Assembly: GCA_022842305.1 (NCBI GenBank)
Contig: JALHPY010000030.1
Coordinates: 1 to 35,202, forward strand
DNA from: Rubrivivax sp.
GTDB lineage: Bacteria; Pseudomonadota; Gammaproteobacteria; Burkholderiales; Burkholderiaceae_C
Direction: 5' to 3'
Length of the DNA: 35,202 nucleotides
A model generated the notes under the pieces. That model ran no database searches, had not been told where the DNA came from, and saw only the letters and a program-made list of their open reading frames with translations. Position numbers and translations under genes: made by a program. Positions 1 to 35,202 of the stretch are shown here, piece by piece. Positions within the stretch are counted from its first letter, which is position 1. Each line of letters begins with the position of its first letter.

Positions 1-888
1 GCGCGGCGCGGCCTGGCGCCGCGCGCCGGTGTCGTGGAAGCGGGCGCGCCCGCGCGAGGCGCGCTCCAGCGCCAGCACCGCCACCACGAAACCCAGCAGT
101 GCCAGCGCCAGTTGTGCCGCCGCGGCGCGGTCGCCCAGCGAGAACCAGGCGCGGTAGATGCCGGTGGTGAAGGTGGGCAGGGCAAAGTAGGCCACGGTGC
201 CGAAGTCGGCCAGCGTCTCCATCAGCGCCAGCGCCACGCCACCGGCAATGGCCGGGCGCGCCAGCGGCAGGCTCAACTGCCAGAAGGCCGCGGCGGGCGA
301 CAGGCCCAGTGAGCGGCCCACTTCCACCATGCCGCCGGCGCGCTCAATGAACGCGGTGCGCGCCAGCATGTAGACGTAGGGGTACAGCGCCAGCGACAGC
401 ATGGCCACGGCGCCGCCCAGCGAGCGCACCTCCGGAAACCAGTAATCAGCGCGGCCCCAGCCAAAGGCCTCGCGCAGGGCCGTCTGCAGCGGGCCGGTGA
501 ACTGCAGCAGGTCGGTGTAGACGTAGGCCATCACGTAGGCCGGCATGGCCAGCGGCAGCACCAGCGCCCATTCGAAGACGCGGCGGCCGGTGAACTCATA
601 GCGCGTCACCAGCCAGGCCGCGCCCACGCCCAGGCCGAACACCCCGCTGGCCACACCGGCGCACAGCAGCAGCGTGTTGAGCACGTACTCGGGCAGCACG
701 GTGCTGGCCAGGTGGGCCCAGGTGTCGGTGCTGCCGGTGTCGAGCGCGGTGTAGACCACCGACAGCAGTGGTGCCGCCAGCAGCAGGGCCACCAGCACGG
801 CCACGCCGGCCAGCCCCAGGCGCAGCGGCGCGCCGGTGGTGGGCGGCGCGATGGTGGTGACGGTGGCCGTGGTGGGCGAAAAAGTCAT
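1..888 (-). CDS. fbpB: Iron(III) ABC transporter permease, FbpB/AfuB type (3' end cut by window edge)
   Basis: Inner-membrane permease of a ferric-iron ABC importer. The frame is open from an ATG at 888 to the left edge, giving 296 codons with no stop, so the C-terminal part is missing. Visible features are a hydrophobic first membrane span (about residues 23-46), several further spans, and the cytoplasmic EAA-type loop around residues 187-212 (EVGRSLGLSPAAAFWQLSLP) that contacts the ATPase. The stretch ETLADFGTVAYF followed by TFTTGIYRAW is characteristic of iron(III) permeases of the FbpB/FutB family. Full-length family members are usually two fused permease halves of about 500-550 residues, so roughly half is present. 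It is divergent from the ATPase gene at 944. The periplasmic iron-binding protein is not in this window and may lie to the left. No good ribosome-binding site precedes the ATG. The family is clear; Fe(III) as substrate is inferred from family and from the Fur-like site upstream. Confidence 0.88.
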   Translation of the reverse strand, partial: MTFSPTTATVTTIAPPTTGAPLRLGLAGVAVLVALLLAAPLLSVVYTALDTGSTDTWAHLASTVLPEYVLNTLLLCAGVASGVFGLGVGAAWLVTRYEFTGRRVFEWALVLPLAMPAYVMAYVYTDLLQFTGPLQTALREAFGWGRADYWFPEVRSLGGAVAMLSLALYPYVYMLARTAFIERAGGMVEVGRSLGLSPAAAFWQLSLPLARPAIAGGVALALMETLADFGTVAYFALPTFTTGIYRAWFSLGDRAAAAQLALALLGFVVAVLALERASRGRARFHDTGARRQAAPR

Positions 889-919
889 GGAATCTTGATC
901 AGGGGCAAGTCTGGATGCG

Positions 920-941
920 GATGAGAACGATTATCATCTCA
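920..941. promoter_or_regulatory. Fur-box-like operator between divergent iron transporter genes
   Basis: The sequence GATGAGAACGATTATCATC at 920-938 matches the 19-bp Fur consensus at 12 of 19 positions, and TGAGA (922-926) and TCTCA (937-941) form inverted arms. Its core contains a possible -10 for each direction: TATCAT at 932-937 on the plus strand and GATAAT (reverse of 930-935) on the minus strand. One bound Fur dimer would therefore cover both start regions. The site lies between an iron permease and its ATPase, which fits iron repression. Assignment is by eye. Confidence 0.6.
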
Positions 942-943
942 AC

Positions 944-2068
944 ATGCTCAGCGCAGCCGCATCATCCGCGAATCCTGCACCCTGGCTCGCCATCGAGAGC
1001 CTGGACGCCGGTTACGGCCGCAAGGCCGTGGTGCAGCGCCTGTCGCTGACGCTGGCGCGCGGCAGCATCGGCTGCCTGCTGGGGCCTTCGGGCTGCGGCA
1101 AGACCACGGTGTTGCGCGCGGTGGCCGGCTTCGAACCGGTGCTGGCCGGCGAGATCCGCCTGGACGGCGAACGCGTCGCTCGCCCCGGCTTGCTGGTGGC
1201 GCCCGAGCACCGCCGCGTGGGCATGGTGTTTCAGGATCTGGCGCTGTTTCCGCACCTCACGGTGGCGCAGAACGTGGGTTTCGGGCTGCGCGGCCGGGCC
1301 GGCGCGGCCGAGCGCGTGGCGCAGATGCTCGACACCGTGGGCCTGGGCGCGATGGCGCAGCGGCATCCGCATGAACTCTCGGGCGGCCAGCAGCAGCGCG
1401 TGGCGCTGGCGCGCGCGTTGGCCCCGGCACCGCGCCTGCTGCTGCTGGACGAGCCCTTCTCCAGCCTGGACGCCGACCTGCGCGAGCGTCTGGGCACCGA
1501 ACTGCGCGCGCTGCTCAAGGCCCAGGGCACGACCGCGCTGCTGGTCACGCACGACCAGCACGAGGCCTTTGCCATCGCCGACGAGATCGGCATCCTGCGC
1601 GCCGGCAAGCTGCAGCAATGGGGCACGGCGCTGCAGCTGTATCACCGGCCGGCCAACCGCTTCGTGGCCGGCTTCATCGGCGAAGGCGTGCTGCTGCCGG
1701 GCGAGCTGATCGACGGCCACGCGGCGCGGCTGGAACTGGGCCCGGTGCGCAGCGCCTGGCCGCTGCGCTGCGCCGACTGTGGCGACCCGCTGGGCAACAG
1801 CGGCGCGGTGGACCTGCTGGTGCGCCCGCAGGACGTGACGCTGGACGACGCCAGCCCGATACAGGCGCGGCTGCTGGCGCGCGCCTTCCGCGGCGCCGAA
1901 ACCCTGTACACGCTGGCACTGGACAGCGGCGCCACGGTGCTGGCGCTGGCGCCGTCCGACCACGAATACGCCGTGGGCAGCCGCGTGGGCCTGCGATTGA
2001 CATCGCACGACCTGGTGCTGTTCAGGCGCACCGACGCCACCGCAGAGGCGCCGGCACTCGTCTGCTGA
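944..2068 (+). CDS. fbpC: Iron(III) ABC transporter ATP-binding protein, FbpC type
   Basis: Cytoplasmic ATPase that powers the permease encoded divergently at 888. All nucleotide-binding motifs are present: Walker A GPSGCGKTT (about residues 47-55), Q-loop FQD (Q97), signature LSGGQQQ (145-151), Walker B LLLLDE (165-170) and the H-loop histidine in VTHD (H203). The C-terminal 130 residues form a TOBE-like domain with the LLVRPQDV stretch typical of CysA/PotA/FbpC ATPases. The length of 374 residues is normal. The ATG at 944 begins only three bases after the Fur-like inverted repeat and has no Shine-Dalgarno. A TATCAT -10 at 932-937 would place transcription start at about 944, so the message may be leaderless. 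No other start codon lies between 944 and the conserved domain. It ends 10 bp before the convergent pckG stop. Confidence 0.9.
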   Translation: MLSAAASSANPAPWLAIESLDAGYGRKAVVQRLSLTLARGSIGCLLGPSGCGKTTVLRAVAGFEPVLAGEIRLDGERVARPGLLVAPEHRRVGMVFQDLALFPHLTVAQNVGFGLRGRAGAAERVAQMLDTVGLGAMAQRHPHELSGGQQQRVALARALAPAPRLLLLDEPFSSLDADLRERLGTELRALLKAQGTTALLVTHDQHEAFAIADEIGILRAGKLQQWGTALQLYHRPANRFVAGFIGEGVLLPGELIDGHAARLELGPVRSAWPLRCADCGDPLGNSGAVDLLVRPQDVTLDDASPIQARLLARAFRGAETLYTLALDSGATVLALAPSDHEYAVGSRVGLRLTSHDLVLFRRTDATAEAPALVC

Positions 2069-2078
2069 ACCGGCCGCT

Positions 2079-3950
2079 CTAGGCCGCGGCAGCCAGGCTC
2101 TTCTCGATGCGCGCGCGCGTGGCCGGCAGTTGCGCCGGCAGGTGGTATTCGAGCTGCTTGAACAGCTCGGCGTGCAGCACCAGCTCTTGCTGCCAGGCGG
2201 CGCGGTCGATGCCGATGACGCTGGCGTACTGCTCGCGCGTGAAGTTCAAACCGTCCCAGCGCAGGTCTTCGTAGCGCGGGCTGGTGCCGAACACGTTCTC
2301 GGAGCCGCCGGCCTGGCCTTCCAGCCGGCCCAGCATCCAGTCGAGCACGCGCATGTTCTCGCCGTAGCCGGGCCACACGAACTTGCCGTCGGCGCCCTTG
2401 CGGAACCAGTTGACGCAGTAGATGCGCGGCAGCTTGGCGCCGGCGGCGGACAGCCGCTCGCCCAGGTCCAGCCAGTGCTGGAAGTAATCGGCCATGTTGT
2501 AGCCCATGAAGGGCAGCATGGCGAAGGGGTCGCGGCGCACCACGCCCTGCTGACCGGCGGCGGCAGCGGTGGTCTCGCTGCCCATGGTGGCGGCCATGTA
2601 CACGCCTTCGGCCCAGTTGCGCGCCTCGGTCACCAGCGGCACCGTGGTGCTGCGCCGGCCGCCGAAGATGAAGGCGTCGATGGCCACGCCGTTGGGGTCG
2701 TCCCACTGCGCGTCGAGCACCGGGTTGTTGGTGGCGGCCACGGTGAAGCGCGAATTGGGGTGCGCCGCCTTGGCGCCGGTTTCCTTGGCCATGGCCGGGG
2801 TCCAGTCGCGGCCCTGCCAGTCGATCAGGTGCGCCGGCGCGGTGTCGGTCATGCCTTCCCACCAGACGTCGCCATCGTCGGTGAGCGCGACGTTGGTGAA
2901 GATGGCGTCGTGCTTGACCGAATCCATGCAGTTCGGGTTGGTGTGGTAGTTGGTGCCCGGGGCCACGCCGAAGTAGCCGGCCTCGGGGTTGATGGCGTAC
3001 AGGCGGCCGTCGTCGTGCGGCTTGATCCAGGCGATGTCGTCGCCGATGGTCGTGACCTTCCAGCCCTTGAAGCCCTCGGGCGGCACCAGCATGCTGAAGT
3101 TGGTCTTGCCGCAGGCGCTGGGGAAGGCCGCGGCCACATGGAACTTACGGCCCTGCGGGTTGGTGACGCCCAGGATCAGCATGTGCTCGGCCAGCCAGCC
3201 CTGGTCGCGGCCCATGGTGCTGGCGATGCGCAGCGCGAAGCACTTCTTGCCCAGCAGCGCGTTGCCGCCGTAGCCCGAGCCGTAGCTCCAGATCTCGCGC
3301 GATTCGGGGTAGTGGACGATGTACTTGGTGGGGTTGCAGGGCCAGGCCACGTCTTTCTGGCCGGGCTGCAGCGGTGCGCCCACGGTGTGCACGCAGGGCA
3401 CGAAGTCGCCGTCGGCGCCCAGCACGTCGAGCGCGCCGCGGCCCATGCGCGTCATGGTGCGCATGCTGACCGCGACGTAGGGGCTGTCGGTGAGTTCGAC
3501 GCCGATGTGGGCGATGTGGCTGCCCAGCGGGCCCATCGAGAAGGGCACGACATACAGCGTGCGGCCTTTCATGGCGCCCTTGAACAACGCGTTCTCGCCG
3601 CTCTGGAGCAGAGCGCGCATCTCGGCCGGGGCCATCCAGTTGTTGGTGGGGCCGGCGTCTTCTTTCTTGGCGCTGCAGATGTAGGTGCGGTCTTCGACAC
3701 GCGCCACGTCACCGGCGTCGCTGCGCGCCAGGTAGCTGTTGGGGCGCAGCTCGGGGTTGAGCTTCATCATCGTGCCCGCGGCCACCAGCTGGTCGCACAG
3801 GCGCTTGTACTCCTCGTCGCTGCCGTCGCACCAGTAGACATCGGCGGCCTGCGTCAGCGCGGCGATCTGCGCCACCCAATCGACCAGGCGGGCATGTTTG
3901 ACATGGGCGGGGACGTTCAGGCGCGCGCCGTCCGGCTGGGTGCGATTCAT
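2079..3950 (-). CDS. pckG: Phosphoenolpyruvate carboxykinase (GTP)
   Basis: Cytosolic enzyme converting oxaloacetate and GTP to phosphoenolpyruvate, CO2 and GDP, the entry step of gluconeogenesis. The 623-residue length and motifs are those of the GTP-dependent family. These include the P-loop-like kinase motif FPSACGKTN (about residues 276-284), the metal-binding GDDIAWI (303-309), the substrate-contact stretch around [10 protein letters not shown] (227-236), and a C-terminal nucleotide-binding region with FRKGADGKF. The start at 3950 is supported by GGAG about eight bases upstream (reverse of 3958-3961). It is convergent with the iron ATPase gene. The 258-bp upstream gap contains two inverted repeats that could be operators, which would fit carbon-source control, but no regulator is identified. 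No oddities were seen in the reading frame. Confidence 0.97.
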
Positions 3951-4026
3951 CGAGGGGCTCCGATCGTGACGAGGTGGATGACGGTATTGGGCAAGCGCCG
4001 ACCGTCATGCCAGGCTTGATCGAAGC

Positions 4027-4047
4027 TCGCCAAATGCCGTCTGGCGA
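4027..4047. repeat. Inverted repeat upstream of pckG (TCGCCA / TGGCGA)
   Basis: Perfect 6-bp arms TCGCCA (4027-4032) and TGGCGA (4042-4047) with a 9-bp spacer, 21 bp in all, about 77 bp upstream of the pckG start. The geometry suits a dimeric repressor or activator site. The factor is unknown, and chance occurrence in GC-rich DNA is possible. Confidence 0.3.
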
Positions 4048-4118
4048 CCGACTTGCGTCGCCGGGGGCCATCATTGTCGGCTCAATGTAATCACGCCGTA
4101 ACTGCTCGCCCGGCCAGG

Positions 4119-4139
4119 GTCATGCAAATCCGGCATGAC
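4119..4139. repeat. Inverted repeat upstream of pckG (GTCATGC / GCATGAC)
   Basis: Perfect 7-bp arms GTCATGC (4119-4125) and GCATGAC (4133-4139) with a 7-bp spacer, 21 bp in all. The half-site GTCATGC recurs at 4004-4010, closer to pckG. It lies in the gap between pckG and the solute-binding-protein gene, so it could act on pckG transcription. Apart from the two inverted repeats and the hairpin at 4168-4190, nothing else was recognised in 3951-4208. Confidence 0.35.
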
Positions 4140-4167
4140 GTGATGCAGTGCACTCAATTGGGGACGA

Positions 4168-4190
4168 GCGGCCGCCGGAAGTGCGGCCGC
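4168..4190 (-). terminator. GC-rich hairpin after the solute-binding-protein gene
   Basis: Two copies of GCGGCCGC (4168-4175 and 4183-4190) separated by 7 bases can pair as an 8-bp stem. It begins about 18 bases past the stop of the leftward gene ending at 4209. There is no T-run after it, so it is at best a weak or factor-assisted terminator. Each arm is itself palindromic. Confidence 0.3.
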
Positions 4191-4208
4191 CGGCCGGCGC
4201 GCAGGCGA

Positions 4209-5126
4209 TCAGGGCGCCTTGCCGGCGTTCTTGTCAGCCACCCAGTGGCGGGCGCGCTCTTCCAGCCAGCCTTCGCCGCGGCGCAGGCTGAGCCAGGTGT
4301 TCAGGAAGTTCAGGAAGTCGGGGTCGCCCTTGCGCACGCCGAAGGCGGTGGGCGTGTAGCTCACCGGCAACTCGCGCGGCAGGAAGAGCCTGGTCGGCGC
4401 GCGCTGCAGCAGCGCCTCGGGCGCCAGCGTGGGCACCAGCGCAGCATGCGCGTCGCCCTTCGCGACGACCGACACCTCGTTGCCGTCCACCCGCACGATG
4501 GTGGCGCGCGGGAAGATGCGCCGAGCCAGCTTCTCTTGTGCCGTGTTCGAGTAGACGGCGATCCTGACCTTGGGCTGGTCGTAGTCGGACAACTGCCGCC
4601 ACTTGCCGGCCAGCGCCCGGTTGGCAACAAGGTAGACACCCTCGTTGACCGTCGGATCGGTGAAGTTGATGACCATGGCGCGCTCGGTGGTCATCCACAG
4701 GCCGGTGGCCAGCAGGTCAAAGCGGCCGTCGCGCAGGTCCTGGATCATCACCAGCGAATTCGTCAGGATGAAATCGATGCCGACGTCCATCTCCTGCGCC
4801 ATGCGGCGCATCACGTCGATGCTCAGGCCGCTGAAAGCACCGTTGGCGTCGCGCATCACCATCGGCTCGACCGTGATGACGCCCACACGCAGCCGCCCGC
4901 GCTTGCGGATCGTGGCCAGGGTGTCGATGCCCGGGGCCTGCATCACCGGGGCCACCTCGGTGCCGGGCGCGGCGGGCGCCGGCGACACGATGGACGACAC
5001 GGGCACTTCACCCGCGGGCGCTGGCGTCTGCGCCTGCGCCAGGCAGGCCATGCCCGCGGCACAGGCCAGCAGCCAGGGTGCGATGCGGCGCAGCGGCTTG
5101 AAGACGGAAATCGCTGACAGGTTCAA
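4209..5126 (-). CDS. Periplasmic solute-binding protein, ABC amino-acid type (SBP family 3)
   Basis: Secreted receptor that would capture a small polar solute, probably an amino acid, for an ABC importer. The chosen start is a TTG at 5126. It is preceded by GGAGAAGAG at good spacing and gives a proper signal peptide: basic KPLRR, then a hydrophobic core, then a likely cut after AQA near residue 32. The longer ATG-started frame reaching 5438 has no such signal and crosses into the upstream gene's start region. The mature part carries the family-3 pattern: IRKRGRLRVGV (about 73-83), GLSIDVMRRMA (100-110), then FDLLATGLWMTTERA and NFTDPTVNEG (136-163). Length is 305 residues. No permease or ATPase is adjacent, so it is an orphan receptor here. 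Ligand unknown. Confidence 0.85.
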   Translation of the reverse strand: MNLSAISVFKPLRRIAPWLLACAAGMACLAQAQTPAPAGEVPVSSIVSPAPAAPGTEVAPVMQAPGIDTLATIRKRGRLRVGVITVEPMVMRDANGAFSGLSIDVMRRMAQEMDVGIDFILTNSLVMIQDLRDGRFDLLATGLWMTTERAMVINFTDPTVNEGVYLVANRALAGKWRQLSDYDQPKVRIAVYSNTAQEKLARRIFPRATIVRVDGNEVSVVAKGDAHAALVPTLAPEALLQRAPTRLFLPRELPVSYTPTAFGVRKGDPDFLNFLNTWLSLRRGEGWLEERARHWVADKNAGKAP

Positions 5127-5259
5127 GTTCTCTTCTCCGTGGGTGATTTGACGCCCGACCGACAGCGCCGCGTGTGCCGCCAACCGGCGCCCGGTGGCGC
5201 GCCAGATGCGCGGACAATTCTCCGCCATGACGTCGAACCAAACACGTGAGCGCTGACAC

Positions 5260-5850
5260 ATGCAAGCCATGCAGGTTCTGAAGGTCTGCACCGGCACCGC
5301 GCGCCAGCGCCTGATGCAAGGGCAATCGGTGCTCAGCGCCATAGCCAAGACCGCCGTGGCCGGGCCGGTGGCGGTGCGGCCGCTGGGCCTGCAAGGCGAC
5401 GAGCAGGCCGACCCCACGGCGCACGGCGGACTGTCCAAGGCCGTGTACGCCTACCCCAGCGAGCACCTGCCCTTCTGGCAGACGGTGCGTGCCCAGGCCG
5501 GTGCCGCCGCCTGGGGCGAGGCGCTGCCGCCGGGCCTGCTGGGCGAGAACCTGCTGCTGCAGGGCCTGCTGGAGGCCGACCTGTGGATAGGCGACCGCCT
5601 GCGCCTGCCGCACTGCGTGCTGGCGGTGAGCGAGCCGCGCATCCCCTGCTTCAAGTTCGCCGCGGCCATGGGCTTTGCGCAGGCCGTCAAGCTGATGCAG
5701 CAGTCGGGCTTCTGCGGCGCCTACCTGGCCGTGCTGGAGCCGGGCACGGTGTGCGCCGGCGAAGCCTTCACGCTGGAGCCGGGCCCGCGCGAGGTCAGCC
5801 TGCGCGAGCTGTTCCGCGCGCGAGTTCCCGCCGGTACAGCGGGGCGCTGA
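5260..5850 (+). CDS. MOSC-domain protein, YiiM-like
   Basis: Putative molybdenum-cofactor-binding sulfurtransferase-type domain protein of about 196 residues, close to YiiM, which protects against N-hydroxylated base analogues. Supporting stretches are AHGGLSKAVYAYP (HGG motif), LLGENLLLQGL (GEN motif), WIGDRLRL and VSEPRIPCFKF. The last contains the conserved cysteine expected to bind the cofactor. The ATG at 5260 is used; an in-frame ATG at 5269 is equally possible, and neither has a strong ribosome-binding site. The 3' end overlaps the convergent AbrB-type gene by 56 bp (5795-5850). The family is firm; the substrate is not known. Confidence 0.87.
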   Translation: MQAMQVLKVCTGTARQRLMQGQSVLSAIAKTAVAGPVAVRPLGLQGDEQADPTAHGGLSKAVYAYPSEHLPFWQTVRAQAGAAAWGEALPPGLLGENLLLQGLLEADLWIGDRLRLPHCVLAVSEPRIPCFKFAAAMGFAQAVKLMQQSGFCGAYLAVLEPGTVCAGEAFTLEPGPREVSLRELFRARVPAGTAGR

Positions 5851-6859
5851 GCGTCAGCACCGCGATGTAGCGCAGCACCTGGAAGGCGGTGACCAGGGGC
5901 ACGCCCAGTTGCAGCACCTTGGCGGTGATGCACATCTCGGCAATGCCGCCCGGCGCCGTGGCCAGCAGCACGGTGGCCGGGTGCAGGCCGCTGAAACGCG
6001 CCAACGCCCAGGCAAAGCCCAGCGAAAGCAGGATCATCGCCAGCGTGCCCGCGGCCACGCTGCCCAGCCAGCGCGGCGCCGAACGCAGCGATTCCGGCGT
6101 GAAGCGCGTACCCAGCGCCACGCCGATGAACAACTGCCCGGCGTTGCTGGCCTCGCGCGGCAGCGCCGAGAGCTCGACCCCGGCGCCCGACAGCGCCATG
6201 GTCACCAGCACCGAGCCCAGCACCCAGGGGTTGGGCGCGCGCAGGCGGTGCAGCAGGGCCACGCCGGCCAGGGCGGCGGCCAGCAGCAGCACCAGGCCGG
6301 CCGGGCGCAGGTCCTGCACCGCGGGCAGGCCGGTGTCGACGCCGTGCACCCCCGCCAGCTGCAGGCCCACCGGGATCAGCACCACCACCAGCAGCACGCG
6401 CATCGAGTGCGCCGCCGCGACGCGGTCGACGCGGCCGCCGTGGCGTTCGGCCATCTGCGCCATCTCTGAAGCGCCGCCGATGGTGGCCGAGAAGAAGGCC
6501 GTGGCCCGGTCGCCGCCGTTCACGTGCAGCAGGAAGCGGTAGAAGCCGTAGCCCAGCAGCAGCGCCCAGGCCACGCCCAGCGCCAGGGCCGGCGCCAGCT
6601 GCAGCACCGCCGCCAGCGCCGCGGGCGTGAAGTACAGGCCCAGCGCCATGCCGATGGCCACCAGCCCGGCGTTGCGCAGCCGCGTCGACCCCAGCAGCCG
6701 CACACCGGCCACGCAGCAGCCGGCGGTGGCCAGCAGCGGGCCGATCATCCAGGGCAGCGGCAGGTGCACTCGCTCGGCCAGCAGCGCCGCGGCCAGGCCC
6801 AGCAGCAGGGTCAGGGCCAGGCGGCCCGGGCGTCCCAAGTGCTCAGGCCAGGGCGGCAT
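5795..6859 (-). CDS. AbrB-family integral membrane protein (putative transporter)
   Basis: A 354-residue inner-membrane protein of the family misleadingly named AbrB or ammonia monooxygenase-related. Two homologous halves are visible. Each has a hydrophobic bundle ending in a related loop: ATIGGASEMAQMAE in the first half and ATAPGGIAEMCITAK in the second. About ten hydrophobic spans can be read. The two-fold repeat suggests a transporter fold, but no substrate is established for the family as far as I know. The ATG at 6859 lies inside the end of the upstream nemA-like gene (17-bp overlap), so translation is probably coupled. Its own 3' end overlaps the convergent MOSC gene by 56 bp. Confidence 0.85.
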   Translation of the reverse strand: MPPWPEHLGRPGRLALTLLLGLAAALLAERVHLPLPWMIGPLLATAGCCVAGVRLLGSTRLRNAGLVAIGMALGLYFTPAALAAVLQLAPALALGVAWALLLGYGFYRFLLHVNGGDRATAFFSATIGGASEMAQMAERHGGRVDRVAAAHSMRVLLVVVLIPVGLQLAGVHGVDTGLPAVQDLRPAGLVLLLAAALAGVALLHRLRAPNPWVLGSVLVTMALSGAGVELSALPREASNAGQLFIGVALGTRFTPESLRSAPRWLGSVAAGTLAMILLSLGFAWALARFSGLHPATVLLATAPGGIAEMCITAKVLQLGVPLVTAFQVLRYIAVLTLSAPLYRRELARGTARAG

Positions 6860-7943
6860 CCAGGGCGGGGTAGTCGGTGTAGCCGGCCGCGCCGCCGCCG
6901 TACAGGGTCTGGGCGTCCAGCGGGTTGAGCGGCGCGCCCTGGCGCAGGCGCCGGCCCAGGTCGGGGTTGGCGATGAAGGGCCGGCCGATGGCCACCAGGT
7001 CGGCCGCGCCGCCGGCCACGGCCTGCTCGGCCATGGCGCCGGTGTAGCCGTTGTTGAGCATCCAGGCGCCGTCGAAGTGCCGGCGCAGCGCGGCGTAATC
7101 GAAGGGCGCGTGGTCGCGCGCGCCGCCGGTCTGGCCTTCCACCAGGTGCAGGTAGGCCAGGCCCAGCGGCGCCAGCTGGGCCACGGCGTGGGTCATCAGC
7201 GCCTGCGGGTCGCTGTCGAGCGCGGCGTCGTTGGACGGCGTGACCGGGCTCAGGCGCAGCCCCGTGCGCCCGCCGCCGACGGCGCCCGCCACGGCCTGCA
7301 TCACCTCGCGCAGCAGGCGCGTGCGCCGGTCGATGCTGCCGCCGTAGGCGTCGCCGCGGTCGTTGATGCTGTCGCGCAGGAACTGGTCGATCAGGTAGCC
7401 GTTGGCGCCGTGCACCTCGACACCGTCGAAGCCGGCATCCAGGGCGTTGAGCGCCGCCTGGCGGTACTGCGCCACGATGGCCGGGATCTCTTCAACCAAC
7501 AGCGCGCGCGGTGCCGAGCAGGGCGCAAAGCCGCCGGCGATGTAGGTCTTGCTGTTGGCCGCGCGCGCGCTGCTGGACAGCGGCGCCTGCCCGTCCGGCA
7601 GCAGCGAGACGTGCGAAACACGGCCCACGTGCCACAGCTGGATGACGATGCGCCCGCCGCGCGCGTGCACCGCGTCGGTGATGCGGCGCCAGCCGGCTAC
7701 CTGCTCGGCGCTGTGGATACCCGGCGTGTCCAGGTAGCCCTGGCCCATGGGGCTGATCTGCGAAGCCTCGGTGATGATCAGCCCGGCGCCGCTGGCCGGG
7801 TCGGCGCGCTGCGCGTAGTACTCGCGCATCAGGTCGTTGGGCACCTGGCCGGGGCTGGCCCGGTTGCGCGTGAGCGGCGCCATCACCAGGCGGGTGGCAA
7901 GGTTGATGTCGCCGATGCGGATGGGGTCGAAGAGTGTGGTCAT
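6843..7943 (-). CDS. Old yellow enzyme family oxidoreductase, N-ethylmaleimide reductase-like
   Basis: FMN-dependent NAD(P)H oxidoreductase (366 residues) that reduces activated double bonds or nitro compounds in the cytoplasm. Family landmarks are MAPLTRNRA near the N-terminus (FMN contact), QLWHVGRVSH around residue 100, EVHGANGYLIDQFL with the substrate-binding histidine and asparagine, LRLSPVTPSND, and the phosphate-binding NGYT and IGRPFIANPDL near the C-terminus. Length and motif order match NemA/XenB-type enzymes. It overlaps the downstream AbrB-type gene by 17 bp, suggesting a two-gene operon. It is divergent from rlmJ with only about 41 bp between start codons. No TetR or other regulator gene is adjacent. 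Confidence 0.93.
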   Translation of the reverse strand: MTTLFDPIRIGDINLATRLVMAPLTRNRASPGQVPNDLMREYYAQRADPASGAGLIITEASQISPMGQGYLDTPGIHSAEQVAGWRRITDAVHARGGRIVIQLWHVGRVSHVSLLPDGQAPLSSSARAANSKTYIAGGFAPCSAPRALLVEEIPAIVAQYRQAALNALDAGFDGVEVHGANGYLIDQFLRDSINDRGDAYGGSIDRRTRLLREVMQAVAGAVGGGRTGLRLSPVTPSNDAALDSDPQALMTHAVAQLAPLGLAYLHLVEGQTGGARDHAPFDYAALRRHFDGAWMLNNGYTGAMAEQAVAGGAADLVAIGRPFIANPDLGRRLRQGAPLNPLDAQTLYGGGAAGYTDYPALDAALA

Positions 7944-7984
7944 GCCCCAAGGGTAACGGTTCGCCGCGTGGCACAGTCCACACC

Positions 7985-8842
7985 ATGCTCGCCTACCGCC
8001 ACGCCTTTCATGCCGGCAACCATGCCGACGTGCTCAAGCACCTCGTGCTGCTGCTGGTGCTGCAGCACATGAACCTCAAGGACAAGGGCTGGCGCTGCGT
8101 GGACACCCACGCCGGCGCCGGCGGCTATTCGCTGCAGGGCGACTACGCCAAGAAGCGCGCCGAGTTCGAGCTGGGCATCGGCCGGCTGTGGGAACACGCC
8201 GATCTGCCCGCGCCGCTGGCCGATCTGGTGGGGCTGGTGCGCAGCTTCAACGGCGGCAAGGGCCTGGTGCAGTACCCGGGCTCGCCGGCCATCGCCCAGG
8301 CGCTGATGCGCCCGCAGGACCAGCTGCGCCTGCACGAGCTGCATCCCACCGATTTCAAGATCCTGGCCTCCTACCTGGGCGACACGCCGGGCGTGGAGGT
8401 CAAGATGAGCGACGGCTTTGCCTCGCTCAAGAGCCACCTGCCGCCGCCCACGCGCCGCGGCGTGGTGCTGATCGACCCGCCCTATGAGATCAAGACCGAC
8501 TACGCGCGCACCCTGGCCGCGCTGCGCGAGGCGCTGGAGCGCTTTCCCGAAGCCGTGGTCATCGTCTGGCTGCCGCAGGTGGCGTTGATCGAGGCCACGC
8601 AGCTGCCGCCGCGCCTGAAGGCCGCGGCCGACAGCGGCGGCAAGAAAGGCTGGCTGCTGGCCCGCCTGACCGTGGCCGAGCCCGACGAGCGCGGCTTCGG
8701 CATGATGGGCAGCAGCGTCTTCGTGGCCAACCCGCCGCACACGCTGCACGGCGCGCTGCAGCCAGTGCTGCCCTTCCTGGCGCGCACGCTGGCGCAGTTC
8801 GACGGCGCCAAGAGCGCGCTGGAGCGTTCGGCGGCGAGCTGA
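7985..8842 (+). CDS. rlmJ: 23S rRNA (adenine(2030)-N6)-methyltransferase
   Basis: Methylates A2030 of 23S rRNA using S-adenosylmethionine. The start at 7985 gives MLAYRHAFHAGNHADVLKH, the signature N-terminus of RlmJ. An upstream in-frame ATG at 7934 would add 17 residues unlike the family and would run into the divergent gene. The SAM-binding region is DTHAGAGGYSL (about 40-50) and the catalytic tetrad-like motif is DPPY (164-167), the aspartate falling at the same number as in E. coli. The length of 285 residues is close to the 280 of E. coli. No Shine-Dalgarno was seen. It is convergent with tgt. Confidence 0.95.
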   Translation: MLAYRHAFHAGNHADVLKHLVLLLVLQHMNLKDKGWRCVDTHAGAGGYSLQGDYAKKRAEFELGIGRLWEHADLPAPLADLVGLVRSFNGGKGLVQYPGSPAIAQALMRPQDQLRLHELHPTDFKILASYLGDTPGVEVKMSDGFASLKSHLPPPTRRGVVLIDPPYEIKTDYARTLAALREALERFPEAVVIVWLPQVALIEATQLPPRLKAAADSGGKKGWLLARLTVAEPDERGFGMMGSSVFVANPPHTLHGALQPVLPFLARTLAQFDGAKSALERSAAS

Positions 8843-8852
8843 GGCGCCGCGT

Positions 8853-8870
8853 GCCGGCCCTCAGGCCGGC
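8853..8870. terminator. Hairpin between convergent rlmJ and tgt
   Basis: GCCGGCC (8853-8859), loop CTCA, GGCCGGC (8864-8870) form a perfect 7-bp stem with a 4-base loop. It spans the tgt stop codon and lies 10 bases past the rlmJ stop. The position suits a shared bidirectional terminator, but there is no T-run on either side. Confidence 0.4.
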
Positions 8871-10006
8871 CCGCGCGCCCGATCAGCGTGAAACTGCGCG
8901 CGCCAGGCGGCAAAGCGGCCTTCGTCCAGCGCCCGGCGCACCTGGCGCATCAGGTCCACGTAGTAATGCAGGTTGTGCAGGCTGGCCAGCATGGGCGCCA
9001 GCATCTCGCCGCAACGCTCCAGGTGGTGCAGGTAGGCGCGGCTGAAACCGCCGGCACAGGCGTGGCAGGCGCAGCCTTCCTCGATGGGGCGCTCGTCGTC
9101 GCGGTGGCGCGCGTTGCGGATCTTCAGGTCGCCGAAGCGCGTGAACAGGTGGCCGTTGCGCGCGTTGCGCGTGGGCATGACGCAGTCGAACATGTCCACG
9201 CCCTGGGCCACGCCCTCGACCAGGTCTTCGGGTGTGCCCACGCCCATCAGGTAACGCGGCTTGTGCACGGGCAGGCGGTGCGGCGTGTGCGCCATGATGC
9301 GCAGCATCTCGTCCTTGGGCTCGCCCACGCTCACGCCGCCGATGGCGTAACCGGGCAGGTCCAGCTCCACCAGGCTGTCCAGGCTGGCCTGGCGCAGGTG
9401 CTCGAACATGCCGCCCTGCACGATGCCGAACAGCGCATTGCGGTTCTCCAGCCGCGCAAACTCGTCGCGGCTGCGGCGCGCCCAGCGCAGGCTCAGCTCC
9501 ATCGAGGCCTGAGCCTCGCGCTCGGTGGTGATGTGGTCGCCGGTCTGGTAGGGCGTGCATTCGTCGAACTGCATGACGATGTCGCTGTCCAGCACGGTCT
9601 GGATCTGCATGCTCACTTCGGGCGTCAGGAACAGGCGGTCGCCGTTCACGGGTGACGCGAACTTCACGCCTTCCTCGCTGATCTTGCGGCCTTTGCCGTC
9701 GGCGCCGCCCAGGCTCCACACCTGGAAGCCGCCGCTGTCGGTGAGCATCGGCCGGCCCCAGCGCTCGAAGCGGTGCAGGCCGCCGAAGCGGCGCACCACG
9801 TCCAGCCCCGGGCGCATCCACAGGTGGAAGGTGTTGGCCAGGATGATCTCGGCGCCCATCGCCTCCAGCGCGCTGGGCAGAACGCCCTTGACCGTGCCGT
9901 AGGTGCCAACCGGCATGAACACCGGGGTCTCGACCACGCCGTGGTTGAGCGTGAGCCGGCCGCGGCGCGCGTGGCCGTCGGTGTGGAGAAGGTCGAAACG
10001 CAGCAT
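8861..10006 (-). CDS. tgt: tRNA-guanine(34) transglycosylase (queuine tRNA-ribosyltransferase)
   Basis: Exchanges guanine-34 for preQ1 in tRNAs with GUN anticodons, the committed step of queuosine synthesis on tRNA. The start at 10006 gives [18 protein letters not shown], aligned with the family. A longer in-frame start at 10048 is less likely. Key residues are D90 in DSGGFQ (general base region), D147 in [17 protein letters not shown] (223-231), the nucleophile aspartate in MFDCVMPTR (about D274), and zinc ligands C312, C314, C317 and H344. Length is 381 residues. queA is on the same strand but separated by two envelope genes, unlike the common queA-tgt pair. Confidence 0.97.
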
Positions 10007-10069
10007 GGGGCGGATTGTCGCCGGCCGAGGCAGGGCACCGGCGGGCACAAACAGGCCCGGCGGAGGCGC

Positions 10070-11215
10070 TCAGAGCGTCGCCTGGAAGCTCAGGCCCAGC
10101 TCGCGCGAGCGCGCGCCGCTGTCCAGCCGGTCGAACCCGGAGCGCAGGGTGAAGCCGCGCCACGCGATCGTCAGGCCCAGCCGCCGTTCGTGCACCCGCC
10201 ATTCGGCGCCCAGCGCCAGCGCGCCCGGCGTGGCCGCCGGACGCTGCCATTGCAGGGCGGGCAGCAGTCCGAAGTCGGGCAGCCGTTCGATCTGCAGCCC
10301 CAGCCGCTGTCCGCCGGACAACACCACGCCGCTGGCGAGCCAGGCGCGCCAGGGCCAGAAGCGCGCGCCACCGTCCTGAGAATCGCGCCCCTGGATCAGC
10401 GGGCGGTAGACCACGAAGCCATCGGCATCCACGCCCAGCGTGTCGGTGTCCAGGCTCTGTTGCTGCCGCGGCAGGCCGCGCCAGCGCAACCAGCCGCCGT
10501 CACGCAGGCCGAACTCGGCCCAGGTGCGCGTGCCCTCCCACGCCAGCCCGGCAGCCAGCAGCAGCGCAGCGCCGCGCGCCGCAAAGGCGTCCTGGTAGGG
10601 GAGCGCCAGCCGGCTGTTGCGCTCGTCGGAGCGCAGCCCGAAGGCATACACCCCGGCAGCGGCGCCGTACTGCGCACCGCCGTCGATGCGGCGTTCATGC
10701 CAGCGTTGCAGTTGCAGGGCCTGGAATTCGGCGCTGAAGCGCCAGCCGCCGCCCAGGCCCTGCGTGCGGCCGACCGCCAGGCCCGCGCCGGTAAACGAGC
10801 GCAGTTGCAGGGCCACCGGCCAGTCGCGGGCGCCGGCCGGGGGGACGCCGTGCGCAAGCTGCCCGGCCAGCTCGAGCGCCGCCTGGCCCGCCACCAGCGT
10901 GCCGTAGCTCCGGGCCAGCAGCGCCAGGCTCCAGGCGCCGCGCTGGCGCGTCAGGCGCAATTCGTCGTCGACATAGGCCAGGTTGCGGCCCGGCCGCGGT
11001 GTCAGCAGCCGGGCGTCGTCCGCGCCGCTCAGGGCCAACGGCAGGGCGTCGTTGTGGTGGCTGGAGCGCGCGCTCAACACCCAGTCGGCCCAGCCGTCGC
11101 CAGACACGGCAGAGCCCGCCACGCGGGCGGGCTCCTCCTGGGCCATCAGGGGCGCCGCCCCCGCCGTTGCGACAGCCAGCGCAGCGGCGGCGGCCCGCGC
11201 CGCAAGCTTCGTCAC
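10070..11215 (-). CDS. Exported beta-rich protein, probable outer-membrane barrel (unknown function)
   Basis: Not recognised at family level. The GTG at 11215 is chosen because it gives a clear signal peptide (VTKLAARAAAAALAVATAG, with likely cleavage after PLMA before QEEP). It also shares the bases GTGA with the stop of the upstream lipoprotein gene, a classic coupled arrangement. The mature part (about 355 residues) is rich in alternating hydrophobic/polar strands with many Arg, Trp and Tyr at regular spacing, such as WRFSAEFQALQLQRW and RLGLTIAWRGFTLRSGF. This pattern suggests a transmembrane beta-barrel. The C-terminus ends FQATL rather than in an aromatic residue, a mild point against. 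Coupling to the lipoprotein suggests the two products act together in the envelope. Confidence 0.7.
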   Translation of the reverse strand: MTKLAARAAAAALAVATAGAAPLMAQEEPARVAGSAVSGDGWADWVLSARSSHHNDALPLALSGADDARLLTPRPGRNLAYVDDELRLTRQRGAWSLALLARSYGTLVAGQAALELAGQLAHGVPPAGARDWPVALQLRSFTGAGLAVGRTQGLGGGWRFSAEFQALQLQRWHERRIDGGAQYGAAAGVYAFGLRSDERNSRLALPYQDAFAARGAALLLAAGLAWEGTRTWAEFGLRDGGWLRWRGLPRQQQSLDTDTLGVDADGFVVYRPLIQGRDSQDGGARFWPWRAWLASGVVLSGGQRLGLQIERLPDFGLLPALQWQRPAATPGALALGAEWRVHERRLGLTIAWRGFTLRSGFDRLDSGARSRELGLSFQATL

Positions 11216-13659
11216 AGGCCGATGTCGAGCGACATGCTGGTGCGGTCCTTGAAGGTGATGAGCCGCCGATCGACGTCCAGCGTGCCGATCTCGACGCTGC
11301 CGTTCATGAGCTTGACGGCCGAAGCACCATCGACCCATTCCATCGACAGGTTGGCCGTGGCTTCGGTCAGCCTGAAGCGGTTGAGCTCGCCCGTCAGCGG
11401 ATCGGGCGAGGCGGTGATGTCGATCACCGTGCGCGGGCTGCCGCCGATCACGCTGCTGTACTGCAGCGTGGCGCTCTGGGCGTTGCCGCCGTGGCTGTTG
11501 GTCTGCACCACCGCCCCGAAGGCAAGCCTCAGCAGCGGGCGGCCAGGGGCGGTCACCGTGCCGACGAGGCTGACGTTCTGGGTGTAGCGGTTGCTGGCGT
11601 CGGCCAGCCGCGTGGCATCGAAGTTGGCGTAGCCGGTGGCCTGGACGGTGAAGCTGAGGGTCAGGAAGTCGGTCGCGGTCGCGCCGTCGAGGGTGCTGAA
11701 AATGCCCGTGAAGCTGATCTTGGTGGGCATCGAGACCGTGCGCGACTTGTCCCAGGCCACGTCCGAGGCCGAGAGGATGCCTTCGAAGCGGGCGCCCGGC
11801 GTGCCGAACAGCAAGTCGAGCGCGAACGACCCGAATTCGAAGCCGCTGAGACCGGGCAGCGCGCTGGGTGCGTCGGGCGCGACGGCGTTGCCGCGGCTGT
11901 CGAAACCGACCGGGATGGTGGTGATCTGGCCGCTCTTGAGCTGCAGGCTGGCCAGCGTCACGCCGGCCGCGTCCTTGGCGTCGAAGCTGCCGGTCAGCGT
12001 CATCGAGGTGAAGGCGCCGGTGGCCGCGTCAGTGGCCGTGGTGGCCTTCAGCGCCATGCCGTGGCGGTCGTTGGCGAGCCGGTAGCTGCCGCCTGCGAAG
12101 CCGTCCTGGTCGAAGGCCGCGGGCAGGTCGCCCGTCAGGTCGAGCCCGGTGATCTCGCCGTTGACGAGGGTCGGGATGATCCTGCCGGTGAACACACGCC
12201 CGGCGCCTGCCGCGTCGAGTTGCAGGTTGTTGTTGACGATGCGGGCACAGGTCGGAAGGCAATTGTCGACGGTCTCGCGGGCCCGCCCTTCCCATGCAAA
12301 GCTGCCGTCGGCGTTGGGCGTGAGCAGGAAGCCGTGGCGATAGTAGGTGTTGCGCGCGCCACCGGTGATGATCGTCTGGCGGGCGTAGGAATAGGCGCTG
12401 CAGCCCACGAAGTTGGCGTTGGCCGGTGCGGTGGCCTGCACGGTGGTCGCGGCGTCCTGGTACAGCGCACAGGCGCGGGCGCCGAGCGAGAAGAAGGCCT
12501 GCGGCGCGTTGCTCGGCACGCGGCCGCGCGCGCTGGTCCGGGTGAGCTGCGGTGCGCCGGCCTTGAAGTCGCGGTGCAACTGCGCCCCCATCGTCAGCAC
12601 TTCGGAGTCGGCGAGCAGGGTGTCCACCGGCTGTTCGAGCTTGGGGAACTCGCCGCTGAACTTGAAGGCCTGCGCGTTGGCCGCGCCGGTGGCGATGGCG
12701 CTGATGCCGCCGCCGCTGAACAGGGTCTTCCAGTCTGTGGCCATGTCGGTGAACAGTTTGCGGGCGGCCGCGATCGCCGTCAGCGTGCTCACCGGGGCGG
12801 CCTCGCAGTCCGTGGTGCAGGCCAGGTTGCTCTGCAATGCGGTCAGCGTTGCCGCGCTGACCGAGCCCTTGAGGCTGTCATCGGCCAGCACCTGGGTGAT
12901 GGCGTCGCTGAGCTCCTCGGCGGCGTCATGGCCTTCGACACTGCCCAGCCTGATCGAATCCTTGCTCGCCGAGTCGCGCAGCGCGCGCACCACGCACTGG
13001 GTCTTCTCGCCAGCCGTGGGCGCAGTGGCGCAGCCCAAGCTGCCGTCGCTGGCCAGCTTGGACACCGCCGCCAGCATCACCGCCAGCTTCTTCTCGTCCT
13101 CGCTTTCCGCGGCCGTGGTCGACTTGGCCAGCACCGCCCTGGGATCGAAGCCCAGCAGTTGCATCACGGTGGATTCGGCCTGCCTGGCGTTGGCGGCGCT
13201 GATGCCACCCTCGGCCTTCTCGGCCGCCGCCACGGCCAGCTCACTGAAGGGCGTGACGGTGGCGGTGGTGGCCAGGGTGCCGGCACTGGCCGGAATCAGC
13301 AGCGCGCGCATCTGGAAGCCGACGGGCAGGGCCTGCGCCACACCGCTGACTTCGTCGAGGTGGGTGGTGCCAGCCTTGGCCTTGACGATGACCACGTAGG
13401 GCTGGTCCTTGCTGCCGTCGAAGCTGATGGTGTAGCTGCCGTCAGCGCCCGTCTCGGCCGTGGCCAGGGCGCTGGCGCCAGGCTTGCCGTCGGCGCCGAT
13501 GGCGTAGACGCCGACGTCGGCCCTCGCCATCGGCCCCTTGACGGCCGCACCGCTGAGCGTGACCTTGACGCCCGAGGGTTCTGGTGGACTGCCACCCCCG
13601 CCGTCACAACCGGCGATCAGGCCGACGGCCGCCAACACCGAGAACAGACTGCTTCGCAT
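11212..13659 (-). CDS. Large lipoprotein of unknown function
   Basis: An 815-residue predicted lipoprotein. The ATG at 13659 follows a G-run (GGGGG) six to ten bases upstream and yields a compact lipoprotein signal, MRSSLFSVLAAVGLIAGC, with the lipidated cysteine at 18. The in-frame ATG at 13671 adds four residues and cannot be excluded. After a glycine-rich linker there is a carboxypeptidase-regulatory-like beta domain (GAAVKGPMARADVGVYA and TGADGSYTISF), common at the start of surface lipoproteins. The middle is helical, and the C-terminal half is beta-rich with repeated short strands. Several cysteine pairs (for example NCLPTC) could form disulphides. Its stop overlaps the GTG start of the next gene. 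Function unknown. Confidence 0.75.
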   Translation of the reverse strand: MRSSLFSVLAAVGLIAGCDGGGGSPPEPSGVKVTLSGAAVKGPMARADVGVYAIGADGKPGASALATAETGADGSYTISFDGSKDQPYVVIVKAKAGTTHLDEVSGVAQALPVGFQMRALLIPASAGTLATTATVTPFSELAVAAAEKAEGGISAANARQAESTVMQLLGFDPRAVLAKSTTAAESEDEKKLAVMLAAVSKLASDGSLGCATAPTAGEKTQCVVRALRDSASKDSIRLGSVEGHDAAEELSDAITQVLADDSLKGSVSAATLTALQSNLACTTDCEAAPVSTLTAIAAARKLFTDMATDWKTLFSGGGISAIATGAANAQAFKFSGEFPKLEQPVDTLLADSEVLTMGAQLHRDFKAGAPQLTRTSARGRVPSNAPQAFFSLGARACALYQDAATTVQATAPANANFVGCSAYSYARQTIITGGARNTYYRHGFLLTPNADGSFAWEGRARETVDNCLPTCARIVNNNLQLDAAGAGRVFTGRIIPTLVNGEITGLDLTGDLPAAFDQDGFAGGSYRLANDRHGMALKATTATDAATGAFTSMTLTGSFDAKDAAGVTLASLQLKSGQITTIPVGFDSRGNAVAPDAPSALPGLSGFEFGSFALDLLFGTPGARFEGILSASDVAWDKSRTVSMPTKISFTGIFSTLDGATATDFLTLSFTVQATGYANFDATRLADASNRYTQNVSLVGTVTAPGRPLLRLAFGAVVQTNSHGGNAQSATLQYSSVIGGSPRTVIDITASPDPLTGELNRFRLTEATANLSMEWVDGASAVKLMNGSVEIGTLDVDRRLITFKDRTSMSLDIGL

Positions 13660-13727
13660 GCTGACCCCCATGAGGAAAAGCCCGCCCCTGCGAAGAGACC
13701 TTCACGCTGACCACGGCTCGGAGCGAG

Positions 13728-13755
13728 CAAATAGTCGCGATATCAGTGTGGTCAA
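13728..13755 (-). promoter_or_regulatory. Candidate promoter of the lipoprotein/envelope-protein pair
   Basis: Read leftward, TTGACC (reverse of 13750-13755) and TATTTG (reverse of 13728-13733) are 16 bases apart in an unusually AT-rich patch. The predicted transcription start is near 13721, some 60 bases before the lipoprotein start. The -35 is good and the -10 weak. Confidence 0.35.
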
Positions 13756-13813
13756 ATTTTAGGTCGGAGGGCGCAGCTTTTCGCGGAAATACCCAAGGTA
13801 CCCCTAGTCTGCG

Positions 13814-13830
13814 GGGCCGCGTTGCGGCCC
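13814..13830 (-). terminator. Hairpin after queA
   Basis: GGGCCGC (13814-13820), loop GTT, GCGGCCC (13824-13830) form a 7-bp all-GC stem with a 3-base loop, starting about 8 bases past the queA stop. No T-run follows. It could separate queA transcription from the envelope genes that follow on the same strand. Confidence 0.4.
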
Positions 13831-13837
13831 GGCGCGC

Positions 13838-14902
13838 CTACCCCGCCCTGGCGAGCAGCATGGCGTCGCCGTAGCTGAAGAAGCGGTAGCGTGACTCCAC
13901 CGCGTGGCGGTACAGCGCGCGCACGTGCTCGTGGCCGGCGAAGGCACTGACCAGCATCAGCAACGTGCTGCGCGGCAGGTGGAAGTTGGTGATCAGCAGG
14001 TCGACCACGCGGAAGCCGAAGCCGGGCGTGATGAAGATGTCGGTCTCGCCGCTGCAGGCCTGCAAGCTGCCGCCAACACCACCCCTGATGGCCGCCGATT
14101 CGAGCGCGCGCACGGTGGTGGTGCCGGCGGCGACGATGCGCCCACCGGCGGCGCGCGTGGCGGCGATGGCGGCCACGGTCTGCTGGCTGACCTCGAACCA
14201 CTCGCTGTGCATGCGGTGCTCGGCGATGCTGGCCGCGCGCACCGGCTGGAAGGTGCCGGCGCCCACGTGCAGCGTCACCGCGACCCGGCCCACGCCGCGC
14301 TGCTGCAAGGCCTGCAGCAGGGCTTCGTCGAAGTGCAGCGACGCGGTGGGCGCGGCCACGGCGCCGGGGCGCTGGGCAAACACCGTTTGATAGCGCGCCT
14401 CGTCGTCGGCGCCATCGGCGTGGGTGATGTAGGGCGGCAAGGGCACATGGCCGTGGCGCTGCAGCAGCAGCAGCGGGTCGGCCGGGAAGCGCAGGTGGAA
14501 CAGCGCGTCCTCGGGGCCGGCGCGGCCCAGCACTTCGGCGTCGAAGGCGTCCTCGAAGCGGATGGTGGAACCGGCGCGCGGCGACTTGCTGGCGCGCAGA
14601 TGGGCCAGGGCCTCGTTGCCGGGCAGGATGCGTTCGACCAGGGCCTCGACCGCGCCGCCGGTGGGCTTTTCGCCGCGCAGCCGCGCCTTGATCACGCGCG
14701 TGTCGTTGCACACCAGCAGGTCGCCGGGCTGCAGCAGGGCGGGCAGGTCACGGAACAGGCGGTCCACCGGCAGGCTGCCGCTGCCATCCAGCAGGCGCGA
14801 GCCGCTGCGCTGCGGCGCCGGGTGCTGGGCGATGAGTTCGGGCGGCAGTTCGAAGTCGAAGTCCTCGATGCCGTAGGTGCGCGGGGGCGGTTGGGTTTTC
14901 AT
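13838..14902 (-). CDS. queA: S-adenosylmethionine:tRNA ribosyltransferase-isomerase
   Basis: Transfers and isomerises the ribosyl group of S-adenosylmethionine onto preQ1-tRNA to give epoxyqueuosine, the step after Tgt. It is 354 residues, matching the family. Diagnostic stretches are [15 protein letters not shown] at the start, [14 protein letters not shown] (about 63-76), [73 protein letters not shown] and [17 protein letters not shown]. The ATG at 14902 is 47 bp from the divergent recG start, so the two promoters must share this short gap. Downstream on the same strand come a lipoprotein and an envelope protein, then tgt. Confidence 0.97.
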
Positions 14903-14949
14903 GCGACAGGCTTGACCGGCCTGGAAGCTGCAGACCCCAAAATTGTTCC

Positions 14950-17019
14950 ATGCCCATGCCCGCGGCGCCCGACGACCCGCCCAAGACCCCGCCCACTAAG
15001 CTTTCGGCCCCGGCGCGCGCGTTGCGCAAGCTGGGGCTGGCGCGCGCCATCGACCTGGCGCTGCACCTGCCCATGCGCTATGAGGACGAGACGCGGCTCG
15101 TGCCCATCGCCAGCCTGCGCGAGGGCGACACCGCGCAGGTGCAGGGCGTCGTGCGCGACAGCCGCATCGAAACCCGCACGCGGCGCCAGCTGGTGGTGCG
15201 CGTGGCCGACGACAGCGGCGAGCTGGTGCTGCGCCTGTTGCACTTCTATCCCACGCACCAGAAGACCCTGGCCGTGGGCCAGTGCGTGCGCGTGCGCGGC
15301 GAGGTGCGCGGCGGCTTCCTGGGCCGCGAGATGGTGCACCCCGAGTTCCGCGCCGTGGCCCCCGACGCGCCGCTGCCGCAGGCGCTGACGCCCGTGTACC
15401 CCAGCAGCGCGGCGCTGCCTCAGGCCTATCTGCGCAAGGCCGTGGCCTCGGGCCTGGCGCGCGCGCCGCTGGACGAGATTTTGCCGCCGGCCGCGCTGCC
15501 GCCCGGCCTGCCCCCGCTGCGCCAGGCCCTGCAACTGCTGCACCAGCCGCCGCCGGGCACGCCGCTGGAGACTATCGAGGACCACAGCCACCCGGCCTGG
15601 CAGCGTCTCAAGTTCGAGGAGTTGCTGGCCCAGCAGCTGTCGCAGGGCCAGGCGCAGGCGGCGCGGGCCCAGCTGCGCGCGCCGATGCTGGCCCAGCGCA
15701 CCGATGGCCTGGCCGCCAAACTGCTGGCCGCGCTGCCCTTCGCACTGACCGGCGCGCAGCAGCGCGTGGTGGCCGAGATCGCCGCCGACCTGGCCCTGCC
15801 CCAGCCCATGCACCGGCTGCTGCAGGGCGACGTGGGTTCGGGCAAGACGGTGGTGGCGGCGCTGGCCGCCGCCGCGGCCATGGACGCCGGCTGGCAGTGC
15901 GCGCTGATGGCACCCACCGAGATCCTGGCCGAGCAGCACTTCCGCAAGCTGGTGGGCTGGCTGGCGCCGCTGGGCATCCGCACCGCCTGGCTCAGCGGCA
16001 GCCGCAAGGGCAAGGCCCGGCAGAAGATGGTGGAGCAGGTGGCCAGCGGCGAGGCGCTGCTGGTGGTGGGCACGCACGCGGTCATCCAGCAGGACGTGGC
16101 CTTTGCCCGGCTGGGTCTGGCGGTGGTGGACGAGCAGCACCGCTTCGGCGTGGCCCAGCGGCTGGCGCTGCGCCACAAGCTGGAGGAACAGCTGCTCGAG
16201 CCGCACCTGCTGATGATGAGCGCCACCCCCATCCCGCGCACCCTGGCCATGAGCTACTTCGCCGACCTGGCCGTCAGCACCCTGGACGAGCTGCCGCCCG
16301 GGCGCACGCCGGTGCTGACCAAGGTGTTTGCCGACGACCGCCGTGCGCAGGTGGTGGCGCGCATCCGCGACGAGGTGGCGCAGGGCCGTCAGGTCTACTG
16401 GGTCTGCCCGCTGGTGGAAGAGAGCGAACATCTGGACCTGCAGAACGCCACCGCCACCCACGCCGAGCTGTCCGCGGCGCTGCCGGGTGCGAGTGTGGGC
16501 CTGCTGCACGGACGCATGAAGGCGGCCGACAAGGCCGCGGTGATGGCGCAGTTCACGGCCGGCACGCTGCAGCTGCTGGTGGCCACCACGGTGATCGAGG
16601 TGGGCGTGGACGTGCCCAACGCCAGCCTGATGGTGGTGGAGCACGCCGAGCGCTTCGGCCTGGCGCAGCTGCACCAGCTGCGCGGGCGCGTGGGCCGCGG
16701 CGCCACCGCCAGCGTGTGCGTGCTGCTGTACACCGGGCCGCTGTCGGCCACCGGCAAGGCGCGGCTGCGCAGCATGGCCGAGACGAACGACGGCTTCGAG
16801 ATCGCGCGCCGCGACCTCGAGATCCGCGGCCCGGGCGAGTTCATGGGGGCGCGCCAGAGTGGCGACGCGCTGCTGCGCTTTGCCGACCTGGCGGCCGACG
16901 GCGCGCTGCTGCTGCGCGCGCGCCAGGTGGCGCCGCGCCTGCTGCGCGAGCAGCCGCAGACAGCCGCCGCGCAGGTGGAACGCTGGCTGGCGGGCAGGGC
17001 GGAATACCTCAAGGCCTGA
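14950..17019 (+). CDS. recG: ATP-dependent DNA helicase RecG
   Basis: Branch-migration helicase that regresses stalled replication forks and processes Holliday junctions and R-loops. The N-terminal wedge/OB region covers about residues 20-150. Helicase motifs follow in order: motif I GDVGSGKT (293-300), [10 protein letters not shown] (321-330), DEQH box (394-397), motif [11 protein letters not shown] (424-431), [21 protein letters not shown], and motif [14 protein letters not shown]. The C-terminal RecG-specific [18 protein letters not shown] is intact. The length of 689 residues is typical. A second ATG at 14956 is an alternative start. It is followed after 26 bp by oxyR, a pairing also seen (in either order) in other proteobacteria. 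Confidence 0.97.
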
Positions 17020-17045
17020 GCGCCGACTTTGGCCACAATGGCGGC

Positions 17046-17981
17046 ATGACCCTCACCGAGCTCAAGTACATCGTGGCCGTGGCGCGCGAACGGCACTTCG
17101 GCCGCGCGGCCGAGGCCTGCTTCGTCTCGCAGCCCACGCTGAGCGTGGCAGTGAAGAAGCTCGAGGAAGAGCTGGACGTCAAGCTGTTCGAGCGCGGCGC
17201 CAGCGAGGTGAGCGTCACGCCGCTGGGTGAGCAGATCGTGCGCCAGGCGCAGCAGGTCATCGAGCAGGCGGCCACCATCAAGGAAATCGCCAAGCTCGGC
17301 AAGGACCCGGTGAGCGGCCCGCTGCGCCTGGGCGTGATCTACACCATCGGCCCCTACCTGCTGCCCGATCTGGTGCGCCAGGCCATCGAGCTGGTGCCGC
17401 AGATGCCGCTGATGCTGCAGGAGAACTTCACCGTCAAGCTGCTGGAGCTGCTGCGCCTGGGCGAGCTGGACTGCGCGATCCTGGCCGAGCCCTTCCCCGA
17501 CACCGGGCTGGCGGTGGCGCCGCTGTACGACGAGCCCATGGTCGCGGCCGTGCCCAAGGCGCACCCGCTGGCGCGGCGCAAGACCATCAGCGCCGAGGAG
17601 CTGAAGGACGAGACCATGCTGCTGCTGGGCACCGGCCACTGCTTCCGCGACCACGTGCTCGAGGTCTGCCCCGAGTACGCACGCTTCGCCAACCCCGGTT
17701 CCGGGCTGGGCAGCGGCATCCGCAAGAGCTTCGAGGGCAGCAGCCTGGAAACCATCAAGTACATGGTGGCCTCGGGCATGGGCGTCACCGTCGTGCCCTG
17801 CCTGAGCGTGCCCCACGACTTGCAGCCGCACATCCGCTACGTCAAGTTCAGCGCCCCGGTGCCCACGCGCCGCGTGGTGCTGGCCTGGCGCCGCAGCTTC
17901 CCGCGCTACGAGGCCATTGCCGCGCTACGCAACGCCATCTACGCCTGCGAACTGCCGGGCGTGAAGCGTCTTACCGCTTGA
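17046..17981 (+). CDS. oxyR: Hydrogen-peroxide-sensing LysR-type regulator OxyR
   Basis: Transcription factor that activates peroxide-defence genes when oxidised. The N-terminal winged helix-turn-helix (residues 1-60) contains MTLTELKYIVAVARERHFGR and SQPTLSVAVKKLEEEL. The redox pair is present at exactly the E. coli positions, C199 in GTGHCFRD and C208 in LEVC, so disulphide switching is expected. The C-terminal effector fold ends normally at 311 residues. It lies 26 bp after recG and is probably co-transcribed with it. Its TGA stop overlaps a TTG codon of the next frame. No katG or ahpC gene is in the window. Confidence 0.95.
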   Translation: MTLTELKYIVAVARERHFGRAAEACFVSQPTLSVAVKKLEEELDVKLFERGASEVSVTPLGEQIVRQAQQVIEQAATIKEIAKLGKDPVSGPLRLGVIYTIGPYLLPDLVRQAIELVPQMPLMLQENFTVKLLELLRLGELDCAILAEPFPDTGLAVAPLYDEPMVAAVPKAHPLARRKTISAEELKDETMLLLGTGHCFRDHVLEVCPEYARFANPGSGLGSGIRKSFEGSSLETIKYMVASGMGVTVVPCLSVPHDLQPHIRYVKFSAPVPTRRVVLAWRRSFPRYEAIAALRNAIYACELPGVKRLTA

Positions 17982-17998
17982 CTCCCGGGAACCCCAAC

Positions 17999-18631
17999 GT
18001 GTCCGACTACCCGCAAGACATCTACACCGAGCCCAGCGACATCGACGTCGACACCCTGGCCAACCTGGGCCCGCTGCGGCCGCTGGCCGGCATCTGGCAG
18101 GGCACGCGCGGGCTGGACGTCAAGCCCAAGGCCGAAGGACCCAAGAAGCAGGCGTATGTGGAGCGCATCGAGCTGCAGCCCATCGACCCGCAGACCAACG
18201 GCCCGCAGCTGCTGTACGGGTTGCGCTACCACGCGCACATGACCAAGCCCGACCAGGTGAAGACCTACCACGACCAGGTCGGCTACTGGCTGTGGGAGCC
18301 GGCCACCGGCACCGTGATCCATACCCTGACCATCCCGCGCGGCCAGACCGCCATGGCCGCGGGTCACGCAGCGCCCGATGCGCGCCACTTCGAACTGGTG
18401 GCCACGCTGGGGCTGGAGACCTGGGGCATCTGTTCGGCGCCCTTCCTGCAGCATGCCTTTCGCACGGTGGAGTTCCGCATCGCCGTCACCGCGCACGACG
18501 ACGGTACCTGGGCCTACGAAGAAGACACGGTGCTGATGATCCAGGGCCAGGCCGAACCCTTCCACCACGTCGACAAGAACCGCCTGACGCGGGTAGCCGC
18601 GCCCACGCCCAACCCGTTGGCGCGGCGCTGA
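17999..18631 (+). CDS. Heme-binding beta-barrel (nitrobindin/FABP-like) protein
   Basis: A predicted cytoplasmic protein of about 210 residues resembling the nitrobindin/THAP4-type heme-binding beta-barrel family. Support comes from the N-terminal [16 protein letters not shown] (the G-x-W-x-G motif) and a run of beta-strands: [44 protein letters not shown] and [11 protein letters not shown]. It ends with [12 protein letters not shown], where a histidine may serve near the heme pocket. The GTG at 17999 is preferred. A TTG at 17978 overlapping the oxyR stop (TTGA) would add seven residues and could allow coupling. Its placement after oxyR fits a redox or reactive-nitrogen role, but this is inference. 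Confidence 0.75.
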
Positions 18632-18761
18632 ACAGCACGGCAGGCCGCGGGCTGCCGCCAGAACTGGGCCGCGCCGACCCGTCAGTTCCGGCCTTGGGCG
18701 GGCACCGCGGCGACGTAGATTGCACATGGGGTCGTCCCGAGCCGCTTTCCCTTGGCCAGCC

Positions 18762-20306
18762 ATGCGCGTCAACCTGCCCATCACCCAGAAAGAGTTCCGC
18801 TTCGCGGACGACCTGCTGATCGTCTCGACCACCGACGCGCAGGGGCGCATCACCCACTGCAACAACGCCTTCGTCGAGATCAGCGGCTACGCCTACGACG
18901 AACTCATCGGCCAGCCGCACAACCTGATCCGCCACCCCGACATGCCGGCCGAGGGCTTCAAGGACATGTGGGCCACCATAGCCCGCGGCCGGCCCTGGAC
19001 CGGCATCGTGAAGAACCGGCGCGCCAACGGCGACCACTACTGGGTCCAGGCCAACGTCGCGCCCATCATCGAGGACGGCCGGCCGGTGGCCTACCTGTCG
19101 GTGCGGCACGCGCCCACGCGCGACGAGATCCAGGCCGCCGAGGCGCTGTACGCGCGCCTCGCGGCCGAACGCGAGCACCCCACGTGGCGCCTGCACGCCG
19201 GCCGTGTGCGCTACATCGGCTGGCGCGACCTGCCCAGCCGCCTGCACCGGCTCACGCTGGGCCAGCGCCTGGGGGTGGGGTTGGCGCTGCTGGCGGCCGC
19301 CATGGTGGCCGGCGTGGCCCGCACATCACCGGCCGCCGCCGGCGTGGCGGCAGGTATCGCCTTGGCAGGCGGCACGGCGCTGCTGCTGTGGTTCCGGCGC
19401 ACGGTGCAAGACCACCTGGACGCGGCCGAGCGCTTTGCCATGGACCTGGCCAGTTGCAACCTCAAGACCCGCATCGACGTCGTGCACCCGCACCCGCTGA
19501 GCACGCTGACGCGGGCATTGGCGCAGATCCAGCTCAACCTGCGCGCGGCCATGAGCGACACCCGCGAAGAAGTGGCCGGCACCATTGCCGCCACCGGGCG
19601 CATTGCGCGCGGCAGCGCCGACCTGTCGGCGCGCACCGACGCGCAGGCCGGCGCGCTGCAGCGCACGGCGTCGTCGATGGAGCAGATTGCCGGCCACGTG
19701 CGCGAGACCGCGACCACCGCCACCGAGGTGCGCCAGGAAAGCGAACGCACGGCCGAAGCGGCGCTCGACGGCCGCCACGCGATCGAGCGCGTGGGCGAGG
19801 CGGTGCAGGCCATCGAGACGCAGTCGCGCCGCGTCTCCGAGATCGTGCAGATCATCCAGAGCATCGCCTTCCAGACCAACATCCTGGCGCTCAACGCGGC
19901 GGTCGAGGCGGCGCGCGCCGGCGAGCAGGGGCGCGGCTTTGCCGTGGTGGCCAGCGAAGTGCGCGCACTGGCCCAGCGCAGCGCCCGCGCCAGCACCGAG
20001 ATCCGCGACCTGATCAAGGCGTCGGCCGAGCAGGTGGCGCAGAGCACGCAGCAGATGGGCGGGGCCAATGCCACCATCGACCGCACGGTGGCGCAGGTCA
20101 CGCGCGTGGGCGAGGTCATACGCCACATCAGCGAGGCGGCGGCCGGCCAGAGCCAGGACATCGCCCGGGTCAACGCCGAAGTCAGCGAGCTCGACCGCAT
20201 CACGCAGGAAAATGCCGCGCTGGTGCAGCAGACGGCGTCGGCGGTGGAGGCGCTGCACCAGCGCACCGAAACGCTCAAGCGCGCCGTCAGCGTGTTCCGG
20301 CTGTAG
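18762..20306 (+). CDS. Aer-like PAS-domain chemoreceptor (methyl-accepting)
   Basis: A 514-residue energy-taxis receptor signalling to CheA/CheW. The ATG at 18762 gives [14 protein letters not shown], the hallmark start of Aer-type proteins. The PAS domain spans about residues 14-115 ([43 protein letters not shown]) and probably binds FAD or another flavin. Two membrane spans lie at about 168-186 and 191-210, followed by a HAMP-like linker. The signalling domain contains the conserved hairpin [20 protein letters not shown] (369-388) and [19 protein letters not shown]. It ends VFRL with no receptor-tail pentapeptide. No other chemotaxis gene is adjacent, and no Shine-Dalgarno is obvious. Confidence 0.92.
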
Positions 20307-20356
20307 CGCAGCCGGGGTGGCGCGGCCGCGGCTGCAGCGCCGCCGATAATCGCGCC

Positions 20357-22018
<1,662 letters not shown>

Positions 22019-22023
22019 TCGGC

Positions 22024-22045
22024 GCCAGGGCAGGCCGAGCCTGGC
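22024..22045. terminator. Weak inverted repeat between convergent prfC and peptidase genes
   Basis: GCCAGG (22024-22029) and CCTGGC (22040-22045) can pair, with an internal CAGGC-CGA-GCCTG hairpin (22031-22043) as an alternative fold. It fills the 28-bp gap between two stops, so a shared terminator is plausible, but there is no T-run. Confidence 0.25.
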
Positions 22046-22046
22046 C

Positions 22047-24053
22047 TCACGGGGCCAGTGTGCGCGCCAGCAGCTTTTCCAGCCGCTGCAGGTAGTCCGC
22101 GTGGTTCTCGGCCGAGAACCAGGAATGCGCCTCTTGCGGGTAGTCCACGCGCTCGACCGGCAGGCCCGCGGCGCGCGCCGCGGCCTCGAAGCGGTCGGCG
22201 TGGGCCGGGGTCACGCGCCGGTCCAACGCGCCCTGCGCGAGCAGCACCGGCACCTTGATCTCGGCCACACGGTGCAGCGGTGAGGTCTGGCGCAGGCGCT
22301 CGGCATCGGCCACGGGGTCGCCGATGAGGGTGGGCATCACGTAGCGCCGGTGCTGCAGCGAGATGTCGGTGCCTTCGCCGCTGAACTGCAGCGCCAGCTC
22401 GGTCACCCCGGCGTAGCTGGCCGCGCAGCGGTACAGGCCCGGGTGGCGCACCGGGCCCATCAGGGCCGCGTAACCGCCGTAGCTGCTGCCGGCGATGCAC
22501 ACCCGCCGGGCATCGACGCGGCCTTCGCGCACGGCCCAGTCCACCACGTCGGCCAGGTCGTCCTGCATGGCCAGGCCCCACTGCTTCCAGCCGGCTTCGA
22601 AATGCTTCTGGCCCAGGCCGGTGCTGCCGCGATAGTCGACCTGGATCACGCGGTAACCGCGGCTGGCCAGGAACTGCGCCTCGGCCGACCACGCCAGGTC
22701 GGTGCCCCGCACCCAGGGCCCGCCGTGCACCAGCACCACGGCCGGGAGGTCACGCGCCGCTTCCTTGCCGGCAGGGTGGGTCAGCACCACCGGCAGGCTC
22801 AGGCCGTCGCGCGCGGCCACGCGGTGGAAACTGCGCCGGCCCTGGCTGGCCTCGGGCAGCCAGGGGTGCGACGCGCCCAGGCGGGTCAGGCGGCTCAGCT
22901 TGCGGTCGTAGACGAAGTACTCGGCCGGCACGCGGTCGCTGCCGGAACGCACCACCAGGCGTTCGGCGCTCAGGCAGTTGCCGCACACGAGCCGGTTGAC
23001 GCGGCCCTCTGGCAGCGCGGCGTCGATGGCCCGCTGGATGGCCACCAGCGCGGGATCGAACCAGACGCTGCGCTCGCGGTCGGTCTGCAGGTGCACGCCG
23101 ACCACCTGCCGGGCCTGCCTGTCGAACTCGATGCTGCCGCCGATGTCGAAGCCGCCCACCGCGGCCAGCGGGTCCGCGCTCAAGGTCTGCGTGCGCGGTT
23201 CATAGGTGTACAGCGCGGCGGTGTCGCGGCCGCGCTGCGACAGCACGATGACCGTGTCGTCGCCTTCGATGTACAGCGGTTGCAGGACGCGGTCGCCGAG
23301 CGCGGGATTCGACTCGATCTCGACCCAGCGATCCTGCCCGCTGGCGCGCATGAAGAGCTTGCTCAGACCATTGCGCGTGCTGCCCACCAGGCGCAGGTCG
23401 CCCTGGGCGTCGAAGGTCCACGAACTGGCGTGGGGCGGCAGGTCGAAGCTCAGGTTGGTCATCGCCTGGGTGACGGTGTCCAGGCGCGAGATCGCCCGGC
23501 CTTCCATTCCTTCCGACCCCGATGCGACGCGGCGATAGACCAGTACCTCGTCGCCACGCCCATCCCAGGGCCGCCAGAAGAACCAGCCGTAGGTCAGCAT
23601 GCGCGTGCGCAGCCGGGAGCCGGTGGTCTCGTTGTCGCTGCGCCAGGTGATGAGCTGGCGCGAGCGTTTGCCGTCGATGTCGACGGCAAAGGTGCCAGCG
23701 CCGTTGGGGTCGATCATGGCGCCGGGCTCGTAGGCCTCGTACACCAGGCGGCGGTCGTTGACCCAGGCCACGCGGGTGACGTCGGCGTCCTGGATGGAGC
23801 CGACCACCTGGACCGCACCGGGCCGCTCGAGCGCGATCACCGCGGCCACGCTGCGGCCGTTGTCGGCGATCATCAGAAAGGCTGCATGCTGGTTGGACGG
23901 CGAGACCACAAAGCCGGAGAGCTGGGGGGACCGCGCGTAGTCCATGGCCGCGGTGGCCTGGGCCTGGGCCAGCCCGGCGGCCAGGGCGAGCAGCCCGGCC
24001 AGCAGGGCGCGCAGCCAGCACCTGCCGGGCGTGGTGTGCAGCAGTCGGCGCAT
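22047..24053 (-). CDS. Exported S9-family prolyl oligopeptidase-like serine peptidase
   Basis: A 668-residue secreted peptidase of family S9 (acylaminoacyl-peptidase/DPP-like). The N-terminal signal peptide has basic residues followed by LRALLAGLLALAAGLAQAQA, with likely cleavage near residue 32. The middle (about 40-410) is a beta-propeller made of short repeated strands. The C-terminal alpha/beta-hydrolase domain has oxyanion HGGP (443-446) and the catalytic triad S524 in GSSYGG, D611 in QGALDRR and H643 in EAHSW. It probably trims short peptides in the periplasm. It is divergent from ubiA (99 bp between starts) and convergent with prfC. Exact substrate unknown. Confidence 0.92.
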   Translation of the reverse strand: MRRLLHTTPGRCWLRALLAGLLALAAGLAQAQATAAMDYARSPQLSGFVVSPSNQHAAFLMIADNGRSVAAVIALERPGAVQVVGSIQDADVTRVAWVNDRRLVYEAYEPGAMIDPNGAGTFAVDIDGKRSRQLITWRSDNETTGSRLRTRMLTYGWFFWRPWDGRGDEVLVYRRVASGSEGMEGRAISRLDTVTQAMTNLSFDLPPHASSWTFDAQGDLRLVGSTRNGLSKLFMRASGQDRWVEIESNPALGDRVLQPLYIEGDDTVIVLSQRGRDTAALYTYEPRTQTLSADPLAAVGGFDIGGSIEFDRQARQVVGVHLQTDRERSVWFDPALVAIQRAIDAALPEGRVNRLVCGNCLSAERLVVRSGSDRVPAEYFVYDRKLSRLTRLGASHPWLPEASQGRRSFHRVAARDGLSLPVVLTHPAGKEAARDLPAVVLVHGGPWVRGTDLAWSAEAQFLASRGYRVIQVDYRGSTGLGQKHFEAGWKQWGLAMQDDLADVVDWAVREGRVDARRVCIAGSSYGGYAALMGPVRHPGLYRCAASYAGVTELALQFSGEGTDISLQHRRYVMPTLIGDPVADAERLRQTSPLHRVAEIKVPVLLAQGALDRRVTPAHADRFEAAARAAGLPVERVDYPQEAHSWFSAENHADYLQRLEKLLARTLAP

Positions 24054-24152
24054 GGGGGCCTCCCGGGGGCTAACGGCGATGCTGCAGTGTAGTCAAGGCG
24101 AACCGTACCCCGCCAGCGTCGCCCCCTGCGGCACCCTGCCCATAATGCCGCC

Positions 24153-25061
24153 ATGCAAGCCACCGCCAGCCCGCCGCCGCGCCTGCCCCTGTACCTGGAC
24201 CTGATCCGCTTCAGCCGCCCGGCCGGCTGGCTGCTGCTGCTGTGGCCCACGCTGGCGGCGCTGTGGATCGCCGCCGACGGCTGGCCGGGCTGGCATCTGT
24301 TGATCGTGTTCGTCGCCGGCACGGTGCTGATGCGCAGCGCCGGCTGCTGCGTCAACGACGTGGCCGATCGCGACTTCGACCGCCACGTCAAGCGTACCGC
24401 GCAGCGGCCGGTGACGCGCGGCGCGGTCTCGGTGCGCGAGGCGCTGGCGCTGGGCGCGGCGTTGGCCTTCGCGGCCTTCTGCCTGGTGCTGACCACCACG
24501 CCGGCCGCCGTGCTGCTGTCGTTTGGCGGATTGGCGGTGACGCTGGCCTATCCCTATGCCAAGCGCTACGTGGCCATGCCGCAGACGGTGCTGGGCGTGG
24601 CCTTCAGCTTCGGCATCCCCATGGCCTTTGCCGCGGCCCTGGGCGGCACCGACTGGGGCCTGGGCGCCATTGCCGCGGCAGTGCCGCCGCAGGCCTGGTG
24701 GCTGATGGCCGGCAACCTGTTCTGGGTGCTGGCCTACGACACCGAGTACGCCATGGTCGACCGCGACGACGACCTCAAGATCGGCATGAAGACCAGCGCC
24801 ATCACGCTCGGCCGCCTCGATGTCCCAGCGGTGATGCTGTTCTACGCCACCTACCTGGCCAGCTGGGCCGCTTTAGGCCTGTCACTGGGGCTGGGGCGCG
24901 TGTTCCTGCTGGGCATCGCGCTGGCCGCGGCGCAGGCGCTGTGGCACTTCGGGCTGATCCGCGAGCGCACGCGCGAAGGCTGCTTCAAGGCCTTCAGGCT
25001 GAACCACTGGCTGGGCTTTTCGGTCTTTGCCGGCGTGGCGCTGGACCTGGCGCTGCGCTGA
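24153..25061 (+). CDS. ubiA: 4-hydroxybenzoate polyprenyltransferase
   Basis: Integral membrane enzyme that attaches the polyprenyl tail to 4-hydroxybenzoate in ubiquinone synthesis. Both Mg-diphosphate motifs are present: NDVADRDFD (residues 68-76) and [12 protein letters not shown] (196-207). The protein is 302 residues with about eight to nine hydrophobic spans and the typical start [20 protein letters not shown]. No chorismate lyase (ubiC) is adjacent. Its TGA stop is immediately followed by the stop of convergent proC on the other strand, so the two coding regions abut with no spacer (TGATCA at 25059-25064). Confidence 0.96.
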
Positions 25062-25868
25062 TCAGCCGCGGCCCAGTTCTGCCGCCCGGTCCCGCGCCGC
25101 GTGCAGCGCGCGCACGAAGGCGGCCTTGACGTCCTGCGCTTCCAGCGACGTGATCGCCGCGTGCGTGGTGCCGCCCTTGCTGGTGACCTGCGCGCGCAGT
25201 TCAGCCGGTGTCAGCGGTGACGCCTGCGCCAACGCCGCGGCGCCGGCAAAGGTGGCCTGCGCCAGGCGCCGCGCCTGGGCCGTGTCCAGGCCCATCTCGG
25301 CGCCGGCCTGCACCATGGCCTCGATGAAGTAGAAGACGTAGGCCGGGCCCGAGCCCGACAGCGCCGTCACGGCGTCCAGGTCGTCCTCGTGCGCCACCCA
25401 CAGGCTTTGCCCGGTGGGCGCGAACAAGGCCTCGACCTCGGCGCGCTCGGCCGCCGTGACGGCGTCGCGCGCGTGCAGCCCGGCGATGCCCTGGCCGATG
25501 AGTGCCGGCGTGTTGGGCATGGCGCGCACCACGCGCGCGCTGCCGCTGGCCAGCTGCACGGCGCTGCTGCGGATGCCGGCCATCACGCTGAGCTGCAGCG
25601 CCCCGCCTACGTAGGGCGCGCAGGGCGCGGCGGCCTCGGCAAACAGCTGCGGCTTGACCGCCCAGACCACGGTGGACGCCGCCGCCAGCCGGGCATCGGC
25701 CGCCGCCAGCGGCGCCAGGCCGAAGGCCTGCGCCAGCTTGTCGCGCTGCGCCTCGAAAGGCTCGACCACCAGGATGTGCTGCGGCGCGCGGCCGCCGCGC
25801 ACCAGTCCGCCGATGAGGGCCGAGGCCATGTTGCCCCCGCCGATGAATGCGATGCTGTTGCTGCTCAT
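25062..25868 (-). CDS. proC: Pyrroline-5-carboxylate reductase
   Basis: Last step of proline synthesis: NAD(P)H-dependent reduction of 1-pyrroline-5-carboxylate to proline. The Rossmann motif FIGGGNMASALIGGL is at 8-22, followed by AVKPQ, RAMPNTPALIGQG, and the family signature region SGSGPAYVFYFIEAM and VTSKGGTTHAAI. The length of 268 residues is normal. It lies 40 bp after the cytochrome gene on the same strand. That gap contains 7-bp inverted arms TGGCGCC/GGCGCCA (25868-25874, 25886-25892) with no T-run. The 3' end abuts ubiA. Confidence 0.96.
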   Translation of the reverse strand: MSSNSIAFIGGGNMASALIGGLVRGGRAPQHILVVEPFEAQRDKLAQAFGLAPLAAADARLAAASTVVWAVKPQLFAEAAAPCAPYVGGALQLSVMAGIRSSAVQLASGSARVVRAMPNTPALIGQGIAGLHARDAVTAAERAEVEALFAPTGQSLWVAHEDDLDAVTALSGSGPAYVFYFIEAMVQAGAEMGLDTAQARRLAQATFAGAAALAQASPLTPAELRAQVTSKGGTTHAAITSLEAQDVKAAFVRALHAARDRAAELGRG

Positions 25869-25908
25869 GGCGCCAGTCTAAGACCGGCGCCACGGCAGCC
25901 TTGCTACA

Positions 25909-27654
25909 TCACAGGCTCTTCAGGTACTCCACCAGCGCTTCCTTCTCGGCCGCGGTGAAGGCCGGCATGGCCGGGTTGAGCGAGCGCAGCACGCCCAGCA
26001 CGCCGTCCACCGCCTCGGGCAGGGTGGGCACGCTGCCGTCGCTGAGGTAGGGCGCGGTGTGCGCCACGCCGCGCAGGCTGGGCACCTTGATGCCGCCGGC
26101 CAGATCGCCGCCCGGTCGTGTGATGGCGGTGAAGGTGCCCGGGCCGGTGAGGTCGGGCGTGCTGTGGCAGCCGCTGCAGCCGGCCTTGCCGTTGAACAGC
26201 TCGAAGCCCAGCTCGGCCTTGGCCGCGTCGTGTGCCACCGGCGCCGGGCTGGTGATGCTGCGCATCCAGGCCTGCAGGTCCAGCAGCTTGTCCCGGGTGA
26301 TGTCGTTGCCCGGCTGGCCGGTTTCGGCCAAGGCCAGGGCGTCCAGCAGCGCCTGCGGGGGCGTGATGCTGAGCTCGGGCGGCAGCGTGCCCTGGGCCGT
26401 GCCGAAGGCGCCGTTGCCGTGCATCACCAGGTCGAACACCGCCTCGGCCTGGCTGGCCAGGGCGTTGTTGCTGGTGCCGTTGTTCTTGAACAGGCCGTCC
26501 CAGCCGAACAGGTAGCCCTGGGCCTCGAGGTCGACGAAGTTCCAGATCGGCGGGTTCTTGGTCGGGTTGACGACGTTGTCTTCCAGCACGTTGTCGGGCA
26601 GGGCGCGGACGTCGAAGCGGCCCGGGCCCCAGCTGCGCAGCACCGCGGCCGTGGCACCGGCATCGGGCAGGCCGGCCACGAAGGGCGTCAGCGACAGGAT
26701 GGTGCCGGCGTCCATCTTCAGGTTGGGCACGCCGTCCATGCGCGGCTGGCCGATGGGCAGCGCGGTGGGGCCGGCCGTCATCTGGAAGGTGGTGGGCGTG
26801 ACGTTGACGTGGCACAGCGCGCAGGTGATGCCGGCGCTGGTCATGTTGCCGGCACCGTCGAAGCGCGCGCGCACGCCGATCACCGCGTCGGCCTGCAGCA
26901 GCAGCTTGGTGATGGCCGGGTCCTGCAGCGCGGCGTCCTTGGCCGCCAGGTCGGCGCCGGTCATCACCGCCACCACGCCCGCCGGCACCTTGTTGATGTC
27001 GACCTGCACGCCCAGACCCACGGCCGCTGCCGGGCTGACGCCGTTGAGCAGCGTGTGCAGGCCCAGGGTGCCGCCGAAGAAGGCCTCGTTGCCGAAGGTC
27101 TCGTCCATCATCACCGTGGCGCCGCGCGCCACGGCCGGGCCGCTGGTGGCCTGCAGCGCGCGGAAGGCCACGCGGTAGGTGCCGGTGGCGGCGCTGGTCA
27201 GCGTCACCGCGCTCTGGCTGGCGTTGCGGAAGAAGCTGGCGCCGGCGCGCTCCCAGCGCCCGTTGCCCAGGCGCGCCACTTCGCCCAGCACCGGGTGCGT
27301 GGGCAGGGCGCTGGCGCGCAGCACCAGCTTGACCGGGGCGTTGAGCGTGACCGGGACGCCGGCCACGGTGAAGGCCACGCGGTAGGCGGCGCCGCGGAAG
27401 TCGGCCGTGCCGAAGGTGCCGGCCGTGGGCAGATCACTGTCGTCGACGCGGTAGACGGTGAGTTCGGCGTCGGAAGACAGCGCACCCGCGGGCACGACCA
27501 CGCTGACATCGCTGCCCGCGCTGAAGCTGCCGCCGGCGCTGGCGCTGACCTGGGTGCGCAGCAGCGCGGCGTCGTCGTCTGAGCAGGCCGAGAACAGGGC
27601 ACTGACGGCCAAGGCCGTGAGGGTCAGGGCAAGGCTGCGGGGGCGGAGGTTCAT
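25909..27654 (-). CDS. Lipid-anchored di-heme c-type cytochrome (peroxidase/MauG-like C-terminus, ZU5-like N-terminus)
   Basis: A 581-residue predicted periplasmic lipoprotein. The ATG at 27654 has AGGA about eight bases upstream and gives a lipoprotein signal with the lipobox cysteine at 24 (ALFSAC). Residues about 36-110 resemble a ZU5-like beta domain (SAGSDVSVVVPAGALSSDAE). Two heme c attachment sites follow, CALCH at 278-282 and CSGCH at 493-497. The segment VPSLRGVAHTAPYLSDGS near the C-terminus is like the second heme domain of bacterial di-heme cytochrome c peroxidases and MauG-type proteins. It is therefore an electron-transfer or peroxide-using enzyme of the periplasm; the exact reaction is unknown. 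The combination with a ZU5-like domain is unusual. A CRP-type site precedes it. Confidence 0.85.
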   Translation of the reverse strand: MNLRPRSLALTLTALAVSALFSACSDDDAALLRTQVSASAGGSFSAGSDVSVVVPAGALSSDAELTVYRVDDSDLPTAGTFGTADFRGAAYRVAFTVAGVPVTLNAPVKLVLRASALPTHPVLGEVARLGNGRWERAGASFFRNASQSAVTLTSAATGTYRVAFRALQATSGPAVARGATVMMDETFGNEAFFGGTLGLHTLLNGVSPAAAVGLGVQVDINKVPAGVVAVMTGADLAAKDAALQDPAITKLLLQADAVIGVRARFDGAGNMTSAGITCALCHVNVTPTTFQMTAGPTALPIGQPRMDGVPNLKMDAGTILSLTPFVAGLPDAGATAAVLRSWGPGRFDVRALPDNVLEDNVVNPTKNPPIWNFVDLEAQGYLFGWDGLFKNNGTSNNALASQAEAVFDLVMHGNGAFGTAQGTLPPELSITPPQALLDALALAETGQPGNDITRDKLLDLQAWMRSITSPAPVAHDAAKAELGFELFNGKAGCSGCHSTPDLTGPGTFTAITRPGGDLAGGIKVPSLRGVAHTAPYLSDGSVPTLPEAVDGVLGVLRSLNPAMPAFTAAEKEALVEYLKSL

Positions 27655-27731
27655 GGTGTGGATCCTGTTTGGTGGTGGTGGGGATGGACGCCAGGGCCGG
27701 TGCGCGCGGCTGGCCGATGACGGATGGCGCG

Positions 27732-27774
27732 ACCATAGGCGTACGCCCGCCAAGGGTATGTGACCCGAGTCACA
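27732..27774 (-). promoter_or_regulatory. CRP-type operator and -10 element of the cytochrome gene
   Basis: The exact palindromic consensus TGTGA-N6-TCACA occurs at 27759-27774. Read leftward, TATGGT (reverse of 27732-27737) is a possible -10, giving a start near 27725. The operator centre then falls at about -41.5, the standard position for a class II CRP/FNR-family activator, and there is no recognisable -35, as expected for activator dependence. The half-site sequence is of the CRP/Vfr kind, not the TTGAT-N4-ATCAA kind of FNR/Anr. The divergent 306-bp gap 27655-27960 also serves gdhA. Confidence 0.55.
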
Positions 27775-27781
27775 CCCAGCC

Positions 27782-27799
27782 GGGCGGGGAAACCCGCCC
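27782..27799. repeat. Stem-loop with GAAA tetraloop in the cytochrome/gdhA gap
   Basis: GGGCGGG (27782-27788), GAAA, CCCGCCC (27793-27799) form a perfect 7-bp stem closed by a GNRA-type tetraloop. It lies 8 bp beyond the CRP-type site, about 160 bp before gdhA. Whether it is transcribed is unknown. Confidence 0.4.
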
Positions 27800-27849
27800 T
27801 CGCCATGAGGCCAGGGTCCAGACATCATGCAAAAGGCGCATGGCAGACG

Positions 27850-27880
27850 GTGACACATTCGGCGACGCCGCGCCTACAGT
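27850..27880 (+). promoter_or_regulatory. Candidate sigma-70 promoter of gdhA
   Basis: GTGACA (27850-27855) and TACAGT (27875-27880) are 19 bases apart, with start expected near 27887 and a leader of about 74 bases. The spacing is long and the -10 matches four of six positions, so this is tentative. Confidence 0.3.
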
Positions 27881-27915
27881 GCCCAGCCATGCGCCGCGGC
27901 CCGCGCGCCCCACGA

Positions 27916-27935
27916 GGGAGCGGCCCGCCGCTCCC
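27916..27935 (+). promoter_or_regulatory. Hairpin in the gdhA leader
   Basis: GGGAGCGG (27916-27923), loop CCCG, CCGCTCCC (27928-27935) form a perfect 8-bp stem that would stand in the leader, about 14 bases before the ribosome-binding site AGAAGGAAA. It could protect the message or affect translation. No T-run follows, so it is not a terminator. Confidence 0.4.
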
Positions 27936-27960
27936 CCCTCTGCCCCAGAAGGAAACCCAG

Positions 27961-29235
27961 ATGAGTTCCACCCTGTCCTACGTCACCCCCACCGCCGACA
28001 GCCCCTGGGGCACCTACCTGATGCAGGTGGACCGCGTGGTGCCCTACCTGGGCCCGCTGGCGCGCTGGGTCGAGACGCTCAAGCGGCCCAAGCGCGCGCT
28101 CATCGTCGACATCCCGATCGAGCTGGACAACGGCGAGGTGGCGCACTTCGAGGGTTATCGCGTGCAGCACAACCTGAGCCGCGGCCCGGGCAAGGGCGGC
28201 GTGCGCTACCACCCCGACGTCAACCTCGAAGAGGTGATGGCGCTGGCCGCCTGGATGAGCATCAAGAACGCTGCCGTCAACCTGCCCTACGGCGGAGCCA
28301 AGGGCGGCATCCGCGTCGACCCGAGCAAGCTGTCGCACAAGGAACTGGAGCGCATGACGCGGCGCTACACCAGCGAGATCGGCATCATCATCGGGCCGCA
28401 GCGCGACATCCCCGCGCCCGACGTCAACACCAACCCGCAGGTGATGGCGTGGATGATGGACACCTATTCCATGAACACCGGTTCCGCCGCCACCGGAGTG
28501 GTGACCGGCAAGCCCATCCATCTGGGCGGCAGCCTGGGCCGCGTCAAGGCCACCGGCCGTGGCGTGTTCGTCACCGGGCGTGAGGCCGCCCGGCGCATCA
28601 ACCTCGAGCTCGACGGCGCGCGCGTGGCCGTGCAGGGCTTCGGCAACGTGGGCTCGGCCGCGGCCGAACTGTTTGGCCAGGCCGGCGCCAGGATCGTGGC
28701 CGCGCAAGACCACACCGGCACCATCTGCAACAGCAAGGGCTTCGACCTGGCCGACATCACGGCGCACGTGCGCGCCACCGGCGGCGTGGGCGGCTTCAAG
28801 GGCGCCGAACCCATGGCCACCGAGGACTTCTGGGACGTCGACTGCGACATCCTGATCCCGGCCGCGCTCGAGGGCCAGATCACCGCGGCGCGCGCCAACC
28901 GCATCAAGGCGAAGCTGGTGCTGGAAGGCGCCAACGGCCCCACCGTGCCCAGCGCCGACGACATCATGGCCGAGCGCGGCATCCTGGTGGTGCCCGACGT
29001 CATCTGCAACGCCGGTGGCGTGACCGTGAGCTACTTCGAGTGGGTGCAGGACTTCAGCAGCTTCTTCTGGACCGAGGACGAGATCAACCTGCGCCTGGAC
29101 AAGATCATGATCGGCGCGCTCAAGAAGATCTGGGACACCGCCGACCGCCACCGCATCACGCTGCGCACCGCCACCTTTGCCGTGGCCTGCGAGCGCATCC
29201 TCACGGCGCGGCAGGAACGCGGGCTGTACCCCTGA
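27961..29235 (+). CDS. gdhA: Glutamate dehydrogenase
   Basis: Interconverts glutamate and 2-oxoglutarate plus ammonia. The ATG at 27961 is preceded by AGAAGGAAA at ideal spacing; in-frame codons further upstream lack this and read into noncoding sequence. Substrate-binding GGVRYHP is at 79-85 and the family signature [14 protein letters not shown] contains the catalytic lysine K114. The nucleotide-binding Rossmann motif is [13 protein letters not shown]. The length of 424 residues fits the hexameric GDH group related to the Gram-positive and archaeal type rather than the roughly 447-residue NADP enzyme of E. coli. Coenzyme preference cannot be told with confidence. The gene is divergent from the di-heme cytochrome gene. 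Confidence 0.96.
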
Positions 29236-29288
29236 GCATGTGGGCGCCGACTACACTGGCGCCAACAGCTCTTCCGGAGTTCTGCGCC

Positions 29289-29846
29289 ATGGCGGTGCCC
29301 GCACAGAAGACAACGCTGGTCGAATACCTGGCCTGGGAGAACGCCCAGGACGCGCGCCACGAGTTCTGGCGCGGTGAGGTGTTTGCGATGGTGGGCGCGC
29401 GGCGCGTGCACGGGCTGGTGTCCGGCAACATGTTCGCCGCACTGAAGCTGCACCTCAAGGGCAGCCCCTGCCGCGCCTTCATCGAGGGCATGAAGGTCCA
29501 GGTGGCTGATGACGCGCTCTTCTACCCCGACGTCTTCGTCACCTGCGACGCACAGGACCTGCAGACCGAGATGATCTTCCGGCATCCCAAGCTGGTGGTC
29601 GAGGTGCTGTCCGACAGCACCCAGGCCTACGACCGCGGCCTCAAGTTCGCCACCTACCGGCGGCTGGACAGCCTGCAGGAATACCTGCTGATCGACCCCG
29701 ACAACCGCAGCGTCGAAGTCTTCCGCCGCAACGAGCGCGGCAACTTCGAGCTGGTGGATCAGAGCGGCCACGCTGAGCTGGTGCTGGACAGCGTGGGGCT
29801 TCGCTTGGCGATGGCCGAGGTGTTCGACGGGGTGGAAGCAGGCTGA
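29289..29846 (+). CDS. Uma2-family (DUF820) putative restriction-endonuclease-fold protein
   Basis: A 185-residue protein of the Uma2/DUF820 family, which has a PD-(D/E)XK nuclease fold and no settled biological role. Motifs seen are HEFWRGEVFAMVGA, VHGLVSGNMFAAL, FYPDVFVTCD (the PD residues), KLVVEVLSDST (E-x-L-S-S/T) and KFATYRRLDSLQEYLLID (K and Y after the acidic strand), so the active-site residues are intact. The ATG at 29289 is used. An in-frame ATG at 29238 would add 17 poorly conserved residues and start just after the gdhA stop. The family is abundant in cyanobacteria and scattered elsewhere, hinting at past transfer. It follows gdhA by 53 bp. Confidence 0.88.
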   Translation: MAVPAQKTTLVEYLAWENAQDARHEFWRGEVFAMVGARRVHGLVSGNMFAALKLHLKGSPCRAFIEGMKVQVADDALFYPDVFVTCDAQDLQTEMIFRHPKLVVEVLSDSTQAYDRGLKFATYRRLDSLQEYLLIDPDNRSVEVFRRNERGNFELVDQSGHAELVLDSVGLRLAMAEVFDGVEAG

Positions 29847-29962
29847 CGCGGCCGCGGCCGGCCCTGCGCAGGCACGGGCCCATAATCGTTGCAGGTCAGC
29901 GCCCCGCGGCATCTGCTGCCGGCGGCCGGCCGCCCCGCACAGGCATCCTCCAAGGACTCTCG

Positions 29963-31261
29963 ATGACATCTGCCTTTCTTTCGCGCCGCCTGGCCCTGCT
30001 GGCAACGCTGGCCACGTCGCTGTTCATCGCCGCCTGCGGTGGCAACGACGACAACGACACCGGCACGAGCTCGATCCGGGCCCTCAACCTGAGCAGCGAC
30101 CTGGCCAGCGTCGACCTGTTCGTCGACGGCGACAAGCGCTTCGACGCCCAGGCCAGCGACGCGCTGTCGGGCTACATCGGGCTGACATCGGCCACCTACA
30201 CGCTCAACGTCAAGCGCGCCGGCGACGGCGCTTCGCTGCTCACGGGCAGCTACACGCTCAGCAAGGACCAGCACTACACCGCCGTGGTGTGGGGGCGCGA
30301 GACGGCGCTGCGCCTGTCCACCCTGCCCGAAGACGAAAGCGGCAGCAACATTGCCACCGGCAATTCGCGCCTGCGCGTGTTCAACGCCACCACCGACACC
30401 GGCGCGCTGGACATCTACCTGACCACCCCCACCGCCAACCTGGCCGACGCCGCGGCCACGCAGTCCAACCTGGCGGCGGGCATCCTGGGCGGTTTCCGCG
30501 ACCTTTCGGCCGGCAGCTATCGGCTGCGTGTCACCGGCGCCGGCGACCCCAACGACCTGCGCCTGGATGTGCCGGTGCTGGCGCTCAGCGCGCAGCAGCA
30601 CGCCACCCTGGTGCTGACGGCCGGCGCCGGCGGCGTGCTCGTCAACGGCACCCTGATCGAGCAGCAAGGCTCGGCCACCAGCATGCGCAACACCCAGGCG
30701 CGCGTGCGCATGGTGGCCAGCATGGCCAGCGCCGGCGTGGTGGGCGTCAGCATCGGCGGCCGCACGCTGGCGGGCGGGCTGCGTTCGCCCTCGGCAGGGC
30801 CCTACACGCTGGTCGATGCCGGCGCGCCCACCACCGAGGTGCGCGTCAACGGCAGCGTGCTGCAAAGCCAGGCACGCAGCTTCGCCGCCGGCAACGACTA
30901 CACGCTGCTGGTCTTCGGCGCCGTGGGCGCCGGCCAGGTGCAGCAGATCGCCGACGACAACCGCCTGCCCAGCATCAACACCCGCGCCAAGATCCGCCTG
31001 GTGCACGGCGTCGCCGGGCTGGACCCGGTGACGCTGTCCATCGACGCGCTGGCCCTGGTCAGCGACCAGGCCAGCGGCAGCGTCTCGAGCTATGCCACCG
31101 CTGCCAGCAACAGCAGCGTGACGGTGGACGTGACCTCGGCCTCGGCCGCCGCGCCGCTGTTCACCCAGGCGGCCTTCAACCTCAAGGGCCAGGCCGTCTA
31201 CTCCGTGTTCATGCTCGACGGCAACACCCTCCCGCAGGGCGTGATCCGCCAAGACCGCTGA
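29963..31261 (+). CDS. DUF4397-domain lipoprotein
   Basis: A 432-residue lipoprotein: basic N-terminus, hydrophobic stretch, and lipobox FIAAC with the modified cysteine at 25, followed by the flexible GGNDDNDTGTSS. The ATG at 29963 has AAGGA seven to eight bases upstream. The mature protein consists of two or more beta-sandwich repeats of DUF4397 type, with lines such as IRALNLSSDLASVDLFVDG, LRVFNATTDTGALDIYL and IRLVHGVAGLDPVTLSID, each followed by a GSYTL- or YTLLVFG-like strand. DUF4397 domains are found in bacterial surface proteins of unknown role. It ends 9 bp before the next gene, so the two may be co-transcribed. The 116-bp gap before it (29847-29962) shows nothing clear. Confidence 0.85.
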   Translation: MTSAFLSRRLALLATLATSLFIAACGGNDDNDTGTSSIRALNLSSDLASVDLFVDGDKRFDAQASDALSGYIGLTSATYTLNVKRAGDGASLLTGSYTLSKDQHYTAVVWGRETALRLSTLPEDESGSNIATGNSRLRVFNATTDTGALDIYLTTPTANLADAAATQSNLAAGILGGFRDLSAGSYRLRVTGAGDPNDLRLDVPVLALSAQQHATLVLTAGAGGVLVNGTLIEQQGSATSMRNTQARVRMVASMASAGVVGVSIGGRTLAGGLRSPSAGPYTLVDAGAPTTEVRVNGSVLQSQARSFAAGNDYTLLVFGAVGAGQVQQIADDNRLPSINTRAKIRLVHGVAGLDPVTLSIDALALVSDQASGSVSSYATAASNSSVTVDVTSASAAAPLFTQAAFNLKGQAVYSVFMLDGNTLPQGVIRQDR

Positions 31262-31270
31262 GCGCAGGCG

Positions 31271-32191
31271 ATGGCTGACTTCCGACAACAGGGCAGCTAC
31301 GGCCTGCCCGCGGCGGCACCGGCCCCTGCGCCCGCACCGGCGGGCCCGGCGCTGGTCTTCGACGTGACCGAGGCCGACTTCCAGCACCAGGTGCTCGAGC
31401 TGTCGATGAAGGTGCCGGTGCTGCTGGACTGCTGGGCGCCCTGGTGCGCCCCCTGCCGCGCCCTCGGGCCCGTGCTCGAGAAGCTGGCGCAGGACTACGG
31501 CGGCAGCTTCGTGCTGGCCAAGATCAACACCGACGAGGCGCCGCAGATCAGCGCCGCGCTGCGCATGCGCAGCATCCCGCTGGTGGTGCTGTTCGTGGGC
31601 GGCCGGCCGGTGGACCAGTTCGTCGGCGCGCTGCCCGAAGGCCAGATCCGCGCTTTCCTCGACAAGCACCTGCAGCCGCAGGCTTCGCCGCTGGACCAGC
31701 TGCGCGCCGAGGCGGCGCAGGCGCCCGACGACGAGGCCGCGCTGGCCATCCTGCAAGAGGCGCTGCAGATCGAGCCCGGCCACCCCGAGGTGTTGCTGGA
31801 CGTGGCCGAACGCCTGCTGGCCCTGGGCGAGCTGAGCGATGCCCGCGCCGTGCTCGACAGCCTGGCGCCCGAGGCCCGCGACGAGCGCTACGCGGCGCTG
31901 CTCAAGCGCCTGGAGCTGGCCACCAACCGCCCGCCCGGCGACGCCGCGGCGCTGGCGGCGCAGATCGCGGCCAACCCGCGTGACCACGAAGCCCGCTTCC
32001 AGCTGGCCGCACTGCGGGTCTACGAGGGCGACTTCAACGCCGCCTTCGACCAGCTGCTAGAGGTGGTGATGCGCGACAAGGCCGAGCTGCGCGAGCGCGC
32101 GCGCAAGCAGCTGGTCGAGTGGTTCGAGGCCTGCCCCGACCCCGCCGCCGTGAGCCGCGGGCGCCGCTACCTGGGCATGTACCTGAACTAG
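31271..32191 (+). CDS. Thioredoxin-TPR protein, CnoX/YbbN-like chaperedoxin
   Basis: A 306-residue cytoplasmic protein. A proline/alanine-rich N-terminus is followed by a thioredoxin domain (about residues 28-135) with an intact WCAPC active site (58-62) and the cis-proline stretch RMRSIPLVVLFVGG. The C-terminal half (about 140-306) is helical TPR-like repeats (LAILQEALQIEPGHPEVLLDVAERLLALG, read in parts). This fold matches CnoX, which protects proteins from over-oxidation and hands them to GroEL. The E. coli protein has lost one active-site cysteine, whereas both are present here, so it may also act as an oxidoreductase. It follows the lipoprotein gene by 9 bp. Confidence 0.9.
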   Translation: MADFRQQGSYGLPAAAPAPAPAPAGPALVFDVTEADFQHQVLELSMKVPVLLDCWAPWCAPCRALGPVLEKLAQDYGGSFVLAKINTDEAPQISAALRMRSIPLVVLFVGGRPVDQFVGALPEGQIRAFLDKHLQPQASPLDQLRAEAAQAPDDEAALAILQEALQIEPGHPEVLLDVAERLLALGELSDARAVLDSLAPEARDERYAALLKRLELATNRPPGDAAALAAQIAANPRDHEARFQLAALRVYEGDFNAAFDQLLEVVMRDKAELRERARKQLVEWFEACPDPAAVSRGRRYLGMYLN

Positions 32192-32420
32192 GCTGGCGCG
32201 CTCCAAGAGTCCCGGCACCCCTCGGGGCCCGCGGGCGCGGCTATCGCGGCGAACAAGCCCGAGACAGGCAGCCAGGTCCTGCCTTCGGTGAAGGGCCGCA
32301 GGGGCGCACGGCGTTCAGGGCGCCACCCGGTTCAGGACCGGCTGAGCGCGCGCGCGACCTCAGGCGCCAGCAGCGGCAGGTACGGAGTTAGGGATTCGGC
32401 TGGCGCAGGTGCTGTGTAGC
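32192..32420. other. Gap between cnoX-like gene and the sigma-54 activator gene
   Basis: GC-rich noncoding stretch of 229 bp. The only structure seen is a short hairpin CCGGT-TCAGG-ACCGG (32327-32341). No convincing sigma-70 or sigma-54 promoter could be found for the activator gene that follows. No copies of the GACCCTG operator motif found further downstream occur here. Confidence 0.5.
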
Positions 32421-33479
32421 ATGACCTTCCCCCTGTCGAAGGCGTGTTCCTTGACGAACTGGTCTGCGCTCAACTTGATCGGTCGGTCTCCGAGCTTCCA
32501 GCGCTCGCTGCACCTGCTCGAACAATGGGCCCAGGTGGATGCCACGGTGTTGCTGGTGGGCGAAACGGGCACGGGCAAGGAACTGGCCGCGCACGCCATC
32601 CACTACCTCAGCCCGCGCGGGCAAGGTCCCTTCGTGCCGGTGAACTGCGCCGCCTTGCCCGACAGCCTGCTCGAGGCCGAACTGTTCGGCCACGCCAAGG
32701 GCGCCTTCACCGATGCCCGTGTCGACCGCCCCGGCCTCATTGCGCAGGCCGACGGCGGCACCTTGTTCCTGGACGAGATCGACTCGCTCAGCCCACGGGC
32801 CCAGGCCGCCATCCTGCGTTTCATGCAGGACCACTGCTACCGGCCGCTGGGCGGCACGCGGCAAGAGCAGCCCAGTGTGCGGGTGGTCGCGGCCACCAAC
32901 GCCGACCTGGCCGCGTTGGTTGCCTGCGGGCGCTTCAGGCAGGACCTGCTGTACCGCATCAACCTGCTGAGCCTGCTGCTGCCGCCGCTGCGCGAACGCG
33001 CCGGCGACGCACTGCTGCTGGCCGAGGCTTTCGTGCAGCGGCTGGCGCGCCAGTACGGCGCCGGCCCGCGGCCGCTGTCGGCCAGCGGTCGGCGGCTGCT
33101 GGCCTTGCCTTTGCCCTGGCCGGGCAATGTGCGCGAGCTGGAACACTGCGTGCACCGCGGCTTTCTGCTGGCCCAGGGCGAATCGATTGACCTGGATCTG
33201 CAGGACCACTTTCCCGGCGCCGCCACCGAGTCCCCAGTGTCACCGCCGGGGCTGCAGCCACCGGCGATCGAAAGCCAAGGGCCGGCCCCGCCGCCGCCCA
33301 GCTACGACTGCGCACGGGCCGAGGTGTTGTGCGAGTTCGAACGCCGCTACCTCATCGACATGATGCAGCGCAGTGGCGGCAACCTGACCCTGGCCGCGCG
33401 CTGGGCAGGCAAGGAACGCAGCCACTTCGGCAAGCTGGTGCGCAAGCACGGCCTGCAGCGCACGGCCGACAGCCGCTGA
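32421..33479 (+). CDS. Sigma-54-dependent transcriptional activator without regulatory domain, GAFTDA variant
   Basis: A 352-residue AAA+ bacterial enhancer-binding protein that would remodel sigma-54 RNA polymerase. The AAA+ domain begins almost at the N-terminus (about residue 20), so there is no receiver, PAS or GAF sensor domain, as in PspF or HrpS. Motifs are Walker A GETGTGKE (47-54), the sigma-54-contact loop GAFTDA (94-99) instead of GAFTGA, Walker [11 protein letters not shown] (112-121), sensor I ATN (158-160), arginine fingers in [10 protein letters not shown] (171-180) and WPGNVREL (233-240). A proline-rich linker leads to a Fis-type helix-turn-helix (about 316-346). The ATG at 32421 is used; a GTG at 32409 is possible. 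It is followed by an operator array and a sigma-54 promoter, so it very likely controls the adjacent DUF4255 operon. Confidence 0.92.
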
Positions 33480-33506
33480 GCCCGGCTCGGGTGTCCGCCC
33501 ACGAAT

Positions 33507-33522
33507 GCTGCCGCGCGGCAGC
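33507..33522 (+). terminator. Perfect 16-bp palindrome after the activator gene
   Basis: GCTGCCGCGCGGCAGC is a perfect palindrome 28 bases past the activator stop. As RNA it folds into a 6-bp stem with a 4-base loop. No T-run follows, so termination is uncertain. Confidence 0.35.
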
Positions 33523-33600
33523 GCTGGCCCGCGCGGCTTCGACGTTCATCGCACACCTGCGCATCAGCCCCTGAGCCGGTGCGCATCTCGTGTCGCGCGC

Positions 33601-33662
33601 GGGTCGTGACGGACCCTGCACAGGGTCGCTGCAGACCCTGCGCAGGGTCGCGGCAGACCCTG
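33601..33662. repeat. 22-bp-periodic palindromic operator array (probable upstream activator sites)
   Basis: Two full palindromes, GACCCTGCACAGGGTC (33612-33627) and GACCCTGCGCAGGGTC (33634-33649, perfect), are flanked by in-phase half-sites: GGGTC at 33601-33605 on the left and GACCCTG at 33656-33662 on the right. Arms recur every 22 bp, about two helical turns, so all sites face the same side of the DNA. The array is about 110-175 bp upstream of a sigma-54 promoter and just downstream of an activator gene, the normal geometry for enhancer sites bound by a Fis-type helix-turn-helix protein. Besides this array, the promoter and the 33507-33522 palindrome, nothing else was seen in the 332-bp gap 33480-33811. 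Confidence 0.75.
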
Positions 33663-33760
33663 TGGACCGATCCGATCCGTGCGCTGCCACAGCCCCGAAT
33701 CGGCTCGAACAGGCCCGGCTGCCCGGCACAGGCGGGCATCGGCGCGCCGGCCCAGCACGC

Positions 33761-33775
33761 TGGCCCGACGCTTGC
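33761..33775 (+). promoter_or_regulatory. Sigma-54 (-24/-12) promoter of the DUF4255 operon
   Basis: TGGCCCGACGCTTGC matches the sigma-54 consensus TGGCACG-N4-TTGC at every defined position except one (A to C), with the invariant GG (33762-33763) and GC (33774-33775) correctly spaced. Transcription should begin near 33787, about 25 bases before the ATG at 33812. A degenerate copy of the same 17 bases at 33795-33811 lacks the GG and is probably inactive. Confidence 0.75.
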
Positions 33776-33811
33776 GTTGCAGTGGCGGTGCTGCCTGCCC
33801 CAACGCTTGCG

Positions 33812-34093
33812 ATGGACCACCCCTTCCCAGACGCCGACGTGCACGCGGTCCAGGAAGCGCTGTGCCGCTACCTGGCCCAGCGGCCTCAGGCGGCCGACAC
33901 GGCCAAAGGCATCCAGCGCTGGTGGCTGGCGCCCAGCTTCGGCGAAGTCGCGCTGGCCACCGTGCAGGTGGCGCTCGACCAGATGCTGGCCGAAGGCCTG
34001 ATCGAACGTCGCACCTCACCTTGGTCTGACGCCGTGTATGCACTGGCAGCAGGCCCCGCCAGCGCCACCAGGAGCGGCGAGACCGCGCACTGA
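33812..34093 (+). CDS. Small winged-helix-like protein, first gene of the putative eCIS operon
   Basis: A 93-residue protein, not assigned to a named family. The ATG at 33812 is 25 bases past the predicted sigma-54 start site; a longer frame to 33590 would cross both the promoter and the operator array and is rejected. Residues about 8-78 (ALCRYLAQRPQAADTAKGIQ, RWWLA, VQVALDQMLAEGLIERR, AVYALAAG) have the helix-helix-helix plus beta-wing outline of a winged helix, with the LVAEGLIERR-like recognition/wing pattern. No strong Shine-Dalgarno was seen. Only 4 bp separate it from the DUF4255 gene. It could be a local regulator or an assembly factor; both ideas are inference. Confidence 0.7.
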   Translation: MDHPFPDADVHAVQEALCRYLAQRPQAADTAKGIQRWWLAPSFGEVALATVQVALDQMLAEGLIERRTSPWSDAVYALAAGPASATRSGETAH

Positions 34094-34097
34094 CACG

Positions 34098-34700
34098 ATG
34101 GCCAGCACGCTTGCCCTTGCCGCTGTCGCCCGCACGCTGTTGCGGCTGATGGAAGAAGGCTGCCCGCGCAGCGAATTCACCGGCACACCCCGCTTCGTGC
34201 TGTACGCCGGCCAGGACTTCAGCGCCGACAGCGTCAGCGAAGGCATCTCGATCCTGCTGTGGCGCGTGACCGTCAACACCACGCAGCGCAACCAGCCGCA
34301 GCGGCGCGCCGCCGACGGCTCCTTGCGCCGGCCGCCGCTGCCCGTGGACCTGCAGCTGCTGATCACCCCCTGGGCCACCGAAGCCGAACGCCAGCTGCGC
34401 CTGCTGGGCTGGGTGATGCGTTTCATCGACGACCATGCGGTCTTGCCGGCCGAGCTGCTGAACCAGTCGTTGTCGCGCCGTGAGCGCCCGGCCTTCGACG
34501 CCGACGAGGCCGTGGAAGTGTTCTTCGAAGCCCCGGCATTGCCCGACTACCTGGGCCTGTGGGACAAGTTCCGCAACCGCTGGCAGACCTCGCTGACCTA
34601 CACCGCGCGCATGGTGCGGCTGGAGTCGGACATCACGGTCCAGGAGGCCGAACGCGTGCAGGTGCGGGATCTGCGTCTGGGCACCGCGCAGACGCCATGA
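34098..34700 (+). CDS. DUF4255 / Pvc16-family protein of an extracellular contractile injection system
   Basis: A 200-residue protein with the Pvc16 N-terminal (DUF4255) pattern: start ALAAVARTLLRLMEEGCP, then GISILLWRVTVNTTQRNQPQ, RRPPLPVDLQLLITPWA, AERQLRLLGWVMRFIDDHAV and LPAELLNQ. In Afp, PVC and related phage-tail-like particles this family caps the inner tube and sheath. The ATG at 34098 is chosen; an extension to 34038 would overlap the previous gene. The TGA stop overlaps the ATG of the next gene (ATGA at 34697-34700), indicating a tightly coupled operon. The family match is strong by eye; membership of a complete injection system depends on genes beyond the right edge. Confidence 0.87.
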   Translation: MASTLALAAVARTLLRLMEEGCPRSEFTGTPRFVLYAGQDFSADSVSEGISILLWRVTVNTTQRNQPQRRAADGSLRRPPLPVDLQLLITPWATEAERQLRLLGWVMRFIDDHAVLPAELLNQSLSRRERPAFDADEAVEVFFEAPALPDYLGLWDKFRNRWQTSLTYTARMVRLESDITVQEAERVQVRDLRLGTAQTP

Positions 34701-35202
34701 CGAGCTTGCTGCGTCCGGGCTTCGACACCGTGGTGCGCCGTGCGCTGCTGGGCGTGTTGTGCCGCGACGCCGTCGGCGGCCGCGTCGTCAACGAAGGCCT
34801 GCAACTCGAGCTGAGCGACGCGCTGCGCCCGGCGCTGCGCCAGCCCCTGCTGCGCAACGGCTCAGGGGTGTTCGTGCTGCACGGCCTGCCCGGCTGGCCG
34901 CGTTTCGGCGAAAACTTCAGCGGCTTCACGGGCATCGACAGCCCGCCCATCTCACCGGCGCTGAGCTCACCGCCCGCCGATGGCCGCTACACCTTGCACG
35001 CCGCCGACAGCCTGGGCCGTTATCTGCCCTGGCGTTGCCCGGTCGAGCTGCCCGGCGACGGCCTGCTGCCTTCGCCGCTGGAGCCGCTGTCGCCGGGCCC
35101 GCTGAGCGAGCCCGCGCTGCCGCTGTTTGCCGCGCCCAGCGCGCCGCTGCCGGCGGCACACGCCATCGTGCGCGCCGAGCTGCAGTCGCTGGCCACGGCC
35201 AC
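34697..35202 (+). CDS. Unknown protein of the putative eCIS operon (cut by right edge)
   Basis: Open frame from ATG 34697, overlapping the DUF4255 stop by the bases ATGA, to the window edge (168 complete codons, no stop). Not recognised. The visible part begins MTSLLRPGFDTVVRRALLGV, then has a beta-rich section with a possible carboxypeptidase-regulatory-like outline (VNEGLQLELSD, GVFVLHGLPGW, GRYTLHAADSLGRYLPW), then a proline/leucine-rich stretch. Genes next to DUF4255 in contractile injection loci often encode baseplate or spike-accessory proteins, so a structural role is possible, but nothing in the sequence settles it. Confidence 0.75.
   Translation, partial: MTSLLRPGFDTVVRRALLGVLCRDAVGGRVVNEGLQLELSDALRPALRQPLLRNGSGVFVLHGLPGWPRFGENFSGFTGIDSPPISPALSSPPADGRYTLHAADSLGRYLPWRCPVELPGDGLLPSPLEPLSPGPLSEPALPLFAAPSAPLPAAHAIVRAELQSLATA

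Follow-up and report, generated by a model that had tools for sequence, protein, structure and literature searches.

A putative sigma-54 switch at the head of an operon for an extracellular contractile injection system in Rubrivivax sp.

The stretch of DNA analysed here (the window; 35,202 nucleotides) is the full contig C30 of a Rubrivivax sp. assembly, with the contig end at position 35202. On the basis of sequence, positions 32421-35202 appear to form the regulatory front end of an operon for an extracellular contractile injection system (eCIS), and a dedicated sigma-54 switch very probably drives this operon. The features are as follows:

32421..33479, + strand: sigma-54 activator (bacterial enhancer-binding protein, clade A), assigned by PF00158, AAA_lid_14 and tree
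32700..32717, + strand: L1-loop codons, GAFTDA, residues 94-99, placed by alignment
33601..33616, no strand: enhancer-like dyad 1, GGGTC-N6-GACCC, supported by motif count in the assembly, shuffles and other clade-A gaps
33623..33638, no strand: enhancer-like dyad 2, supported by motif count in the assembly and shuffles
33645..33660, no strand: enhancer-like dyad 3, supported by motif count in the assembly and shuffles
33761..33775, + strand: -24/-12 sigma-54 promoter-like element, TGGCCC-N5-TTGC, with 9/10 scored positions and an equivalent position in relatives
33812..34093, + strand: first operon gene (the leader), 93-aa predicted winged-helix protein, supported by alignment A3, an AlphaFold2 model and winged-helix matches
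34098..34700, + strand: Pvc16 N-terminal-domain (DUF4255) protein, PF14065, E=2.4e-31
34697..35202, + strand: conserved eCIS gene, N-terminal part only, truncated where the contig stops and continued on contig C282

The first-pass annotation had proposed the leading (left) edge of an eCIS locus, an operon containing a DUF4255/Pvc16 protein and structural genes beyond the window, and all three proposals were borne out. The winged-helix gene is followed by the Pvc16 gene, which the next gene overlaps by 4 nt; this last gene is carried on in frame on contig C282, with an 8-base end overlap between the two contigs, and its homologue is contiguous in two relatives, with which the eCIS contigs of the assembly are collinear. 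Contig C282 encodes a sheath (PF04984 and PF17482) and a gp19 tube protein (PF06841), contig C173 the GPD and OB-fold spikes (PF05954; PF04717), gp25 (PF04965) and baseplate J (PF04865), with a TIGR02243 match (218.7 bits; cut-off 155.8), and contig C221 Tail_P2_I (PF09684), with a TIGR02242 match (69.3 bits; cut-off 51.85). The CIS_tube and LysM protein domains (PF19266, PF01476) also occur in the same assembly, and all of these Pfam matches exceed their cut-offs. The completeness expected at first pass thus holds for sheath, tube, LysM, spike and baseplate, but not for the AAA domain of the Pvc15-like ATPase, which was not found in this fragmented assembly; the N-terminal part of a Pvc15-like gene, in which no Pfam family is recognised, lies near the end of contig C253. 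The relative G113 encodes the full AAA motor domain, as well as an eCIS_core (DUF4157) protein (PF13699, E=3.8e-33), for which the same search gave no match in the Rubrivivax assembly or in any control genome. Approximately 2.3 kb between C282 and C173, as judged from the relatives, were not found in the fragmented assembly, and the sheath and tube genes of contig C258 were set aside as phage-like. Pvc15 and Pvc16 are the names of these components in Pvc/Afp usage. Sequence establishes which parts are present, the order in which they lie, that they are conserved and that the system is an eCIS; from this we infer binding, looping and sigma-54 dependence and, least certainly, a feedback role for the leader.

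The activator open reading frame (352 aa; alternative GTG start at 32409) encodes an AAA+ domain with the Walker motifs (PF00158, E=1.6e-61) and an AAA_lid_14 domain (E=5.8e-15). The Fis-type DNA-binding end (HTH_8) scores 18.8 bits, under the cut-off of 22, and exceeds this cut-off in four of the seven relatives scanned; no NCBIfam cut-off was passed among the best 25 of 27 families. As the sigma-54 domain begins approximately 19 residues past the ATG, at residue 23 of the scanned version with the GTG start, and the open frame extends over 377 codons in all, there is no room for a sensor domain. The description of the activator as sensorless is therefore apt for the window protein, which lacks an N-terminal regulatory domain, but does not extend to its relatives as a group: some carry an N-terminal extension and L130, a clade-B protein, includes a Pfam receiver domain, so that a missing N-terminal domain was rejected as a clade rule. 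The L1 loop reads GAFTDA in place of the canonical GAFTGA. The second glycine is replaced in 27/27 aligned clade-A proteins with an intact loop, and clade A appears mostly to replace this residue. Loop position 5 also varies naturally among the paralogues in the same genome (2/13). GAFTDA was rejected as exclusive to clade A, since it is also carried by two weaker matches (L237 and L238; ~345 bits), while GAFTGA is retained in two strong matches (L230, 441 bits; L232, 412 bits). A Rhodobacter NtrC that has no GAFTGA works with sigma-70. Given the missing sensor domain and the GAFTDA loop, gating of the activator from within its own chain is unlikely.

The sigma-54 promoter-like element (TGGCCCGACGCTTGC, 33761-33775), described at first pass as near-consensus, agrees at nine of the ten positions scored against the general sigma-54 consensus. 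It is unremarkable alone and convincing through conservation: a single match is compatible with chance (0.43 expected in the window; at least one in 33/100 shuffles) and conservation across loci was therefore used instead. With the window itself left out, a site of at least 9/10 precedes the Pvc16 gene in 22/28 activator-linked loci versus 10/43 other loci (Fisher p=7e-6), and in 21/25 versus 10/43 when four close relatives are left out. Around the winged-helix start such a site occurs in 32/46 cases, compared to 0.98% of random stretches.

The enhancer-like array of the earlier description proved to consist of three exact GGGTC-N6-GACCC dyads, which start at 33601, 33623 and 33645 with a spacing of 22 and 22 bp. 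Three of the five exact dyads in the 5.19-Mb assembly are found here, the remaining two each being single, compared to 33 occurrences of the reversed control pattern. When one mismatch is allowed, the count in the window is unremarkable (4 versus 1.83 in shuffles, with 13/100 shuffles reaching 4) and the weight thus rests on the exact, evenly spaced cluster. Across the clade-A gaps, fourteen exact dyads occur in 9/28, including the near-identical pairs L055/L109 and L131/L144, versus none with the half-site reversed and 0.04 per shuffle, and nine of the thirteen sites matching the IHF consensus in 675 kb fall in activator-Pvc16 gaps (0.44 expected; 8/35 loci), although both enrichments are partly after the fact, since the sequences counted include some in which the motifs had originally been spotted. 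The exact dyad is absent from the other 19/28 gaps, and no strict IHF site was seen by eye in the window. The loci in which exact dyads recur have named hosts among the beta-, alpha- and gammaproteobacteria.

The arrangement of activator and promoter is, as judged from the loci compared, conserved with eCIS in other genera and phyla. Among 64 eCIS loci selected by the sheath alone, with at least 3.6 kb upstream, a same-strand sigma-54 activator is located 2.6-3.6 kb before the sheath in twenty-five, with no activator within the stretch read in the remaining thirty-nine; a sigma-54-like site is nonetheless present in 10/43 loci that have no activator beside them. Thirty-three clade-A activators were distinguished in 298 relatives, with twenty-four situated at most 35 kb from an eCIS, two at type VI secretion system (T6SS) clusters and seven not visibly tied to an injection system. 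For all five searched eCIS loci with a leader but no adjacent activator, the genome contains at another site an activator profile match that scores 412 bits or more, compared to 2/30 loci with no winged-helix gene beside Pvc16 (p=6e-5).

In the mechanism proposed here, the activator would bind the three dyads ~130-180 bp, a usual enhancer distance, upstream of a predicted start site at ~33787. It would assemble there as an AAA+ ring, loop onto the RNA polymerase-sigma-54 waiting at 33761 and use ATP to open the promoter, from which the leader, Pvc16 and the structural genes would be transcribed jointly. Control would most likely lie in the amount of activator and in a partner acting in trans, for which the winged-helix protein encoded by the first operon gene is the best candidate.

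This leader belongs to an unnamed winged-helix family which travels with the clade-A activators and has the signature A[AS]D[TS]xxGIxxWW (alignment A3). Its AlphaFold2 model (mean pLDDT 86.3) is that of a lone winged helix with no added ligand or metal domain. The fold matches are generic winged helices, including Fur/Zur/PerR types and cullin domains, and thus indicate a fold rather than a function. In the search for a Fur/MarR family profile the window protein reached only 14-15 bits to MarR models (cut-offs 24.6-27); it reaches no curated family, with weak matches in a few of the 38 members, and a named family was therefore not assigned. No clear ribosome-binding site was seen by eye for the 33812 gene. 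Neither the winged-helix nature of this gene nor the GAFTDA loop featured in the first reading of the sequence. The leader may act as feedback on the operon, a role consistent with its location at the start of the operon, behind the promoter on which the activator itself would act. There is a comparable chance that it instead serves as a co-activator or, at a second stage, regulates other genes, such as those for effectors or lysis, an alternative which concerns only the feedback step. The predicted lone winged helix is consistent with this, as is the retention of the leader at the eCIS head in G157 and G062, where the activator is found elsewhere on the contig; the present evidence does not separate the two.

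The activator could also be a functional enhancer-binding protein with its main targets elsewhere, the eCIS being one of many. The genome encodes fourteen activator-like genes and two rpoN genes, and clade members do occur away from any injection system seen, but with just two further exact dyads in the assembly, each single, this is unlikely. That the activator is an unrelated neighbour, adjacent through shared ancestry only, with another promoter driving the eCIS, is very improbable, for although the thirty-nine loci with no activator in the stretch read indicate that an eCIS can exist without an adjacent one, sigma-54 sites track the activator, leader-bearing loci without it have a strong match elsewhere, and exact dyads recur across three proteobacterial classes, as judged from host names.

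A dedicated sigma-54 switch thus remains the preferred reading, and the way in which eCIS are switched on is poorly known. The regulators named for eCIS in the accessible part of PMC8213781 are of the GerE, BTAD and RfaH types, and a review, in its accessible part, describes regulation and elicitors as unclear for eCIS clusters without conserved regulators (PMC10598620). The earlier statement that no eCIS with its own adjacent enhancer-binding protein had been described agrees with open-access PMC (excluding preprints and supplements), where no sigma-54-controlled eCIS was found among the matches listed; a word search of the accessible parts of PMC12210884, PMC11297309 and the sigma-54 regulon paper PMC12316311 likewise found none. 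A tight switch of this kind, for which both the DNA site and a candidate partner are now specified, would make eCIS induction directly testable in culturable environmental strains, and hints at a single theme of regulation shared between eCIS and T6SS. The additions to the first reading are the putative unnamed winged-helix family, the altered GAFTGA and the presence of the leader-activator pair in two T6SS clusters and in eCIS of a second architecture. On a tentative and somewhat doubtful joint reading, activator and leader may represent a control cassette that is portable and dedicated to contractile injection machines generally (two eCIS architectures and T6SS), in which GAFTDA and similar loops, as naturally occurring escape alleles, would free the AAA+ ring from in-chain control and hand the decision to the winged-helix partner. 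Within this reading, a second, separate activator clade (canonical glycine, DUF3467 leader) would have been recruited to the same place, and all-or-none sigma-54 control would thus be a convergent solution for releasing costly particles.

Several known systems can be compared. The genes of the locus resemble those of Afp/PVC-type eCIS (sheath, gp19 tube, CIS_tube and LysM, spikes, gp25, baseplate J, Tail_P2_I and Pvc16), but here a sigma-54-like promoter is followed by a winged-helix gene as the first of the operon. As in PspF/HrpS-type activators, the protein has no sensor and consists of an AAA+ domain and a putative DNA-binding part at the C terminus, and the solved PspF domains match the window activator by sequence; both NCBIfam PspF-type models, however, match it far below cut-off, and the GAFTDA loop and winged-helix operon leader set it apart. 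PspF is controlled in trans by PspA, and HrpS by HrpV. The aspartate at the second glycine of GAFTGA is shared with NorR G266D, which is completely freed from GAF-domain repression yet remains able to form open complexes (PMC2941729). By this analogy an aspartate at loop position 5 would be compatible with activity, although NorR G266D is a laboratory mutant of a sensor-bearing protein and the aspartate here is natural, as it is in most of the clade. Finally, sigma-54 control of T6SS (VasH, Sfa2 and Sfa3) similarly involves an activator gene inside the injection-system cluster, as described in the accessible part of PMC9993120, and two T6SS clusters contain a clade-A activator together with the winged-helix gene, but the machine encoded here is of another kind, an eCIS.

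The activator, enhancer-like array, promoter and DUF4255 (Pvc16) gene proposed in the first-pass annotation were all borne out at their positions by the sequence and by family scans, and the order and spacing of these parts match the textbook sigma-54 layout:

32421-33479 (+), sigma-54 enhancer-binding protein (activator), with an L1 loop reading GAFTDA
33601, 33623 and 33645, starts of three exact GGGTC-N6-GACCC dyads (array)
33761, promoter TGGCCC-N5-TTGC, a 9/10 match that is not rare on its own
33812-34093, winged-helix protein of 93 aa, first operon gene
34098-34700, Pvc16 (PF14065)

Only five exact dyads occur in the whole assembly, and three of these form the array. The winged-helix protein reached no family in Pfam or NCBIfam, and a few of the 38 aligned members of its family (48 loci with a member) gave weak MarR, GntR, Fur or other winged-helix matches. 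AlphaFold2 models the window protein with confidence as a winged helix (mean pLDDT 86.3; pTM 0.73), with generic fold matches.

The window spans contig C30 entirely, and family searches of the same genome placed the structural genes of the extracellular contractile injection system (eCIS) on further contigs:

C282, sheath and tube
C173, second tube, CIS_tube/LysM protein, GPD and OB-fold spike proteins, gp25 and baseplate J, each above the Pfam cut-off
C221, Tail_P2_I protein, above the Pfam cut-off
C253, start of a Pvc15-like gene at the contig end

Contig C282 shares an eight-base overlap with the window end, across which the cut gene carries on in frame, and the order C30, C282, C173, C221, C253 is collinear on the relatives G080 and G113. 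Sheath, tube, LysM/spike and baseplate genes, for which a search to the right of the window had been proposed, are present in the assembly itself, while the AAA+ ATPase is represented there by the start of the Pvc15-like gene, a complete AAA domain being found only in G113, where it and an eCIS_core protein come next in the same order. The own assembly yielded neither the eCIS_core protein nor the part that joins C282 to C173. The window cluster is a real eCIS. A second contractile tail cluster in this genome (contig C258; L011 580-2492, minus strand), with a 465 aa sheath and a phage-type tube unlike those of the eCIS, is possibly a prophage or tailocin.

Pvc16 matches occurred at 38 places in 37 of 298 relatives, and of the 20 places fetched, 11 have a homologue of the activator upstream of the eCIS. 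Among loci picked by sheath alone (the best 80 of at least 579), 26 have an activator, always on the same strand and 2.5-3.6 kb ahead of the sheath, as do 25 of the 64 whose upstream stretch reaches 3.6 kb or more. Among the named hosts are Leptothrix, Aquabacterium, Pseudorhodoferax, Lysobacter, Solimonas, Albimonas, Accumulibacter, Archangium and an acidobacterium; a few organisms are common to both sets.

In a FastTree tree with 13 paralogues from the own genome, twenty-eight eCIS activators group as clade A (support 0.955), whose sister is L087, a protein with GAFTGA (0.972), and another six group as clade B (0.987); none of the paralogues falls inside either clade. The L1 loop is intact in 27 of the 28 clade-A proteins, and its second glycine is replaced in all 27 (22 D, 3 H, 1 N, 1 T), several of which are close relatives. 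The residue is likewise D, H, S or T in all 28 loci parsed of 30 fetched in the reverse search described below, eight of which repeat tree proteins, but two strong profile matches (L230 and L232) keep GAFTGA, which counts against the loop rule. Clade B keeps the glycine, and both of its operon leaders tested encode DUF3467 (L059 7106-7474; L062 5971-6366) in place of the winged-helix gene. The same loop change in NorR, G266D, is described in the portion of PMC2941729 consulted as removing GAF-domain repression while open complexes still form, which suggests by analogy that the clade-A ring may be free of within-chain control. The Tateyamaria activator (L105 6271-7590) has lost the whole GAFTGA loop, and its activator-Pvc16 gap keeps a dyad and has no sigma-54 site scoring at least 8; this is as the model predicts, in a single case, and this activator may now work with a different sigma factor. 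Two rpoN genes are present in the Rubrivivax genome (L160 and L161, on contigs C8 and C57), and another sigma-54 activator lies about 2 kb from the one on C57.

A clade-A profile searched against the 298 relatives gave 33 matches scoring 391 bits or more, spread over 32 genomes, followed by a drop to 372. Ten directly precede an eCIS of the window's type, and ten are 3 kb or less from an eCIS of a second architecture: there, sheath and tube follow the winged-helix gene (10/10), with Pvc16 (6/10) and ATPase (8/10) matches later where the contig continues; the activator is divergent in one of these (G093). Four are on the contig of Pvc16, 17-34 kb off (G296, G157, G062 and G265:C32, in the last of which unrelated genes intervene). 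Two (G275 and G265:C35) adjoin, together with a winged-helix gene, T6SS clusters with both sheath halves, VipA and VipB, fused in one open frame (L209 3865-19073; L213 15206-19854). Seven are unlinked or unclear (G223, G269, G025, G107, G175, G193 and G051), with a Pvc16 match on a different contig in G025 and G175. The profile itself contains at least five of the 33 proteins, and 21 of the 28 left when five are taken out are linked. The eCIS locus of G296 has the pair of activator and winged-helix gene at its far end, where the pair has its own sigma-54-like site (L219 7873-9333, minus strand), and Pvc16 (L049) keeps a separate, perfect 10/10 site. Locus L203 (2780-6429) comprises an activator, a perfect sigma-54 site and a winged-helix gene, and the 20 kb read there gave no match to an injection-system gene.

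The promoter count drew on 95 loci (80 sheath-picked and 15 of the first set), of which 71 had a Pvc16 match and at least 2 kb upstream and 24 were set aside. A sigma-54 site of at least 9/10 stands 30-550 nt ahead of Pvc16 in 22 of 28 loci with an activator versus 10 of 43 without (21/25 versus 10/43 without four close relatives), against a background of 0.037 per kb and strand. Around the starts of 46 winged-helix genes (the 48 found, less three duplicates, plus the window's), 32 score at least 9 and 41 at least 8, as do 0.98 % and 8.8 % of random stretches, respectively. Fourteen exact dyads are spread over nine of the 28 clade-A gaps (0.04 per shuffle), although these nine include two near-identical pairs and the motif was first spotted in some gaps later counted; the half-site-reversed control is absent from the 28 gaps, and clade-B gaps hold no exact dyad. 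Nine of the 13 IHF-consensus sites in 675 kb, also spotted before being counted, fall inside activator-Pvc16 gaps (8/35 loci).

For 35 of the 43 loci without an adjoining activator, a genome-wide profile search (three positive controls, all found) gave a match of at least 412 bits elsewhere in the genome for 5/5 loci with a winged-helix gene beside Pvc16 versus 2/30 without one (L118 and L072; Fisher p = 6e-5), a 388-bit match of L082 not being counted. In L118 and L072 the winged-helix gene adjoins the distant activator, and the other five distant activators have no eCIS gene in the 8-20 kb read around each. Clade membership is less sure for the matches of L112 and L072, because these keep GAFTGA. 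Seven of the remaining eight loci lie in genomes covered by the 298-relative search, where G296, G265, G175, G157 and G028 have matches of 391 bits or more and G235 and G132 have no clade-A match at that score; the eighth, L075, is outside both searches.

The eCIS control region is conserved and apparently a dedicated one of sigma-54 type, as judged from sequence comparison. Its individual parts are of known kinds; what appears to be new is the way these are combined, the family of winged-helix leaders and the loop variant as a trait of a clade. An eCIS survey names other regulator types, the word 'sigma' being absent from its main text (PMC8213781), the portion consulted of an eCIS review makes no mention of sigma, RpoN or enhancer (PMC10598620), and no description of a sigma-54-controlled eCIS was among the matches listed in the open-access literature. 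The nearest precedent for a sigma-54-controlled injection system, in the part of PMC9993120 consulted, is provided by T6SS activators such as VasH.
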